From Haloarcula sp. CBA1127 (GTDB lineage: Archaea > Halobacteriota > Halobacteria > Halobacteriales > Haloarculaceae): a stretch of 64,000 nt of DNA. The position numbers and the translations under genes were made by a program. Under the pieces are notes generated by a model, which saw only the letters and a list, made by a program, of their open reading frames with translations, made no database searches and had not been told where the DNA came from. Location of the stretch: NCBI RefSeq assembly GCF_001485575.1, contig NZ_BCNB01000006.1, forward strand, positions 1,922,001-1,986,000, in the 5' to 3' direction. Positions 1-64,000 of this stretch are shown here, in pieces (position 1 is the first letter of the stretch; the number at the start of each line of letters is the position of its first letter).

Positions 1-42
1 GAACTGTCGGGCGTCGCCACGATGACACTTCGGGCGGCGTGA
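1..42 (+). CDS. C-terminal end of an upstream gene (partial)
   Basis: Frame 1 is open from the window edge to a TGA at 40-42 and would encode a tail ending LSGVATMTLRAA. Only 13 codons are visible, so the product cannot be named and the frame may be fortuitous. It lies 40 bases before the next gene on the same strand, which would fit the end of an upstream gene. Confidence 0.3.
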   Translation, partial: ELSGVATMTLRAA

Positions 43-82
43 CCACCCACAATTAAGCGGTCGGTCGGGAAATATCAGGCTG

Positions 83-1354
83 ATGGAGCGTGGTCGACTG
101 GGGTTGGAACTCCGCGAGTCCGCCGCACTACTACGAGCTGAAACCTGGCTATTTGTGGGTGTGGGTCTGGCATGGCTCGTCTACGGTGGCTGGGTACTCG
201 CGACGGGGCTGCTGCTGGCGCAGTTCCCAGGGCTCGAACGGACTGTTCTTGCGACACTCGCTGGCCGAACTGTCACGCTACGAACTGTACTCGCCGCTGG
301 TCTCTGGCTCCTCGGTCCGTCGCTGGCGACCGTTGTCCTTGTCAACCGACGGCTTCGGAACAGCTACGGCAACCTTGCCGACGCGTATCGGCTGGACCAT
401 CCAAGCCTGTTACTCGCTATCCCCGGCAGTGTACTCCTCGGCTGCCTGCTGCTCAGTGTCATACTCGGGCAGCTGTGGCCGCTCACGGTAGTCGTACTGT
501 TCGGGACAGTGCACCTCGTCGCCCGGACCGTTGCCTACGGACACCGCGTCTACACGCTCTCGGTCCCACCACTCCTGTCGTTGCTGGTGTTCGTGAGCGC
601 CGCCGCCCTCGGGACTGGGTGGCTGACCCAGCCGGTCATCGCACGCGGCGTGTCGTCGTCCCTGTCTCCGTGGCTGGTGCGGGCGGGCGTCGGCCCCGTG
701 GCCGAGACGGCGCTGCAACTGACGGGCGTACAGCCATCGCAAGCCACACCTCTGTTCATCGCCGTCCCCGGTGTGCTGGCGGGCGTGTACCTCCTGTTCC
801 AACTGCTCGCTGGAACCGTCGTTCGAATCCGCGCGCCGCTTTCGAACCCGCAACGCCGTCCGGACCAGCGGTTCCCTATCATGCCACCGGTCAGGACGTC
901 GGAAAGCGGCACCGAGCGTCCAACTGCCGAGCGGGCTGTCGACGCTGCACCGGACACCCGGGAACAGACCGAGGACGGGACCGACCCCGCAGATACTGGT
1001 AGCGACGACGAGTCGCCGGGACACACCGGGACCCGAGTGTTTTCGCCCGACGAGGTTCCGGCGGCGGAACCGCCCGCTCACGGATCGGAACAGGACAACG
1101 CACAGCCGTCGGACGACGACGCGGAGCCGGAGACACCGGTCGACGACAGCGGTACAGAAACGGAATCGGAGACGGCCGGGACGGACGATACGGATGAGGC
1201 TGCCTCGGCGACAGACGAGGCATGGATGGACGATACGTCCGTCTTCACGCCGGGCGGCCGCGACGCCGGACAGTCGTACTGCGGCGAGTGCGGCGAGTCG
1301 CTCCCGCCCGACGCTAACGCCTGCCCGTCCTGTGGCGATCCCGTGGACGGGTGA
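83..1354 (+). CDS. Multi-pass membrane protein with C-terminal zinc ribbon
   Basis: The protein has 423 residues. About five hydrophobic segments fill residues 20-250 (near 22-46, 65-88, 108-135, 165-185 and 230-250). An acidic Ser/Thr/Asp/Glu-rich linker, probably disordered and cytoplasmic, covers about 260-395. The end is a treble-clef-like zinc ribbon with CGEC and CPSC pairs near residues 400 and 414. I do not recognise the family; membrane proteins with a short zinc-ribbon tail are common in haloarchaea. The ATG at 83 is chosen because the N-terminal region just before the first helix is basic and polar. The next gene converges on it with a 5-base gap, so there is no operon link to the oxidase genes. 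The function is unknown; the coding call is strong. Confidence 0.8.
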   Translation: MERGRLGLELRESAALLRAETWLFVGVGLAWLVYGGWVLATGLLLAQFPGLERTVLATLAGRTVTLRTVLAAGLWLLGPSLATVVLVNRRLRNSYGNLADAYRLDHPSLLLAIPGSVLLGCLLLSVILGQLWPLTVVVLFGTVHLVARTVAYGHRVYTLSVPPLLSLLVFVSAAALGTGWLTQPVIARGVSSSLSPWLVRAGVGPVAETALQLTGVQPSQATPLFIAVPGVLAGVYLLFQLLAGTVVRIRAPLSNPQRRPDQRFPIMPPVRTSESGTERPTAERAVDAAPDTREQTEDGTDPADTGSDDESPGHTGTRVFSPDEVPAAEPPAHGSEQDNAQPSDDDAEPETPVDDSGTETESETAGTDDTDEAASATDEAWMDDTSVFTPGGRDAGQSYCGECGESLPPDANACPSCGDPVDG

Positions 1355-1359
1355 GACGG

Positions 1360-1908
1360 TCAGCGGTTCGAAACGGGGATGTCACCGAGCGCAACGGTGT
1401 ATTGCGTCGATTGTACCGAGCCCCCGTCCGGATACACTAGCACCGTCACAGAGACGGTGTCCGGTCGTTCGCCGGGGGGCAGTAGCCACGACTTGGTCAC
1501 GTCGTCAGTTTGCTCCACTGATAGCTGTCCAGTGCTTGCGGATCCCTCAACCGTCTCGCCGCTGCGGGTAGTGACGCTGTCGAGACGAACTGCCGCGGGG
1601 TCTGACCCGGTGTTCGTCACGTTCACCGTGAGCGTGAACCGCCACCCTTCGTCAGCGGTGACAACAGACGCCGCATCGATGTGGGCTGAGACGTTCGCGG
1701 ACTCCAGGATCGGGTCACCGATGCCGGCACCGGCTTCCGCCGCTGTCGGCGTTTCGGGGACCGCCTCTCCTCCGGTGTCCCCGGTCAAATGATGCCCCAT
1801 CATACTCCCGAAGGTAACGACCTCGATGAGGATCGGCAAGCCGATTCCAACGATGATGAGGAGTCGTAGTAGCGTCTTCTGCTCCGGACCGTCGACGTCG
1901 TCGAACAT
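1360..1908 (-). CDS. Membrane-anchored protein of the ba3 oxidase cluster
   Basis: The protein has 182 residues. One N-terminal helix (about residues 14-34) is followed by a Pro/Ala/Glu-rich spacer and a C-terminal beta-rich domain (about 65-180) that looks like an extracellular Ig-like or DUF4352-type fold. It has no Cys or clear metal ligands. It starts 23 bases after the stop of the oxidase subunit I gene and reads the same way, so it is probably the last gene of that operon. Position suggests an accessory or assembly subunit; in other haloarchaea uncharacterised genes at such positions are called cox cluster proteins. The oxidase role is inference from position only. Confidence 0.75.
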   Translation of the reverse strand: MFDDVDGPEQKTLLRLLIIVGIGLPILIEVVTFGSMMGHHLTGDTGGEAVPETPTAAEAGAGIGDPILESANVSAHIDAASVVTADEGWRFTLTVNVTNTGSDPAAVRLDSVTTRSGETVEGSASTGQLSVEQTDDVTKSWLLPPGERPDTVSVTVLVYPDGGSVQSTQYTVALGDIPVSNR

Positions 1909-1931
1909 GATGAGAGAGTAGTGAAGTTGTG

Positions 1932-3620
1932 TTAGACCGGGATCGGCGGGCTACCGGGCGCGAACAGTCCGTCAGCGACCATACTGGCAAGTGGCGGCCC
2001 GTAGGCGATGACGATGAGCAGCAGGGCAATCGCCGTCCAGAGCTTGTAGTTGTCCAGGATACGCGGGCTGTGGTCCGCGCCGGACAGCGGCTCCGGGATG
2101 TGGCCGTTGACCGACAGCGTCCCGCCACGGCGAGCGAGCAGGGTGTCGGCCATGACGATGAGGAACATCGCCGCGCCGACGAACAGCAGGAAGCCGCCGA
2201 TGGCGATCTGAAGGCGCATTTCGCCGACCGTTCCGGCGACGCCCTCGAACGCGAACTCGTCGTACGTCGGTTCGGCAGTCCGTCGCGGAATGCCGGCGAG
2301 GCCGGCCCGGTGCATGGCGTTCGACATCACTGCCATGCCCACGAACCAGACGTACGGCTGGAGCGTAGCGATGCTGCGCTGTCGGAGTTTCTTCCCGGTG
2401 ATCTGCGGGACCAGCCAGTAGCTGATAGCCATCGCCGTCAGCGCGAACGCAGTCCCGACGGTGAGATGGAAGTGGCCGGGCACCCAGATGGTGTTGTGGA
2501 TGAGGTAGTTGATGTTCATCCCGGCGTTGATCATGCCGGAGAAGCCACCAGCCGCGAACATCAGACCGGCGAGCATACAGCCAGCGAAGGCCGGTTTCCC
2601 CCAGGGTAGATTCCGAAGCCAGGAGAGGTAGCCTTTTGCACCCCGCTGGCGAGCCCCATGTTCGACCGAGGCGACCACGGTGAACGCGGTCAACAGCGAG
2701 GGCAACAGCAGGAACATCGTGTTCGTCATCGCGATGAATTTATATCCCGATGGGATGCCGGGGTCGGTGTACTGGTGGTGGAAGCCGACCGGGGTCGAGA
2801 GCAGCAGGAAGGCGACGAAGACCACGCGGGCCAGCGGGTCACTGAACAGTCGCCCGCCGGCCAGCTTCGGCAGGATCGTGTACCAGACGAGGTACGCCGG
2901 CATGAGCCAGAAGTACACGACTGGGTGGCCGAAGTACCAGAACAGCGTCCGCGTCAGCAGCGGGTCGACGTTCTGGATGAGCCCGAGCGACCACGGAATG
3001 AGGAAGGCGACGACCTCGACGGCGACGCCGATGGTGGAGACGTACCACATCAGCATCGTCGTCAGGACCATGAACGTCTGCAGGGGAATGCGTTCACCCG
3101 GGTTCTCAGAGCGCCACTCCCACAGGGACTTGAAGTACGCGAGGCCGGCGACCCACGAGCCGACGATGATGAGCGCGGCGCCGATGTAGAACGCCGGGTG
3201 CGCCTTCATCGGGGCGTAGAAGGTAAACAGCACGTCCGCTTCGAGGTCGTGACCCAGAATCGACGGCGAACCGACGATACCGCCGATGATGGACACGGCC
3301 GCAAGCACTGTCCCCGTGAGCATTATCCAGAAGGCCGACCAGGCGATTCGATGTGGTAGCTCGCGTTCGAGACTGCTAGCGACAGCCCACGTGAACAGTC
3401 CCGCGATGAAGAACGTGGTAAACACGAGCGCCAGCAGGACGCCGTGGCCCGTCAGAATCGTGTAGTAGTCGGCTGAACTGACGAAGCCCCGGAACACGCC
3501 GGTGCGATGGAGCGCCTGGATGACGCCGAACAGCGCACCGATTCCGAGCGCGATGAACGAGACGAGGAACTCGCTACGGACGAGCTTCGACGTTTTCGGA
3601 TAGGAGTCGACGAACACCAT
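1932..3620 (-). CDS. cbaA: ba3-type cytochrome oxidase subunit I (CbaA)
   Basis: This is the catalytic subunit of a haem-copper oxidase that reduces O2 to water in the cytoplasmic membrane and pumps protons. The protein has 562 residues and about 13 membrane helices. Key residues are visible: the low-spin haem ligand H59 in TGHG, the CuB ligand H232 with the neighbouring Y236 in the GHPVVYFW motif (the His-Tyr pair of this family), the CuB pair H281-H282, and H383/H385 in GHFHLTVG for the two haems. The sequence type is the B-family ba3 oxidase, described as cbaDBAC in Natronomonas pharaonis. Its ATG overlaps the subunit II stop by one base (TAATG), which indicates translational coupling. Subunit II and the halocyanin gene precede it. 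Confidence 0.95.
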   Translation of the reverse strand: MVFVDSYPKTSKLVRSEFLVSFIALGIGALFGVIQALHRTGVFRGFVSSADYYTILTGHGVLLALVFTTFFIAGLFTWAVASSLERELPHRIAWSAFWIMLTGTVLAAVSIIGGIVGSPSILGHDLEADVLFTFYAPMKAHPAFYIGAALIIVGSWVAGLAYFKSLWEWRSENPGERIPLQTFMVLTTMLMWYVSTIGVAVEVVAFLIPWSLGLIQNVDPLLTRTLFWYFGHPVVYFWLMPAYLVWYTILPKLAGGRLFSDPLARVVFVAFLLLSTPVGFHHQYTDPGIPSGYKFIAMTNTMFLLLPSLLTAFTVVASVEHGARQRGAKGYLSWLRNLPWGKPAFAGCMLAGLMFAAGGFSGMINAGMNINYLIHNTIWVPGHFHLTVGTAFALTAMAISYWLVPQITGKKLRQRSIATLQPYVWFVGMAVMSNAMHRAGLAGIPRRTAEPTYDEFAFEGVAGTVGEMRLQIAIGGFLLFVGAAMFLIVMADTLLARRGGTLSVNGHIPEPLSGADHSPRILDNYKLWTAIALLLIVIAYGPPLASMVADGLFAPGSPPIPV

Positions 3621-4189
3621 TACTGATCCGCCTCCTCCTGCGCCTGTGCGTCATCTGCGGACTGGTCGATATTCTCTTGCTGCATATCGTACTCCTCCGG
3701 CGGGACGACTTCGACGGAGCCACCCATCGTGTGATGGGCCGCCCCGCAGTATTCGTGACAGATTAGCCCGTAGGTACCGGGCTCGTTGAACCGGGCCGAG
3801 ACTTCCGAGACCTGCCCGGGAATGACCATCGTGTTGATGTTGGTCTCGACCACGGAGAACCCGTGAACGACGTCGGCACTGGTTACTCTGAACGTGACGT
3901 TCTCACCCGCGGGCACGCGGATCGGTGTGTCCCCAGTTCCGGGGGAGAACTGGAACTGCCGGGCGACGACGTACACGACGTACTGCCCGTCCTCTTTGAC
4001 GACACCGGGGTCGTCGAACTGGGTGTCAGTGTTACCGTTCTGTACCTCTTCTGCGCTGATCTGTCCACCCGTATCGTCGACCATCCCGACGCCAACGCCG
4101 ACCGAGCCGTAGGCGATAGTCGCGATGAATCCGACGATGAGCAGTAGCGCTGCACCGAGCCAGACTTTTTCGAATCTATGAACCTGCAT
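3620..4189 (-). CDS. cbaB: ba3-type cytochrome oxidase subunit II (CbaB)
   Basis: This is the electron-entry subunit with the binuclear CuA site on the outer face of the membrane. The protein has 189 residues: one N-terminal anchor helix (about 10-32) and a cupredoxin domain (about 65-165). CuA ligands are H109 and the cluster C144, E146, C148, H152, M155 (pattern C-x3-C-x3-H-x2-M). A Gln/Glu/Asp-rich tail follows. It has one helix rather than the two of classical subunit II, as expected for ba3 enzymes. It starts 4 bases after the stop of the halocyanin-CbaD gene and overlaps cbaA by one base, so the three genes form one tight operon. Confidence 0.95.
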   Translation of the reverse strand: MQVHRFEKVWLGAALLLIVGFIATIAYGSVGVGVGMVDDTGGQISAEEVQNGNTDTQFDDPGVVKEDGQYVVYVVARQFQFSPGTGDTPIRVPAGENVTFRVTSADVVHGFSVVETNINTMVIPGQVSEVSARFNEPGTYGLICHEYCGAAHHTMGGSVEVVPPEEYDMQQENIDQSADDAQAQEEADQ

Positions 4190-4193
4190 GATA

Positions 4194-5426
4194 TCACCCG
4201 ATTATTGAGACACGGCCGAGGAACTCGACGAAGTACATGAACACCCATAGCAGGGCGATGAGCACGAAGTAGAACGCGACTAGCGCCGCCGTTCCCTTCG
4301 GGTCGTACTCGTCGTGGCCAAGCTCGACAGCCGGTTCAGTTTCTGCAGCCTCTTCAACCGGCTCCGGGCCGGTCGCCCGCCGTAGCTCACCACCCTCACC
4401 CGTCTGTGGCGGCCGCCCGTTCTGGCGGCGTCGCATCGCGACCGCGAACAACAGTGGGGAAAAGAACGCCAGCAGGACCGAGCCCGAAAGGAGCCACTGC
4501 GGGCCGGACAGCTCGATACCGCTTCCCTCCTGGCCGCTTCCGCCGCCACTGCCGCCACCGCTGTCTCCAAGCGGGCCACCGACAACGACGGCGCCCTTCA
4601 TGCCGAGCGACTCGTGAGGGACACAGACGTACTTATACACGCCCATCTCTTCGAAGGTATGGCTGTAGGTGGTCCCGGCTTCGCTGACGGCGCCGCCCGA
4701 GTCCAGCGGGCCATCGCCGTCAGAAACAACGTTGTGACCGCCGCCTTCACCGGTCCAGGTCCAGGTGACTTCAGTTCCGGGCGTCACCCGGACCGCCGGC
4801 GGATCGAAGGCGAACGCGCCGTTGTTGCCCTGTGCGCCGACCGATATCTCGACGCTATCCGCGTCGGTTCTGTCGACTGTCGTTCCGTCGTAGTTCGAGA
4901 CGTCGTCGAACCAGCCGCCGTAATCCGGGTTTGCCGGCGGGCCTTGCTGCTGTTGGCCACTGCCGGAGTCACCGCCGCCGCTACCACCGGAGCGAACGAC
5001 GACTGCGCCTTTCATCCCGAGCGCTTCGTGCGGGATGCAGACGTACTTGAACATTCCCTCCGATTCGAAGGTGTGGCTGTAGGTCGTTCCAGCTTCGCTA
5101 ACTGCGCTTCCGGAGTCAAGCGGCCCGTCACCGTCCGAGACGACGTTGTGGCCGCCGCCTTCGCCGTTCCACTCCCAGACAACCTCTGTGCCCGGGTTAA
5201 CCATCACTGCCGGCGGGTCGAAGGCGAACGCGCCGTTGTTGCCCTGCGCGCCGACGGTGATTGTAACGGTGTCCTGGCCTCGCTTGTCGGCGGTCCCGTC
5301 GTAGTTCGACACGTCGTCGAACCAGCCGCCGTAGTCTGGTTCCTCCTGTGCTGTCGCCGTGCCGGTCGCGGCCAGCGCCGCTGTCCCGGCCGCGGCACCG
5401 ACGAACTGTCGCCGACTCAGCGCCAT
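4194..5426 (-). CDS. Double-domain halocyanin fused to a CbaD-like membrane subunit
   Basis: The protein has 410 residues. A Tat signal with SRRQF at 4-8 is followed by a probable cleavage region ending ATGTATA, with no lipobox Cys. Two near-identical type I copper domains lie at about 32-145 and 168-283; each has the ligand set His (GGGHNV), Cys and His (YVCxPH) and Met (GMKG). A Gly/Ser linker is followed by a first hydrophobic segment (about 310-330) and an acidic cytoplasmic-like stretch. A final helix follows the motif PKGTAALVAF. That last piece resembles the one-helix subunit IIa (CbaD) of ba3 oxidase, which also starts with PKG before its helix. Halocyanins carry electrons to terminal oxidases, so this looks like an electron donor tied to the enzyme. 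It is the first gene of the operon; a TATA-like element lies at 5467-5474 on the minus strand. Confidence 0.88.
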   Translation of the reverse strand: MALSRRQFVGAAAGTAALAATGTATAQEEPDYGGWFDDVSNYDGTADKRGQDTVTITVGAQGNNGAFAFDPPAVMVNPGTEVVWEWNGEGGGHNVVSDGDGPLDSGSAVSEAGTTYSHTFESEGMFKYVCIPHEALGMKGAVVVRSGGSGGGDSGSGQQQQGPPANPDYGGWFDDVSNYDGTTVDRTDADSVEISVGAQGNNGAFAFDPPAVRVTPGTEVTWTWTGEGGGHNVVSDGDGPLDSGGAVSEAGTTYSHTFEEMGVYKYVCVPHESLGMKGAVVVGGPLGDSGGGSGGGSGQEGSGIELSGPQWLLSGSVLLAFFSPLLFAVAMRRRQNGRPPQTGEGGELRRATGPEPVEEAAETEPAVELGHDEYDPKGTAALVAFYFVLIALLWVFMYFVEFLGRVSIIG

Positions 5427-5562
5427 CGCCGCACCCCCACCGCGTCGTGCGAATCTGGCAGCTGACTGTTTATAGCTTCGTGCCGTACCATATCTGGGAA
5501 GATAGCAGATTACCTAAAAAAACCCATGATGGTGTTTTCAGCCGGCAGGAACGACCCGTTTC

Positions 5563-5570
5563 TTTTTATA
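5563..5570 (+). promoter_or_regulatory. TATA box for the 5594 gene
   Basis: A TTTTTATA element lies 24-31 bases before the ATG at 5594. Archaeal transcription starts about 25 bases after the TATA box, so the mRNA should start at or a few bases before that ATG. This supports ATG 5594 over any upstream start in the same frame. The opposite-strand operon has its own element at 5467-5474, making this a divergent promoter region. Confidence 0.55.
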
Positions 5571-5593
5571 ATCCCTCTAACGTACGGCCAGAT

Positions 5594-5770
5594 ATGTCTG
5601 CGTCAAGTCCTCGGCTCGTGACGTTGCTGGCGCTGCTCGGGCTCGCGCCGGTCGCGTACTACATGCAGGGAACCGGACGCTCCATCGTGGCGCTCTCGCT
5701 AGTCAGCGTCGTCATCATCGCCGGCAGTCTGTTCTGGATGACAAAACCAACCGAGTCGAGCACCGTCTGA
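5594..5770 (+). CDS. Small two-helix membrane protein, possible ba3 oxidase subunit (CbaC-like)
   Basis: The protein has 58 residues and two hydrophobic helices (about 8-23 and 32-50) joined by a short MQGTGRS turn. The frame runs further upstream, but the TATA box at 5563 and the composition support the start at 5594. It ends one base before the TauE/SafE-type gene and is the first gene of a copper-assembly operon divergent from the oxidase. Small hydrophobic subunits accompany ba3 oxidases in haloarchaea, so CbaC is a reasonable guess from place and shape. Sequence alone does not prove it. Confidence 0.7.
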   Translation: MSASSPRLVTLLALLGLAPVAYYMQGTGRSIVALSLVSVVIIAGSLFWMTKPTESSTV

Positions 5771-5771
5771 T

Positions 5772-6545
5772 ATGCAGTTCGGGACGGCGGGGCTGAGTTC
5801 CGGTGAGACGGCCGGCCTCGCGGCGTTCGTCGGGCTGGGACTCGTCGGCAGCGTCCACTGCCTCGGGATGTGCGGACCGTTAGTCACCACCTACGCCGAC
5901 AGACTCGACGACGGCGGGCCGGTATCGGGCCACGAAATACGTCAACACGCGCTGTTCAACGCTGGACGGACGCTGAGCTACGCGCTTGTCGGGACCGTAC
6001 TTGGCGCTGCTGGCAGTGTATTGTACGATGTGGCCGGCCTGGCACGTCTCGGAACTGCCGTCCGGGGAGTCGTCGGAGTTTTCGTCGGCCTCGCGATCAT
6101 CACTGTCGGTATCGGGTATCTCTCCCGAGGTCGCGCCGTCGACGTGGCCCGGTCGCTGCCGGTGGTCGGGAACCTGTTCCAGCGACTCTCCGCGTCGCTC
6201 GTCGCTAGGGTCGACCGGTGGGTCGACGGTCCGGGGATGATCGCGCTGGGCGCGATGCACGGCCTGCTCCCCTGTCCATTGTTGTACCCGGCGTTCCTGT
6301 ATGCGTTCGCGACCGGCTCCGCGTTCACCGGCGGGCTCTCGCTGGCCGCGCTCGGCCTCGGGACGTTTCCGCTGGTGTTCGCCTACGGGACCGCCTTCGG
6401 CACGCTGTCGCCGGGCCATCGCGCGACGTTGCACCGGGTGCTCGGTGTCGTTTTCATCGCGCTCGCGCTCGTCCCGCTGTCGAACGGGCTGGCGGCGTTC
6501 GGTATCGCCATCCCGAAACCACCCCTACCGATGCCCTGGACATGA
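5772..6545 (+). CDS. TauE/SafE (DsbD-like) membrane protein, probable cytochrome oxidase copper assembly
   Basis: The protein has 257 residues and six to seven helices. It carries the motif GSVHCLGMCGP (about 24-34), with its Cys pair, and a second half-repeat with MHGLLPCPLLYP (about 161-172). This is the pattern of the COG2836 urease-accessory/TauE-SafE branch related to the DsbD transmembrane domain. Members beside fixI/ccoI genes are thought to act in haem-copper oxidase maturation, moving copper or reductant across the membrane. It overlaps the next gene by an ATGA, so the P-type ATPase is translationally coupled. Exact substrate unknown. Confidence 0.85.
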   Translation: MQFGTAGLSSGETAGLAAFVGLGLVGSVHCLGMCGPLVTTYADRLDDGGPVSGHEIRQHALFNAGRTLSYALVGTVLGAAGSVLYDVAGLARLGTAVRGVVGVFVGLAIITVGIGYLSRGRAVDVARSLPVVGNLFQRLSASLVARVDRWVDGPGMIALGAMHGLLPCPLLYPAFLYAFATGSAFTGGLSLAALGLGTFPLVFAYGTAFGTLSPGHRATLHRVLGVVFIALALVPLSNGLAAFGIAIPKPPLPMPWT

Positions 6546-8923
6546 CCCACTGTACGCTCTGTGACCTGCCGGTCGATACGCCCGTCACTGACGACGGTGT
6601 CGAGGGGACGTTCTGCTGTCGCGGCTGTCTGGAAGTCGCGCGGACGCTTGACGACCCGGCGACGGAGGCCCGCGACGCCGCCGACACCGGCCCCGACCCG
6701 GACGACGCCGACGGCGAGACGGCGTTTCTCTCCGTCGACGGGATGCACTGTGCGACCTGCGAGACATTCCTCGAAGCGCGGGCCACAGACCACGACGGCG
6801 TCGCCGCCGCGGCCGCCAGCTACCCGACGGGGACGATGAAACTCACCTACGACGCCGACGCGCTCTCGGAGTCGGACCTCGCGGATGCGGTGGCCGGAAC
6901 CGGCTACGACGCCAGCCTGCAGGCCACGGAGACCGACGATGAGTACGAACTGGAGGGGCGTCTCATCGTCGGCGGCTTCTTCGGGATGATGACAATGATG
7001 TGGTACATCCTCTTTCTCTACCCGGCCTATCTCGGCGTCGATTCGTCCCTGTTGCTGTTCGACCCCTCGGGGCAGGCGGGGGACTATCTGTTGTGGAACA
7101 TGGCCGTGATGACCGGCGTCGTGGTCGGGTACACCGGATGGCCGTTGCTCCGTGGGGCGTACGTCAGCCTCCGCGCTGGTCGGCCGAACATGGACTTACT
7201 CGTCGCGATGGCTGCTGTGACAGCCTTCTTATACAGCGTCGTCGCCGTCATCTTGGGACATACAGAGGTGTACTTCGACGTGGCGACGGTCATCGTCATG
7301 GCCGTCTCAGTTGGCGATTACTACCAGGACCGGGTCCGGCGGCGTGCGCTGGACCGCCTCACGGAGTTCACGACACAGCGGGCCGATAGCGCCCGACGAC
7401 GCACCGACGGTGGTCACGAGGAAGTCGATGTGGGGGCACTGTCGGCCGGCGACGAAGTCGTCATCCGCTCCGGCGAGCGAATCCCTGTTGACGGGACTGT
7501 ACTTGAGGGGACCGCGGCCGTAGACGAGTCGCTCGTGACCGGCGAGTCGCTGGCCGTCAGAAAGACCGACGGCGACGAGGTCATCGGCGGGTCGCTGATC
7601 ACGCAGGGCGGCGTCGTTGTGCGGATCGGGCCAGACGCCGAGAGCACCGTCGACCGGCTGACGAACCTCCTGTGGGAGGTCCAGAGCACGCGCGGCGGCG
7701 TTCAGCGGCTGGTCGACCGAATTGCCGCCGTCTTCGTTCCATTGGTGGTCGTTCTGGCTGTGTTCGCCACCATCGGGCACCTCGTCGCCGGAGCGACACC
7801 CACGGACGCGATGCTGACTGGGCTGGCGGTGCTCGTGGTTTCCTGTCCCTGTGCGCTGGGGCTAGCGACGCCGCTGGCGACTGCGGCCGGCATCCGTCGA
7901 GCGTTGGACGGCGGAACCGTCGTCACCGGCGACGCGGTGTTCGAGACGGCGACCGACGCGGACGTGGTCGCCTTCGACAAGACGGGCACACTGACGACCG
8001 GCGAGATGGAACTGCTGGAGCGGGCCGACGAGGGGGCGATGGCCCGGGCAGCTGCAGTCGAGCAGTTCGCGGAGCACCCTGTCGCTGAGGCTGTGACGGA
8101 CGCCGTGCCGGTCCCCGACGCGGCCGTCTCCGGGTTCGAGCAGCACCCGGGGCAGGGCGTCAGTGCGACAGTTGACGGAGAACACGTCGCCGTCGGGACG
8201 CAAGCCCTGTTCGACGACCTCGGGTTTGACGTGCCCGCGGACCTCCGGGACCAGTGTGACCGCGCGACGGAGAACGGGCGTGTCCCGGCGCTCGTCGGGT
8301 GGGACGGCGAAGCGCGGGACGTGCTCGTTGCGGGCGATAGGCTCCGCTCTCACTGGGAGTCAGTTGTCTCGACGCTCGCTCGTGACCGCGACGTGGTTGT
8401 CATTACCGGCGACCGGCCCGAAGCCGCCACCCCGTTCGAGCGCCACGACGGCGTCGACGAGGTGTTCGCTGGGGTGCCGCCCGAGGCGAAAGCCGAAGTC
8501 GTCGAGCGACTACAGTCCCGCGGAACCGTCGCGATGGTCGGCGACGGGAGCAACGACGCCCCGGCGCTGGCTGCCGCCGACGTTGGTATCGCTATGGCGT
8601 CGGGCACGTCACTGGCCGCCGATGCGGCAGACGCGGTCGTAACGACGGACGACCTGCGAGCCGTCCCTGACGTGTTCTCGGTGACAGCCGCAACCCGGAT
8701 GCGGGTCCGCCAGAACCTCGCGTGGGCGTTCTGTTACAACGCCGTCGCGCTCCCGCTCGCACTGCTTGGCGTCCTGAACCCGCTGTTTGCGGCCCTGGCG
8801 ATGACGGCCAGTAGCCTGCTCGTCGTCGGGAACTCCACGCGGACGCTGGCGGGGACAGCCTCACACGGCGAGGCGAGTGCCGATGGACCGGCTCCGCCAC
8901 AGCAACCAGCAGCGGCCGACTGA
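6542..8923 (+). CDS. CcoI/FixI-like copper P-type ATPase
   Basis: This P1B-type ATPase exports copper, most likely for insertion into the neighbouring ba3 oxidase. The start is ATG 6542, inside the ATGA overlap with the previous gene; the frame is open for 108 more codons upstream, but that stretch only shadows the TauE gene. The 793 residues comprise an N-terminal Cys-rich module (C4, C7, C25, C26, C29) typical of the FixI/CcoI branch, an HMA domain with GMHCATC (C70, C73), eight helices with the ion-binding C435-P-C437, the phosphorylated D479 in DKTGTLT, and the hinge motif GDGSNDAPAL. Known CcoI proteins are needed for haem-copper oxidase assembly, and the position here fits that. Confidence 0.93.
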   Translation: MTHCTLCDLPVDTPVTDDGVEGTFCCRGCLEVARTLDDPATEARDAADTGPDPDDADGETAFLSVDGMHCATCETFLEARATDHDGVAAAAASYPTGTMKLTYDADALSESDLADAVAGTGYDASLQATETDDEYELEGRLIVGGFFGMMTMMWYILFLYPAYLGVDSSLLLFDPSGQAGDYLLWNMAVMTGVVVGYTGWPLLRGAYVSLRAGRPNMDLLVAMAAVTAFLYSVVAVILGHTEVYFDVATVIVMAVSVGDYYQDRVRRRALDRLTEFTTQRADSARRRTDGGHEEVDVGALSAGDEVVIRSGERIPVDGTVLEGTAAVDESLVTGESLAVRKTDGDEVIGGSLITQGGVVVRIGPDAESTVDRLTNLLWEVQSTRGGVQRLVDRIAAVFVPLVVVLAVFATIGHLVAGATPTDAMLTGLAVLVVSCPCALGLATPLATAAGIRRALDGGTVVTGDAVFETATDADVVAFDKTGTLTTGEMELLERADEGAMARAAAVEQFAEHPVAEAVTDAVPVPDAAVSGFEQHPGQGVSATVDGEHVAVGTQALFDDLGFDVPADLRDQCDRATENGRVPALVGWDGEARDVLVAGDRLRSHWESVVSTLARDRDVVVITGDRPEAATPFERHDGVDEVFAGVPPEAKAEVVERLQSRGTVAMVGDGSNDAPALAAADVGIAMASGTSLAADAADAVVTTDDLRAVPDVFSVTAATRMRVRQNLAWAFCYNAVALPLALLGVLNPLFAALAMTASSLLVVGNSTRTLAGTASHGEASADGPAPPQQPAAAD

Positions 8924-9051
8924 CACCGGCTGTCGATTGCTGTCTTGCCAGCGACCGCCGAATATTTGTTATTTGGTACCATGTCTGAAACAGATTTAAT
9001 ATATCACCAGTTCTGGTCACATATACGTCGCTTTCACCGACGTGGTGACCC

Positions 9052-9222
9052 ATGACCTACGCAATTCCCGTTCCCGCGCCAACGTCGTTCGCTCGCTGGC
9101 TGTACAGCGGGCGGTCGGCCATCGAACGTAGCCTTGACGCTACGGTCGAGTATGCATCCCTTATCGGGGAACGGGCCGCTGCGGACACCTGCTCGGTGAA
9201 GATTCCGTCCGTGGCACCATAG
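9052..9222 (+). CDS. Small ORF, 56 residues, unrecognised
   Basis: An ORF starting MTYAIPVPAPTSFARWLYSG runs to a TAG at 9220-9222. An AT-rich element (TTTAATATAT, 8996-9005) lies about 50 bases upstream and could be a promoter. Composition is mixed (AIERSLDATVEYASLIGERA is helix-like and weakly acidic), which is more protein-like than the overlapping opposite-strand frames. A 24-codon ORF at 8981-9055 ends in an ATGA overlapping this start, but may be chance. I recognise no family. Confidence 0.4.
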   Translation: MTYAIPVPAPTSFARWLYSGRSAIERSLDATVEYASLIGERAAADTCSVKIPSVAP

Positions 9223-9576
9223 ACTGGCTCGCCGCCGTGGGACCGGCGTCCCACTCACGGACGCCGCACTGCGGTGGGGATTCGATTTGGCTCACTGTCG
9301 AGCGGCGGGGCTCTGCCTACCGCTTGGCTGCTCCGCCTGATAGGCTACACCGCCCAGTGTAGTCTGTCGACGTGTCGCCACTCGCCCCTGAGCCTGTACC
9401 GTACCGTGTCGCTATCACGCTGTCCAGCCCTCGGGTTCCCCATCGTCCCGGTGTGGGAATCCCTTACCGGCCGCTCCGCGCCGGACGCACGTGCCCGTCA
9501 CCCGCGCAGTCCCCGTCCGACGCGACTCGACTGGTGAGTGCCCTCTGGGCCCGGTTCGACTCCGGCCGTCGGCGTT
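9223..9576. other. Intergenic stretch without a recognisable gene
   Basis: All six frames have translations poor in Asp/Glu and rich in Arg, Pro and Ser, unlike the acidic proteins around them. A T-arm-like GGTTCGACTCC occurs at 9553-9563, but no matching acceptor or D-arm of normal spacing was found. I see no supported gene or site. Confidence 0.5.
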
Positions 9577-9888
9577 ATGTCGCTGCAGGCGACTCCCCCG
9601 ACCGAGGTATCGGCCGACGTATCACTGCGCGTTCCGCGTGGCGGGTCCGAGACCCTCGAAGCCGGTGTCGCCGGCGTCCTCGCGGCCGTCGACGGCGTCG
9701 AAGACGTGGCCGTTGACCGTGTGACAAGCGTGCGTCCCACCTGGACCGACATCCGGGTCGACGCCGATGTGTCGCTGACACTGCGGGTCGACGACGAACG
9801 GAACACTGCCGACGGCCGCACCGAACTCCTGCAAGCGGGGTTCGGCGTGATGGCGGTCAACCGCGTCGACGTGACCGGTGACGCGTAA
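9577..9888 (+). CDS. Conserved-looking hypothetical protein, 103 residues
   Basis: The start is ATG 9577 (MSLQATPP); the frame is open 13 codons further up, but that segment looks noncoding. The product is acidic with alternating beta-strand and helix patterns (VSADVSLRVPRG, LEAGVAGVLAAVDGVEDVAV, IRVDADVSLTLRVDD), resembling a small alpha/beta sandwich with a duplicated strand-helix unit. No catalytic motif or membrane segment is visible, and I do not recognise the family. It stands alone: the next gene on this strand begins 280 bases on. Confidence 0.65.
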   Translation: MSLQATPPTEVSADVSLRVPRGGSETLEAGVAGVLAAVDGVEDVAVDRVTSVRPTWTDIRVDADVSLTLRVDDERNTADGRTELLQAGFGVMAVNRVDVTGDA

Positions 9889-9912
9889 GCGCAGCCCTCC
9901 ACTCTCTCCCGT

Positions 9913-9980
9913 CTTCCCGAATATCCCAACCGGACCCGGGCTCTCGCCCGGCGCAGGTTCGAGTCCTGCCGGGAAGTCCA
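9913..9980 (+). other. tRNA-like fold lacking D and anticodon arms
   Basis: CTTCCCG (9913-9919) pairs perfectly with CGGGAAG (9970-9976). Immediately inside the 3' strand is a standard T-arm, GCAGG-TTCGAGT-CCTGC (9953-9969). Before it is a 6-bp hairpin, CCGGGC-TCTC-GCCCGG (9936-9951), like the variable arm of a class II tRNA. The 3' end reads T-CCA. Only 16 bases lie between the 5' acceptor strand and the hairpin, so there is no room for D and anticodon arms, and position 8 is A rather than T. It may be a tRNA remnant or a tRNA mimic; it is not a working tRNA. Confidence 0.45.
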
Positions 9981-10061
9981 CACGTATGCACAACCTCTAC
10001 TTCGCCACTGTCATCGACAGGCGGCGACGCGACTCGAAGAGCAGAGCACAGTCACGCCGCA

Positions 10062-10083
10062 CCCGGCGGCTGTAGCCGCCGGG
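10062..10083. repeat. Perfect 10-bp inverted repeat
   Basis: CCCGGCGGCT and AGCCGCCGGG flank a 2-base centre (GT). The dyad lies 85 bases before the SRPBCC gene in noncoding DNA. It could be an operator or, in RNA, a very stable hairpin; no T-run follows, so it is not an obvious terminator. Confidence 0.6.
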
Positions 10084-10167
10084 ACCGGTCGCAGTCGTCC
10101 GTATCCGGACTAGTCTGCTTGCCTGTGTGGCCGAGCCTGTAACATACTGGAGCGCGAACTGCCACAT

Positions 10168-10632
10168 ATGACGGTCCACACCTCCGACGACCGCTGGCTC
10201 GATGCGCCAGTCGAGACAGTGTTCGCGTTCATGGACGAACCGTCGAATCAGGCGGCCGTCACGCCCAGCCTGACCCGTGCCGAGCGCATCGAGCGGCTGC
10301 CGAACAGTGGGAATCGCGCCGCCTACGAGTACGAGATGTTTGGGGTCACGTTCACAGGTGAGGTCCGCGCGACGACCTACGAACCGCCGGAGCGCATCGT
10401 CTACGAGATGCGCGGTGACCTAACGGGACGCATCGCTTGGCGGTTCGAACCCGAGGACGGCGGCACGCGGCTCACCTACGCCGCCGACTACGAAGTTCCA
10501 GGGCCGCTCCCAGAGTTCCTTCTCGCGCCGGTCATCAGGTGGTACAACCGCCGAGAGGTCCGACGGCTTCTGGCCAACGTCGCTGAGGCAGTCGAAGCGG
10601 AGGAGCGGGCCGTCGCCAGTTCGCTGTCGTAA
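10168..10632 (+). CDS. SRPBCC-family (START/Bet v1 fold) protein
   Basis: The protein has 154 residues. The opening DDRWLDAPVETVFAFMDEPS is the usual first strand and helix of polyketide cyclase/dehydrase-like SRPBCC proteins. A central beta-sheet (YEYEMFGVTFTGEVRATTYE, then RIVYEMRGDLTGRIAWRF) and a long C-terminal helix (about 115-150) complete the hydrophobic-pocket fold. Members bind lipids or other hydrophobic ligands; none can be assigned here. It converges with the MutS-like gene, 5 bases apart. The family call is firm, the function open. Confidence 0.85.
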   Translation: MTVHTSDDRWLDAPVETVFAFMDEPSNQAAVTPSLTRAERIERLPNSGNRAAYEYEMFGVTFTGEVRATTYEPPERIVYEMRGDLTGRIAWRFEPEDGGTRLTYAADYEVPGPLPEFLLAPVIRWYNRREVRRLLANVAEAVEAEERAVASSLS

Positions 10633-10637
10633 CTGCG

Positions 10638-12395
10638 CTACTCATCGGTCCAGAGCGCGTCCGAGAGCGTCCGCTGGACCGCTTCCTCACCGACGGCTGT
10701 AGCGAGCGTCTCGAACCCGCTGCGCTCGACGGGGTCGGCGGCGTTGGCGACCAGCCGGGAGACGATGAACTCTGGTGTGGACTTCCCGACGGTGCCAAAG
10801 CGAGGTTGATAATCGACTTGCAGGTCGAGGTCCTGATTCAGCCCTTCGGCGAAGATACCGTCGACACGGGCCTCTGTCGGCAGCGGTTCGAGGTCGTCCG
10901 CGAGGTGGGTGACGAACACGCCCAGCGCGTCGCGGTCGACGGTCAGCGTCACGAGTCCGTGCAGCAAGTCGGCGGCGGAGCCGGGTTCGGTGATAGCCTC
11001 GAACTCGTCGACGAGCATCAGCGTCCGGTCGCTCTCGGTCAGCGGCGGCACAACCGAGCGCAGCGTCGATTCGAGAACACCGGCGTTAAACGACGCGTGC
11101 CGACGGTGAAACACGACGGTGTCGACGATACCCACCTCGGCGGCCTCGGCGGGAACCGGGAGCCCCATCTGGGCCAGCAGTTGCACCTGACACAGCGTCT
11201 CCAGCAGGGTCGTCTTCCCGCCGGAGTTCGCGCCGGTCAGGACAGCCACCCGGTCGCCGCTGGGGGGCTGGTTCGCTCGGTCCAACTCTAGCGTGTGGTC
11301 GCCGATAGCGTAGGTGACCGGCTGGACGCTCTCCACGTCCGCGATGGTGAGGTTCCGTGCTCGCTTCACTGCAATCGTCTTGCGGTCCTCGACAAAGCTG
11401 GGCCGTGTCAGGTCGAAGGCGATGGCAAAGCGGGCGAGCGAGACGGAGAACGCGATGTTGTCCACCGCCTTGACTGCGGCGTCGATGTCTTCACGGGCGT
11501 CCGCGAGGTCGTCCTCCAGCCGGTCGGCAACGGCCTCCTCTCGCTCCTGTACGTCGCTTCGTAGCGTATTCCGGAGGTCTCGGAGCGCCACATCGACGAA
11601 GTCCCGCGCGTCAGTTGCCTCTCGTGGCATCGCGTCGCGGATTCGAGCGGCGTCGATGCCTGTCTCGCTCGTGACGTGTCGAACGAGCGCGTCCTGGAAC
11701 TCGTCTGGCCGCCGCGCACCCTCTTGCACGGCCTCGACGACCTCCACCGAAGCGGCCGCGAGGTCCTCGATCTGGCCGAGTTGGTCGCGCAGGCGGTCGA
11801 GTTCCTCGTCGGCCCCCGCACCGACGGACTCCCCGTCGCCCGCAAGGCCGGCGAGTGCCGCTCGACCGGCCGACAGTGACTCGCTGTCGATGGCCGCTAG
11901 CGGTTCGAACACGCCGCTTTCAATGCCGGTGTCCCGGAGGGCGAGCGCCACGTCGACCGCGGCCAGTTCGCCCCCGTCAGCGTCGTAGGCGTCGAACGCG
12001 CTGAGGACGGCCCGCTGGTCCGACTCGGAGAGGTCAGCCCAGGTGTCCCGCGCTTCAAGCACGTCGTCCAGCCGCTCGTCCATCGCCTCCCGGGTCGGCA
12101 GCGGCGTCAGCACGCGGATGCTGTCTGCTGCATCTTCGGTGACCGCGTACTCTTCGGCGAGGTCGAGCAGTTCCTTGTACACGTCGCGGGTATCTCTGGT
12201 GGCGAGCAGGTCCATCGATTCGGCGCCGGTCGCCCGCCGGAGGATGCGCGTCGCGCGCCCCCGGGAGAGGCCAGCCGTAGTTAGCGCTCGTGTATCCGCC
12301 GACTCGATGGCCTCGATGGCCCGCTCGACACCCAGCTCCTCGGTGAGCAGTTCGGACGTCTTCGGGCCGATGCCCCAGTACTCCTCCAGTCGCAT
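10638..12395 (-). CDS. mutS5: MutS-like ATPase with N-terminal helix-hairpin-helix (haloarchaeal MutS5 type)
   Basis: The protein has 585 residues. N-terminal helix-hairpin-helix DNA-binding segments (EEYWGIGPKTSELL, about 4-17, and a second near 35-55) precede a long helical region (about 65-370) corresponding to the MutS core and clamp. The ABC-type ATPase has Walker A GANSGGKTT (about 393-401) and Walker B LMLVDEFEA, plus a signature-like segment. It lacks the mismatch-reading N-terminal domain of MutS1, so it is a MutS2/MutS5-like paralogue that probably acts on branched or recombination intermediates rather than mismatches. The role is inferred from the family. It is not part of an obvious operon; the following zinc-ribbon gene reads the same way 35 bases upstream. 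Confidence 0.88.
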   Translation of the reverse strand: MRLEEYWGIGPKTSELLTEELGVERAIEAIESADTRALTTAGLSRGRATRILRRATGAESMDLLATRDTRDVYKELLDLAEEYAVTEDAADSIRVLTPLPTREAMDERLDDVLEARDTWADLSESDQRAVLSAFDAYDADGGELAAVDVALALRDTGIESGVFEPLAAIDSESLSAGRAALAGLAGDGESVGAGADEELDRLRDQLGQIEDLAAASVEVVEAVQEGARRPDEFQDALVRHVTSETGIDAARIRDAMPREATDARDFVDVALRDLRNTLRSDVQEREEAVADRLEDDLADAREDIDAAVKAVDNIAFSVSLARFAIAFDLTRPSFVEDRKTIAVKRARNLTIADVESVQPVTYAIGDHTLELDRANQPPSGDRVAVLTGANSGGKTTLLETLCQVQLLAQMGLPVPAEAAEVGIVDTVVFHRRHASFNAGVLESTLRSVVPPLTESDRTLMLVDEFEAITEPGSAADLLHGLVTLTVDRDALGVFVTHLADDLEPLPTEARVDGIFAEGLNQDLDLQVDYQPRFGTVGKSTPEFIVSRLVANAADPVERSGFETLATAVGEEAVQRTLSDALWTDE

Positions 12396-12430
12396 GGGCG
12401 GGTGGAGAACGGCGGCCCGCTTAGGCGTTT

Positions 12431-13039
12431 TCAGTTGTCGGGCTCGTCGTCGTCGATACCGAAGCGCTCGTGGAGCGGCCCCGGTTCCCCGCGGGCCTGC
12501 CGGTCAGCCCGCCGGGCCGCACGGCGTGCGATGAGCGCTCCAAGCGCTGCCGGAATCGCCAGACCGAGCGACACGAGCGCGGTCTGGTCCGAGACCACTG
12601 ACGGTCCATCTGACAGGAGGACTTCGTAGCCGACCACAAGCACAACCACGGCCACGCCGGCGACAACGAGGTATAGCCCGCGGGCAAGCACCTCACTGGG
12701 ATTGCGAAGCCGCGAGAGATACGCGGCCGGGCCGAGCCAGCCGGCCAGCAGGACGCCGACGGCCACGGGAAGCGAGAGGTCGCCGACGAGGATGACGACG
12801 GCGTACAGCACGAGCGGCGCAATGGCGATGCCGAGCGAAAGCCCTGTGAGCGTGACTGCCCACGTCGGCGCACCGGAGTCCATCGATTCCAGCGTTTCGG
12901 TCAGGCGCTCGTCGAGCATCTCGGTCTGTTCATCGGTGAGTAACGACGCGTCACAGTGTGGGCAGGCCATCGCTGTGGGCTCCAGCGGCTCGCCACACTC
13001 CGGGCAGGCGGGGTCCGACGCGTCGCGCCACTCGGTCAT
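12431..13039 (-). CDS. Zinc-ribbon membrane protein
   Basis: The protein has about 202 residues from MTEWRD (ATG 13039); another ATG lies 9 bases further up. A zinc ribbon, CPEC and CPHC (about 12-32), is followed by an acidic coiled helix (DEQTEMLDERLTETLE) and four hydrophobic segments (about 62-82, 85-105, 115-140 and 150-170). The tail is Arg-rich (ARRAARRADRQARG), as in a positive-inside end. The family is not recognised and the function is unknown. It probably shares a transcript with the downstream MutS-like gene (36-base gap, same strand). Confidence 0.78.
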   Translation of the reverse strand: MTEWRDASDPACPECGEPLEPTAMACPHCDASLLTDEQTEMLDERLTETLESMDSGAPTWAVTLTGLSLGIAIAPLVLYAVVILVGDLSLPVAVGVLLAGWLGPAAYLSRLRNPSEVLARGLYLVVAGVAVVVLVVGYEVLLSDGPSVVSDQTALVSLGLAIPAALGALIARRAARRADRQARGEPGPLHERFGIDDDEPDN

Positions 13040-13242
13040 ACACCCCATTGCACGTCGAGCGCTTTGAGTGGTCCGGATAAACCATTGTTATTAGAATAGT
13101 ACGAACACGGACACACTTAGTGAAAGTACGACTCAATAGATCGTAGAGCAGTTGGGTAGACCATCCATCCAGTTATCCTTTTGATGACATTATTGGTACG
13201 AACTATGCAAAGAGATAATCCATTCGGCTGCTATCAGCATAT

Positions 13243-14379
13243 ATGGGGGAGGTTAGCACTCTTCTTGTGGATGACGACGAGGCCCTCGCTACAGTGACGG
13301 CTGAGCTACTTGAACGTGAAGATGAGCGATTCACTGTTGAAACTGTCCCAAGTGCCACCGACGGGCTACAGGCTATGGATCGATCTCTTCCTGACTGTGT
13401 CGTTTCAGACTTCGAGATGCCCGGGACAGACGGGCTTGAATTTTTGCAGGCGGTCCGTGAGCGACACCCGCAACTCCCGTTTATCATGTTCACTGGTCGG
13501 GGAAGCGAAGAAATCGCAAGCGATGCCATTTCTGCCGGTGCGACTGATTACTTGCAGAAACAATCCGGAGCTGAGCAGTACGAGCTGCTAGCCAATCGAA
13601 TAAACAACGCTGTCGCGCAGTATCGGTCGAGAAAGCAACTGGAGGAAACCACAGCAGAGTACGCCGCTGTTTTCGAGAACACGCGGAGCGGACTCCTCCT
13701 CGTCGATGTCGAAGCGGACGGGTTTCGATTCCGGCGATGCAACTCACGGGTGCTTGAGTTCACTGGCCTCGTAGAGTCAGAGCTTATCGGTAAGACTCCA
13801 GCTGAAGCACTTGGGAAGAAAAACAGTAGAAAGATCGCTGGGGCGTATCGGAAATGCGTCGCCACGCGCGAGACGATTGACTATACGCTGACACTGGACC
13901 ACCCGGTCGGGGAAGTCATCCACGAAGTCAGCGCTACGCCGATCATCTCGGACGGCGAGGTCCAACAACTGGTCGTTGCGTTTACTGACATCACCGAGCG
14001 TCACAACCACGAACAGGAACTACTGGAGGAGCGTGCGGTCATCCAGCAAGCGCTCGATGCGCTGGAGGTCCCACTGTTTGTCATTAGTGTAGATGGGCAC
14101 ATCGAGCACTGCAACGAACGGGCGGGTGAGCTTACAGGCCACACCGGACAAGCAGCCGAAGGGCTGCCGGTCACCGACCTGTTTCCCGAAGCCGAGCGGG
14201 AGGTGATTACCGACGCGGTCGATCGGTCTCTCGGTCGTGGGCGAGCCACCGTCACGGCCAATCTCCGCACCGACGGTGACCACTGTCAGCCGTACGACTT
14301 CACCGTCCGCCGTCTCACCGATCTGGACGGCAACACAGCCGGGGCAGTCCTGCTCGGGCAGACGACGTCTGACGACTAA
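13243..14379 (+). CDS. Response regulator with two PAS domains and no output domain
   Basis: The protein has 378 residues. A receiver domain (1-120) has the acid pocket D10-D12, phospho-acceptor D56 in SDFEMPG, and the conserved Thr and Lys positions (FTGRG and LQKQSG). Two PAS domains follow (about 135-255 and 265-375). The chain ends after the second PAS with no histidine kinase, ATPase or HTH domain. Such REC-PAS proteins are frequent in haloarchaea and probably sense or relay by protein contact. The first half has a weaker GC bias than its neighbours. No kinase gene is adjacent. A TATA-like stretch occurs in the 200-base upstream gap. Confidence 0.85.
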   Translation: MGEVSTLLVDDDEALATVTAELLEREDERFTVETVPSATDGLQAMDRSLPDCVVSDFEMPGTDGLEFLQAVRERHPQLPFIMFTGRGSEEIASDAISAGATDYLQKQSGAEQYELLANRINNAVAQYRSRKQLEETTAEYAAVFENTRSGLLLVDVEADGFRFRRCNSRVLEFTGLVESELIGKTPAEALGKKNSRKIAGAYRKCVATRETIDYTLTLDHPVGEVIHEVSATPIISDGEVQQLVVAFTDITERHNHEQELLEERAVIQQALDALEVPLFVISVDGHIEHCNERAGELTGHTGQAAEGLPVTDLFPEAEREVITDAVDRSLGRGRATVTANLRTDGDHCQPYDFTVRRLTDLDGNTAGAVLLGQTTSDD

Positions 14380-14554
14380 TCGGGTGTCTGTAGTGGAATC
14401 GACGGCCCGGAACATCTGTGTCGGGGCGAGACCGTTCTAACTGGCTCCGCTACCCTGCAATTAAGCGTAGCCGTGTGCCATCGCAGTCCCGATTCTTTCG
14501 ATAGTGTCTTTCCCTGAAGTTTATACTATGTGACGGCCGAATTTCACAATACCA

Positions 14555-15292
14555 ATGAAAGACGTGCTCTCCAGAATCGGCATCGGGTCGGCCACAGTAG
14601 ACACGATTCTGCCGACAGATACCGTCAGAGCCGGCGAATCCGTCCAAGCCGAGATCCACGTCGAGGGCGGGTCGACGGATCAGGACGTTGACGCGGTGTA
14701 CTTCGCGCTGGAAACCGAATACAAGTCCGACGAGGGGTACAAGGACGCCATTATCGACCAGTGGAAGCTCACGGAGCCGTTCACTATCGAAGCGGGCGAG
14801 CAACGGCGTTTCGAGACCACTATCGATATTCCCAGAGAGACCCCGGTGACCACGCGCTCGACGGCCGTCGAAATCGAGACCGGGCTCGACATCTCGATGG
14901 CGGTCGACCCCGGCGATGAGGATTACATCGAAGTCGAGCCCACGCACCGCACGCAAGCGGTGTTCGACGCGCTGGATGCCCTCGGCTTCTCGCTCCACGC
15001 CTCGGCCTGCGAGGCAGCCGCCGGGAGCCTGTTCACTACCTCGGCGAACTTCGCGCAGGAGTTCGAGTTCCGACCACAGCGCGGCGAGTTCTCCGGTCGG
15101 GTCGACGAGGTCGAAATCGTCCCGGTGTTCGACGACGACCGGCTCACGGTGTACCTGGAGGTCGACCGCAGCGCCGGCCTGCTCTCGGAGATGACCGATG
15201 CCGACGAGCGACACACGAAACTCACCGTCGACGCGCCCGACCCTGACGCTATCGAGCCGCGACTCGCGGACGCGATTCGGGAACTGAGTTAG
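14555..15292 (+). CDS. Spo0M-like sporulation-control family protein
   Basis: The protein has 245 residues with an arrestin-like beta fold: MKDVLSRIGIGSATVDTIL, then RAGESVQAEIHVEGG, the classic opening of the Spo0M/SpoOM family. The second beta domain (about 130-245) is typical. Bacterial Spo0M affects sporulation timing; archaeal members do not sporulate and their role is unknown. TTTATACTA (14519-14527) lies about 30 bases before the ATG, close to the spacing for a leaderless mRNA. It converges with the helicase gene downstream. Confidence 0.88.
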   Translation: MKDVLSRIGIGSATVDTILPTDTVRAGESVQAEIHVEGGSTDQDVDAVYFALETEYKSDEGYKDAIIDQWKLTEPFTIEAGEQRRFETTIDIPRETPVTTRSTAVEIETGLDISMAVDPGDEDYIEVEPTHRTQAVFDALDALGFSLHASACEAAAGSLFTTSANFAQEFEFRPQRGEFSGRVDEVEIVPVFDDDRLTVYLEVDRSAGLLSEMTDADERHTKLTVDAPDPDAIEPRLADAIRELS

Positions 15293-15315
15293 CTCGCTAG
15301 CGTACGCTGCCGCCC

Positions 15316-18150
15316 TCAACCCCAGAACGACTGCGTCCGTGCGTACTCCCGCTCTTGCCGGAGGATGTCCCGGTAGAACTCGTCCTCGTCCTCCCGCAGA
15401 CGGTTGATGATGCGGGCGGCGTTGTGCGGCCCGACGCCGCGGGCGGCCAGCGCGACCACCGCTCGCTTCCCGTGGCTCTGGACCAGTGAGGCTGCGCGGT
15501 AGGCCCGCTCGGTCATCTTCTCCTGCTCGTCGTCCTTGTCGTCGGTCCGGACGGCCGAGACGACTTCCTCGGCCCAGGGATTCAGCGCGGCGATGCGGGT
15601 CGACCCACACTGCGGACACGACGGCTGGTCGCGCACGCGCTTGACCTGTTGTTTTCGGTCCCACTCCTTGCAGTGTAAACACATGAGGATGACGCGGTCG
15701 CTCTGGATGCGTTCCCTGACAGTTTTGATGACGCTTGCGTCGGCGTTCTCCGGTGAGAGTAGTTCCCGCCCGGATGAGTTCCCGCCGGTCCCGATTGGCG
15801 TGTGCTCGCCCACTGTTTCGAGCGCCACGTCGCCGCGCTGAATGTCCCGGAGAAGGTCGGCCGTCGCCTCGATAGCGAGGTCCTCGTGGCGCACCTCGCG
15901 CAGGGCTTCGTCGTACATCGGCGTGTCCTCTAGAGCGGCAAGCAGGCGGTCGCGGCCGAAGTCCGTCGATCCGCGACCGCGCCAGCGCTTGAGCGAGCCG
16001 AACTTTGTCGCTACCTGCGCCAGTTTGAATTTTAGTGCATCGGCGTTTTTCAGGCTGAGTTCGATCAGCACCGGGAGGTGGTCGGGGTCGGTGTCCTCGA
16101 TGACCTCGATGACGTCGCCGGCAGTGATCCGGCGCGGGACCTCCAGTGTAATCCGGTAGGGGTCGACCTCCATCGCGACTGATTCGCCCGCTCGCTGGCC
16201 GAGCAGCGCCGAGAGGACCCGTCCCAGCGTTTCGTTGATTTTGTGCCCGTAGCAAGCGTTGACGATGACCTCCCGGCCGTGGAACTCCACCAGAATAGTC
16301 GTGTCGTCCGGAATCGGCCCTTCGTGTTTTTCCACCTGCGAGAGCCCGTCGACGACGGTTTCGGGGCCGGCGGCATAGCGAGTCGCCACGTCTCTGGCGA
16401 CGGCCTCGGTGTTCGCGCCGTCCTGGAGTTGCCGACCAGCCACACGACGGAGTTCGCCGACTTCCGCGGCGACGGCTCTCGGAACCGGAATCTCCTGTCC
16501 GACCCACGACGGGACCTCACCGGCGGGGTCTTCGATGGGTGAGACGGTCACGACTTCCTCTTCCTCGTCGATATTCGTGATGCGCCACATCTCTCCGCGC
16601 TGGACGAACACCTCGCCGGGCGTGGCGAAGTTGACGACGAACTTCTCATCGAGGGTCCCGACCTGCTGGCCCGAAGCCACGTCCTCCACGTCGTAGGTGG
16701 CCTCGTCGGGAATCATCGAGAGGTTCTGATAGAAGTACTGCCAGGTCCCGCGGCGCTTCTCCAGCGTGTCCCGGTCCTCGTCCAGCCAGATGACGTTGTT
16801 CGCCGCGAGTTCCTCAATGACCTGCTTGAACTGTGCTTCATCGAGGTCCCGGAACGGATACGCACGGGTCAGTATCTCGAAGGCCCGCATCGCCCGGATC
16901 TCGCCGGTGTCCATCACCAGCCCGGCGATCTGGTTGGCGACTGTATCGAGGCTGCCGTCGTGTATTTCCGCCGGTTCGACATCACCGCCTTCGGCCTGCC
17001 TCGCAATCGCCAGCGCCTCTAACGTGTCGTCGGTGTCAGTCGTGACGACCGTGCCCGAGGAAACGAGATCCCGGCGGTGGCCGGCACGGCCGACCCGCTG
17101 GACGAGGCGGGACACCTGCCTGGGGCTGCCGTACTGGACGACGTGGTCGACGTGGCCCACGTCGATACCCAGCTCCATCGAGGAGGTACACAGCAAGGCG
17201 TCGAGGTCACCGGCCTTGAAGCGGTCCTCCACGTCGATGCGGGCCTCCTTCGACAGCGACCCGTGGTGGACGCCAAGGTCGGTCCCGAGTTCCTTGAACC
17301 GCGAGCCAAGCGCTTCGGCAGTTTGTCGGGTGTTGACAAATAGCAGGACAGATTCGTGTTCGTCGATGAGGTCTGCAATGTACCGGACGTGACTGGCCGT
17401 TTTGGCGTCGGTGACGAGTGTACTCGATAGCTGCTCGTCGCGGTCAGTAATCTGGGGCCGAACCACTTCGATATCTAGCCGGCTGCCGATGTCCACTTCC
17501 ACGATGGCACACGTCCGCCCGCCGGTGAGAAACCGGCCGACTTCGTGTGGGTCGCCAACAGTCGCCGAGAGGCCGATTCGCTGGAACCGCCCGGACAGTT
17601 CCCGGAGTCGCTCCAGACCGGCCGTCAACTGCGCGCCGCGCTTGGCCGCGGCGAGTTCGTGGACCTCGTCGATAACGATATGCTCGACATCTTCTAGCGC
17701 CGTCCGGAGCTTCGACCCGGTGAGCATCGCCTGTAGCGTTTCCGGCGTAGTCACCAGCACGTCCGGCGGGTCGTTAGCCTGCTTCTGGCGCTGGTAGTCA
17801 GTCGTGTCGCCGTGGCGAACGTCTACTTCGAGGCCGAGCGTTTCGCCCCACCAGTCGAGGCGCTGGCGCATGTCGCGGTTCAGCGCCCGGAGCGGCGTGA
17901 TGTACAGCGCACCGATGCCAAAGCGGTCCCCGGATTCGGCCAGCGCGTCGAAGACCGGCAACATCGCCGTTTCAGTTTTTCCGGTTCCGGTCGGGGCGAC
18001 GACTAGCGCGTCCCGCCCGTCAGCCAGAGTTGGAATCGCCTTTCGTTGTGGGTCGGTCGGCGTCGTGAAGCCGCGCTCGGAGAGCGCACTGCGGACGGCC
18101 GGCCCGAGCGCAGTGAAGGCGTCATCGCCGCGAGCGACCCCGTCAGTCAT
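15316..18150 (-). CDS. Lhr-type ATP-dependent helicase
   Basis: The protein has 944 residues, in the size range of archaeal Lhr proteins. Motifs in order: Q-like PTDPQRKAIP (about 30), Walker A APTGTGKTETA (about 52), TPLRALNRD (about 85), DEVH (about 161), and motif VI QRVGRAGHR (about 350). These are followed by a winged helix and the Lhr C-terminal domains. Near residue 845 a zinc site with CLHC and CPQC is inserted, and the C-terminus continues with a helix-hairpin-like segment (ALAARGVGPHNAARI). Lhr enzymes translocate 3'-5' and unwind forked DNA and RNA-DNA hybrids, so a role in repair or replication-fork processing is likely. It is a single gene with its own promoter region, facing fbp. 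Confidence 0.9.
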   Translation of the reverse strand: MTDGVARGDDAFTALGPAVRSALSERGFTTPTDPQRKAIPTLADGRDALVVAPTGTGKTETAMLPVFDALAESGDRFGIGALYITPLRALNRDMRQRLDWWGETLGLEVDVRHGDTTDYQRQKQANDPPDVLVTTPETLQAMLTGSKLRTALEDVEHIVIDEVHELAAAKRGAQLTAGLERLRELSGRFQRIGLSATVGDPHEVGRFLTGGRTCAIVEVDIGSRLDIEVVRPQITDRDEQLSSTLVTDAKTASHVRYIADLIDEHESVLLFVNTRQTAEALGSRFKELGTDLGVHHGSLSKEARIDVEDRFKAGDLDALLCTSSMELGIDVGHVDHVVQYGSPRQVSRLVQRVGRAGHRRDLVSSGTVVTTDTDDTLEALAIARQAEGGDVEPAEIHDGSLDTVANQIAGLVMDTGEIRAMRAFEILTRAYPFRDLDEAQFKQVIEELAANNVIWLDEDRDTLEKRRGTWQYFYQNLSMIPDEATYDVEDVASGQQVGTLDEKFVVNFATPGEVFVQRGEMWRITNIDEEEEVVTVSPIEDPAGEVPSWVGQEIPVPRAVAAEVGELRRVAGRQLQDGANTEAVARDVATRYAAGPETVVDGLSQVEKHEGPIPDDTTILVEFHGREVIVNACYGHKINETLGRVLSALLGQRAGESVAMEVDPYRITLEVPRRITAGDVIEVIEDTDPDHLPVLIELSLKNADALKFKLAQVATKFGSLKRWRGRGSTDFGRDRLLAALEDTPMYDEALREVRHEDLAIEATADLLRDIQRGDVALETVGEHTPIGTGGNSSGRELLSPENADASVIKTVRERIQSDRVILMCLHCKEWDRKQQVKRVRDQPSCPQCGSTRIAALNPWAEEVVSAVRTDDKDDEQEKMTERAYRAASLVQSHGKRAVVALAARGVGPHNAARIINRLREDEDEFYRDILRQEREYARTQSFWG

Positions 18151-18289
18151 CGCCCCTCCCTAGCGACTACACCGGGTTAAACACGTTGTGTCACTCTCTC
18201 TCGTCCCCCGTCGGTAACCAGGCCACTGCGGGCGTTGCGGGGGAGCGACGGGTACAGCCTTATGTCGTTGCCCTGGGATATGTGGAACC

Positions 18290-18331
18290 ATGACTGACGC
18301 CTGTGCAACTGCGGCCGGTGATGGCCTGTGA
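18290..18331 (+). CDS. Possible 13-codon leader ORF overlapping the fbp start
   Basis: ATG 18290 opens [13 protein letters not shown] and ends in TGA at 18329-18331, overlapping the GTG start of fbp by the pattern GTGA. A TATA-like CCTTATG (18258-18264) lies about 25-30 bases before this ATG, so a leaderless mRNA would start with this ORF. Translational coupling to fbp would follow. The element is short, so chance cannot be ruled out. Confidence 0.35.
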
Positions 18332-19176
18332 ACACGCTTGATGAGATCGAACGGGCGGTAAAGGACACGGCCCACTACGTTAGCGGGAACCTGGCGAACT
18401 ACGCCAACAGAGCCGCCGGCGAGAACCCGAGTGGGGAGCAACAGGTCGGTGGCGACGTGTGGGCCGACGACCTGTTTTTCGACGCGCTCGCGTACATCGA
18501 CGGCATCGGTGCGTACGCAAGCGAGGAGCGCAGCGACGTGGTCGACTGTGGCGAGGGCTACAGTATCGCCATCGACCCGCTCGATGGCTCCTCGAATCTC
18601 GCCTCGAACAACTCCGTGGGGACGATAATCGGGGTTTACGACGCCGAACTCCCCGCGCCAGGCCGGGAAATGGTCGCATCGCTGATGGTGCTGTACGGCC
18701 CATACACGACGCTGACAATCGCCCGGTCCGACCGCGATGTCGTCCAAGAGCACCTCCTCCGGGACGGGCACAGCGAGCGCTGGGGCCAGTTCGAACTGCC
18801 AGCGGAGCCGACAGTCGTCGGGTTAGCGGGCAAGACCGGCGAGCGAAGCGACACGTTCAACGACATCGCCCAGGCCTTCGAGCGGGACCTGAAGCTGCGT
18901 TACGGCGGCGCGACCGTTGCCGACCTGGCGCAGGTGCTCGAATACGGCGGTCTGTTCGGGTATCCGGTGACGTCAGGGTATCCAAACGGCAAGCTCAGAG
19001 TCCACTTCGAATCAGCACCGCTCGCATACCTCGTCGAGGCGGCCGGCGGGGCCTCAAGCGACGGCTCACAGTCCTTACTCGACGTCGAACCGGACGGTAT
19101 CCACGACCGGACGCCAACGTTCCTCGGAAACGCAGAACTGGTCGAAGAACTCGAAGCGGCGCTCTTGGAAGCATAG
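18328..19176 (+). CDS. fbp: Fructose-1,6-bisphosphatase, class I
   Basis: This enzyme hydrolyses fructose 1,6-bisphosphate to fructose 6-phosphate in gluconeogenesis. The protein has 282 residues. The metal-binding motif DPLDGSSN (about 86-93) with upstream acidic ligands (the EER region, about 68-70) identifies the inositol-monophosphatase/FBPase superfamily; the substrate-binding C-terminal half includes the GGLFGYP and SAPLAYLVE segments typical of FBPase I. The start is GTG 18328, since no in-frame ATG lies near and the N-terminal helix matches the family length. Fructose bisphosphatases of this class act without a separate aldolase function. Confidence 0.9.
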
Positions 19177-19195
19177 GCGGGTACAGAGCGCTAGC

Positions 19196-19945
19196 TTAGA
19201 CCTGCCGGTAAGCCCCTAACCGCGTGCCATCAAGCAGGAACGCCTCGGTATCCGCCATGCCCTCGGGCAGGAACGGGGCGAGGAACTCCTGCCCGTCGAC
19301 GTTGACCCACGTCCCTCCGGAGCGGTCATTGAACGCCGGGAAAACGACGATATCCGGTGCGTCCTCGACCGGCTGGCCAAACTGTTCGGAAAACGGCTCA
19401 CTCGCCAGCGAGCCGCGGAGCCAGGCCCGCTCCTTCTGGGCACCGCCGACGCTGTCTTCGAGTCGGACGACGGGATGTTCGTGGCCGACACAAACGACAT
19501 CCGCTCCGAGTACGTCCGGCGCAGGCCAGGTGTGGCCGTGGGCGAACCCGACCGAACCGAGACGGGTTCCGTGTCCCGGTGTTACCTCGACATCGGCATC
19601 GAGGTCAGATAGGACCGGCTCCAGACCGCCGTCGTGATTCCCTTTCACCAGTGTCACGGGCACGTCAAGGGCGTCGAACAGGGCTTCGAGTTCCGCCCGC
19701 TCGTCTGCGAACGGATCACCGATGGCGTGACCCAGGTCGCCGACGACCACCAGCCGGTCGGCGCGAGCGCGGTCAAGACATGCCAGTAATCGCTCTCGGC
19801 GGTCCTCAGCGGCTGACTGGAGTTCGACGCCCTCGTATCTGAGCCCCGCTTCGATGCCGGCGTGGTAGTCTGCGACCGCCAGCAACCGCTCCCCGTCGGT
19901 GTCGACTGTCGCGGCTGGAACGCCAGGAAGCGGTTCGACACGCAT
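19196..19945 (-). CDS. rpe: Calcineurin-like metallophosphoesterase of the RPA operon
   Basis: The protein has 249 residues. The five phosphoesterase motifs are present: ADYH (about 26-29), VGDLGH (about 68), GNHD (about 102), GHTW (about 136) and GHEHP (about 154). In Haloferax volcanii a phosphoesterase gene (rpe) follows rpa1 and the associated-protein gene, and the same order is seen here: rpa, rpap, then this gene after 84 bases. The substrate is unknown, but the motifs imply a two-metal phosphodiesterase or phosphatase. Linked expression with ssDNA-binding proteins suggests a DNA-metabolism role; that is inference. Confidence 0.88.
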   Translation of the reverse strand: MRVEPLPGVPAATVDTDGERLLAVADYHAGIEAGLRYEGVELQSAAEDRRERLLACLDRARADRLVVVGDLGHAIGDPFADERAELEALFDALDVPVTLVKGNHDGGLEPVLSDLDADVEVTPGHGTRLGSVGFAHGHTWPAPDVLGADVVCVGHEHPVVRLEDSVGGAQKERAWLRGSLASEPFSEQFGQPVEDAPDIVVFPAFNDRSGGTWVNVDGQEFLAPFLPEGMADTEAFLLDGTRLGAYRQV

Positions 19946-20029
19946 CTGCGCTCGGTTGGTTCGCAGGGAAGAAAAGGACCGCGGCTCGTTCTGAGCCGAT
20001 CTCGGAACCGGCTGTGAGCCGTCGTTCGT

Positions 20030-21760
20030 TTATATCGGCTTGAGCTTGCCGTCGTCGGGTTCGTAACACCGACCGCCCATCAGGGCGTCCTGAATGGCGT
20101 CGTCCACCGCGTCGGCGTCGGCCCCGTAGCGGTCGACGACCGCCGCCAGCAGTTCTTCGCGGTCGGCCCCGTTGCCGTCGTCGAGTTCGTCCATGACCTC
20201 CATCGCGGCGTCTTCGAGGTCCACGTCCTCGGATGGCTCCGCGCCGCTGTCGTCATCCTCGTCACTCTCGGCCGCCGGTTCTGCGGTCGTCTCCGCCCCA
20301 GACAGCGTCGTGTCCCCTTCAGCCGACGGTGCTGTTTCTGGCGCTGTCTCCGACTCTGTCTCTGACTCGGTTGCGGAGGCGGGCTCCGTCTCCGGCTCGC
20401 TGTCGACCTCCGTGTCCGCGTCCGCCTCGGCGGGCACCTCCTCGTCGGGGTCCGGCGTCTCGATGCCGGCTTCGCCGGGCTCGTCGACCTCGGTCCCCGT
20501 CTGGAAGTCAGTGCCGTACTCCTGCTCGATCTCCTCGCGCTCGTCCTCGTCCAGTTCGAACTCCGGATCGAACTCGCCGAGGTCCTCGTCTGCCGTCGCT
20601 GCGTCGCTGTCCGGGGCCGTCGACGTGGCCGTCTCCGGCTCGGTGGTGGTGGCTTCGGAACCGCTCTCCTCCAGCGGCTCACTGCCCGCCGTACCGTCGG
20701 TTCCGGACGACGGCTCCGGCTCGCTCGTGGACGAAGCCATCGACGTTTCGGGCTCGGTATCGACGGTTTCGGGCTCCGTCGTCGACGGTGTTTCCGAGAC
20801 TACCGGCTCCTCGTCGATGGTCGTTTCAGTTGTGTCGTCCTCGGATGCCGTCTCCGTTGCCGGTTCGTCCGTGGGCGTGTCGCTCTCTGTCGTCTCAGCC
20901 ACCGGCTCGTCAGCGGCTGTCTCCGTCGCCGGCTCGCTGGCTTCGGACACAGTCCCCTGTTCGTCGGCCGCCGCGTCCACGCTTGCCTCGTCCGCTGTCG
21001 TCTCTGCTGTAGAAACGTCGGTGTCGAGGTCGAGGGAGGCAAGCAGCGGAATCGGGTCGTCGGTCCCGTCGTCGGGTGACAGCGACAGCCCTTCCGCTTC
21101 ATCCGTGTCGCCGGCGACGACGCGAGCGGCGTCGAGCGCCGTCGTTCGGAGCGCGTCGAGGTAGTCGCCGGTCGTGCCGTAGTGGTCCAGCGCGAGCGTG
21201 ATGCCGGCCGCGGCGCTCTCGTCGATGCCCCGGTCGACCAGCGCCTGGCGGAGGTCGTCACCGGCCAGACCGGTCTGTTTCGCGCTGGCTATCTGGCCGA
21301 CCCGCGAGACGGTCTGCTCGGCGGCCTGAACGACCCAGCGGTCCCGCGTGTCCGCGTCGACCTCGCTGATGCTTTCGGGCCGCACCGAGGTGAACACCCG
21401 GTCGCTGTCGTCGGGCTGGAAGGTGCGGGCCTTGCCCGTGACGGCGACGAACATCGGCGGGTCGGCGGCTTCGAGGAAGGCCAGCTCGTCGGGCTGGTAC
21501 TGGCCGGCGTAGATGACGAACGGGCCGGTCGGGTCCACGACACGAGCACGCAGCACGTCGTCGTTGACCTGTTCGAGTTCGGTGAGGACGCCGACGAGGA
21601 ACAGGCGGTTGACTCGCGCGCCGGTCGGCGTGACGACGTAGTTCGGCGCGCGCTCCTCGTCGGACTCGGAGTACGAGAAGTCGGCGTCGTCGAACTCCGC
21701 GGCGAACAGCCGATGGGCGACCTCCCGGCGGCCGGGGCCGCTATCTCCGGATTCACTCAT
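20030..21760 (-). CDS. rpap1: RPA-associated protein with a long acidic insert
   Basis: The protein has 576 residues. The N-terminal part (about 1-195) contains an OB-like domain (RLFLVGVLTELEQV to TGPFVIYAGQYQ) that matches the haloarchaeal RPA-associated proteins (COG3390). From about 225 to 500 it is a low-complexity chain of Glu, Asp, Thr, Ser and Ala with many SDEP/ETA-like repeats. A short folded C-terminal domain (about 500-576, winged-helix-like) ends the protein. It is coupled to rpa by an ATGA overlap (21757-21760). Partners of RPA in Haloferax are encoded the same way and co-purify with it. The acidic linker probably keeps the domains flexible or mimics DNA; this is inference. Confidence 0.9.
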   Translation of the reverse strand: MSESGDSGPGRREVAHRLFAAEFDDADFSYSESDEERAPNYVVTPTGARVNRLFLVGVLTELEQVNDDVLRARVVDPTGPFVIYAGQYQPDELAFLEAADPPMFVAVTGKARTFQPDDSDRVFTSVRPESISEVDADTRDRWVVQAAEQTVSRVGQIASAKQTGLAGDDLRQALVDRGIDESAAAGITLALDHYGTTGDYLDALRTTALDAARVVAGDTDEAEGLSLSPDDGTDDPIPLLASLDLDTDVSTAETTADEASVDAAADEQGTVSEASEPATETAADEPVAETTESDTPTDEPATETASEDDTTETTIDEEPVVSETPSTTEPETVDTEPETSMASSTSEPEPSSGTDGTAGSEPLEESGSEATTTEPETATSTAPDSDAATADEDLGEFDPEFELDEDEREEIEQEYGTDFQTGTEVDEPGEAGIETPDPDEEVPAEADADTEVDSEPETEPASATESETESETAPETAPSAEGDTTLSGAETTAEPAAESDEDDDSGAEPSEDVDLEDAAMEVMDELDDGNGADREELLAAVVDRYGADADAVDDAIQDALMGGRCYEPDDGKLKPI

Positions 21761-23037
21761 GTGTCTGCCTCCTGCAAAAGGGCCTGCGCACGCGTCGCCG
21801 GGTCGTCGTCGGCCTCGGCGAAGGTCGAGGCAGTGAGGTTCGCACCGTACTCGTCGACCGATAGCGACCCGCGAACGACGTACTCACGGCCCACAATACG
21901 GTCGCTGATACGGTCGGCGACGACCTCTTTATCCATCGCATCGCGGGCGTGCTCGCGGGCGTCGTCGAGGTCGCCACCGTACACGCGGGCGGTGAGTTCG
22001 TCATCGAGCACCGCGGTGACGGTGTCGGTTCCGTCGTCGAGGATGGCCTTCGTCCGCAGGTCGTCCTCGCCGTCGACCGCGCCGTGGGAGCGACACTGGC
22101 CGTTCTGGATGACGCGGCCACACTCCGGACAGCGCTCGATGAGGCCGGAGCCGTCCCGCACCTCGATGACATTGCCTGCCAGTTCCACGTCGAACAGGCC
22201 GCCGCTCTCGACGGCCTCACGGACTGACAACCGCGGTGCGTCTTCGGTAACATCGACCGTGCGGTCCAGCGCGGTCACCGTCGAGAACTCGGAGACGTTT
22301 ACCGACGGCGCACCGCGGAACTCACGGACGAACGTCTCGTCAAGGCGCACGGATGCTCCTTCTTCGATTTCGTCGTGAGGCTTCCAGTCGGTGAACGGGA
22401 GTCGGCCGCTCTCGTCGCCGACGACGCCGCTGAGAATCGTCGTTTCGCCGTCGCGACCGTCGATAACCTTCTGTTCGCATTCCAGCACCTGCACCTCGAC
22501 AGTGATGCCGCGATCGCCCGGTGCAAGGGCCTGTAGCGTGGCGCGGCCACCGACATCGTAGTCAATGTCGAGTGTTTCGTCAACGACCTCGGGGTCGGTG
22601 CTGTCGCCCAGATTGAGTTCCGGCTGGCCGTCCCACTCCCGGACGCCGGCGTTGCCAAGTCGGACGGTCTGGCCGGGCTGGAGGTCGCCAGAGAAGCCGT
22701 CCCACGCGGTGTAGGAAATCTTCCCGGTCTCGTCGGCGAGTTCGCCCTCGCGGATGACGTGCTGTTCCCCGTTGTACTGGATGGACCGTCGACCTGACGT
22801 GAGCACCACGGCGGTGACCGTCACGTTCGAGTCGTCGGTCGAAACCTCGCTGATGGCTTTGCTCGACGGCGTGCCGTCGCCGCTTGAACTGCCATCGCCG
22901 TACTTCCGTCTGAGGCTCTGCTTGGCCTCGTCCATGGGAACGGAGTAGTTTACGAGGTTTTCCAGGTCGCGTATGACCTCCTCTTTGTCAACACCGAGGT
23001 CGGAGGCGAGCTCCTCGGCATGGTCTTCGAGAGACAT
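21757..23037 (-). CDS. rpa1: Replication protein A (single-stranded DNA-binding), three OB folds plus zinc finger
   Basis: The product binds single-stranded DNA in replication and repair. The start chosen is MSLEDHAEEL (ATG 23037); an in-frame ATG 24 bases upstream is also possible. The 426 residues hold an N-terminal helical segment, then three OB folds (about 65-165, 170-270 and 280-345) with the usual DETGKISYTAWD and DESGRLPFTDW strand patterns. A zinc-finger region, CPECG...GQCRSH (about 310-330), and a final OB-like segment follow. First gene of the rpa-rpap-rpe operon. Confidence 0.93.
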   Translation of the reverse strand: MSLEDHAEELASDLGVDKEEVIRDLENLVNYSVPMDEAKQSLRRKYGDGSSSGDGTPSSKAISEVSTDDSNVTVTAVVLTSGRRSIQYNGEQHVIREGELADETGKISYTAWDGFSGDLQPGQTVRLGNAGVREWDGQPELNLGDSTDPEVVDETLDIDYDVGGRATLQALAPGDRGITVEVQVLECEQKVIDGRDGETTILSGVVGDESGRLPFTDWKPHDEIEEGASVRLDETFVREFRGAPSVNVSEFSTVTALDRTVDVTEDAPRLSVREAVESGGLFDVELAGNVIEVRDGSGLIERCPECGRVIQNGQCRSHGAVDGEDDLRTKAILDDGTDTVTAVLDDELTARVYGGDLDDAREHARDAMDKEVVADRISDRIVGREYVVRGSLSVDEYGANLTASTFAEADDDPATRAQALLQEADT

Positions 23038-23129
23038 CGACTGACGGTTCGACGGGAGCACTCAAAAGCGTTTTCGGCCAGCCGTGTAGGGTACAGCTGT
23101 CGATACCTGTTTGAAATCGCCCAAAATTC

Positions 23130-23137
23130 TTATTTAT
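23130..23137 (+). promoter_or_regulatory. TATA box of the 23159/23281 transcription unit
   Basis: TTATTTAT lies 22-29 bases before the ATG at 23159, the spacing expected for a leaderless transcript starting at that ATG. It supports the small ORF at 23159 as the true first cistron. Confidence 0.5.
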
Positions 23138-23158
23138 GACACTGTAATCTCTCAGAAT

Positions 23159-23278
23159 ATGCTCTCTGACCGAGTTAGTGGGTTTCAGGCGGCCGAAAAT
23201 TCCGATACTGGCCACGTCAAGCTAACCGGGCAGCAAGTTATCGACACTGATAGCGATCGCGGTCATGGGGGTGACTGA
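23159..23278 (+). CDS. Small ORF, 39 residues, upstream of the 23281 gene
   Basis: The ORF begins MLSDRVSGFQAAENSDTGHV and ends 2 bases before the next gene. A TATA box sits at leaderless distance. The product is small, soluble and slightly acidic, with no recognised motif. The tight spacing suggests co-translation with the next gene, although it could instead be a regulatory leader. Confidence 0.5.
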   Translation: MLSDRVSGFQAAENSDTGHVKLTGQQVIDTDSDRGHGGD

Positions 23279-23280
23279 CA

Positions 23281-23739
23281 ATGGGCAGTATGTTCGGGTC
23301 GAAGCCGTCAGAGGCCCACGTCATCTGGCGGAGTGGCCGGAACAACGACGGCAAGAAGAAGTTCGATTTCGAGTACCTGGAGCTGTGGGCCGCTCATTTC
23401 GGCGTCGACTTCGAGCAGTGGACCCGTGTCGACCACGACCGTGCGGACGAACCCCGCGAGCAGTTCGCCTGCGTGTTCCGCTGGGCGAAAAGCGGCGGAC
23501 AGGAACTCTCCGTCGGCGACCAGGAGTGGTCGATGGGCTCCCAGCGCAAGCCCCGGACGTTCCTCGAAATCGACGAGGAAGGGATGGTCAGACTTCGGGG
23601 CTGGACCAGTGAAACAACGCTCGATGTCGAGGAGTTAGTACTGAAAAAGACGGTACTGAAGCTGAAAACTGCCGACGGCACGGTAAAGAAACTCGATGTC
23701 CGGAAGCTCTCGAAACGCCCCGAAACGACCTCCACCTGA
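23281..23739 (+). CDS. Conserved hypothetical protein, 152 residues
   Basis: The sequence is Trp-rich (IWRSGRNNDGKKKFDFEYLELWAAHFG, VFRWAKSGG, SMGSQRKPRTFLEI) with a final strand-rich Lys-heavy end (KKTVLKLKTADGTVKKLDVR). It looks like a beta-sandwich of the SHOCT-free haloarchaeal type, but I recognise no domain. Codon use and acidic bias fit a real gene. It is downstream of the 39-residue ORF, and the next gene begins 44 bases later, so one transcript may carry all three. Confidence 0.7.
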   Translation: MGSMFGSKPSEAHVIWRSGRNNDGKKKFDFEYLELWAAHFGVDFEQWTRVDHDRADEPREQFACVFRWAKSGGQELSVGDQEWSMGSQRKPRTFLEIDEEGMVRLRGWTSETTLDVEELVLKKTVLKLKTADGTVKKLDVRKLSKRPETTST

Positions 23740-23783
23740 GCGTAACCCAAAAGCCGTTTGACGTGTCGCCGGCACGAACGAGT

Positions 23784-24443
23784 ATGCACGTCGTCGTCAA
23801 CGCCGCCATGAGTGTCGACGGGAAGCTCTCTTCCCGCCGCCGCGAACAGATCGCTATCTCCGGCCCGGACGACTTCGACCGCGTCGACCAGCTTCGAGCC
23901 GACAGCGACGCGGTGATGGTCGGCGTCGGGACGATTCTCGCCGACGATCCCTCACTGACTGTCGACGATGCCGATCGCCGCGCCGCCCGGGCTGACCGCG
24001 GCGACCCGGAAAATCCCGCCCGCGTCATCGCCGACTCCCGTATCCGTACGCCACCGGACGCCACAGTGCTTGACGGCCGCGCACAGACCTACCTCCTCGT
24101 CAGTGAGGCCGCGCCGCCGGACTTCATCGAGGAAATGGAAGACGCTGGCGCGTACGTCATCGCTGCCGGGCAAGACCGGGTCGATCTGACGACGACGCTC
24201 GCGAAGCTGGAAGGTGACGGGATCGACCAGCTCATGGTCGAAGGCGGTGGCGAACTCATTTTCGGCCTGCTAGAGGAGGCGCTGGTCGACGAACTGTTCG
24301 TCTACATCGGTCCGAAGGTCATCGGCGGCCGCGACGCGCCGACGCTGGCCGACGGCGACGGCTTCATCGAGGATTTCCCGGAGCCGGAGCTGGCCGACGT
24401 CGAACGGGTCGACGACGGCGTGGTGCTACACTGGCAGTTCTAA
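23784..24443 (+). CDS. 2,5-diamino-6-ribosylamino-pyrimidinone 5'-phosphate reductase (riboflavin pathway, RibD C-terminal fold)
   Basis: The enzyme reduces the ribosylamino pyrimidine intermediate in archaeal riboflavin and F420 synthesis, using NADPH. The start is ATG 23784 (MHVVVNAAMSVDGKL), which gives 219 residues; the upstream extension is not needed. The family hallmark MSVDGK (about 9-14), the ADSDAVMVGVGTILADDPSLT segment and the GGG motif in VEGGGELIFGLLE (about 155) match the DHFR-like RibD reductase fold. Archaeal enzymes of this type (ArfC) act before deamination, unlike the bacterial order. Confidence 0.9.
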   Translation: MHVVVNAAMSVDGKLSSRRREQIAISGPDDFDRVDQLRADSDAVMVGVGTILADDPSLTVDDADRRAARADRGDPENPARVIADSRIRTPPDATVLDGRAQTYLLVSEAAPPDFIEEMEDAGAYVIAAGQDRVDLTTTLAKLEGDGIDQLMVEGGGELIFGLLEEALVDELFVYIGPKVIGGRDAPTLADGDGFIEDFPEPELADVERVDDGVVLHWQF

Positions 24444-24459
24444 GAACTGGCCGACAGAA

Positions 24460-24747
24460 TTAGTGGTCGTGGCCGGTCAGCTCGGCGAAGGACTGGCCGA
24501 AGCGCTCTTCGAACAGTTCGCTGGTTTCCTCTTCGAGCGCGACGATCTGCTCGTCCGGCTCGCCCTGCGCGTGGTGGACAGCGCTGTGAATCCGCTGGGT
24601 CATGCCGAACATCGCAATGTCGCCGACGACCTGCGGGTCCGTCTCGTCCGGTGACTCTCGGAGGATGTCCACGAGTTCGCTCGGAACTGTGAGTTCATCG
24701 GTCTCTTCGCCATCGTCAATAGTCAGCGTGACAGTGTCTGTTGCCAT
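24460..24747 (-). CDS. Conserved haloarchaeal hypothetical protein, 95 residues
   Basis: A short acidic protein starting MATDTVTLTIDDGEETDELT, with a helical middle (VDILRESPDETDPQVVGDIAMFGMTQRIHSAVH) and a C-terminal Asp/Glu-rich helix ending ELTGHDH. No membrane segment or metal motif. The coding call is supported by composition and by its position between two same-strand genes (trxB 62 bases upstream). Function unknown. Confidence 0.75.
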   Translation of the reverse strand: MATDTVTLTIDDGEETDELTVPSELVDILRESPDETDPQVVGDIAMFGMTQRIHSAVHHAQGEPDEQIVALEEETSELFEERFGQSFAELTGHDH

Positions 24748-24809
24748 GCGGTTTACTCCGGGGGCTATCCTAAAGGGTCTGTGGATGTGAGAACGGAGAA
24801 ACAGACGCG

Positions 24810-25859
24810 CTAGTCGTCGGCTTCTGCGGCGGCTTCGGACTCTGCTTCTGCAGTAGCTTTGGCCTGTGCTTCGAGGTACTCGTCAGCGTCGATGGCGGCT
24901 TTACAGCCCATCCCGGCAGCGGTGACGGCCTGCTGGTAGTGGTAGTCGACCACGTCGCCGGCACCGAAGATACCGTCCACGTCGGTGGCGGTCTGGTCGC
25001 CGCCGGTACCGCCGTGGGTCTGGATGTACCCGGTGTCGTCCAGTTCGACGCCGGTGTCTTCGAGGTAGTCAGTGTTCGGCGTGTGGCCGATGGCGATAAA
25101 GACGGCACCAACGTCGAAGTCGAAGGTTTCGGTCCCGTCGGCGTCGAGCTTCTCGCTGGGATGGCCCTCGTCGTTCTGTGCGAGGGTGACGTGGTCGACG
25201 CCGTCCTCGGGGGAGCCGTGCATTTCCAGCAGTTCGGTGTTCCGCATAATCTCGATTTCACCTTCGTCGACCTTCTGCTGGACGCGGTCGATCCAGTAGT
25301 CCTCGGCGCGGAACTCCTCGCGGCGGTGGGCGATGTAGACGGTGTCGGCGAACTTCGTGAGGAAGTGAGCCTCCTCCATAGCCGCGTCGCCGCCGCCAAC
25401 GACGAGCATATCCTCGCCACGGAAAAACGCGCCGTCGCAGGTCGCACACGTCGAGACGCCGTAGCCCATCAGTTCGTCCTCGCCGGGGACGCCCAGCGTG
25501 CGGGCGCTGGCTCCGGAGGCGGCGATGAAGGCATCGCAGGTGTAGACGTCGCCGTTCGACAGTTCCACGCGGAACGGCCGCTCGCTGTCGTCGATGTCGG
25601 CGACGATGCCGTGTTTCAGCTCAGTCCCGAACCGCTCGGCCTGCTCCTTCATATTGTTGATGAGGTCCGGCCCGGAGAGGCCCTCGGGGAAGCCGGGGAA
25701 ATTCTCGACTTCGCTGGTCAGCGTGAGCTGCCCGCCGGGTTCGTCGCCTTCGAGAACGAGTGGGTCGTTGTTGCTCCTGGCGGCGTAGATGGCTGCTGTC
25801 AGTCCCGCTGCGCCCGTGCCAGCGACGATGAGTCGTCGGTGTTCGACCGGTTCTGTCAT
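24810..25859 (-). CDS. trxB: Thioredoxin reductase-like flavoprotein
   Basis: The protein has 349 residues. It carries the FAD-binding GTGAAGLTAAIYAARSN (about 13-29), the redox-active CATC in VSTCATCDGAFFRG (about 142-156), the NADPH-binding VVGGGDAAMEEA, and the closing IFGAGDVVD. The sequence fits thioredoxin reductase acting on thioredoxin-like partners; two thioredoxin-fold proteins occur elsewhere in this window. It ends with a run of Ala/Glu residues (KATAEAESEAAAEADD), a common haloarchaeal acidic tail. Confidence 0.92.
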   Translation of the reverse strand: MTEPVEHRRLIVAGTGAAGLTAAIYAARSNNDPLVLEGDEPGGQLTLTSEVENFPGFPEGLSGPDLINNMKEQAERFGTELKHGIVADIDDSERPFRVELSNGDVYTCDAFIAASGASARTLGVPGEDELMGYGVSTCATCDGAFFRGEDMLVVGGGDAAMEEAHFLTKFADTVYIAHRREEFRAEDYWIDRVQQKVDEGEIEIMRNTELLEMHGSPEDGVDHVTLAQNDEGHPSEKLDADGTETFDFDVGAVFIAIGHTPNTDYLEDTGVELDDTGYIQTHGGTGGDQTATDVDGIFGAGDVVDYHYQQAVTAAGMGCKAAIDADEYLEAQAKATAEAESEAAAEADD

Positions 25860-25960
25860 TAGCTAAGTTAGACTACCGGGCCGTATTTAGCTTGTGTTGT
25901 CGTGCGCCAAACTCGCATCGGGACGACACGCTTAGGCCGCTGCCACCGTTCGCTGGGGGT

Positions 25961-26245
25961 ATGGCCGCAGATCTCGAAGAGAAGACTGACCGCTACGAAG
26001 GACTACTCGCGGAGGCACTCGACGCGGCATCAGTCGCGCCCCCTGAAGGGACACCGATGCACAATGCTGCCTTGGAGTGCGAGGAGATGGCGTCGGCGTA
26101 TCTTGAAGATGGGCGTCACTTCAGGGACGACGACGACCTCGTGAACGCACTGGCGTCGTTCTCGTACGGGCACGCGTGGCTGGACGCGGGCGCACGCATC
26201 GGTCTGTTTGACGTGCCGACCGAGGGGCATCTGTTTACGGTCTGA
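25961..26245 (+). CDS. DUF357-type hypothetical protein
   Basis: The start is ATG 25961 (MAADLEEKTDRY), 23 codons inside a longer frame. The 94 residues form two helices with the pattern of small archaeal DUF357 proteins: LEEKTDRYEGLLAEAL, then HNAALECEEMASAYLEDG and ALASFSYGHAWLDAG. No catalytic residues. It is divergent from trxB. The family name is my recollection and not certain; function unknown. Confidence 0.7.
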   Translation: MAADLEEKTDRYEGLLAEALDAASVAPPEGTPMHNAALECEEMASAYLEDGRHFRDDDDLVNALASFSYGHAWLDAGARIGLFDVPTEGHLFTV

Positions 26246-26904
26246 AACCACGGCCCGACGGATATGGGGTTGGCGCTCACAGAGAGCTGTCTGTCAGTCT
26301 ACTACTATCTGTTCGACCGATAGGCCGCTGCCCTACTGCGAACCGCGGCCTCTCTCAAGTCGCAGGATGACGTTCGTTGCGGTACTTGAGTTCGGTGACC
26401 CCGTGGTCTGGATCGCCCCCGATTAATCGGTCGCTGGTCGCTCCAGTGACAGGGTGTCATCATCACTGTCTGTATTTATCTGGTATGTAATCGTAACTAA
26501 ACTGTGTTACTTGGTAACATCGCTTTTTACATCATATCACTCCCCCACGATGTGCGGAACCAGACGGTGACTCCCACTGACCCGGTAATTCCGGGATCCA
26601 CTTGCCGTTCCCGACCCATCAGGAGCGGTTGTACCGGGGTGAGGACTGGTCGTTCGGTGCAGCACAGATGGAGTTACACGGCAGTGCAGCCCCCCATTTA
26701 TCCGTTGTGCACGGAAGGCGGCGATAACCACCAAGGTTATATAGTCGTACAGTGGGCCATGCCATACCCTATCACGCCGCTGTCCGGCGGTTCCTGCGGA
26801 AATACGGCGAAAGATTTATATACTTTACGGACTAACTATAGGATAAGACAGTTTCCCCAAACAGTCTTAAAATTTCTGCACCCGGCAGAACAGGACTTCC
26901 AAAC
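26246..26904. promoter_or_regulatory. Long upstream region of tfb with two TATA elements and a dyad
   Basis: No convincing gene is seen in these 659 bases. TATA-like elements lie at 26737-26743 (TTATATA) and 26815-26822 (TTTATATA). The second lies about 85 bases before the tfb ATG. A 6-bp dyad, TGTTAC-TTG-GTAACA (26505-26519), might bind a regulator. A 49-codon frame starting at ATG 26759 (MPYPITPLSGG) lies at leaderless distance after the first TATA, and its TGA overlaps the tfb ATG; it may be a leader ORF or chance. Confidence 0.45.
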
Positions 26905-27873
26905 ATGAGCGAATCATCAACACGAACGAGTACCCGAGAACGAGACGAGCAAATCACCGAATCGACAGAACAGGAAGCTGTAGAGACCTGTCCCGAATGT
27001 AGTGGGAACGTCGTTACCGACACTGAGCACGGCGAAACAGTCTGTGAAGACTGTGGGCTGGTCGTCGAGGAGGACGAAATCGACCACGGGCCGGAGTGGC
27101 GGGCGTTCAACTCCGCAGAGAAGGATCGCAAGTCCCGCGTCGGCGCGCCGACGACGAACATGATGCACGACAAGGGTCTCTCGACGAACATCGGCTGGCA
27201 GAACAAGGACGCCTACGGGCGTTCCCTTTCCAGCGAGCAGCGCCAGAAGATGCAGCGGCTCCGGACCTGGAACGAGCGGTTCCGGACACGCGACTCCAAG
27301 GAGCGCAATCTCAAGCAGGCGCTGGGCGAAATCGACCGTATGGCCTCGGCGCTGGGGCTCCCCCAGAACGTCCGCGAGACATCCAGCGTCATCTACCGGC
27401 GCGCGCTCGGTGACGACCTCCTTCCGGGTCGCTCCATCGAAGGCGTCGCTACGTCCGCGCTGTACGCGGCCGCTCGCATGGCCGGGAACCCCCGGTCTCT
27501 GGACGAGATGGCCCGTGTCTCCCGCGTCGAGAAGATGGAGCTCACACGAACCTACCGCTACATCGTCCGCGAACTCAGCCTCGAAGTCCAGCCGGCGGAC
27601 CCGGAACACTACCTTCCACGGTTCATCTCCGACCTCGGACTCAGCGAGGAGACCCAGCGACAGGCACGAGATCTCATCGAAGGTGCTCGCCAGTCGGGGA
27701 TGCTCTCCGGCAAATCACCGGTCGGCATCGCCGCTGCGGCCGTCTACGCCGCCGCGTTGCTGACCAACGAGAAGGTCACACAGAGTCAGGTTAGCGACGT
27801 CGCCGACATCTCCGAAGTGACTATCCGAAACCGATACAAGGAACTCCTTGAAGCCGAGGACCTTCCGGCCTGA
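26905..27873 (+). CDS. tfb: Transcription initiation factor B (TFB)
   Basis: TFB bridges TBP and RNA polymerase at archaeal promoters. The protein has 322 residues. The zinc ribbon has CPEC and CEDC (about 31-54), the B-reader loop runs PEWRAFNSAEKDRKSRVG (about 65-82), then two cyclin-like repeats (about 130-215 and 225-318) with the SIEGVATSALYAAAR and PVGIAAAAVYAAALL helices, and a BRE-reading helix-turn-helix at the end (QVSDVADISEVTIRNRYKEL). The first 25 residues are Ser/Thr/Glu-rich. Haloarchaea carry several tfb copies; I cannot say which paralogue this is. Confidence 0.95.
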   Translation: MSESSTRTSTRERDEQITESTEQEAVETCPECSGNVVTDTEHGETVCEDCGLVVEEDEIDHGPEWRAFNSAEKDRKSRVGAPTTNMMHDKGLSTNIGWQNKDAYGRSLSSEQRQKMQRLRTWNERFRTRDSKERNLKQALGEIDRMASALGLPQNVRETSSVIYRRALGDDLLPGRSIEGVATSALYAAARMAGNPRSLDEMARVSRVEKMELTRTYRYIVRELSLEVQPADPEHYLPRFISDLGLSEETQRQARDLIEGARQSGMLSGKSPVGIAAAAVYAAALLTNEKVTQSQVSDVADISEVTIRNRYKELLEAEDLPA

Positions 27874-27946
27874 CGCCCGGGTGAAGGCAGACTAATGGGG
27901 AGACGACAAGGCTTTTTATCATTCGATATGTGTGTGAGTAACATAC

Positions 27947-28126
27947 ATGGAGGAAGCGTACGTGCGATTGCTCTGTCCTGAGTGTAAGAAAGACTGGGAG
28001 TCGACGCCGACAGATTTGCCGCGACACGACACGACGTTCCACTGCCCGAACTGTCACGCGAGCCATCGGCTTGCCGTTTTCACCCGTACAGAAAACGACT
28101 TGCAGACGCTGAAAGGTCTGCAGTAA
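27947..28126 (+). CDS. Small zinc-ribbon protein, 59 residues
   Basis: ATG 27947 opens MEEAYVRLLCPECKKDWEST; a second pair, CPNC, follows at residues 36-39 (FHCPNCHASHRLAVFTR). The CPEC/CPNC arrangement is a typical zinc ribbon with a connecting acidic and charged region. A TTTTTATC element (27912-27919) lies about 30 bases before the start, the spacing for a short-leader mRNA. The gene converges with the aIF2-beta gene, whose stop codon starts at the next base. The partner is unknown; proteins of this type usually bind nucleic acid or modify translation factors. Confidence 0.75.
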   Translation: MEEAYVRLLCPECKKDWESTPTDLPRHDTTFHCPNCHASHRLAVFTRTENDLQTLKGLQ

Positions 28127-28537
28127 CTACTCGCTCGTCGCCGAGCGTGCGCCACACGCCTCACAGCGGAGCAGCAGCGCACCCTGTTCCCGTTCCAGTT
28201 GCGTGTCGGGCAGGCCACACTCCGAGCAGAGCACGAACTCGTCGACGTACTCGTCGATGGACGCCTCGATACGGTCAGCATCGAACTCGCCGGTCAGGCG
28301 CGCTCGACCGCTCTCGTCGATGTGGCCGCTCGTCCCGAGGTCGTTCTGGAGGAACTTCATTACATGGTCGTCCTCGCGTCCGAGCCGGGAACACGTCGAC
28401 TGGAAGTTCTCGTAGACGGTGGCGTTGCCCTCCTGTCGGACATCCGGGTCCGGGACCTCGAACCGCTCGCTTGTGCCGTCAATCTCGGGCGTCTCCTCCA
28501 TCGCCCGGTCGAGCATATCGTCGTATTCCATACCCAT
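28127..28537 (-). CDS. eif2b: Translation initiation factor aIF2, beta subunit
   Basis: The subunit of the tRNA-Met(i)-binding aIF2 heterotrimer. The protein has 136 residues: N-terminal YDDMLDRAMEETPEI helix, central alpha-beta domain (RFEVPDPDVRQEGNATVYENFQ, then LGREDDHVMKFLQNDLGTSG) and a C-terminal zinc ribbon with CSEC and CEAC (about 107-129). Length and order match archaeal aIF2-beta. The start may be either ATG 28537 or 28531. Confidence 0.93.
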   Translation of the reverse strand: MGMEYDDMLDRAMEETPEIDGTSERFEVPDPDVRQEGNATVYENFQSTCSRLGREDDHVMKFLQNDLGTSGHIDESGRARLTGEFDADRIEASIDEYVDEFVLCSECGLPDTQLEREQGALLLRCEACGARSATSE

Positions 28538-28666
28538 ACGTCACAGAGCGGTCAACAAAAACTTTTCATACGGGCTGTTTGAGCGGTTTCCCGGTCTGTG
28601 TCGACCCCGAGGTCGGCACTATCCGGAAACGATCTACAATAATCCGTATCAGGCGGCAGTTGTCCG

Positions 28667-28840
28667 TTATCGCCAGGCTGTAAGTGTACAGGTCTCGTCC
28701 GCTACCATCGAAATCCAGGTGTCATCGTGGGCAATATCGGCGATGACGAACCGCTGCTGGCCGTCGACATCGTCGACAGCACACATCACATCAGACGCAG
28801 TGCCCGACCGACGGGTGGGACGTTCAACCTCGTAAGACAC
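28667..28840 (-). CDS. Short haloarchaeal protein, 57 residues
   Basis: A GTG start at 28840 gives a protein with the features of a common haloarchaeal small-protein family: MCAVDDVDGQQRFVIADIAH, followed by DDTWISMVADE and ending TAWR. The frame is closed upstream by a TGA three codons before the GTG, so GTG is the only plausible start. The codon bias and acidic, Asp/Trp-rich content argue it is real, although it is shorter than most gene finders accept. Function unknown; I recall the family only as a DUF. Confidence 0.65.
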   Translation of the reverse strand: MSYEVERPTRRSGTASDVMCAVDDVDGQQRFVIADIAHDDTWISMVADETCTLTAWR

Positions 28841-28892
28841 AATTGTTCATCTAGGATGTGCGGTAATGAATGTGTCGTACTCGTTTCGTCTT

Positions 28893-28964
28893 TTGATACT
28901 CTGAAATCCGGTTGCTTACGCAACAAAACGGCTCGTGTATCGCTATTGCCGTTGTGAGTATCAA
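28893..28964. other. Branched inverted-repeat element, possible structured RNA
   Basis: A perfect 9-bp closing stem, TTGATACTC (28893-28901) with GAGTATCAA (28956-28964), encloses two further perfect hairpins: GTTGC-TTAC-GCAAC (28911-28924) and AACGGC with GCCGTT (28927-28932 and 28948-28953). All 72 bases lie in noncoding AT-richer DNA between the 57-residue ORF and thyX. The three stacked, perfectly paired helices form a three-way junction. It could be a structured RNA, a regulator target or a remnant of a mobile element. No promoter is obvious. Confidence 0.5.
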
Positions 28965-29038
28965 GGTCGATTCAACAATTGTCGATGCCCACGACTGAAG
29001 ACAGCTGTTCTGAACCGCCGCGAGAAGCCCCGGAACTG

Positions 29039-29782
29039 TCAGGGGGCGAGGCGGTTCTTGCGTCCCTTCATCTCCCGCTCGTAGTACTCGAAGGTCTTGG
29101 GACACCAGTCGGCCGCCAGGTCGAGCATCTCCTCTGTCATCTCTCGAATCTCCCACTGTGCGTCCGCCGCGGCTCGCATATCCGCGACGTGCATCAGCAT
29201 CCGGGCGTTCATCGACATCACGATGTTTACCTTGGTGCCGATTGGCAGTACGAACCGGGCATCTTCCGGCGGCATTCCCAACTCAAGCAGTTCCTGGTAC
29301 GATTCGACCGCCTGCTCGATGGTATCCTTGAATATCTCTGTGCGCTTCTCGAACTCCTCGTCTGAGACGCTCGCTTTCTGCTGATTCCGGCCGATCCAGT
29401 CCGGGTCCGTCGCGGACGGCGGCGTCACGACCAGCTCGCCCTCACGGACGGCCTCGGGGTCTATGTCGTCGAAGGAGACGTACCGCATCGACTGCACGTC
29501 GAAGGAGACGTGCCGGTGACGGGTGATTTGGGCCATACAGGAGCGGGAGACGCCTTCCACGGCGAAGGTCGCCTGCGCGTGCTCGAACGGACCGAAGTGG
29601 CCGTGGTCGAGCAGATGCCCGATGAGCGTCTCCTTTTTGTCGTCAAGAGTATCCCCGTCGACCTCGGCCATCGTCGCTTCGAACGACTGGCTGCCGACGG
29701 AGGTGTCGCTGTAGTCGTTGCGTGCTGCCTTGCAGATGAGGTCCTCGGGGTCGTCTGTGGCTTCGAGCAGCTTTACGTCCAT
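29039..29782 (-). CDS. thyX: FAD-dependent thymidylate synthase ThyX
   Basis: Makes dTMP from dUMP with methylene-tetrahydrofolate and reduced FAD. The start is ATG 29782 (MDVKLLEATDDPEDL), giving 247 residues; the frame extends upstream, but without support. The ThyX signature RHR-x7-S is visible in ITRHRHVSFDVQSMRY. Further family segments are GHFGPFEHAQATFAVEG and DARFVLPIGTKVNIVMSMNARML (FAD-binding His/Arg region). No thyA is seen in this window. Confidence 0.94.
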   Translation of the reverse strand: MDVKLLEATDDPEDLICKAARNDYSDTSVGSQSFEATMAEVDGDTLDDKKETLIGHLLDHGHFGPFEHAQATFAVEGVSRSCMAQITRHRHVSFDVQSMRYVSFDDIDPEAVREGELVVTPPSATDPDWIGRNQQKASVSDEEFEKRTEIFKDTIEQAVESYQELLELGMPPEDARFVLPIGTKVNIVMSMNARMLMHVADMRAAADAQWEIREMTEEMLDLAADWCPKTFEYYEREMKGRKNRLAP

Positions 29783-29864
29783 ATCGGGTGGGTGAACCGG
29801 AGCGGCAAAATACTTCCTTCCCGGACCGACAGGGCGTTCGGACCACCTGTGGATGGCACCGGAC

Positions 29865-30524
29865 TCAGATGTCCTGCCAGTCGGTCGGCTCGCCGGCCAG
29901 GCCGAGTACGCGGGCCTCTCGGCCGCCGCCCTCCGCGTCGCGAACGTCAATCATCCCGTCGAATGCCTGCTTGATGACCTGCAGGGTCTGGTCGTCGTGG
30001 GCTCCCGAGTCGATGGTAAACACGCCGATGTAGCCAGCAGAGTCCAGCCGTGAGGACAGCACGTGACAGAACTTGAACACGGTCTTCTTGTCTGTGTAGG
30101 TCAGCATTGTCGACAGCGAGACGAGGGCGAGACGGCCCTGTTCGTTGCCGGCGTTGTGCAGCCCTTCCAGCGCCTTTGTGATGCCGATACCGATGCCAGT
30201 GAGATCACCGGGCGAAGAGACGTGGTGGGCGTGGGCGTTGCCGATTGCCTCCTCGTCGGTGCCACCTTCGCCCCGGCAGTCGATGACGCCGAGCTGGGAG
30301 TCGTCAAGATCGGGCACGAGCGACCGGAACTCCTCGACGACGCTGCCCGCGCCGTCACCGGTCGTCACGACCACCGCGCCGTCACCCTTGTCCAACCCGT
30401 CGGCGAGAATATCGTATGCGAGTCGTTCCTTCCCGCTCATTGCTGGGCCGGAGATCAGGATGCTGGACCCTGGCCGGACCTCACTGAGCGCATCGAACTC
30501 TAGTACTGAGGTGAGATCATACAT
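29865..30524 (-). CDS. RecA/KaiC-superfamily protein with degenerate nucleotide motifs
   Basis: The protein has 219 residues from MYDLTSVLEF (ATG 30524); an ATG 24 bases upstream is also in frame and would overlap the previous gene. It has the RAD55/KaiC-like layout: VRPGSSILISGPAMSGKERLA with a P-loop, then a beta-sheet with LALVSLSTMLT at the Walker B place. The P-loop Thr/Ser after Lys is replaced by Glu (GKE) and the Walker B Asp by Ser, so ATP hydrolysis is doubtful. It is 10 bases after the HalX response regulator gene and is probably co-translated. Likely a phospho-regulated adaptor; related haloarchaeal proteins are called HTR-like. The partner is unproven. Confidence 0.8.
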   Translation of the reverse strand: MYDLTSVLEFDALSEVRPGSSILISGPAMSGKERLAYDILADGLDKGDGAVVVTTGDGAGSVVEEFRSLVPDLDDSQLGVIDCRGEGGTDEEAIGNAHAHHVSSPGDLTGIGIGITKALEGLHNAGNEQGRLALVSLSTMLTYTDKKTVFKFCHVLSSRLDSAGYIGVFTIDSGAHDDQTLQVIKQAFDGMIDVRDAEGGGREARVLGLAGEPTDWQDI

Positions 30525-30534
30525 TGTTTGTCGC

Positions 30535-31119
30535 TCAGTTGTCTTCATCGTCGCTCAGTCCGCGAAGCGTTGCGATGAAATCGGAGTCGTCTTCGATGCC
30601 ACCGAGTGTATCTGAGAGGTCGTCTCGCATCTCCACGACTCTCTGGGTTAGTTCGTCGTACTGGTCGCTCTCCGCCAGTTCCGCGCTCGATTTCGTCGCT
30701 TCTAGCGTCGCCTGTTTCTCGACGAGTGCGTAGTACTCCTGCAGCAGAGAGTCGTACTCAGAGCGGTCGAGCAGATTGTCGACCGTCTCGTGGAGCTGTT
30801 CGCTCCGAATCGGCTTCGAGAGGTATGCATCAAAGCCCATCTCCAGAATATCGAAGTCCGGCTCGACGGCGGTGACCATCGCCACCCGGCAGCCAAGGTC
30901 CCGTTCGCGGATGCGTTCGAGCACTTCGTCCCCGGAAAGTCCGGGCATCATCCGGTCGAGTAGCACCACGTCGACATCCGCGTCCAGTTGCTCCAGGCCC
31001 TCGTCGCCGTTCTGTGCCATGCGGACCTCGTACTCCTGTTGCAGCCACAGTTTGTACGTCTCAGCAACATCTGGTTCGTCTTCGACGATAAGCACCACAG
31101 GTAGGTCCGAATCTGACAT
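30535..31119 (-). CDS. Response regulator with HalX domain
   Basis: The protein has 194 residues. A receiver domain (1-125) has acidic residues ED at 13-14, phospho-acceptor D55 in LLDRMMPG, Thr in VTAVE and Lys in LSKPIR. The HalX domain follows (about 125-190), a haloarchaeal module with a helical pair (LLQEYYALVEKQATLEATKSS). The output is probably by protein contact. The next gene, 10 bases downstream, encodes a degenerate RecA/KaiC-like protein, so the pair forms a signalling unit. No histidine kinase is adjacent; the nearest is at 33 kb. Confidence 0.9.
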   Translation of the reverse strand: MSDSDLPVVLIVEDEPDVAETYKLWLQQEYEVRMAQNGDEGLEQLDADVDVVLLDRMMPGLSGDEVLERIRERDLGCRVAMVTAVEPDFDILEMGFDAYLSKPIRSEQLHETVDNLLDRSEYDSLLQEYYALVEKQATLEATKSSAELAESDQYDELTQRVVEMRDDLSDTLGGIEDDSDFIATLRGLSDDEDN

Positions 31120-31241
31120 AATGTTCTACTATCCCCCGTTTGCATATCCACGTACATAGCCCTGTGGGTGCGGGCGTGCAGCACGTCTCGACCGGTGACA
31201 GAACGATACCCACATCCGGGGCGACAGTCAATAGGCGGGTA

Positions 31242-31817
31242 ATGATTCGAAATCTCGCCCGTGGGCAACAGGCCTTCACGAGCAACGTGTTCCTCGTCAC
31301 CGGGGAGCGAACCGTGCTGGTGGACGTCGGTAACGAGTTCGATGTGGTGTCGGCTGTCGAAGAACACGTCGATGGTATCGACGCTGTCGCCGTCACCCAC
31401 ACCCACTATGACCACGTCGAGAATCTCGACAGCGTCGTCGATGCTTTCGACGTGCCGGTGTACGGCTACGATACAGACCAGGCTGGCGTCGAGCACGCTA
31501 TCGCCGACGACGAGACGATACAGCTAGGTGACCACGACTACCGGGCGCTGCACACGCCCGGCCACAAGAATGACCATCTCTGCTTCTACTCGGACGACGC
31601 CGGCGTCCTGTTCGCCGGCGACCTCGTGTTCGCTAACGGGAGCTTCGGCCGGACTGATCTTGACGAAGGCAACCGGGACCTGCTCGTCGACAGCATCGAG
31701 CGGGTGCTGTCGGTCACCGACGAGGACTTACAGGAGATGCACACCGGTCACGGACCCAGCATCACCGACGCGCCGTATCAGGACATCGAACTGGCGCTGC
31801 AGGCCGCGAAGTTCTGA
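31242..31817 (+). CDS. MBL-fold metallo-hydrolase
   Basis: The start is ATG 31242 (MIRNLARGQQAF), giving 191 residues; the frame extends 34 codons upstream without support. The zinc signature HTHYDH (about 66-71) with a second His in HTPGHKNDHLC, Asp in FAGDLVF and the final His in HTGHGPS are all present, the set for a two-metal beta-lactamase-fold hydrolase of the glyoxalase II/ RNase-like branch. Substrate unknown. It faces away from the HalX operon. Confidence 0.88.
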   Translation: MIRNLARGQQAFTSNVFLVTGERTVLVDVGNEFDVVSAVEEHVDGIDAVAVTHTHYDHVENLDSVVDAFDVPVYGYDTDQAGVEHAIADDETIQLGDHDYRALHTPGHKNDHLCFYSDDAGVLFAGDLVFANGSFGRTDLDEGNRDLLVDSIERVLSVTDEDLQEMHTGHGPSITDAPYQDIELALQAAKF

Positions 31818-31840
31818 GATCGCGGGACAGCGCACAGCTT

Positions 31841-32665
31841 TTAGTCGAACGCACACGCCAACAGCGCGTCGTAGGCGTGGTCGTACGCATCGGCGACAGC
31901 CGTCGGGTCACTGCGCTGTTCGCTGTCGAGCGCGGGGAGCCGTACTGCCGCGACCTGTTCGATGAGGTCGACGACGTTCGGCACCCGCTCCTCCAGTTGG
32001 CCATCACCGGGGCCGCCGGTGGCAATCTGACAGGCCTTGGCGTACCGGTCGCCGTCGTATATGCGGGCTCGGCCCGGTTCGACGACGGCCACGGCGTCCG
32101 GTTCGATGCCCGACAGCGGCCGGGCCACGTCGCCGTAGGATTCGATAACTGCCCGGTCCGTCGCTTCGATATCCGCGGCAACCGACTCCAGCGCTTCGAC
32201 GTGCATCACCCGCATCAGGTCGTTGAAATCGGCAATCGAAGTCACTCGTGGCGCATCGGCAAGCGGGAGTCGCTCGGCAACGGACTCCGGCAGGTCGACG
32301 GTCCCGTTGACGACGTACTCGACGCCCGTTTCGGAACTCGGGCGGCCGACCCGATCGACGACGAACTGCTGGTTTTCCTTGCCAAGCAGGCCCGTCTCAG
32401 CCCCCGGTGAGGGATGCCACAGGCGGTGGATTGGGTTGATTTCCTCCGGGGCGACAGCGCTCGGTGACGCGGCCGCGAGGCGCTTGGCGTCCTTGCCGTA
32501 CAGCCGTCCCTCGTTTGTCGCTCGCTGGTAGTCGTCGTGATCGAACCAGTAGTTGTTGCCCGCTCTGGGCTTGAACCCCTGGGCGCTGGTCCGCTCCAGC
32601 AGGCCGACGCTGAACGTGGTCTTGCCCGCGTCGACCCGGTCGCTGCCGGCGACGAGGAGCTTCAT
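31841..32665 (-). CDS. P-loop ATPase of unknown role (dethiobiotin-synthetase-like fold)
   Basis: The protein has 274 residues from MKLLVAGSDRVDAGKTTFSV (ATG 32665). The P-loop GSDRVDAGKTT (about 7-17) is the deviant Walker A found in SIMIBI proteins such as BioD and CobQ/CobB. Downstream helix-strand order with VEYVVNGTVDLPE and AVIESYGDVARPL supports a SIMIBI fold; Walker B-like Asp positions are plausible. Target unknown. It is coupled to the upstream gene by an ATGA overlap. Confidence 0.8.
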   Translation of the reverse strand: MKLLVAGSDRVDAGKTTFSVGLLERTSAQGFKPRAGNNYWFDHDDYQRATNEGRLYGKDAKRLAAASPSAVAPEEINPIHRLWHPSPGAETGLLGKENQQFVVDRVGRPSSETGVEYVVNGTVDLPESVAERLPLADAPRVTSIADFNDLMRVMHVEALESVAADIEATDRAVIESYGDVARPLSGIEPDAVAVVEPGRARIYDGDRYAKACQIATGGPGDGQLEERVPNVVDLIEQVAAVRLPALDSEQRSDPTAVADAYDHAYDALLACAFD

Positions 32666-32931
32666 GACTCGGCGAGGCCGTACAGCCCGACGACGTCGTC
32701 GTCCTGCGGGTCGGCGATGACGAGGTCGTCCTGATTGAAGATCATCCACGGGATGGCCCAGTCGATGAACACCGACTCGTTGGCCTCATTAAGTTGGGCA
32801 TCTGCCGGGAGACCCTGCAGCAGGCGGGCGATTTCCGGGATGGTGTACAGTTTGTCGGGGTCGAGAATGTCCGCGGGCTCGTGGAGCTCGAACGACAGTA
32901 TCTCGTCGAACTCCTGCTTGTCGACAGGCAT
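32662..32931 (-). CDS. Conserved hypothetical acidic protein, about 89 residues
   Basis: Starting at MPVDKQEFDEILSFELH (ATG 32931; a more upstream ATG 32985 also possible), the sequence runs ADILDPDKLYTIPEIARLLQ, then an acidic end DLVIADPQDDDVV. It is a compact alpha/beta protein with no membrane segment or metal site; I recognise only that it resembles small uncharacterised haloarchaeal proteins. It overlaps the P-loop gene by four bases and so is translationally linked. Confidence 0.7.
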   Translation of the reverse strand: MPVDKQEFDEILSFELHEPADILDPDKLYTIPEIARLLQGLPADAQLNEANESVFIDWAIPWMIFNQDDLVIADPQDDDVVGLYGLAES

Positions 32932-33012
32932 ACGCGCCGGTATGCCGAGCGAGTGTGTAAACCCCTCGAACTGGGCGGAACCCATTTACTCGCTGGGCCG
33001 GATTATACAGTA

Positions 33013-34731
33013 ATGGCCACGCTGCTCGTTGCGTACGCCTTTCTTCTGCTTGCTGTGGCCGTTGTCCTCGGGACGCTATCGGTGTACGCGTGGGGGCGGC
33101 GCGACTACACCGGTGGGACCGCACTCGCGGTTCTGCTCGCCGGCCTCTCGATCTGGGACCTCTGTGTTGCGGCCGGTGTCCTGACGCGCGGGACTGAGTT
33201 GGCGCTGCTTTTCGCGTACGGCGTGTTCATCGGTGTGATGCCCGCGATGGCCGGCCTGTTCGCATTCGCGCTGGCCTACACCGACCGCGACCGCTATCTC
33301 AGCCGGCGGACCGTCGCGCTACTGACCATCGAACCCCTCGTGTTCTTTGCTACACTGTTTGTCGGCCCCGATGGCGTGATATACCGGATTTCTGGTCCGA
33401 CAGACGCCGGTATGTACGGCTGGGAAATCACTGTCGGGCCTGTTTTCTGGGGCCATCTGGTGTATTCCTACGCACTTATCGCTGTGTCAAGTGCGCTCAT
33501 CATCCACTACGCACTCGTTTCCGGCGGTCTGTACCGAAAGCAAGTGTACGCTGTCCTGCTGGCAATCGGCCTCCCATGGTTCGGGAGCGTCCTCAGCATC
33601 TTCGGCGACACCAGCATCGAACTCACACCGCTGTTGCTGGCGGGCACTGGGCTCACCCTCTCGTGGGCGTTCTTCAGGGGGCGATTACTGGATATCTCAC
33701 CGGTCGCCTATCGAGAGGTCGTCGAGTCGCTCAACAGCGCCGTGTTCGTCGTCGACACGAATGACAGGATAATCGAGGCCAACGACGCTGGCCGCCAACT
33801 ACTCGGAGGCGAACCCGTCGTCGATCAATCTATCGAGGACGTGCTCGAAACGTCGCCCGATTTACTCGAAAAATACCGCGGTCTGACCGACTACGACAAA
33901 GAGACACAGACCGTCATCGAGCAGCGCGACCGGTTTTTCGACGTCCAGCTCACACCGCTGTACGACTCCCGTGACGCGCTGGTCGGGCGTGTCTTTCTTG
34001 TCCACGAAATCACCGACCAGAAGCAGCGGGAGCGAGAACTCGAACGCCGAAATCAGCAGCTCGACCAGTTCGCTGCCGTCCTCTCACACGATCTTCGGAA
34101 CCCACTGAGCGTGGCTTCGGGGCGACTGGCACTGGCCCGAGAACGCAACGACCCCGAGGAGTTCGACCGCGTCGAGGAAGCCCACGAACGGATGAGCAGC
34201 CTCATCGACGAGGTGCTGGCATTCGCCCGCGACGAAAAGACGACTGACAGGGTCGAGCTACAGCTTTCGGCGCTGGCGAAGGCGGCCTGGGGCCACGTTG
34301 ACACCGGCGATGCGACGCTGCAGATCGACGGCGACAGGGAGATCACTGGCGACCGCGACCAGCTCCTGCAACTGTTCGAGAACGTGTTCCGGAACAGTGT
34401 GGAACATGGTTCCACGAGCAACCGGCCGGGGGCCGACGACAGCGTGGACCACGGCAGGCCGGGGGTAACGATACGCGTCGACGCCACCCCGGACGGGTTC
34501 ACGATCAGCGACGACGGCCCCGGTGTCCCACCCGAGGAACGAGAGGAGATATTCACACACGGCGTCACCAGCTCCGAGTCGGGAACCGGCCTCGGACTGG
34601 CAATCGTCCAGCACGTAATCGAGTCTCACGGGTGGACTGTCGAGATGACGGAAAGCCGGTCCGGCGGCGCGAAACTCGTCATCTCGGGGCTCGAAACAAG
34701 GCCGACACGGCTGTCTGAGGCCTCGTCGTAA
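33013..34731 (+). CDS. Membrane histidine kinase, 7TM-type sensor with PAS
   Basis: The start is ATG 33013 (MATLLVAYAFLLLAVAVVLG), inside a longer frame whose first part overlaps the opposite gene. The 572 residues comprise seven hydrophobic helices (about 3-220, the archaeal-type 7TM sensor), a PAS domain (about 235-340), HisKA with phosphorylated H359 in LSHDLRNPLS, and an HATPase with the N box (NVFRNSVEHG), G1 (DDGPGVP) and G2 (GTGLGLAIV). The signal is unknown. No response regulator is adjacent. Confidence 0.93.
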   Translation: MATLLVAYAFLLLAVAVVLGTLSVYAWGRRDYTGGTALAVLLAGLSIWDLCVAAGVLTRGTELALLFAYGVFIGVMPAMAGLFAFALAYTDRDRYLSRRTVALLTIEPLVFFATLFVGPDGVIYRISGPTDAGMYGWEITVGPVFWGHLVYSYALIAVSSALIIHYALVSGGLYRKQVYAVLLAIGLPWFGSVLSIFGDTSIELTPLLLAGTGLTLSWAFFRGRLLDISPVAYREVVESLNSAVFVVDTNDRIIEANDAGRQLLGGEPVVDQSIEDVLETSPDLLEKYRGLTDYDKETQTVIEQRDRFFDVQLTPLYDSRDALVGRVFLVHEITDQKQRERELERRNQQLDQFAAVLSHDLRNPLSVASGRLALARERNDPEEFDRVEEAHERMSSLIDEVLAFARDEKTTDRVELQLSALAKAAWGHVDTGDATLQIDGDREITGDRDQLLQLFENVFRNSVEHGSTSNRPGADDSVDHGRPGVTIRVDATPDGFTISDDGPGVPPEEREEIFTHGVTSSESGTGLGLAIVQHVIESHGWTVEMTESRSGGAKLVISGLETRPTRLSEASS

Positions 34732-34772
34732 GCAGCCGACAGTATAAGGCTCGCTCGGCTGTGAACTGCGAT

Positions 34773-36932
34773 ATGGCTGACGACGACCACATTGGAGCGT
34801 TTCTCGCTCGGCTGTCACGCGAACAGAAACTCGCTCTTGTTCGCGGCGCAACCGATCCAGAGGGCACAGCGACGGGGTACATTTCGGGTGTCGACGAGGC
34901 CGGAATTCCGCCGTTCCGCCTCGTCGACGGGCCGCTTGGCATCCGAGCAGAGGGACAGCGTGCGACTGCTTTTCCGGCATCGATCGCGACCGCGGCGACG
35001 TTCGACACCGATCTGGCCCGCCGACAGGGCGCGGCGATGGGCCGCGAAGCGACGGCGCTCGGACAGGACGCGCTGCTTGCACCCGGCGTGAACATCATCC
35101 GGGTCCCGCACTGCGGCCGCAACTTCGAGTATCTCTCCGAGGACCCCGTCCACGCCGGTGCCGTCGGAGCCGGCCTTATCGACGGTATCCAGTCCGCTGA
35201 TATCGTCGCCACGGTGAAACACTTCGTCGCCAACAATCAGGAGACACATCGCACGACCGTCAGTGCCGAAGTGGACGAGCGGACGCTCCGTGAGCTGTAT
35301 CTTCCACCGTTCCGTTCGGCTGTTGACGCTGGCGTCGGGTCGGTGATGACGGCGTACAACCGAGTGAACGGCACGCACATGAGCGACCACGAGCGCCTCG
35401 TCGGCGACGTGCTCAAAGGCGAGTGGGGGTTCGACGGCTACGTCGTTTCGGACTGGTATGGGCTGGAGAGCGCTGTCGGCGCGGCGAACGCAGGCATGGA
35501 CGTAGAGATGCCCGGGGTGGCGGCCCCCGGGGCAGCGGAAGCCGCCGACAGTGGCACTGTGGATGATGCCGAGGAGTTCGAGTGGCCCGACGGCATCCCG
35601 GACGCGACCCGCGCAGGCCTGTTCGGCGACCCACTGGCCGACGCCCTCGACAGCGGCGAGGTCCCGGCCGAACGCCTTGACGACATGGTCCGGCGGATTC
35701 TCGGCCAGATGGCCCGATTCGAGCGACTGGACGGCAGCCGGAGCACCGCCGAAGACGGTGAAACCGACGACCAGGCGGGCGAACTCGATAGCCAGCGACA
35801 CAGAGATATCGCTGTGGACGTGGCGGCCCGCGGAACAGTGCTGCTTGAAAACGACGGGGTCCTGCCGCTGGACGACGGGGCTGACGTGGCTGTCATCGGA
35901 CCGAACATCGACGAGCCGAAACTGGGCGGGGGCGGCTCTTCCGAAACGACGCCGGTCCACTCGGTCACACCAGTCGAGGGAATCGAATCCCGTGCCGAGG
36001 GCGCAGTCACGACAGCGTTCGGCGTGCCAGAAATCGAATCCGTCTCACTGTTCGACCTCCTGCCGTTCGTCGGCGAGGACGACGAGGCCGACGGTTCGGC
36101 CGAGGACACCACCCGACGGGAGCCGTCGCTCGACGACGCCGTCGACGCGGCCGCAGCAGCCGATGTCGCCGTCGTGTTCGTGCGCGACGCGACGACTGAA
36201 GCGCGGGACCGGGACACGCTTGCACTGCCGGGCCGGCAGGACGAACTCGTCTCGGCCGTCGCGGCCGCCAACGAGAACACCGTGGTCGTCGTCAGGTCCG
36301 GCGGCCCCGTGGAACTCCCGTGGCGCGCGGACGTGGCCGCGGTCCTCGAACAGTGGTACCCCGGGCAGGCGGACGGGGACGCAGCGGCCGCCGTCCTCTA
36401 TGGCAACCGTGACCCGAGTGGCCGGCTCCCGGTGACGTTCGCCCCGGAAAGCCAGTACCCAACTGCAGAGGCCGAACGCCGCTATCCCGGTGTCGAGGAC
36501 GAAGCTCACTACGATGAGGGCGTGTTCGTCGGCTACCGACACTTCGACGACGAAGACACGGACCCGACCTATCCGTTCGGCCACGGCCACTCGTATGCGA
36601 CGTTCGAATACGGCGAAGCCGAAGCAACGGACGAACAGACTGTCGCAGTCCCCGTCGAGAACGTCGCCGACAGGCCTGGCCGGGAAGTCGTCCAGGCCTA
36701 CGTCCGGCCACCGTCCGTGGACGGCGTCGACCGGCCACAGCGGGAACTCGCCGGGTTCGAGGCCGTGCAGCTGGACGCCGGCGAACAGCAGACAGTGAAA
36801 CTGATGCTGGACGATCTGGCGTTCTCGCGGTACGACCCGAATTCCGGCTGGACGGTCGACACCGGAACGTACACCGTCGAAATCGGCCGGTCGTCGCGGG
36901 ATATTCGGACGACTGTTCCAGTCGACCGCTAG
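34773..36932 (+). CDS. Glycoside hydrolase family 3 (beta-glucosidase-like)
   Basis: The protein has 719 residues from MADDDHIGAFLARLSREQ (ATG 34773, 28 bases after the TATA-like GTATAAGG). The N-terminal (beta/alpha)8 domain has PPFRLVDGPLGIR, KHFVANNQE and the nucleophile D227 in VVSDWYG. The alpha/beta sandwich domain follows (about 350-560) and a fibronectin III-like end (about 600-719). The chain between the two is rich in Asp/Glu and Ala (about 250-330). No signal peptide is seen, so it is likely cytoplasmic and acts on small oligosaccharides or glycosides. Confidence 0.9.
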   Translation: MADDDHIGAFLARLSREQKLALVRGATDPEGTATGYISGVDEAGIPPFRLVDGPLGIRAEGQRATAFPASIATAATFDTDLARRQGAAMGREATALGQDALLAPGVNIIRVPHCGRNFEYLSEDPVHAGAVGAGLIDGIQSADIVATVKHFVANNQETHRTTVSAEVDERTLRELYLPPFRSAVDAGVGSVMTAYNRVNGTHMSDHERLVGDVLKGEWGFDGYVVSDWYGLESAVGAANAGMDVEMPGVAAPGAAEAADSGTVDDAEEFEWPDGIPDATRAGLFGDPLADALDSGEVPAERLDDMVRRILGQMARFERLDGSRSTAEDGETDDQAGELDSQRHRDIAVDVAARGTVLLENDGVLPLDDGADVAVIGPNIDEPKLGGGGSSETTPVHSVTPVEGIESRAEGAVTTAFGVPEIESVSLFDLLPFVGEDDEADGSAEDTTRREPSLDDAVDAAAAADVAVVFVRDATTEARDRDTLALPGRQDELVSAVAAANENTVVVVRSGGPVELPWRADVAAVLEQWYPGQADGDAAAAVLYGNRDPSGRLPVTFAPESQYPTAEAERRYPGVEDEAHYDEGVFVGYRHFDDEDTDPTYPFGHGHSYATFEYGEAEATDEQTVAVPVENVADRPGREVVQAYVRPPSVDGVDRPQRELAGFEAVQLDAGEQQTVKLMLDDLAFSRYDPNSGWTVDTGTYTVEIGRSSRDIRTTVPVDR

Positions 36933-36978
36933 CACGTCCGGCCCTTCTTCGGGTGAAACAGCAAAGTATCCGCTGAAG

Positions 36979-36993
36979 CCCGCTTGAAGCGGG
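36979..36993 (+). terminator. Hairpin after the GH3 gene
   Basis: CCCGCT-TGA-AGCGGG forms a 6-bp stem with a 3-base loop, 47 bases after the GH3 stop and 49 before the thioredoxin gene. No T-run follows. It may end transcription or process the 3' end; archaeal terminators usually need T-runs, so confidence is modest. Confidence 0.35.
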
Positions 36994-37041
36994 AAATTCG
37001 CGGCCGGGGATTTCAAGCCCCCCGAATACATACAGCCAGCT

Positions 37042-37431
37042 ATGAGTCAGACGCTCGAAACCATGGAGCCGAATCCGGTGTGGGTCGAAGACGCCTACTC
37101 CGACACCGTCGACGTTCTCACACACTACGCCGACGAGTTCGAGTACAAGATCTGGGGCGGCGACTGGTGCAAGGACTGCCGGGCCCAGCTCCCCGACTTC
37201 GGGGCGGCCCTGAAAGCCGCCCATATCCCGGACGCCCAGATTCACCACTACCCCGTCGAAAAGGAAGACGACGGCTCGAAGACCGGCCCACAGGTCGAAG
37301 AGTACGACATCGAACTCATCCCGACGGTTGTCGTCGAACACGACGGCGAGGAGATCGCCCGCTTCGTCGAGGAAGAGCCGGTCCCTATCGCGGTGTATCT
37401 CGCCGACAAAATCGAAGACGCGATGGCGTGA
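37042..37431 (+). CDS. Thioredoxin-family protein
   Basis: The protein has 129 residues. The active-site-like motif GGDWCKDCRAQLP (about 38-50) has Cys-Lys-Asp-Cys, then the cis-Pro strand IELIPTVVVEHDGEEIARF (about 92-110). The fold is a full thioredoxin fold without signal peptide. Partners might include the thioredoxin reductase at 24.8 kb. It converges with a DUF255 protein, with a 2-base gap. Confidence 0.88.
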   Translation: MSQTLETMEPNPVWVEDAYSDTVDVLTHYADEFEYKIWGGDWCKDCRAQLPDFGAALKAAHIPDAQIHHYPVEKEDDGSKTGPQVEEYDIELIPTVVVEHDGEEIARFVEEEPVPIAVYLADKIEDAMA

Positions 37432-37433
37432 GG

Positions 37434-39587
37434 TTACTCTGCTTCGTCGGTCGTTGCGCCCCAGTCTAACGCCGTTTCGAGGTCGTGTTTCGGCGGCGAA
37501 CAGGCGAAGTTCCGACACGCGTACACCGTCGGCTCGTTGTCGACCTGCTCGCGGCCGGCCCAGATCGGCGGCGACTCGTCCAGTTCTATTGTGTCGAGCC
37601 ACTGCTCCAAGCGGCCCTCGTCGGCCGGTCGGTGGGCCAGCAGACGCCGCGGAACGTACCGCCCGGCGAGGGTCTCCGTCCATTCAGTCGGGTAGTCTGA
37701 CTGGTCGCCGACTAGCGTGAGCTCCAGCGCGCCCTGCTCGTAGGTGTTCGTCGCCAGCGTGAGCGAGGCGTGCTGGAGCGGGTTCGAGGAGACGCGGTCG
37801 GCGTGGGTCCGGATGACCCGCTCGGCGACTTCCTCGAAGCGGTCGTCCTCGCTGAAATGGGACAGCGACAGCAAGAGGTCAACGGCGACGCCCGTACTCG
37901 ACGGCGTCGACTGGTCGGTCAGTTCCTGCGGCCGTGCGACCAGCGATTCGCCGCCGGTCGGGGTAAAGAAGAGCGTGCCCTGTTCGTCGTCCCAGAACGC
38001 CTCAGTGATGGCCTGGCCGAGGTCCATCGCAAACGCGAGGTGCTCGACATCGCCGGTCGCCTCGAACAGCGTCAGCGCACCGCGACCGAGGAACGCGTAG
38101 TCCTCCAGATAGCCGTCGATGGCCACGTCGCCGTCCTTGTACCGGCGATTGAGTCGCCCCGCGTCGGCGTCCCACAGGTGTTCCCGAACGAACGAGAGGG
38201 CGTCGGCCGCCACGTCTGCATACTGTTCGTCGAGGACAATCGCGCCCTCGGCGAGCGTCCGGATCATCAGGCCGTTCCAGCCGGCCAGCACCTTCTCGTC
38301 GCGGGCCGGTCGCGGTCGGCTCTTTCTGGCCTCGAAGGTCTCGTTGAGCGCGCGCTGAAGGCTCGCTGTGATTTCGTCCTCACTTCGCTCGTACTCCTCG
38401 GCCAGCACAGCTACCGGCTTCCGGACGGCGAGTACGGTCGCGCCCTCGAAGTTGCCCCGCTCCGTGACGCCGAAGTAGTCACAGAAAACCTCGGCGTCCG
38501 TCTCGTCGTCGACAGCCTCGTGGACTTCCTCGGGCGTCCAGACGTAGAACAGCCCCTCCTCGCTGTCACCATCCGGGTCATCAGGAGGTGCGCTCTCGGC
38601 ATCCAGCGTGCTGAAAAAGCCACCATCAGGGTGTTGCAGTTCGCGCTGGACGAACTCGAATGTCTCCCGAACGACCGACGCGTAGCGCTCTGAGCCGATA
38701 GCCTGATAGCCGGCGAGGAAGGCCCGCGGAATCTCGGCGTTGTCGTACAGCATCTTCTCGAAGTGTGGGACCGCCCACTGCTGGTCCGTCGCGTAGCGGT
38801 GGAAGCCGCCGCCGACGTGGTCGTACAGCCCCCGGTCGGCCATCACGTCCAGCGTCTCCTCGACGACGTTCAGGTAGTCTTCTTGACCGCCATCCGCGTG
38901 TGCCCGAAGCAGCGCGTGCAGCCGCCCGTTCTGGGGGAACTTCGGGCCGCCGGAGCCCCAGCCCCCGTCCTGTCGGTCCGCGCCGCGGTGGGCAATCGTC
39001 CCGGCGGTCTGGATGATATCCTTGGCGGGGTCTTCGGGGTCAGCCGGCGTCGCTTCGAGGTCGCTCTCGATAGCCTCGGTCCACTGCCGAGCGCGGTTCT
39101 CCATCTCCTCGCGCTGTTCGGGGTCCGACCACGAGTCCGAAAGGCGCTGGAGCAGGTCGCCAAAGCCCGGCTGCCCGCGCTTCTCCTCGGGCGGGAAGTA
39201 TGTCCCGACGTAGAACGGCTCCCCTTCCGGCGTAAGCCATGCCGACAGCGGCCAGCCACCGCCGCCGGTCACCTGCTGACAGATGCTCATGTACACCGAA
39301 TCGAGGTCCGGCCGCTCCTCGCGGTCGACCTTTATTGGGACGAAGTTCTCGTTGAGTTGCTCGGCGATGGCCTCGTCCTCGAAGCTCTCCTCCTCCATGA
39401 CGTGACACCAGTGACACGCCGCGTAGCCGATGGAGAGGAAGATGGGAACGTCCCGCTCCTTGGCGGCCTCTAGGGCCGTCTCGTCCCAGGGCTGCCAGTT
39501 GACGGGATTGTCCGCGTGCTGGCGGAGATACGGGCTCTCCGCCTCGTCGAGTCGGTTTCGGGCCGTCGGGTCCGTGGCGTCGCTCAT
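37434..39587 (-). CDS. DUF255 (YyaL/SSP411-like) thioredoxin-fold plus six-hairpin protein
   Basis: The protein has 717 residues. The N-terminal thioredoxin-like domain has the family opening LDEAESPYLRQHADNPVNW and active-site CHWC in YAACHWCHVMEEESF (about 55-70). The remainder (about 180-700) is an alpha/alpha six-hairpin toroid of glycosidase type, with GGGFHRYATDQQWAVPHFEKM (about 255-275) and LAGWNGLMIRTLAEG. Archaeal and human relatives are known but their activity is not clear. It is a single gene. Confidence 0.9.
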   Translation of the reverse strand: MSDATDPTARNRLDEAESPYLRQHADNPVNWQPWDETALEAAKERDVPIFLSIGYAACHWCHVMEEESFEDEAIAEQLNENFVPIKVDREERPDLDSVYMSICQQVTGGGGWPLSAWLTPEGEPFYVGTYFPPEEKRGQPGFGDLLQRLSDSWSDPEQREEMENRARQWTEAIESDLEATPADPEDPAKDIIQTAGTIAHRGADRQDGGWGSGGPKFPQNGRLHALLRAHADGGQEDYLNVVEETLDVMADRGLYDHVGGGFHRYATDQQWAVPHFEKMLYDNAEIPRAFLAGYQAIGSERYASVVRETFEFVQRELQHPDGGFFSTLDAESAPPDDPDGDSEEGLFYVWTPEEVHEAVDDETDAEVFCDYFGVTERGNFEGATVLAVRKPVAVLAEEYERSEDEITASLQRALNETFEARKSRPRPARDEKVLAGWNGLMIRTLAEGAIVLDEQYADVAADALSFVREHLWDADAGRLNRRYKDGDVAIDGYLEDYAFLGRGALTLFEATGDVEHLAFAMDLGQAITEAFWDDEQGTLFFTPTGGESLVARPQELTDQSTPSSTGVAVDLLLSLSHFSEDDRFEEVAERVIRTHADRVSSNPLQHASLTLATNTYEQGALELTLVGDQSDYPTEWTETLAGRYVPRRLLAHRPADEGRLEQWLDTIELDESPPIWAGREQVDNEPTVYACRNFACSPPKHDLETALDWGATTDEAE

Positions 39588-39641
39588 ACCCGTGGCTGGG
39601 AGCGCCGCGGTAAAAAGGAACGCGACGCCGGCAGCGACGCC

Positions 39642-39905
39642 TCACTCGCCAGCCAGCCGGATTCCACGGGCGATGACGTACATCAGGGCAATTCCAGCGC
39701 CGACTGCAACGATGAAATGACCAACTACGAGCAGCAAGGACCCTACTGCTGATCTTTCCGAGGCCAACCAAGCAAGCGAGTACGGAAAAAGGCTCCCGGC
39801 AACGAACACGCCGATGAGCTTCGCGAGTGGCACAGCCTCCGAGATAATCTGGGCCGTGTTTATCTCTCCTGTCGCGGGGTCGATGAAGGGGCGGGGAGGG
39901 GACAC
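39642..39905 (-). CDS. Two-helix membrane protein, about 87 residues
   Basis: The C-terminal half is clear: a hydrophobic helix LAKLIGVFVAGSLFPYSLAW, then SAVGSLLLVVGHFIVAVGAG and a basic end. The preceding IDPATGEINTAQIISEAVP is protein-like. The start is uncertain: GTG 39905 (VSPPRPFIDPAT) is the closest plausible start, while a TTG 40 codons upstream is the only other one. Not recognised; the end at 39642 is firm. Confidence 0.6.
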   Translation of the reverse strand: MSPPRPFIDPATGEINTAQIISEAVPLAKLIGVFVAGSLFPYSLAWLASERSAVGSLLLVVGHFIVAVGAGIALMYVIARGIRLAGE

Positions 39906-40057
39906 ACACTTGTCTGGCAGACGGTCGAGTAAAGTAGCTCCTGGTCTCCGTCCGGCGGACCTGCATACGAGCGCGCTCGACACAGAAACGACCGTCGCAG
40001 TCAGCGAAAACCGGCGAAAAGACAATACTTACGTGAGAGCCCATCCGGCCTTCGGGT

Positions 40058-41410
40058 ATGTCAGAGACAGTGCTGCTCGTGGGTGGCGGCGGCCGGGAAC
40101 ACGCGATTGCGCGCTCGCTCGCGGACTCGCCGGGGGAGCTGTACGCCTGTGCCAGCAACCGGAACCCAGGCATCGTCGCCCTCGCTGACGGCTTTGAGGC
40201 ACTCGATACGACCAACCCGACAGCCGTGACGACCTACGCTAGGGAGGTCGATGCCACGCTCGCTGTCATCGGACCTGAGGCGGCCCTCGCCGCCGGAGTC
40301 GCCGACGCGCTGGACGACGCCGGCATCTACACCTTCGGGCCACAGGAGCAGGAGGCCCGCATCGAGACGGACAAGGCGTTCCAGCGACGCTTCATGCGGG
40401 AACACGACATCCCCGGCTGTCCGGACTTCGAGACGTTCGAGGATATGGACGCCGCCTGTGAGTACATCGACGAGTACGACGGCGACCTCGCGGTCAAGCC
40501 CGCCGGCCTCACCGGGGGCAAGGGCGTCCGCGTCATCGGCGACCAGTGCACCGCCGAGGAGGCCAAGGAGTACCTCCGGAGTTCCGACTACGACCGCGTC
40601 GTCCTCGAAGAACGCCTCGTCGGCGAGGAGTTCACCGTGCAGGCGTTTGTCGCAAACGGCCAGCTGCGCGTCACACCGGCGGTGCAGGACCACAAGCGTG
40701 CCTACGAGGGCGACGAGGGACCAAACACCGGCGGGATGGGGAGCTACTCCGACGCCAGCCTCCACCTACCGTTCATGGACGAGGGCGACTACATGGACGC
40801 CGTCGACGTGCTCCGGGCCACCGTTGAGGCCCTTGACGGGTACAAGGGCGTCCTCTACGGCCAGTTCATGCTCACCGAGACTGGGCCACGCGTCGTGGAG
40901 TTCAACGCCCGCTTTGGCGACCCTGAGGCGATGAACACGCTGCCGGTACTCAACACGGACTTCCTGGACGTACTGACCGCTGCCCGCGACGACGACCCCC
41001 TGCCACAGCTCTCCTTCCGCCCGATGGCGACCGTCTGCAAGTACGCCGTCCCGGACGGCTACCCGACCGACCCCGACGCCGGGGCGAAGGTAACAATCGA
41101 CGACGACGTCATCGCGGAGGTCGTCAACGATCACCGCAAGCAGTCCGGTGACGACGCGGAGACGGCCCCGGAGGCGCTGCTGTGCTACGCCAGCGTCGAC
41201 GACCGTGAGGACGGTATCTACACGACTACCTCTCGCTCGTACGCTGTCGTCGGCCTCGCAGAAACGATTGGCGACGCGGAGGCCATCGCCGAGGAAGCGC
41301 TTCAGCGGGCCGGCACGGAAGGGCTCCGGGTCCGCCACGACATCGGCAAAGCCGACCTGGTTCAGCAGCGTATCGACCATATGGACGACATCCGCGGCGG
41401 CGCGGACTGA
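40058..41410 (+). CDS. purD: Phosphoribosylamine-glycine ligase
   Basis: Makes glycinamide ribonucleotide from phosphoribosylamine and glycine with ATP (purine synthesis, step 2). The protein has 450 residues. N-terminal VLLVGGGGREHAIARSLA (about 5-22), ATP-grasp core with the KPAGLTGGKGVRV loop (about 146-158), GGMGSYSD, and VVEFNARFGDPEAMNTLP (about 283-300) are all typical. An AT-rich element (CAATACTTA, 40022-40030) lies about 30 bases upstream, fitting a leaderless transcript. Confidence 0.95.
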   Translation: MSETVLLVGGGGREHAIARSLADSPGELYACASNRNPGIVALADGFEALDTTNPTAVTTYAREVDATLAVIGPEAALAAGVADALDDAGIYTFGPQEQEARIETDKAFQRRFMREHDIPGCPDFETFEDMDAACEYIDEYDGDLAVKPAGLTGGKGVRVIGDQCTAEEAKEYLRSSDYDRVVLEERLVGEEFTVQAFVANGQLRVTPAVQDHKRAYEGDEGPNTGGMGSYSDASLHLPFMDEGDYMDAVDVLRATVEALDGYKGVLYGQFMLTETGPRVVEFNARFGDPEAMNTLPVLNTDFLDVLTAARDDDPLPQLSFRPMATVCKYAVPDGYPTDPDAGAKVTIDDDVIAEVVNDHRKQSGDDAETAPEALLCYASVDDREDGIYTTTSRSYAVVGLAETIGDAEAIAEEALQRAGTEGLRVRHDIGKADLVQQRIDHMDDIRGGAD

Positions 41411-41468
41411 GCGCGTGGTTGCAGTGTCAGCGGCCACGCGGCGGCGAACCGTCGGGCGGTGAGTCCCG

Positions 41469-42965
41469 GTGGCACTGACAACTGTCGACGTCCGGTCATC
41501 GCTGAATGTTCTCGGCGCTATCATGCAGTGGTTAGCGGTTCCGCTGGTGATTCCTGTGCTGGTCGCTGTTATCTACGGCGAGTCCGCGGTGCCGTATCTG
41601 GTCACAATAGCGGTCACACTCGGCGTCGGCACAGCGCTGGCACGCCTCCGACGAGATCGCATCCGTGACCGGGAGGCGTTTCTCACGGTATCGCTGGCGT
41701 GGCTGACAATCGCGGTTGTCGGTGCGATACCGCTGTACATCGAGGGAACGGGTGTCTTTGCCAGCCCGGTCAACGCCCTGTTCGAGGGAATGAGCGGTAT
41801 CACGACAACGGGGGCGACGGTTATCCGGGATTTCGACGCGCACTCGCAGGCGCTGCTGATGTGGCGGCAGGTGCTCCAGTGGCTCGGCGGACTGGGAGTC
41901 CTGTTGCTCGCGACGGCCGTGCTTTCGCGGCTCTCGGTCGCCGGGGCCCAGCTCATGGAGACCGAGACGCGGACGGAGAACGTCACGAAGCTCACCCCCG
42001 GTATCGAGGACACCGCGCGGATTCTCGGCTTGCTGTATCTGGGACTAACGGCAGGTGCAGCATTGATTCTCGCCGGAATGGGTGCAAGCGGCCTCGCGCC
42101 GGAGATGACCCTTTTCGACGCAATCGCCCACGCCTTCACCGCCATCGCGACGGCCGGCTTCTCCCCGCGGGCCGAGAGCATCGGCGCGTTCTCGCCGGCT
42201 GTCCAGTGGGCGGTGACGCTGTTCATGATTGTCGGCGCGACGAACTTCGTATTGCTGTATGCGCTGCTCCGTGGCGATACTCGCCGACTGCGTGATAGCG
42301 AGGAGTTCCGATTCTACCTCGGAATCCTTGCCGTCGGCTCCATGCTCGTGGGCGGCTTGCTGGTGCTCGATCAAGGCGTCACTGGCGGTGTTGGAGACAC
42401 TGTCCGCCACGCCGTCTTTCAGGTCGCCGCCATCGTCACGACGACCGGCTACGCCTCGACGGATTTCAATACTTGGTCTGCCGGGGCCAAGAACGTCCTC
42501 TTCGTCATGATGTTCATCGGCGGGATGGCCGGGAGTACCACCTGCTCTATCAAGACGCTCCGCTGGCTCGTCGTTACCAAGTCCTTCTGGCGGGACCTGA
42601 ACGTCGCGGCCCACCCGCGGAGCATCCGCCCGGTCCGGCTCAGTAACGAAGCTATCAGCGAAGACACCGTTCGGGACGTGTACGCCTACACGTTAGTGGC
42701 AATGGTGTTTTTCGTCATCGGCACTGTCCTCCTCGTTGTCGATGGGGAGCGAGCGGGCGCGCCGATAACTGAGTTTGAGGCGCTCAGTGCCGCCGCGTCG
42801 ATGTTTTTCAACATCGGCCCGGCGTTTGGCCGGGCCGGCCCGTACGGGACCTACGAGGGCTTTGCCCGGTCGAGCAAAGTACTGATGATACTGCTGATGT
42901 GGGTGGGGCGCATCGAAATCGTCCCCGTGCTAGTGATGCTGACACCGACGTTCTGGACCCGATGA
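41469..42965 (+). CDS. trkH: TrkH-family potassium uptake protein
   Basis: The pore-forming subunit of a K+ transporter. The protein has 498 residues, about 10 helices and four P-loop-like filter segments (for example TTTGATV at about 114, TAIATAGFSP, TTTGYASTD and the last PYGTYEGF). The start is GTG 41469; an ATG at 41523 would remove the first 18 residues. No trkA-type RCK regulatory subunit lies nearby. The next gene is coupled to it by an ATGA overlap. The dacZ/mscS operon lies downstream on the other strand; see the findings. Confidence 0.9.
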   Translation: MALTTVDVRSSLNVLGAIMQWLAVPLVIPVLVAVIYGESAVPYLVTIAVTLGVGTALARLRRDRIRDREAFLTVSLAWLTIAVVGAIPLYIEGTGVFASPVNALFEGMSGITTTGATVIRDFDAHSQALLMWRQVLQWLGGLGVLLLATAVLSRLSVAGAQLMETETRTENVTKLTPGIEDTARILGLLYLGLTAGAALILAGMGASGLAPEMTLFDAIAHAFTAIATAGFSPRAESIGAFSPAVQWAVTLFMIVGATNFVLLYALLRGDTRRLRDSEEFRFYLGILAVGSMLVGGLLVLDQGVTGGVGDTVRHAVFQVAAIVTTTGYASTDFNTWSAGAKNVLFVMMFIGGMAGSTTCSIKTLRWLVVTKSFWRDLNVAAHPRSIRPVRLSNEAISEDTVRDVYAYTLVAMVFFVIGTVLLVVDGERAGAPITEFEALSAAASMFFNIGPAFGRAGPYGTYEGFARSSKVLMILLMWVGRIEIVPVLVMLTPTFWTR

Positions 42966-43534
42966 CCGCCGGTGAGCCGACGGGTTTGATTACCGCGGCC
43001 CCGTACACGACGGACGTGAGTGGTCCACGACACGACCGGCTGCGCCAGCACCCGACGCCCGGCCCGCACAACTCGCTGTTCCCATGGCCGGACGCCAAAC
43101 ACCCGCTCCGGGTGATGGTCAACTACGTCGTCATCCTCGTCTGTCGCATCTCGCCGAGCCTCAGGCTCAAGAACTGGTTGCTCTCGCGACTCGGTGTCAC
43201 CGTCGGCGACGGCGTCGCGTGGGGGCTGGAGTCGACGCCGGACGTGTTCTGGCCCGAACTCATCACCGTCGAGGACCACGCCATCATCGGCTACGACGCG
43301 ACGCTGCTGTGTCACGAATTCTTGCAGGACGAGTACCGGACTGGCGAAGTGGTTGTCGGCGAACGGGCCATGATTGGTGCGGGCGCGATTGTCCTTCCCG
43401 GCGTCGAAATCGGCCCGGGCGCACAGGTCGCCGCGAACTCCCTCGTGACTGACGATGTACCCCCGGAGACGACCGTTGCCGGCGTCCCGGCTGAGCCGCT
43501 GGCCTCTGACGACGAAACGACCGAGGAATCGTAG
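42962..43534 (+). CDS. Hexapeptide-repeat (left-handed beta-helix) acyltransferase
   Basis: The start is ATG 42962, overlapping the TrkH stop. The 190 residues include a basic N-terminal segment with MVNYVVILVCRISPSLRLKNWL (an amphipathic or short hydrophobic helix), then repeated hexapeptide units TVEDHAIIGYDATLLCHE, VVVGERAMIGAGAIVLPGVEIGPGAQVAANSLVTDDV. These fit maltose O-acetyltransferase/WxcM-like acyltransferases. Acceptor unknown. The coupling to TrkH may be by chance of gene order. Confidence 0.85.
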   Translation: MTAGEPTGLITAAPYTTDVSGPRHDRLRQHPTPGPHNSLFPWPDAKHPLRVMVNYVVILVCRISPSLRLKNWLLSRLGVTVGDGVAWGLESTPDVFWPELITVEDHAIIGYDATLLCHEFLQDEYRTGEVVVGERAMIGAGAIVLPGVEIGPGAQVAANSLVTDDVPPETTVAGVPAEPLASDDETTEES

Positions 43535-43540
43535 CCTCGC

Positions 43541-44335
43541 TTAGCCCCGAATACGGACGATGCCCGTATTGAACACGCGCTTGTTCGGGATGATGTACTC
43601 CTCGCCGTCGCTTTCGATCCGCGTGACGAGGATGTCGACTTCCTGAACGATGCCGCTCTGGTCGCCGATGACGATCTCGTCGCCGATGCTGTATGGCTCT
43701 GTCAGCAAGAGGTAGAGACCGGCCGCACCGGCCTGCAGGATGTCTTTCAGTGCCAGCCCGCAGACGAACACCAGTCCGAACGCGTACGCTCCGAGGAGAA
43801 TGAGCAGGGCGAGGGTCTCGACGCCCAGTTGCCCGAGCGCGATAAGCACTGCCAGATAGAAGATGCTGTACTTGACAAGTTCGGGTAGCACAGTCGCCTC
43901 TGGCATCTTGACGCTGCGCAGCCGCTCGGAGACGATGAGCTTGGCCTTGTCGCCCGCGATGAGACCGATGATGACGGCGAACAGGGCGATAAACAGGTCG
44001 GGCAGGAACGAGGTGAAGCGGGCCCAGTACAGTTCCGGGTCGGTCAGTTGTGCGATGTTGAGGACGGCAGTGACCGTCGTGATGTAGATGAACAGCGCCG
44101 CCAGGTTCGAGACGATACCGACGGTCGATGTGCCGAGCCCCCTTGCTGTCCGCTCGAATGGCGTGCCCTCCACCGCTTCTGGCACACCGAGTTCGCGCAT
44201 GAACCGCCGGGACGAGCGCCAGACGAGATAGCCAAGAACGATGCCAAACGCCAGTACCACGAGCGAAAAGACGAACGTGCCCTGTGGTGAGAACACCTGC
44301 CGGATGATGGTCGCCCAGTCGAAACCAAACTGCAT
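43541..44335 (-). CDS. MscS-family mechanosensitive channel
   Basis: The protein has 264 residues. Three or four helices (about 20-45, 80-105, 120-140, 150-200) precede the pore-lining segment LLLTEPYSIGDEIVIGDQSGIVQEV and the beta domain ending SDGEEYIIPNKRVFN. It lacks the long C-terminal cage of E. coli MscS, as small archaeal members do. It releases solutes on hypo-osmotic shock. It starts 2 bases after dacZ ends; the same pairing (a MscS-like gene after dacZ) occurs in Haloferax volcanii. Confidence 0.92.
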   Translation of the reverse strand: MQFGFDWATIIRQVFSPQGTFVFSLVVLAFGIVLGYLVWRSSRRFMRELGVPEAVEGTPFERTARGLGTSTVGIVSNLAALFIYITTVTAVLNIAQLTDPELYWARFTSFLPDLFIALFAVIIGLIAGDKAKLIVSERLRSVKMPEATVLPELVKYSIFYLAVLIALGQLGVETLALLILLGAYAFGLVFVCGLALKDILQAGAAGLYLLLTEPYSIGDEIVIGDQSGIVQEVDILVTRIESDGEEYIIPNKRVFNTGIVRIRG

Positions 44336-44337
44336 CC

Positions 44338-45147
44338 TCAGTACTCCTCGGGATCGATTTCGAGGACCAGCTCCCCGCCTTTGAACGCCCGTACGAGCCC
44401 GTCGCTCTCCGAGAGAACGATAGCTGTCGCCATGGTGTCACGGGTGACTGCGCCGGCCGCCATGTGCCGAGCGCCGAGCCCCTTGGGGATGTCGACCCCT
44501 TCCGCGGAGGGTTCAAGATACCGGTACGCGGAGACGATCTTGCCAGCGTCGGAGATGACGAACGCGCCGTCGAGCCGCGAGAACTCCTTGAGCATCACGT
44601 TGACGATGGGATCGCCGACGTGGACGTGGGACTTCTCGAAGGGGTTGTACGACAGCGGCCGAGACTTGTTCATTACCTTGCCGGCGTCGCCGACGACGAA
44701 CAGTGCGCCGACGGGCTTGCCCTTCTGGCCTTTCTTCCCCAGTTCGATGGCCACCTCGAAGACGTCGCGGACAACGCTTGCGTCCGCCCTGGAGTTGACG
44801 AACATGTCGTACACGCCGGAGGGGGAGAAGTCGTTGGTCTGGACCCGAACGAGCGTGTTCTCAGACCCATCCAGCACTTCGGTCACGCAGAGTACCTCGT
44901 CGCCCTCGTCGACGATGCCCTGCTCCAGCGCGCCCTCGATACCGAAGCGAAGGCGCCCTTCGAGGTCGGTGAAATCGATCGGTAGCTCGACAAACGGCTC
45001 CGCATCGAGAGTGTTCTCCGGGCCGACAACGACGATTTCTTCATCGACGTCGTTGAACTCCTCGAAAAACGACGCGTTCGGGGAAAACAGGAACACGGCG
45101 TCGACGTCTGCGACCAGGTCTCCGAGCAGGTCGCGCAACTCGTTCAT
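44338..45147 (-). CDS. dacZ: Diadenylate cyclase (c-di-AMP synthase) DacZ
   Basis: Condenses two ATP to cyclic di-AMP. The protein has 269 residues. The N-terminal third has the small domain found in archaeal DacZ; the DAC catalytic core has RLDGAFVISDAGKIVSAYR (DGA motif, about 186-204) and GLGARHMAAGAVTRDTMATAIVLSES (RHxxA motif, about 222-247). DacZ is the archaeal family shown in Haloferax volcanii to make c-di-AMP and to be essential. Operon with the MscS gene. c-di-AMP commonly controls K+ and osmolyte transport, so the neighbouring TrkH is of interest. Confidence 0.95.
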   Translation of the reverse strand: MNELRDLLGDLVADVDAVFLFSPNASFFEEFNDVDEEIVVVGPENTLDAEPFVELPIDFTDLEGRLRFGIEGALEQGIVDEGDEVLCVTEVLDGSENTLVRVQTNDFSPSGVYDMFVNSRADASVVRDVFEVAIELGKKGQKGKPVGALFVVGDAGKVMNKSRPLSYNPFEKSHVHVGDPIVNVMLKEFSRLDGAFVISDAGKIVSAYRYLEPSAEGVDIPKGLGARHMAAGAVTRDTMATAIVLSESDGLVRAFKGGELVLEIDPEEY

Positions 45148-45219
45148 TATCAGAACGACGCTGTCTGTCGAAAAAAAGGTTGCGGGCAGTCAGCCACACG
45201 TCCGACAGCGGGCCGTACG

Positions 45220-46539
45220 TCAGATATCCTTCGAAGGCACTGCAAGCAGACGGTCGAACGCACCACTTTCGCCGTGGCAATGACAGTACGTCCCGATGGT
45301 GCTGTATTCTGTGAGGCCGTCGTGGTCGCCGTCGATACCGTCGCCCCGAACCATATCGAAAGCGAACGACGCATCGCTGCCGAGGGTCGCAGCGGAGTAG
45401 TGGAACTCGTGTCCGCGGCGGTGCGCTCCGGACGCGGCCACGGCGGTGTCTGTCCGTGCTTCTAACTCAACGTGGTCAAGCGCCTGATACCGGTCCTGCA
45501 TCTCGATATCCGCGGGGAGGACCCCGGCCATCTCGTAGGTGTCGCCGTCGGTCGTCGTCAGCGACTCCGACAGCGCCATCAGACCGCCACACTCGCCGTA
45601 GACGGGGACGCCCTCGGCGGCACGATTGGCGATCTCGCCGAGCGTGCCACCGGTTTCGAGCGACTCGCCGTGGAGTTCTGGATAGCCGCCGGGCAGATAT
45701 ATCGCATCGGCGTCAGGCACTGAGTCACCGGCGACCGGCGAGAACGGCTCGATAGCCGCCTCGGACCGGAGCCGTTCGAGTACTGAGGGGTAGATGAAAC
45801 AGAATGCGCTGTCCTGTGCAACGGCGACCCGGCGGTCAGCCGGCGAGTCGCCAGTATTTCGCTCCGTAGTCGCGACTTCCGGCGGTGCCCGTGCCGTCTC
45901 GACCAGCCGCTCGATATCGATGGTCTCTGCCGCTGTCGAGAGTGCGTCACGGTCGAGCCCGGCCTCTGATCCCATATGCAGCCCCAGATGGCGGTCGGGA
46001 ATCTCCAGGTCCGACATCGGCGGAATCCGGCCGAAGTACGTGAGGTCCTCGGGAAGCGCGTCCCTGATACCATCGGCGTGCCGGCCGCCGTGGGCGCGCT
46101 GTGCGAGGATGCCGGCCACCTCGATGTCGACACCGATGCGGTCGGCGTACTGTGCGAACCCGAGCGCCGTCGCGGCGACGCTCTCCATGCCAGCCTTCGC
46201 GTCCACGACCAGAACGACCGGGAGGTCCAGCCCCTCGGCGACGGCTGCCGTCGATGTCTTCGTTCCATCGTAGAGCCCCATCACGCCCTCCACGACGCAG
46301 ATATCGCCCGCACCGCGCCAGTAGGTCCGGCGCATCCCGTCCTCGCCCGCAAGCCAGGGGTCGAGCGTCCGCGACGGCGTGTCGACGAGTGCTTCGTGAT
46401 GACTCGGGTCGATGAAGTCCGGGCCAGCCTTGGCCGGCTGGGGCTGATACCCGGCGTCTTCGAGCGCGGTCAGGGTCGCCAGCGTGGCAACGGTCTTGCC
46501 GACGCCAGAGCTTGTGCCGGCGAGAACGAACCCCTCCAT
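45220..46539 (-). CDS. cbiA: Cobyrinic acid a,c-diamide synthase
   Basis: ATP- and glutamine-dependent amidation of the corrin ring in cobamide synthesis. The protein has 439 residues from MEGFVLAGTSSGVGKT (ATG 46539; a GTG two codons upstream is also in frame). The P-loop is GTSSGVGKT (about 7-15). The SIMIBI core and C-terminal glutamine amidotransferase domain with catalytic Cys in YGECGGLMALS (about 316) and the closing YCHCHGESGAFD are present. It overlaps the preceding CobT-like gene and reads with it, a short cobamide operon. Confidence 0.93.
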   Translation of the reverse strand: MEGFVLAGTSSGVGKTVATLATLTALEDAGYQPQPAKAGPDFIDPSHHEALVDTPSRTLDPWLAGEDGMRRTYWRGAGDICVVEGVMGLYDGTKTSTAAVAEGLDLPVVLVVDAKAGMESVAATALGFAQYADRIGVDIEVAGILAQRAHGGRHADGIRDALPEDLTYFGRIPPMSDLEIPDRHLGLHMGSEAGLDRDALSTAAETIDIERLVETARAPPEVATTERNTGDSPADRRVAVAQDSAFCFIYPSVLERLRSEAAIEPFSPVAGDSVPDADAIYLPGGYPELHGESLETGGTLGEIANRAAEGVPVYGECGGLMALSESLTTTDGDTYEMAGVLPADIEMQDRYQALDHVELEARTDTAVAASGAHRRGHEFHYSAATLGSDASFAFDMVRGDGIDGDHDGLTEYSTIGTYCHCHGESGAFDRLLAVPSKDI

Positions 46540-46541
46540 GT

Positions 46542-47582
46542 TCACGTCCTCTCCTCGGCCGTTGCTGTGGGCGCGTCGCCAATCAGGTCGTCGTAGATGG
46601 CCGCGAAGCGGTCCCGAACCTCTGCCATCGGAATGCCGGCACGGTCGGCCAGCGCCAGCGCGCCGCCCATGCCGACCCCTTCCTTGGCCTCGCCGGCGAC
46701 GAACCGCTCCATCGCGACGTGGTCGCTCCGGTCGAAGCCGGGGTCCGTTACCGTCAGGTCGAGGTCGAGTCTGTCAGCCGACGCCCGTACGTCGGCGCTC
46801 TCGTCGTTGGCCACGTAGCTCGTTGTCGCCAGTCCGAGCGGCCCTTCGTAGCCGCCGTGGCGGACCAGCGCAGCGACGGCGACGCACTGGCTGCCGCCGG
46901 CAAGCGTTACGGCGGTATCGCTCTCGACGGCCCCTGCGGTCAGCCCGGCGAGCGTTGCCAGAACGGGGTCACCCATCCGGCGAACCGCCCGTTTCGGTTC
47001 GTTTGCGGCGTCGCCCGGTTCCAGCGAACTGGCTTGCAGCCCCTCGGCGACCAATTGCTCCTTCTGTTCGGTCGGATTCTCCGGAAGCGACGAGGAAACC
47101 ATCCCGTCCTCGCCCAGCGCACGGAGGACGCCGAGTGCCGTCGTCGTCCCGCCGGGAATGGTCTCGCCCAGATACAGTTCGTCGGCCGGGAGCGACTGGC
47201 CGAGCTGTCTGGCGGCCGCGAACGCTCCGTAGGCCGTCGACACCGGGTCCTGCTCTGCGATGTCTTTTCCCGGGCGTGCACCGACTGAGACTGTTGGCGC
47301 CCCCGTTTTCTCGGCCAGTCCACCATCGACAACTGTGACATCAAATCCAAGAACGTCTCGGGCGGCCCGTGTCACCAGCGCCGGCGTCGGACAGCCGCTC
47401 GGACTGACCGGCGTCACGTCCGTCCGAACTGGTGTGCCGTATGTCACTAATTCAGCGTCTGCGGCGGGCGTTACCGACATTAGTTCGGGATCGGCTCCGG
47501 CGGCGCTGATGCCCGCCCGACCTGCGGTCTCCGTGGTTCCTGCGGCGAGTGCGAAGCGCGTGCCGCCACCGGGTGAAGTCAT
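46542..47582 (-). CDS. cobT: CobT-like protein (nicotinate-nucleotide-dimethylbenzimidazole phosphoribosyltransferase family)
   Basis: The protein has 346 residues from [15 protein letters not shown] (ATG 47582). It belongs to the archaeal CobT relatives (TIGR00303/UPF0284): [39 protein letters not shown], and [15 protein letters not shown] are characteristic. In the cobamide pathway CobT transfers phosphoribosyl to the lower-ligand base. Archaeal members are not all biochemically proven. A 7-bp dyad overlaps its start codon; see the separate entry. cbiA follows with a short overlap. Confidence 0.88.
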
Positions 47583-47601
47583 TGTGGTTGTATTACCACA
47601 A
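47582..47601 (-). promoter_or_regulatory. Perfect inverted repeat over the start of the cobT operon
   Basis: TTGTGGT and ACCACAA flank six bases, immediately upstream of and touching the ATG at 47582. A TATA-like ATTAAA (minus strand, 47607-47612) lies just upstream. A dimeric repressor bound here would block the transcription start and the first codon. It is too short to be a cobalamin riboswitch. The identity of the regulator is unknown. Confidence 0.55.
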
Positions 47602-47668
47602 GTCAACTTTAATGCCTTGGTGCTGGGGCGGCGCATGATTTATACCGTACGCCCGCGGTTCCCCGAAC

Positions 47669-47893
47669 ATGGACGATTTTGACGAACTCCTCTCGTCATT
47701 GACGCCGCGCGAGGACAACGAGGCGATCGCTTCCTACCAGAACACGACGGCTGTGGCCTGTCCATCCTGTGAAGAACCGTTCGACGATATGGTCGTCTGT
47801 AAGCAGGAGTTTACCTCCCTCAATCTCGATTTCGAGATGGACCTCTGTACAACTATCAACGACGGGAACGTCGTGCTGTTTACCCACAAGTAA
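47669..47893 (+). CDS. Small protein with CPSC zinc-ribbon half-site, 74 residues
   Basis: Begins MDDFDELLSSLTPREDNEAI; a CPSC pair (about 31-34) is followed by a single C (VCKQEF) and another (DLCTTIN), suggesting a zinc ribbon with non-standard spacing. The rest is acidic. The gene is divergent from the cobT operon. Related small proteins occur in haloarchaea; function unknown, although some were annotated as flagella-cluster proteins. Confidence 0.7.
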   Translation: MDDFDELLSSLTPREDNEAIASYQNTTAVACPSCEEPFDDMVVCKQEFTSLNLDFEMDLCTTINDGNVVLFTHK

Positions 47894-48003
47894 CTGCCGG
47901 GACAAGTACCATCTCGTTGGTTTTCCGCCAATTCTCTACGCCAGTAGTGTAGAATCCGGCGACAGAATCACACCTCAATATCAGATGTGATAATCCCGGC
48001 AGT
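47893..48003 (+). ncRNA. Branched structured element after the 47669 gene, ending in a T-run
   Basis: A 10-bp outer stem, ACTGCCGGGA (47893-47902) with TCCCGGCAGT (47994-48003), encloses two internal hairpins. Hairpin A is built from CGCC/GGCG (47926-47929, 47958-47961), ATTCT/AGAAT (47931-47935, 47951-47955) and CTAC/GTAG. Hairpin B is ATCACA/TGTGAT (47967-47972, 47986-47991). The outer stem begins with the last base of the gene's stop codon and is followed by T6 at 48006-48011. It may be a 3' regulatory structure, a terminator or an independent small RNA. I class it as RNA by inference. Confidence 0.45.
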
Positions 48004-48056
48004 GATTTTTTATACATCCCTTCCCACCTTTCGCAATAGGCACCGCACTGGTGCCG

Positions 48057-48080
48057 CACCACCCCACCCCCCACCCCCAC
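48057..48080 (-). repeat. G-rich tract on the minus strand, possible G-quadruplex
   Basis: Read on the minus strand the tract is four G-runs, GGGGG, GGGGGG, GGGG and GG, each separated by single T. It lies in noncoding DNA after the branched element and a further hairpin, GGCACC-GCACT-GGTGCC (48039-48055). Confidence 0.5.
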
Positions 48081-48253
48081 ATTCCTTACCTTTCCACTTC
48101 CTGTGAGTCGTTGGCTCCTACACCGACAGGGACCCGATAGCTCATAGCCCACCTCTACGATGTTGCAGTAATTCTGGTCAGCCGTCGGGTCTGATTTGTC
48201 AGTGTGGCACATCCGAAGCCGGCTGCATCCGCTCACAACGAACCGAAGGAAAA

Positions 48254-48355
48254 TGGAAGGGGCGGGAGTCGAACCACGCGGAGCCCTTTGCGGGGTAACC
48301 ACCAACCGATTCTGGCATGTTGGTCGGTAGCGCTCTACCACTGAGCCACCCTTCC
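48254..48355 (-). tRNA. Anomalous tRNA-like gene, isotype not assigned
   Basis: On the minus strand, a 7-bp acceptor (GGAAGGG/CCCTTCC) and a consensus D-arm (TGGCTCAGTGGTAGAGC) are clear. The T-loop TTCGACT and discriminator A follow. An attractive promoter TATTATAGG lies about 15-25 bases upstream, and TTTT follows the 3' end. But it is 102 bases long; the anticodon arm (CTACC with GGTGG) encloses 22 bases with no U33-plus-anticodon in a 7-base loop, and a 19-base variable region follows. The T-stem pairs only with a bulged U. It may contain an unusual intron, be a degraded copy, or be a selfish tRNA. No CCA is encoded. Confidence 0.55.
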
Positions 48356-48562
48356 AAGCTACCTATAATACGTTCCTGACAACCAAGTAAGTGATGATTC
48401 CGGGTGTTTCCGTGAGCCGATACCACCAGCATCCCAGTGCGGTTTAGCCGGTCGCCAATCTGTACCTTACTCGCGCCGACGCCCAGAGCGGGACCGGTAT
48501 CGGTCCACGGCCCTTTCTTTTCGGATTCACAACAACTTATTTCGGGCCGGCCGGCGACAGCA

Positions 48563-48889
48563 GTGGACGTGAGCTACACGAAAGTCAACTACACCGACGT
48601 GGAACCAGTCGCGGATGCAATGCACTTTCTCCGAGACCCGCTGGACTGTGAGCAGGTCGGCGTCACTGTACTGGACTGTGATGCCGGCTGGACCGGCAAA
48701 CCGCACGATCATGCCGACGAAGGTCACGAGGAGGTGTACGTCCTCGTTGAGGGGACAGCCACCGTCGAGGTTGACGGCGAAAGCGTGTCTCTGGAAGCGG
48801 GCGACGCAATCAAGCTCCCGCCGAAGGCAGAACGGACAATCCACAACGGCGACACCGAGAGCACGCTCGTCCTCGTCGGCGCGCCCTGA
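48563..48889 (+). CDS. Cupin-domain protein
   Basis: The protein has 108 residues; start GTG 48563 (a second GTG follows two codons later). The cupin motif is present: GKPHDHADEGHEEVYVLVEG (G-x5-H-x-H-x3,4-E-x6-G type) and the second part, GDAIKLPPKAERTIHNGD. The three His and one Glu would bind a metal. It is a single-domain cupin; the reaction cannot be assigned from sequence. It precedes sdhA, converging. Confidence 0.85.
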   Translation: MDVSYTKVNYTDVEPVADAMHFLRDPLDCEQVGVTVLDCDAGWTGKPHDHADEGHEEVYVLVEGTATVEVDGESVSLEAGDAIKLPPKAERTIHNGDTESTLVLVGAP

Positions 48890-48928
48890 AATTCGCAGAA
48901 ACAGATATTGCAGCCGACGGTCAGGTCG

Positions 48929-50755
48929 TCAGTACGACCGGACCTTCGGTTCGTAGGTCTCTTCGTCGCCTTCGAGGATGACGGGCTTGTAGTACAGCTC
49001 TGGCTGTCCTTCGTTCCAGGCAAGCATCGTGTGCTTGATCCACTCCTCGTCCTTGCGTTCTTGGTGCTCGGCACGCCAGTGTGCGCCGCGGAACTCCTCG
49101 CGGGCGAGCGCGCCGAGCGTGATGGCCTCGGCTACGTCGAGGATGTTCCTGGTCTCGATGGTGTGGATGAGGTCCGTGTTGTAGGTTCGGGACGGGTCTT
49201 CGACGGCGACGTTCTCGTACTCCTTGCGCGCCGACCGGAGGTCCCGAAGGGCCTTCTCAAGGCCGTCCTCGGTCCGGAACACGTTGACGTTCTCCGTCAT
49301 CGTCTCCTGCACGTCCGCGCGGACCTCGGCGTGGTTGATGCCGTCGGACTCGATGAGGGTCTCGATGCGCTGGCGTTCCTGCTCGACGGTGCTTCCGAGC
49401 ACCGCTTTCGGTTCGACGGCGGCCCCGTCGGCGGCGACATCGTCGCTGCTGGCGTCGATTGCGCCGGGGTCGACCGGCGGTTCGACGTCACCGGGCTCGC
49501 TCTTGGCGGAGAGGCCGGTCTGGATTTCGGCGGTCTTCATGTCCTTGCCGGCGGCGTGGTGGCCGGCTCGGGCACCGAACACGAGCAGTTCCGGCAGGGC
49601 GTTGCCCCCGAGTCGGTTCGCGCCGTGCAGCGAAACACACGCAGTTTCGCCGGCCGCGTAGAGGCCATCGATACACGTCTCGCCGTTCTCGTCGCACTCG
49701 ATGCCGCCCATGGCGTAGTGCTGGCCGGGCTTGACCGGCATCGGCTCGTCGAGGCCGTCGACGCCCTCGAAGTCCTCCGCGAGGTGAAGTATGTTCTCAA
49801 GCCGGTCGAGAATGCGCTCCTCGCCGAGGTGGCGCATGTCGAGGTCGACGTACTCGTCTTCGACCCCGCGGCCCTCGTTGACTTCCGTCAGTTCGGCACG
49901 GGCGACCACGTCACGGGAGGCCAGTTCCCCCTCGTTGTTGGCGTAGCCGTGCTCGAACATGAACCGCTCCTCGTCGTCGTTGTAGAGGATGCCACCCTCA
50001 CCACGGACCCCCTCGGAGATGAGGACACCCGTCGATGGCAGCGTTGTCGGGTGGAACTGGATCATCTCCATGTCTTCCATCGGGACGCCGGCGCGGTAGG
50101 CCATCGCACAGCCGTCACCGGTGTTGGCGACGGCATTCGTGGTGTGGTCGAAGGCCTGGCCTAGGCCGCCCGTTGCGAGAATCACGCCGTTGTTGGCCCG
50201 GAAGCCCTGAATCTCGCCGGACTTGATGTCGTAGGCGACACAGCCGTGACAGACGCGGTCCTCGGGGTCGTCGTGGTCGGTGACCGCGAGCTGGGTCACG
50301 TACCACTCGTCGTACACCTCAATGCCGCGCTTGACCGCCTGCTCGTACATCGTGTGCAGGAGGTGGTGCCCGGTCTCGGCACCTGCGTACGTCGTCCGCG
50401 GATAGGAGAGGCCGCCGAACGGGCGCTGAGAGACGCGGCCGTCGTCCTCGCGCGAGAAGGGCATCCCCCAGTGTTCGAGCTGGATGACCTCTTCCGGGGC
50501 GTCCTTGGCGAAGGTGTCGATGGCAGGGGCGTCGCCGAGGTAGTCGGACCCCTTCATCGTGTCGTACGCGTGGAGATCCCAGGAGTCCCCTTCCTGGAGG
50601 GCGGCGTTGATTCCCCCCTCCGCAGCACCTGTGTGGCTCCGAACCGGATGGAGCTTGGTCACGAGGGCAACATCTGCACCCTCTTCGTCCGCTGCAATAG
50701 CCGCCCTGAGGCCAGCGCCACCCGCGCCGACCACGATAACATCGTGTTCGTACAT
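48929..50755 (-). CDS. sdhA: Succinate dehydrogenase flavoprotein subunit
   Basis: The FAD subunit of complex II; oxidises succinate to fumarate. The protein has 608 residues. N-terminal dinucleotide-binding GAGGAG, then HPVRSHTGAAEGGINAAL with the covalent-FAD His; substrate-binding HPTTLP and catalytic Arg region HGANRLGGNALPELL; C-terminal helical domain. It lies on the same strand as sdhCDB, but 2.8 kb away with three opposite-strand genes between. It must have its own promoter; a TTAAG-type element (50800-50806) is about 45 bases upstream. Confidence 0.94.
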   Translation of the reverse strand: MYEHDVIVVGAGGAGLRAAIAADEEGADVALVTKLHPVRSHTGAAEGGINAALQEGDSWDLHAYDTMKGSDYLGDAPAIDTFAKDAPEEVIQLEHWGMPFSREDDGRVSQRPFGGLSYPRTTYAGAETGHHLLHTMYEQAVKRGIEVYDEWYVTQLAVTDHDDPEDRVCHGCVAYDIKSGEIQGFRANNGVILATGGLGQAFDHTTNAVANTGDGCAMAYRAGVPMEDMEMIQFHPTTLPSTGVLISEGVRGEGGILYNDDEERFMFEHGYANNEGELASRDVVARAELTEVNEGRGVEDEYVDLDMRHLGEERILDRLENILHLAEDFEGVDGLDEPMPVKPGQHYAMGGIECDENGETCIDGLYAAGETACVSLHGANRLGGNALPELLVFGARAGHHAAGKDMKTAEIQTGLSAKSEPGDVEPPVDPGAIDASSDDVAADGAAVEPKAVLGSTVEQERQRIETLIESDGINHAEVRADVQETMTENVNVFRTEDGLEKALRDLRSARKEYENVAVEDPSRTYNTDLIHTIETRNILDVAEAITLGALAREEFRGAHWRAEHQERKDEEWIKHTMLAWNEGQPELYYKPVILEGDEETYEPKVRSY

Positions 50756-51002
50756 TGTGAGAGTGTCTCTTGGCGTGGTTTCGGCTTAGGATTAGCCAAA
50801 CTTAAGCCTCCCTGTTGCGTTACCAAGAGCTTCGGCATCAGTGGGCCACACCCCGCTTCTGCTATCGGGCCAAAATATCAGAGGAAACGAATTTTGTACT
50901 ATCCGATGGAATTATATCTCGTGCTGTGAATACTTAGGAACCGACTACTGATACTAGACCCACCGGATAGTGTCACTACGGGCCCGACCCGTTCCCACCC
51001 TG

Positions 51003-52352
51003 ATGCCAGACCAGTATCTCACGTCAACTGATGACTTCGAAGCGGTGTTAGCCGAGGCACCCACGGTGCTGACAGTTACTGACGAGGAATTGACAATACG
51101 GTTTGTAAGTCCAGCAATCGAACGCGTATTGGGGTACGATATGGAGTCACTTGTCGGCACAAACTGGCTGGATCTCGTCCACCCAGAGGACGCGGAGCGG
51201 GTCCGGGCAACACTGGCGGACGAGCGGGAAGACGACGGGACGGAGTACCGGTTCCGGAACGCCGACGGCGACTGGGTCTGGCTCGAAACCATCGTCTCAG
51301 GGGACACCGAGACGGACCGCGATTGCTGCGTGTTCACTTCCCGCGATGTCAGCGACCGACCGCGCTTCGAGGCCCAGTTTCGCCAGTTCGTCACACACAC
51401 CTCCGACGTGCTCACTGTGTTCGACGAGCAAGGTAACGTCGAGTACATCAGTCCGTCCGTGGAACGCGTCCTCGGCTACGAGCAAGACGCGATGCAGGAC
51501 TCAGACCTCTTCGAGTACGTACACCCGGACGACCTCCCGAACGCACTCACCGAGTTCGGCCGGATGATAGACGAACCGGGATACGTTGCGGTCATTGAGC
51601 ATCGATACCGCCACGCAGATGGCGACTGGATCTGGGCGGAGTCCCGCGGCCAGCAGGTCACGACTGGCCCGCTGGAAGACCACGTCGTCGTGACGACCCG
51701 CGATATCTCCGAGCGGAAACAGCGCGAAGAGGAACTCAAGCGACAGAACCAGCGCCTTGAGCGGTTCTCGGACGCGATTAGTCACGACCTACGGAACCCG
51801 CTGGACGTCCTCGACGGCTCGCTCGAACTCGCACGTGAGACAGGTGAAGAAGCGCACTTCGAGCGCGCCGAGCGGAGCATCGACCGGATGTACACGCTCA
51901 TCGATGACTTGCTGGTACTCGCCAAGCAGGGCGTTAACCCTGCGGAAATCGAGACAATCGACCTCAGCACCCTCTCACAGCGGGCCTGGTCGATGGTCGA
52001 CACCCAGGACGCGACGCTTGAAACCGATGCCGACGACAGCATCAAAGCCGACGAAGGTGCGATGTTGGAATTACTGGAGAACCTCTTTCGGAACGCTATC
52101 GAACACGGTGGCGACGACGTGACCGTCACTGTCGGGACGGAATCGTGGGGGTTCTATGTCACCGACGATGGTGCGGGCTTCCCCGACGGCACTGCGGACC
52201 TGTTCGAACCCGGCTACTCGACGGCCGATGACGGGACCGGGTTCGGGCTCTGCATCGTCGAACAGATCGTCGACGCACACGACTGGGAAGTCATCGCGAC
52301 CGACAGCGAAAGCGGCGGCGCCCGTTTCGAGTTTATCTGCTGCGATAGCTGA
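51003..52352 (+). CDS. Soluble PAS-PAS histidine kinase
   Basis: The protein has 449 residues from MPDQYLTSTDDFEAVL (ATG 51003). Two PAS domains (about 15-125 and 135-250), HisKA with H261 in ISHDLRNPLD, and HATPase with NLFRNAIEHGG, DDGAGFP and GTGFGLCIV. No membrane segment. A T7 run (52359-52365) follows. It is embedded inside the split sdh locus and reads against it, as do the next two genes. Signal and partner unknown; a redox or respiratory signal would suit the position, but that is speculation. Confidence 0.92.
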   Translation: MPDQYLTSTDDFEAVLAEAPTVLTVTDEELTIRFVSPAIERVLGYDMESLVGTNWLDLVHPEDAERVRATLADEREDDGTEYRFRNADGDWVWLETIVSGDTETDRDCCVFTSRDVSDRPRFEAQFRQFVTHTSDVLTVFDEQGNVEYISPSVERVLGYEQDAMQDSDLFEYVHPDDLPNALTEFGRMIDEPGYVAVIEHRYRHADGDWIWAESRGQQVTTGPLEDHVVVTTRDISERKQREEELKRQNQRLERFSDAISHDLRNPLDVLDGSLELARETGEEAHFERAERSIDRMYTLIDDLLVLAKQGVNPAEIETIDLSTLSQRAWSMVDTQDATLETDADDSIKADEGAMLELLENLFRNAIEHGGDDVTVTVGTESWGFYVTDDGAGFPDGTADLFEPGYSTADDGTGFGLCIVEQIVDAHDWEVIATDSESGGARFEFICCDS

Positions 52353-52358
52353 GTGCGC

Positions 52359-52365
52359 TTTTTTT
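52359..52365 (+). terminator. T7 run after the histidine kinase gene
   Basis: Seven Ts begin 7 bases after the kinase stop. Archaeal RNA polymerase terminates at such runs. Confidence 0.45.
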
Positions 52366-52607
52366 GTTCGACGACTGTAATCGCCGTCCAAGCCTATTTT
52401 GCCCGGCTCGCTGTAGGTACAGGGAACGTGAAAATCTGCGTCTTCGCCGGCTGGAGCGGCTTTTCGAACAGTTCCGTGTCGACGTCATTCCCGATCATGG
52501 GGCGGTTCTCTATCTTTCAGCGACGACGCGTTAGAGCGATTATTGAGGGACAAATTATAGGCAAAAGTTGAATACATATAACTGTGTTATCCATGTTGTG
52601 GGAACAC

Positions 52608-53153
52608 ATGGCAACTAGCGACCTCACCAACGTTCAGACCCGGATGCTCGGGCAAGACGTCACGTTCAGCGTGTCACAGCCGTGGCTGGCCTACTGGCTA
52701 GTCATTATGCGGTTGGTCGGCGGCTGGTGGCTGTTACACGCCGGCCTCGACAAACTCGCTAGCTGGCCGTTCGACGCGAGCTGGTTCGTCGGCGGCGCCG
52801 CCCAGGGAACGAGCCTCGGCCCCATCGTCACTCTGTTCAGTAGTGGCGCCGGCCTGGCGTTCACCAACGTCGCGGTCCCGATCGGTCAGGTGCTGATCGG
52901 CCTCGGACTGATCTTCGGTGCGCTCACCCGTACGGCAGCGTTCTTCGGTGCGTTCATGATGGTGTTCTTTTACTTCATCAACGGCGAGACCGGTGCCTGG
53001 TCTCACGGCGTCGTCACGGGCGAGTTGCTGGGCATTCTCATCTTCGGGATGATTGCCACTCTCGGTGCGGGCCGCGTCCTCGGCATTGACGCGTATCTGC
53101 AGAACACCGAGGTCGTCAAGAACAATCCGCGGCTCCAGTACCTCATCGGCTAA
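52608..53153 (+). CDS. DoxX-family membrane protein
   Basis: The protein has 181 residues from MATSDLTNVQTRMLGQD (ATG 52608); ATG 52593 and GTG 52584 upstream are also in frame. Four hydrophobic helices with MRLVGGWWLLHAGLDKL (about 30-46) and the quinol oxidase-like arrangement GQVLIGLGLIFGALTRTAAFFG (about 93-114) identify DoxX/DoxD. In Acidianus, DoxD is part of a thiosulfate:quinone oxidoreductase; most other members have no assigned role. An ATACATATA element (52572-52580) lies about 30 bases before ATG 52608. The next gene is 15 bases downstream. Confidence 0.87.
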   Translation: MATSDLTNVQTRMLGQDVTFSVSQPWLAYWLVIMRLVGGWWLLHAGLDKLASWPFDASWFVGGAAQGTSLGPIVTLFSSGAGLAFTNVAVPIGQVLIGLGLIFGALTRTAAFFGAFMMVFFYFINGETGAWSHGVVTGELLGILIFGMIATLGAGRVLGIDAYLQNTEVVKNNPRLQYLIG

Positions 53154-53168
53154 TGGAGACGTCAAAAC

Positions 53169-53456
53169 ATGAGTGACTTAACCACAGCAGACAAGATCGT
53201 AATGTACGTCGGCGGCGGCCTCGTCCTTCTCGGTACGGTTGGTATCGGCCTCGTGGAAATGTTTCTGGGGAGTCCACACCCCGTCTCCGGCGAGGGACAG
53301 GTCGTGCACGATGCCCTCATTCCGCTCGAAATCCGGTCGTATATCATCCTTCTGGGATTTCTCATCTGGGCCGTCTACGCCATCTACAAGGTGGCCGTTG
53401 GTGGACGTATTCCCGGCACTGCTCAGTCAGACGTGCGTCCCGGGCAGGCCGACTAA
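53169..53456 (+). CDS. Two-helix membrane protein co-transcribed with DoxX
   Basis: The protein has 95 residues: a helix VMYVGGGLVLLGTVGIGLVEMFLG (about 11-34), an exposed loop SPHPVSGEGQVVHDALIPLEI, and a second helix SYIILLGFLIWAVYAIYKVAVGG. The loop His residues could bind a metal or haem, but this is not proven. The close spacing and co-orientation suggest a complex with the DoxX protein. Not recognised. Confidence 0.75.
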   Translation: MSDLTTADKIVMYVGGGLVLLGTVGIGLVEMFLGSPHPVSGEGQVVHDALIPLEIRSYIILLGFLIWAVYAIYKVAVGGRIPGTAQSDVRPGQAD

Positions 53457-53569
53457 CTCCTACTGTCCTCTTCCGTCATCCAGTGTAACTACTGCCAGCC
53501 CAGTCCGCTTCTGTCGCTTGATTTGAGGAGTACGGCAGAAGTACGCGTATCGGTTATACTACGCTGAAG

Positions 53570-54457
53570 TTACCAGAACTTCAGGTTGTTCTTGACCGCT
53601 TCCCGCTTGAGTTCCTGGATGTGCTCGGTCAGCGGGATGTCCTTCGGACACACTTCGGTACAGGAGAACTGGGTCTGGCAGCGCCAGACGCCGTGTTCCT
53701 GTTCGATAATACGCAGGCGCTCTTGCTTGCGATTCTCGCCCTCGCGGTTGTCCATCGCGAACCGATAGGCCTTGTTGATGGCGGCGGGACCGAGGTACTC
53801 GTTGTCGCCGGCGGCGATATTACACGAGGACATGCACGCGCCACACCAGATACACCGCGTGGACATCTTGACCTTCTCGCGGTTCTCCCGGGTCTGGCGC
53901 TGCTCTTCGAGCTTGTCGTCAGGCGTCTCGTCGGCGTCGAAGTACGGCTCGACGGCCTCCATCTGGTCGTAGAAGTGCTCCATGTCGACGACGAGGTCCT
54001 TCACGACCTCCTGGTGGGGCAGCGGCTCGATACGGACCGGGTCCTCAAGCTCGGAAATCTGCGTCTTGCAGCCGAGGCGTTGTCGCCCGTTGACGAACAG
54101 CGCGTCCGACCCACAGACGGCCTGCCGGCAGGAGTGTCGGAACGTCAGCGAGGAATCGTAGTGGTCCCGTGCGTAGATGAGGGCATCAAGGATGGTCATC
54201 CCCTTGTGGAACGGGACGCGGAAATCGTCGAAGCGCGGTTCCTGCTTCCCCTCGATTTCGGGGTCGTAGCGGAACACTTTCAGCGTAATCGTGTCTTCGT
54301 CGTCGAGCGTCTCCTCTTCGACTTCCCGCTGGGCCTGCTCCTGTGCCTGTCGTTCGTCTCGCTGTGCGCGCCGACGGTCGCCCGGGGATTCGACCTCGGG
54401 CTCTGTTTCCTCGTCGGCCTCTGTCTCGGTTTCCTGTTGTTCGATTTGCGTACTCAT
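53570..54457 (-). CDS. sdhB: Succinate dehydrogenase iron-sulfur subunit
   Basis: Carries electrons from FAD to quinone. The protein has 295 residues. A charged Glu-rich N-terminal extension (about 1-50) precedes the plant-type ferredoxin domain, with CRQAVCGSDALFVNGRQRLGC (about 109-129; 2Fe-2S). The C-terminal domain has CIWCGACMSSCN (about 207) and SCTEVCPKDIP (about 263) for the 4Fe-4S and 3Fe-4S clusters. Downstream of sdhC and sdhD in one operon. Confidence 0.94.
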   Translation of the reverse strand: MSTQIEQQETETEADEETEPEVESPGDRRRAQRDERQAQEQAQREVEEETLDDEDTITLKVFRYDPEIEGKQEPRFDDFRVPFHKGMTILDALIYARDHYDSSLTFRHSCRQAVCGSDALFVNGRQRLGCKTQISELEDPVRIEPLPHQEVVKDLVVDMEHFYDQMEAVEPYFDADETPDDKLEEQRQTRENREKVKMSTRCIWCGACMSSCNIAAGDNEYLGPAAINKAYRFAMDNREGENRKQERLRIIEQEHGVWRCQTQFSCTEVCPKDIPLTEHIQELKREAVKNNLKFW

Positions 54458-54460
54458 AGT

Positions 54461-54826
54461 TCAGACGAGGGTCGTCATGGCCAGCGACACGCGGGTCCCC
54501 TGCACGACGAGCAGGAGGCCAGCGATGCCGAGCATATACTTGACTGCGTTTTTCTGGGAGCCGGTGAGTCCCTGGTTGACCAGCGCGTTGTACACGCCGT
54601 TGACGCCGTGGAACGTTGCGGTCACGAGGAACAGCCACATCGTTGCGAAGTAGCTGACCTGGCTCATCCGAGCCTGCGTGCCCAGGAACGTGATATCCGA
54701 AGCGTGGTTCACGAAGTGCAACAGCATGAAGTGGAACGCGAGCACGCCGATGAGGAACACCGCTGTCAGGCGCTGGAACAGCCAGCGGCGCCCGCCGCGG
54801 TCAAAGGAGGAGTAGTGCTGTGCCAT
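54461..54826 (-). CDS. sdhD: Succinate dehydrogenase membrane anchor subunit D
   Basis: The protein has 121 residues and three helices (about 14-34, 48-70, 88-110). It shares the anchor and haem-binding work with SdhC. MLLHFVNHASD (about 29-39) holds a His suited to haem or quinone contact. Start ATG overlaps the sdhC stop by one base; sdhB starts 3 bases after its stop. Confidence 0.88.
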   Translation of the reverse strand: MAQHYSSFDRGGRRWLFQRLTAVFLIGVLAFHFMLLHFVNHASDITFLGTQARMSQVSYFATMWLFLVTATFHGVNGVYNALVNQGLTGSQKNAVKYMLGIAGLLLVVQGTRVSLAMTTLV

Positions 54827-55245
54827 CAGGCTAGTTTCCCCCCGAGGAACGTCGGCACGCTTGCGATGACGATTGCGCCGGTCAGCAGGAGCGACGCGTA
54901 GAAGCTCTTGTCCTGCGATTCCAGCCCCACGCCGAGATCAACCATCAGCAGCCGAATCCCGTTGAGGATGTGGAAGACGGCGACAGCCAGCAGGCCGACT
55001 TCAAGGAACCGGACGATCAGCAGCGATTCGAGGCCGCTGAGCGTGCTGGTGTAGAGGTCACTGCCTGCCTGCGCGCTCGCCGGATCGACGCCGACCGAAG
55101 TGCTCAGCACCGCGATGTGGGTGAACAGGTAGCCCACGAGAACCCAGCCGGTGAACTTGTGGAAGATCCAGGCCCACATCCCGGCCGTGAACTCCCGCCA
55201 CCGTCCGAAGTCCTCGACGGTGCCGCGATTGTAAGACTGACTCAT
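54826..55245 (-). CDS. sdhC: Succinate dehydrogenase cytochrome b subunit C
   Basis: The protein has 139 residues and three or four helices. [25 protein letters not shown] (about 23-47) has the His residues usual for the haem b subunit, and [15 protein letters not shown] (about 96-110) is the conserved third-helix pattern. First gene of the sdhCDB operon; the 98-base gap upstream holds the probable promoter. Confidence 0.9.
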
Positions 55246-55344
55246 ACACTGGGGGGTTAGTCCGGGGACAGATAGTAGTTTCTACAACGGACGCGTATCG
55301 CCGGAATCCCGCCCGAAGACGTTCGTCAATTGACTACTCCGTCG

Positions 55345-56367
55345 TCACCAATCGTCGTCGTCCGCCCGGCGGTTCCACTCGATGGCCCGCTGTGTCCGGT
55401 CGTCGAGTCGGACCAGATGGCAGAGGGGGTTGCCGGGATACACCAGTGGGTTCTCGAGGATACCGACCAGCAGGCCGGTAAACGGCGCACGCATCAGCGC
55501 GTTCTCCGTCTTGAACGGGTTCGCGATCGTACAGATCACGTCGTCCTCGTACACTAGGTCACCGCGGTCGTAGTGCATATCCACGAGGCCGCCCGAATCC
55601 GCACGGATCCAGGTTTTCTCGCTGCTGTCGTCGATGACCGTCCGCCAGCCTGGCCACCGGACGGTGTCTGAATCTCGGAGGCCGAACTCCGCAAGCACTG
55701 ACCCCACGCTCTGTAGGGCAGAGTCGATGAGCGGCCGCTGGAACCGATGGGCTTCGCCCATCTCTATCGTGATCGTCGGGACGCCCGAATCGCTCAGCTC
55801 CCGCCGGAGCGACCCCGACGGGCCTTCCGAGGAGATGATGACGTTCGATGCGAAGGCATTTGCGACCCGCGCAACCTCAGGGTCGTCCATGTCCGCCCGG
55901 ACGTGAAGCATATTCGTCCGCCCGCGCGTGGACGTGTGGAAATCGAGGCCCACGTCACACGGGGCCAGGAAATTCCGGAAAATTTCGTGGGCCATCCGCT
56001 TCGCGCTCGTCGATTCCGGGTCGCCGGGGAACGAGCGGTTCAGGTCCCGGTCGTAGATCGGCAGGTACCGCTCCTGTGCCAGAAATGCAGGGACGTTCAG
56101 CACCGGTAGACAGATCAGCGTCCCCGCCAGCCCGTCGTGGTCCCATTCGTGGGCGACCTCTCGAACGACCTCGATGCCGTTGAGTTCGTCGCCGTGTGCC
56201 GCTGCGGTGAGAAACACGGTCGGACCGGCCCGCTCCCCGTTGACGATGGTAACCGGCATCCGGACGGCGTCACCCAGATACGTCTCGCTGACCGTATAGC
56301 GAATGTTGCGGGTCTCGCCCGGCGCAACAATTCCCCCGTCGTAGGTGAACGGCTCGGCCTCGTCCAT
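55345..56367 (-). CDS. Succinylglutamate desuccinylase/aspartoacylase-family zinc hydrolase
   Basis: The protein has 340 residues. The M14-like zinc motif HGDELNG (His-x-x-Glu, about 58-64) follows TVFLTAAA; a further ligand lies in LDFHTSTRGRTNM (His about 142). The substrate-binding RDLNRSFPGDP (Asn-Arg pair, about 109-116) is typical for this family, and a C-terminal lipoyl-like beta domain (about 225-320) ends the protein. Such hydrolases cleave N-acyl or peptide-like amide bonds. It is divergent from a RimK-RimB fusion gene; see the findings. Confidence 0.9.
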   Translation of the reverse strand: MDEAEPFTYDGGIVAPGETRNIRYTVSETYLGDAVRMPVTIVNGERAGPTVFLTAAAHGDELNGIEVVREVAHEWDHDGLAGTLICLPVLNVPAFLAQERYLPIYDRDLNRSFPGDPESTSAKRMAHEIFRNFLAPCDVGLDFHTSTRGRTNMLHVRADMDDPEVARVANAFASNVIISSEGPSGSLRRELSDSGVPTITIEMGEAHRFQRPLIDSALQSVGSVLAEFGLRDSDTVRWPGWRTVIDDSSEKTWIRADSGGLVDMHYDRGDLVYEDDVICTIANPFKTENALMRAPFTGLLVGILENPLVYPGNPLCHLVRLDDRTQRAIEWNRRADDDDW

Positions 56368-56481
56368 GCCATCACAACGAGAGGCGGCGGCTAAAACCCC
56401 TCCGGCAAGGCGGTGACCCGGTAGAGTCGTCCCGCATTACATATCCGTACATCTATACTGTGGCCGACAGAAGGCGACAGC

Positions 56482-57834
56482 ATGAGCGACCAGGATATCA
56501 CGGTTGGCGTTCTCAGCCTCCACTCCAGCAAGGAGTCGAAGGCCATCCTGAACGCGGTCGATGAGATGGGCTACGGGACGGAGTGGCTTCGCACCGAAAA
56601 CACCGCTATCAGTGTTGCCGACGGCGAGATGACGCTCGAACCCGCCGTTGATGTGGTCGCGAATCGGCTGTTGCTCTCCAGCGACGAACACCCCGCGGAA
56701 GGGATCGGCCTCGGGATGACTATCAGCCGGCTCGCACCGACGTTGAACGAGCCGATGGCTGCGACCACGGCGCTGCACAAGTTCGCCAGCGCCGCCGCAC
56801 TGGCCGATGCCGGCGTTCCGGTCCCGGACGCCCTGCTCGCGCTATCGAGTGACCTGCTGAACGAGGAGCGGGACCGCTTCGGTGACCGTGCGGTGTACAA
56901 GACGGCCATCGGCACCCACGGCGGCGGGACGTGGATGGTCGATCTGGAAAACCAGGTCAACGCACAGGTCGGTGGCCGCTACGCGTTCTTACAGGAGTAC
57001 ATGGAACACGACCAGCAGCGCCACCACGACCTTCGCGTGTACGTCGTCGGTGACCAGATTGTCGGCGCGATGAACCGCTACGCGCCCGAGGGTGAGTGGC
57101 GGACGAACGTCGCGCTCGGCGGTGAAGTCGAGAACATGACGGGTGAACTCCCCGAGCGGGTCAGGGAAATCGCGCTCGATTCGGTTGACGCCATCGGGCT
57201 GGACTACGCCGGTGTCGACATCGTCCAGAGCGATGACGGCTACTACGTGCTCGAAGTGAACCCCACGGCCGGGTTCCGTGGCCTGTTCAAGGCCAGCGGC
57301 GTCAGCCCTGCCCCATACATCGCTCAGCTCGCCATCGAGCGGGCCGGCGGAAGTGTCGACGATGAAACGGTCGAACGGCTCTCCGACCGACTCGACGACT
57401 CCAAGCCCGCGTGTACGCCGAAGAAGCCACAGCCGCAAGCGCAGAAGAACGTCGTCGTGGGCTACATCGAGGAGGTCGTCGTCACCGGAACACAGGGGAC
57501 CAAGTCCGTCCTCGCGAAATCCGACACTGGTGCGACCAGAACCAGTATCGACGCCAAGCTCGCTGCGGAAATCGGAACGGGGCCGATTCTCGATATCGTG
57601 AAGATCAAATCCGGGAGCCTCAAGTCCGGCCGTTCGCGCCCGGTCGTCGATCTCGTCGTCGGCGTCGGCGGGACTCAGCACACCGTCACCGCCAGCGTCG
57701 AAGACCGCGGACACATGGACTACCCGCTGTTGCTGGGACGGGACATCCTCAAACACTATCAGGTCGACGTGAACCGCCGCGCGGACGACGAGACGGAAGT
57801 GGACACCGAGGAAGAGGAACAGAGCGAAGAGTAA
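56482..57834 (+). CDS. rimK: RimK-like ATP-grasp ligase fused to a RimB-like aspartyl protease domain
   Basis: The protein has 450 residues. The N-terminal ATP-grasp (about 1-310) has the RimK layout: the pre-ATP-grasp domain, KTAIGTHGGGTWMV (about 137-150, P-loop), and YVLEVNPTAGFRGL (about 256-269). A linker with poly-Gln/Lys/Pro residues leads to a second domain (about 322-430) with the retropepsin-like start SDTGATRTSID (D348) and LLGRDILKHYQVD, as in RimB (COG4067). RimK adds Glu (or another amino acid) to a protein or small-molecule carboxylate and RimB trims such tags. The target here is unknown. Acidic C-terminal tail. Confidence 0.92.
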   Translation: MSDQDITVGVLSLHSSKESKAILNAVDEMGYGTEWLRTENTAISVADGEMTLEPAVDVVANRLLLSSDEHPAEGIGLGMTISRLAPTLNEPMAATTALHKFASAAALADAGVPVPDALLALSSDLLNEERDRFGDRAVYKTAIGTHGGGTWMVDLENQVNAQVGGRYAFLQEYMEHDQQRHHDLRVYVVGDQIVGAMNRYAPEGEWRTNVALGGEVENMTGELPERVREIALDSVDAIGLDYAGVDIVQSDDGYYVLEVNPTAGFRGLFKASGVSPAPYIAQLAIERAGGSVDDETVERLSDRLDDSKPACTPKKPQPQAQKNVVVGYIEEVVVTGTQGTKSVLAKSDTGATRTSIDAKLAAEIGTGPILDIVKIKSGSLKSGRSRPVVDLVVGVGGTQHTVTASVEDRGHMDYPLLLGRDILKHYQVDVNRRADDETEVDTEEEEQSEE

Positions 57835-57863
57835 CGGCGCTTAGTACCTCCGTTCGAGCCGTC

Positions 57864-58475
57864 TCAGTCCTCGCGCACTTCTGCGACGCTTTCGGCGATA
57901 TCCTCGCTGGCCCGCCACAGATACAGGCTCGCGTAGCTTCGATACGGCGACCACCGCTCGGCGTACTCTCGCATCTCCGCGCGGCTGTACCCCTCACCGA
58001 CGACGGCTTTGAACCCCTTTCGGATGCCGAGGTCGCCGACCGGAAACACGTCTTCACGGCCGAACGCGAACAGGAGTTGCATATTTGCGGTCCAGTCGCC
58101 AACGCCCGTGATGGCCGTTAGCTCTTCGTGGATTTCCTCGTCAGCGGCGTCCTCAAACGTCGCCAACGAGTAGCCATGTTCCAGAAACGCATCGGCGACC
58201 TCGTTGACGTAGCGGGTCTTCTGCCGTGAGAGGCCGGCATCTTGGAGCACTTCGTTGTCAGCGTCTTTGATGCCCGCCGGTGTCACGGTGACGGCGTCGA
58301 ACAGTCGCTCCCGTGTCGCGGCGGCCGACGCCATCGACACCTGCTGGCGGAGAATCGAGACGACGAGCCGCTCGAAAAGGTCTGACGCCGGGTCAAGCGT
58401 GAGTTCGCCGTGTGTCTCGACCAGCGGTCCGATGTCGGGGTCCGCACGTAACGCATCGTGTGGCGAGTCACTCAT
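57864..58475 (-). CDS. AlkA-like DNA glycosylase (HhH-GPD)
   Basis: Removes alkylated purines from DNA. The protein has 203 residues. The fold shows the helix-hairpin-helix EELTAITGVGDWTANMQLLFAFG and the catalytic Asp in VFPVGDLGIRKGF (about 148-160). The N-terminal RLVVSILRQQVSMASAAATRERLF matches HhH-GPD glycosylases. It is a short archaeal form without the N-terminal beta domain of E. coli AlkA. Confidence 0.9.
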   Translation of the reverse strand: MSDSPHDALRADPDIGPLVETHGELTLDPASDLFERLVVSILRQQVSMASAAATRERLFDAVTVTPAGIKDADNEVLQDAGLSRQKTRYVNEVADAFLEHGYSLATFEDAADEEIHEELTAITGVGDWTANMQLLFAFGREDVFPVGDLGIRKGFKAVVGEGYSRAEMREYAERWSPYRSYASLYLWRASEDIAESVAEVRED

Positions 58476-58520
58476 CGATCTGTGGTACTGACTCGACGGA
58501 AAAGAACGTATCTGTCGCCG

Positions 58521-59078
58521 TTAGCCGTCAGCGATGATAGGGTCAGGATTTGGTGAGGCGACACCGGCAGCGCCGACGGGCTCCGCCGGATTGCCGACGA
58601 CTGTTGTTTCCGGGGCCACGTCATCGACGACGACAGCGCCAGCGCCGACGGACGCGTTCTCTCCAACGGTGATCGGCCCCATTATCGAGGCATCAGCGCC
58701 GATGGTCGCGCCGTCCTCGACCGTCGGGTGGCGCTTTTCGCGGCGCATGGACGTCCCGCCGAGGGTGACACCGTGGTACAAGAGCACGTCGTCGCCGATT
58801 TCGGCCGTCTCGCCGATGACGATGCCCATCCCGTGGTCGATGAACACGCGGTCGCCGATCTCCGCGGCGGGATGTATCTCGACGCCGGTCAGGAACCGCG
58901 TGACGTGGGAGATGAGTCTGGCGAGTAACTTCCGGTCGTTCGTCCAGAGCCAGTGGGCGACGCGATAGGCCCAGATCGCGTGCAGGCCGGGGTACGTGAG
59001 CGCGACCTCCATCGCGCTGGTCGCCGCCGGGTCCTTTGTGAGTGCTGTACGAATATCCGTTTTCAGTCGGTCAAACAT
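58521..59078 (-). CDS. cysE: Serine O-acetyltransferase
   Basis: Forms O-acetyl-serine from serine and acetyl-CoA for cysteine synthesis. The protein has 185 residues from [17 protein letters not shown] (ATG 59078); an ATG nine codons upstream is also in frame. The hexapeptide repeat core has [44 protein letters not shown] with the catalytic His and the substrate Asp of CysE. Length is short and lacks the large bacterial N-terminal helical domain. The upstream gap contains a TATA-like element. Confidence 0.93.
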
Positions 59079-59436
59079 TGGTGTGGTGTAGTGATAGCGT
59101 ATCATCTGCGCACGAGACAGTCGGTCGCGGTCCGAATCACCGGACGAAGTTCACTGGGAACAACAACAGCGACGGAGAGAGCAGCAACTGATTACGGTCC
59201 GAAGCGGGCGAGTGGCGCGGCGTGAGACTCGGTCGCCCATCGTTGGTCTACCTACAACGCTCGGTAGCTTAAAAAGCAGTGGTTCGACCACCTTCTTTCC
59301 CACTCGGCAAGCGCACGCCCGGGCTACCAGCAATTCAAGAAAGCAGCGAGCGCTCCACCGGCCACTGACCGGTGACCGAGGCGAAAGCCATGAAGAGTGA
59401 CCCCGGGGCAATTCACCGCCGGCAACCGGAGCCTGT
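59079..59436. other. Intergenic region between cysE and the acyl-CoA dehydrogenase
   Basis: No gene is seen. On the minus strand TTTTTAAG (59269-59276) is TATA-like, with a GTGGT-CGA-ACCAC dyad (59283-59295) just upstream of it; this would place the cysE mRNA start near 59245 with a 5' leader of about 165 bases. A CACCGG-CCACTGA-CCGGTG hairpin lies at about 59354-59372. Confidence 0.45.
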
Positions 59437-60594
59437 TCAAGTCATGCCCTTCCCGAGCAGTTCTCGGGCGATGATATTCTTCTGAATCTCGGTCGTCCCC
59501 TCGTAGATCTGGGTGATCTTGGCGTCACGGTAGAACCGCTCGACGTCGAAGTCGTTGACGTAGCCGGCGCCGCCGTGAATCTGGACGGCCTCGTCGGCCG
59601 TCTCGACAGCGACGCGGGAGGCTTTTTCCTTGGCCATCGACGCCAACTGCGTGAGCTTGTCGGCGTCGTTGTCGACGCTCCAGGCAGACTTGTGGGTTAG
59701 CTGGCGTGCGGCCTCGATTTCGGTGAACATCTCGGCGAGCTTGTGCTGGATAGCTTGGAACTCTGAGATGGACTGACCGAACTGCTCGCGGTCCTGAGCG
59801 TATTCCAGAGCACGCTCGGCGGCCCCACGAGCGATACCGACGCCCTGTGCGGCCACGCCGGTCCGGGTCTCGTCGAAGAACTGCATTATCTGGAGGAAGC
59901 CAGCCCCGCGCGTTCCCACAAGGTTGTCCTCGGGGACGCGCACGTCGTTGAGGATGAGTTCTGCCGTGTCTGATGCGCGGATGCCGAGTTTCCCCGTAAT
60001 CTTCTCGGCTTCGAACCCGTCGCGGTCGGACTCAATGAGAATCTGTGAGAAGCCATTGTACCGCCCCTCTGCGTCTGGGTCCGTCTCACAGAGTACGACG
60101 AAGTAGTCGCCGACCGAGCCGTTGGTGATCCACATCTTGTTACCGTTGATGACCCACTCGTCGCCCTCCTTTCGCGCCTGCGTCGACACCGACGACACGT
60201 CCGAGCCGGTGTCGGGTTCGGAGATGGCCGCGCCCATGATAGCGTCGCCCGTGGCAACGGGCTCCAAGTACTCCTCCTTCTGGGCCTCTGAGCCGAACCC
60301 GATGAGGGCGTCAGCACCGAAGGCGGCCGACTGGATGCTCAGACCGATACCGGGATCGGCCGCGAACAACTCCTCAGCGATGATAGCGTTCGTCAGCGTA
60401 TTGTAGCCTGCGCCCCCGTACTCCATCGGGATGTTTGCCCCGGTTAGCCCCATCTCAGCGGCCTTTTCGACGATTTCTCGGGGGAACTTCTCTTCAGTGT
60501 CGTACTCGGTCGCGACGGGTTTGATTTCGTTCTCGGCGAACCGGGCGATCTCGTCCTGTATCTGTCGCTGCTCTTCTGTCAGTCCGAAGTCCAT
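59437..60594 (-). CDS. Acyl-CoA dehydrogenase
   Basis: First step of beta-oxidation: FAD-dependent 2,3-dehydrogenation of acyl-CoA. The protein has 385 residues. It has N-terminal [16 protein letters not shown], central [13 protein letters not shown] (FAD/substrate), [16 protein letters not shown], and the C-terminal catalytic region with [35 protein letters not shown], carrying the base Glu of the family in YEGTTE. It is divergent from the hydroxyacyl-CoA dehydrogenase fusion gene, and the two probably share a regulator in the 113-base gap. Confidence 0.93.
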
Positions 60595-60707
60595 ATGTGG
60601 TGTGTTGACGTGAACTGCATTAATGGTTTGTAATCCGAAATAAACTGGAGAGTGGTTTTCTAATGAGAGAAACGTTGAAGCCTCGGCCGGCAGTGGAACG
60701 ATATGTC

Positions 60708-62672
60708 ATGGATTTCGAGGATATTGACACTATCGCCGTGCTCGGTGCCGGGAATATGGGCCATGGAATCACCGAAGTGGCCGCGCTCGCAGGCTACGAC
60801 GTGCGGATGCGGGACATCAAAGACGAGTTCGTCGAGGACGGCTACGACAACATCGAGTGGTCGCTAAACAAGCTGGCCGAGAGAGACCAGCTCACGCAGG
60901 AGGAGGCCGATGCGGCACTTGACCGTGTGACGCCGCTTGTCGATGTCGAGGAAGCGGTCAGCGACGTCGACGTGGTCATCGAGGCCGTGCCGGAGAAAAT
61001 GGAGATCAAGAAGGACGTGTACACAGAGGTCGAAGAACACGCACCCGAGGACGCCATCTTTGCCACGAACACGTCCAGCCTCTCCATCACGGAGCTGTCG
61101 GAAGTGACCGAACGGCCCGAGCAGTTCTGTGGGATGCACTTCTTCAATCCGCCGGTGCGGATGCAACTGGTCGAGGTAATCTCCGGCGCACACTCAGGCG
61201 ACGACACGCTGGACGCCATCGAGGCGCTTGCCGAAGACTTCGGCAAAACACCGGTCCGCGTCCGCAAGGACTCGCCGGGATTCATCGTCAACCGCATCCT
61301 CGTCCCGCTGATGAACGAGGCCGCGTGGCTCGTCCACAACGATGAGGCGACTATCGCCGAGGTTGACTCGACGACGAAGTTCGACATGGGCCTGCCGATG
61401 GGGTCGTTCGAACTCTCAGACCAGGTCGGCAATGATGTGGGTCTGCACGTGCTTGAGTATATGCACGAGGTCCTCGGCGAGCCGTACGCCCCGTGTCCGC
61501 TGCTCGAACAGAAAGTCGAGAACGAGGAACTCGGGAAGAAGACCGGGAGAGGCTTCTACGACTACGAGAACGGCGGCGTCGACATTCCGACCGACGCCGG
61601 CCGCGAAGACGTCGAACACCGCCTCGTCGCCGTGATGGCAAATGAGGTCGGAAAGCTCGTCGAGAACGACGTCGCCCCCGTTGCAGACATCGACCAGGCC
61701 GTCCAGCTCGGCGGCGGCTTCCCGGACGGGCCCGCAAAGATCGCCGACAAGACCGGCCTTGAGACGCTCGTCGACACACTTGAGGAAACCCACGAGGAGA
61801 CCGGCGCGGAGCGCTATGCCGTCGCTGACGGCCTCCGAGAGGCCGCCGAGGCGGGCGGCTTCTATGGCAGCGACGACGACGCGCCGGCGGAGTTCGACAA
61901 CGTCACGATCGAATATCCCGGTGACATGGTCGGTCACATCGAACTCGACCGTCCCCACCGGATGAACACCGTCAGCCCAGACCTGATGGACGACCTCGCC
62001 GACGCCGTCGACCTACTCGAAGACGACGACGAGGTGCGTGCCATCCTGCTGACCGGAGCCGGCGACAAGGCGTTCTCCGCCGGGGCCGACGTGCAGGCGA
62101 TGGCCTCGAACGCGACGCCGCTGGACGCTATTGAACTCTCCCGTAAGGGCCAGCAAACCTTCGGCAAGCTCGAAGAATGTTCGATGCCGGTCGTCGCCGG
62201 CATCGACGGCTACGCGCTGGGTGGCGGGATGGAACTGGCGACCTGTGCCGACCTCCGCGTGGCCTCGGAGCGCTCCGAGCTGGGTCAGCCCGAACACAAC
62301 CTCGGCCTGCTGCCGGGCTGGGGCGGCACGCAACGCCTCGCCCGGATCGTCGGCGAAGGCCGCGCCAAGGAGATTATCTTCACCGGAGACCGCTACGACG
62401 CCGACGAGATGGCCGAGTACGGCTTCATTAACGAGGTCGTCGACAACGACGCCCTGCACGAGCGGGCGTTCGAACTGGCCAAAGACATGGCCGCCGGCCC
62501 GCCGGTCGCACAGAAGCTCACCAAGCGTGCGATGCTCGCCGGCCGCGACGACATCGATGCTGGCCTCGAAGTCGAATCACAGGCCTTCGGCCACCTCATC
62601 GGCACCGACGACGTGATGGAGGGCATCAACGCGTTCATGGGCGACGGAGAGCCGGACTTCGAAGGGAAGTAA
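60708..62672 (+). CDS. Bifunctional 3-hydroxyacyl-CoA dehydrogenase/enoyl-CoA hydratase
   Basis: The 654 residues combine the hydratase and dehydrogenase steps of beta-oxidation. The start is ATG 60708 (MDFEDIDTIAVLGAGNMGHG), inside a longer frame. NAD-binding GAGNMGHGITEVAALAGYDV and the catalytic His-Glu pair in MHFFNPPVRMQLVEVI (about 140-155) precede duplicated C-terminal helical domains (about 180-380), then the crotonase domain (about 400-654), with oxyanion-hole GAGDKAFSAGADVQAM and GYALGGGMELATCADLR and catalytic Glu in ELGQPEHNLGLLPGWGGTQR. Domain order is dehydrogenase then hydratase, the reverse of bacterial FadB. It occurs in this order in many archaea. Confidence 0.94.
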   Translation: MDFEDIDTIAVLGAGNMGHGITEVAALAGYDVRMRDIKDEFVEDGYDNIEWSLNKLAERDQLTQEEADAALDRVTPLVDVEEAVSDVDVVIEAVPEKMEIKKDVYTEVEEHAPEDAIFATNTSSLSITELSEVTERPEQFCGMHFFNPPVRMQLVEVISGAHSGDDTLDAIEALAEDFGKTPVRVRKDSPGFIVNRILVPLMNEAAWLVHNDEATIAEVDSTTKFDMGLPMGSFELSDQVGNDVGLHVLEYMHEVLGEPYAPCPLLEQKVENEELGKKTGRGFYDYENGGVDIPTDAGREDVEHRLVAVMANEVGKLVENDVAPVADIDQAVQLGGGFPDGPAKIADKTGLETLVDTLEETHEETGAERYAVADGLREAAEAGGFYGSDDDAPAEFDNVTIEYPGDMVGHIELDRPHRMNTVSPDLMDDLADAVDLLEDDDEVRAILLTGAGDKAFSAGADVQAMASNATPLDAIELSRKGQQTFGKLEECSMPVVAGIDGYALGGGMELATCADLRVASERSELGQPEHNLGLLPGWGGTQRLARIVGEGRAKEIIFTGDRYDADEMAEYGFINEVVDNDALHERAFELAKDMAAGPPVAQKLTKRAMLAGRDDIDAGLEVESQAFGHLIGTDDVMEGINAFMGDGEPDFEGK

Positions 62673-62825
62673 GGACAGTCGCTCGCCGAGCAACTACATT
62701 ACATCTTTTCGTTGGATACGTCTCAGGGTTGGTCTGCTTACGCTAATCACACGCCTGTGGTACGCACCCTCAGGTAGCGTTGATTTCGATGGGGTTAAAT
62801 TGGTCCACCCGGAACGGTTGAGTAC

Positions 62826-62900
<75 letters not shown>

Positions 62901-62931
62901 CATTACTGTCGCAAACAAGTTCGCAAGCAAC

Positions 62932-62957
62932 TGCTGCATCAGCCGTTCGATGCAGCA
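62932..62957 (+). terminator. Perfect 9-bp hairpin downstream of tRNA-Glu
   Basis: TGCTGCATC and GATGCAGCA flank an 8-base loop, 32 bases after the tRNA. No T-run follows, so a processing or terminator role is tentative. Confidence 0.4.
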
Positions 62958-62991
62958 CCCCTCTGAACAGGTGTGGTGCGCACTCGCGCTT

Positions 62992-63562
62992 TCAGTCTCC
63001 GAGCTGCACGATGTACCTGCTCTTTGTCCCGAGATACGTCCTGGAATCTGTGACCGTTAGAGGGGTCGTTGTTCCCCGAATGGTGACGCTCCAGATCGGG
63101 TCGCCGCCGAAAGAAAGCGTGTGCACACCGGTCGCATCATCGCTCCGGGTCCAGCAGACAACTGTGTCAGCTGTCGTCTGAATCTCTCGTAGCGACCGTT
63201 CGAACGAGAGGCTCCAGACACGCTCTCCGACAATTCGGTTAACGGCATGGACCGTCGTCTCGCCACCAGAAACGCACACTATCCCATCCCGCACGATCGG
63301 CCGATTCGTCCTGCAATGACCCCACTGCCCCACCAGTGGGCCGTTCGTCTGGTACGTCCATCGGACTGCGTCACCCTCTGGCGGGTCGGGCCGCTTCTCG
63401 CTTGCTGCCCGCTGGTCCGTCGCTGTCTCTGTCGCCGGGTCAGACTGCCTTGTCGTCCGGGATAAGTTTCGTGTCTACTGTGTCACTGCTTTGTCTGGGT
63501 GCTGTACCGTGGACCAATGACAACCGAAACAGACTGAGTACCGTCCTGCGAACGACCGCCAT
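62992..63562 (-). pseudogene. Decayed PQQ-like beta-propeller lipoprotein
   Basis: The body (open frame 62992-63474) reads AVRWTYQTNGPLVGQWGHC, then RPIVRDGIVCVSGGETTVHA and VWSLSFERS, two or three repeats of a PQQ-type beta-propeller. It has no start codon upstream except an internal GTG, and it ends after about 150 residues, far short of a whole propeller. A signal-like start in another frame (ATG 63562, MAVVRRTVLSLFRLSLV) leads into the same Thr/Asp-rich spacer, but its lipobox Cys is missing (GTAP instead of a GC) and it stops at a TGA. The two frames make one gene only with a frameshift. This looks like a broken lipoprotein gene next to a tRNA. Confidence 0.6.
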
Positions 63563-63737
63563 ACTGGCGGGGTTCTGTTTGCAGTCCAACCAGTGTCACG
63601 TGGCATTCTGGTGGTTGATCGCCTCAAAAATAGACTCGAATAGTACGTTTGAATAGTAGCTCTCTTATATAATTATATCTGACAAGTAACTAGATAAATG
63701 AACACATATTTGTATATGTATATAAAGTCAGTAGTAC

Positions 63738-64000
63738 ATGAAGCGACGAACATACGTAAGTACAATTGGAAGCAGCATCGCTGCACTCAGCCTTGCCGGA
63801 TGTAGTGGTAGCGACGGCGGAGACGGTGGAGATGGAAACGAGTCAACGCCAACGCCCGAACCCACGTATGAAGTAGACCAGGAAGCACCGGCGCGACTGA
63901 AATTGCTTTCGGTGAGTGGGCCAAAAGAGGTTGCCTTCGGTGACACCATCGAGGGTGACGTGACTGCTGTCAATGTTGGTGGCGAACCGATCTCCGGAGA
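63738..64000 (+). CDS. Lipoprotein, N-terminal part (runs off the window)
   Basis: The start is ATG 63738. The signal MKRRTYVSTIGSSIAALSLAGC has an RR pair and lipobox LAGC (Cys about 22), so it should be exported by the Tat or Sec route and lipidated. A Gly/Asp/Ser-rich spacer with PTPEPT follows, then LKLLSVSGPKEVAFGDTIEGDVTAVNVGGEPI, an Ig-like or CARDB-like beta domain. The window ends mid-domain. A TATATAAAG element lies 15-23 bases before the ATG, perhaps too close for a normal start; a further AT-rich block (63665-63680) is upstream. Confidence 0.8.
   Translation, partial: MKRRTYVSTIGSSIAALSLAGCSGSDGGDGGDGNESTPTPEPTYEVDQEAPARLKLLSVSGPKEVAFGDTIEGDVTAVNVGGEPISG

Follow-up and report, generated by a model that had tools for sequence, protein, structure and literature searches.

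A conserved and very probably non-decoding tRNA-like RNA gene in Haloarcula and other Halobacteria

The window analyzed here, a stretch of 64,000 nucleotides from Haloarcula sp. CBA1127 (contig NZ_BCNB01000006.1, positions 1,922,001 to 1,986,000), carries a tRNA-like gene of 102 nt (N73 = A) at positions 48254-48355 on the minus strand. A match to RF00005 in Rfam cmscan (39.6 bits at a gathering score of 29, E 5.8e-6) places the gene at exactly the coordinates given in the initial annotation, and the covariance model R1 built for the family scores it at 111.9 bits. ARAGORN, run on the window, did not call it. Among the 44 RF00005 matches in the genome it is the lowest-scoring, the remaining 43 being ordinary tRNAs; genes for Trp, elongator Met, Gln-CTG and Pro-CGG tRNAs are absent from the 44, probably because RF00005 missed some intron-bearing genes. 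The only other Rfam matches near the gene at a permissive threshold were to SAM-IV and gntR-DTE, both under their gathering scores. On the 5' side of the gene lie a cupin gene on the opposite strand (48437-48889, plus strand) and sdhA, encoding the succinate dehydrogenase flavoprotein (48929-50755, minus strand; Pfam PF00890/PF02910).

The predicted fold of the RNA, encoded throughout on the minus strand, combines the upper half of a cloverleaf, with the D/T elbow residues in place, with an unusual lower domain. The acceptor stem pairs a 5' strand GGAAGGG (48349-48355) with a 3' strand CCCUUCC (48255-48261) over 7 bp, and the D-arm reads GCUC-AGUGGUA-GAGC (48332-48346). The place of the anticodon arm is taken by a closed hairpin of 10 bp with a 14-nt loop AACAUGCCAGAAUC (48298-48331), followed by a small variable-arm hairpin, CCC-CGCAA-GGG (48284-48294). 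In the T-arm, GCG-U-GG-UUCGACU-CC-CGC (48262-48279), one U at 48276 is bulged from the stem. The anticodon arm of a decoding tRNA (5-bp stem, 7-nt loop, U33 and anticodon) and an unbulged 5-bp T-stem are thus both lacking. Much of this had been read from the letters before: the initial annotation rightly recognized a good acceptor, D-arm and T-loop, and both the 22 bases enclosed in the anticodon arm and the variable region of about 19 bases are present in the sequence, as is the T-stem bulge it had described. Its statement that no anticodon can be read was borne out as well, as the gene fails a test for an anticodon stem of at least four pairs with U33.

The promoter and terminator that had been proposed for the gene also have counterparts. 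A TATA-like box, TTACTTGG, lies 28-35 nt upstream (48383-48390, minus strand) and coincides with an AT-rich peak in the homologues: in 86 unique upstream regions A+T peaks between -34 and -27, reaching 91% at -30, and G occupies -4 in 65%. This upstream pattern fits an archaeal promoter with a short leader. A run of TTTT directly after the gene (48250-48253, minus strand) may act as a terminator, and an excess of T at +1 to +4 is likewise seen over 85 downstream regions.

Conservation of the upper half was assessed on 78 unique genes, delimited with a pattern that fixed the T-loop and the 3' strand, and likewise the 3' strand of the acceptor stem, and left the 5' strand free. The acceptor stem GGAAGGG/CCCUUCC is found in 76 of the 78, the 5' strand being identical in the same number; as the covariance model was seeded by exact 24-mer matches, this 5' invariance is partly a sampling effect, and the matches found later by the model vary only slightly. 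Changes to the GCUC-N7-GAGC of the D-arm are few, and UUCRA is retained in the T-loop. In two loci of one genus (L154 and L155, family f1) the D-arm is divergent and shortened (GGAAGGGCATGCGTGG... and GGAAGGGTGCTCGTGG...), with the T-arm and acceptor stem unchanged. In all 78 genes the T-stem sets six bases against five, and this is an independent finding because the delimiting pattern left the 5' strand free. The form GCG-U-GG/CCCGC accounts for 67 genes, GUG-U-GG/CCCAC for two and GUGG-C-G/CCCAC for nine; with GCG/CGC replaced by GUG/CAC the pairing is compensated, and a bulge is retained even where it has moved.

Pairs of sequences from the genus are on average 99.7% and 97.6% identical over the two segments of the upper half; the mean falls to 74.7% in the lower domain and to 44% in the sequence immediately 3' of the gene. 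An ordinary tRNA-Glu gene served as control: compared along its whole length throughout the class, its identity is for the most part 87-100%, and lower where an intron splits the match. The upper half is therefore conserved like a working tRNA, with the decoding end released. Comparison of the homologues points firmly to strong purifying selection on a tRNA-type upper half made up of acceptor stem, D-arm and a T-loop with the usual elbow residues.

The lower domain behaves differently. Whole genes measure 78-143 nt, of which the lower domain takes up from 27 to about 92 nt of changing sequence, folding as a hairpin to which a second is often added (mean z -2.5 against dinucleotide shuffles, with 59 of 66 genes below -1). 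Among seven unique 102-nt sequences of Haloarcula clade 1, the changes in the stem all preserve pairing. Some loops, such as UUCG (L141), UUUG (L164) and CUC (L161), cannot hold an anticodon, and an anticodon arm of at least 4 bp with U33 is possible in only one of the 78 genes, even with a one-base shift allowed. When run on the homologues, ARAGORN proposes anticodons that bear no relation to one another (Arg, Val, Cys, Gly, Thr, Pro) or fails to propose any; annotation tools overlook the gene or assign it a random anticodon. Many homologues also have a class-II-like variable hairpin, which is missing from several of the smallest forms. Taken over the family, these sequences clearly indicate that the lower domain is under no constraint towards an anticodon. 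The closed lower hairpin and the T-stem bulge, flagged initially as oddities, are a conserved hallmark of a widespread family.

A DNA search of 32 Haloarcula genomes found the gene in 30, with one copy in each. Exact matches to GAAGGGTGGCTCAGTGGTAGAGCG among named genomes extended the range to Halomicroarcula, Halomicrobium, Halorientalis, Halobellus, Halogeometricum, Haloprofundus, Halostella and Halalkalicoccus, besides Haloarcula itself. The covariance model, trained on 26 sequences and applied with a cut-off of E <= 1e-6, has matches in 185 of 391 Halobacteria genomes and 46 of 86 genera. All 40 model matches that were inspected share the same upper half, including 12 from family f3, to which most of the lowest scores belong. 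Members of the tRNA-like family score about 48 bits or more with the model. The highest scores of ordinary tRNAs are 31 bits in two Haloarcula genomes without the gene and 44 bits in other parts of the phylum, so that the margin at the bottom end is narrow. A few of the lowest scorers counted among the 185 may be misassigned, and further members may have been lost to the strict filters. Candidate matches outside Halobacteria, in families f15 and f16 (41-44 bits), proved on inspection of 13 loci to be ordinary Leu, Ser, Ala and similar tRNAs, and the tRNA-like family is therefore shown only in Halobacteria. A search of plasmids gave a single weak match, which is a real second copy in Halorientalis, located on plasmid pHOS100 (L177, record 58771-58860) about 600 nt upstream of orc1/cdc6. 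Since conservation is class-wide, a chance origin of the window gene is excluded. The gene has been cleanly lost in two Haloarcula species and is therefore dispensable.

Non-decoding tRNA-like RNAs are a known kind, and the RNA described here is a new family within it; it fits none of the known members compared below. A description of this RNA was not found in the open-licence literature searched, which is no proof of novelty. Like canonical class II Ser and Leu tRNAs (RF00005), the family has an acceptor stem, a D- and T-arm layout and, in many members, a long variable arm; unlike them it has no anticodon loop, a bulged T-stem and an unconstrained lower half. In Bacillus cereus, the pseudo-tRNA tRNA-Other is a small RNA acting outside translation, encoded at an integration-prone locus (PMC3399842). 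The two would be alike as tRNA-like small RNAs with a role other than translation at an integration-prone locus, whereas tRNA-Other carries an anticodon, that of Trp, and is found in some Bacilli, and the present family has no anticodon and is widespread in an archaeal class. The tmRNA known from bacteria and some organelles (PMC4131195) has a tRNA-like domain that similarly retains the acceptor and T-arm and has lost the anticodon arm. In contrast to tmRNA, the haloarchaeal RNA has no mRNA-like tag domain, nor room for one in 78-143 nt, and ARAGORN detected no tmRNA in the window. YrlA, a Y RNA of bacteria (PMC7790460), resembles our RNA as a non-coding RNA that has a tRNA-like domain and no decoding role. 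Y RNAs, however, work with Ro60-type (TROVE) proteins, and the genome of the window has none. The distribution of TROVE proteins in Haloarcula does not track that of the RNA either: of the four genomes out of 32 that encode one, G006 lacks the RNA. In G006, 23 tRNA genes called by ARAGORN adjoin the gene for the Ro60-like protein on a secondary contig (C3, about 239-242 kb, L182).

That the locus is a conserved non-decoding tRNA-like RNA gene is very probable. As to what the RNA does, the balance of the evidence tips slightly towards a tRNA mimic that does not decode, is encoded by a gene standing on its own in about half of the Halobacteria sampled, and acts by binding a tRNA-reading protein. 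The RNA would be transcribed, trimmed by RNase P and tRNase Z and folded into an L shape, in which the lower hairpin may serve as a structural cap. The T-stem is the contact site of EF1A/EF-Tu on tRNA, and the loss of the anticodon together with the T-stem bulge could keep the RNA off aEF1A and the ribosome. It would then act in trans, bound by a protein that recognizes tRNA through its elbow and acceptor-T stack. Putative partners are a maturation or modification enzyme, a nuclease or a synthetase, for which the RNA may be a decoy, a regulator or a scaffold. The initial annotation's suggestion of a regulatory tRNA fits if the term is taken broadly, for a tRNA-like RNA that does not decode. 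A tRNA-shaped RNA kept class-wide without its decoding end amounts to a natural experiment on other uses of the tRNA fold, and its role is directly testable, as several carriers among the Haloarcula species are in culture.

An aminoacyl-tRNA synthetase could make use of the invariant acceptor stem just as well. In an alternative reading the RNA would donate amino acids outside the ribosome: a synthetase indifferent to the anticodon would charge it, and the amino acid would pass to a lipid, a small molecule or a peptide. An intact acceptor stem and elbow would suit such a role, and a bulged T-stem would plausibly keep the charged RNA off the elongation factor; the long, class-II-like variable hairpin of many lineages suggests an enzyme of the SerRS or LeuRS type. 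Several of the smallest forms, however, lack that hairpin, and no candidate acceptor enzyme adjoins the gene. Moreover, the discriminator base is A in 46, G in 30, C in one and T in one of the 78 unique genes and differs even within Halorientalis, a variability that argues against a fixed aminoacylation identity. We consider such a donor rather unlikely. The broader proposal, that the RNA is charged with an amino acid class-wide yet takes no part in decoding, serving instead as a dedicated amino-acid carrier outside the ribosome or within an archaeal ribosome-rescue system, seems to us a quite doubtful one.

The position of the gene raises the question of an action in cis. It lies 3' of sdhA and on the same strand in 22 distinct loci outside Haloarcula, in families f1, f3, f4, f7 and f9, and sdhA is accordingly its conserved upstream neighbour. 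In nine of these loci the distance to the end of sdhA is 53-170 nt, and in the others it is within about 4 kb. The RNA could therefore be a tRNA-shaped end to the sdh transcript, at which cleavage by RNase P and tRNase Z would fix the 3' end of the sdh mRNA. A precedent is the t-element of Haloferax volcanii, a structure resembling a tRNA and located ahead of 5S rRNA (Hoelzle et al., 2008, 2012, as cited in PMC4326828), which, as far as the citing paper describes it, is likewise a tRNA-like element of a haloarchaeon and a substrate of tRNA-processing enzymes. On the same account the t-element belongs to a longer precursor RNA, whereas the genes of the present family, conserved class-wide, would stand alone, to judge from their own TATA-like box. 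In Haloarcula, the cupin gene on the opposite strand also intervenes between sdhA and the RNA gene, and in many other lineages the gene is found beside unrelated genes, the plasmid copy near orc1 among them. A cis-acting processing signal is therefore improbable, and the trans-acting mimic is retained as the preferred reading.

In some Haloarcula, the region downstream of the gene holds partial copies of its 3' end, as is seen at tRNA integration sites. A near-palindromic element of about 95 nt lies within about 250 nt downstream (L017, L019-L021, L023, L024, L026, L027), and its 3' arm repeats the T-loop of the gene and, in several cases, also the acceptor end. One genome has as many as three exact copies of the 3' end. 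Relatives of the element are found elsewhere, one of them about 170 nt after a tRNA-Ser gene in the genome of the window, and the elements may be left over from integration events or constitute a small mobile repeat. These copies and the loss of the gene in two species would agree with a degenerate tRNA, as was initially considered, or with an integration-site remnant devoid of RNA function. Both strands of the stems are under purifying selection throughout the class, and this, together with the conserved position of the promoter and the conserved synteny, speaks strongly against decay, which we regard as very unlikely.

An ordinary tRNA with a small hidden intron, spliced to a normal anticodon arm, is scarcely credible: archaeal tRNA introns do exist, and one ordinary Arg tRNA of this genome has an intron of 30 nt, but a strict bulge-helix-bulge was found in none of the 78 lower-domain MFE folds, the homologues offer no consistent anticodon, and the smallest forms, at 78-82 nt, are too short for an intron. 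Haloviruses can carry tRNAs, but an origin of the gene in a provirus, as had also been proposed, can be given next to no weight, since neither 50,697 phage records nor viral contigs hold a match to it, and its chromosomal synteny with sdhA is conserved.

A further conserved element was observed at 48037-48101 of the window, between the tRNA-like gene and a cobT-like gene, and recurs in many related Haloarcula loci. Read on the minus strand, it consists of a purine- and G-rich run (GGAAGTGGAAAGG..GGGGGTGGGGGGTGGGG) followed by the palindrome GGCACC-AGTGC-GGTGCC.
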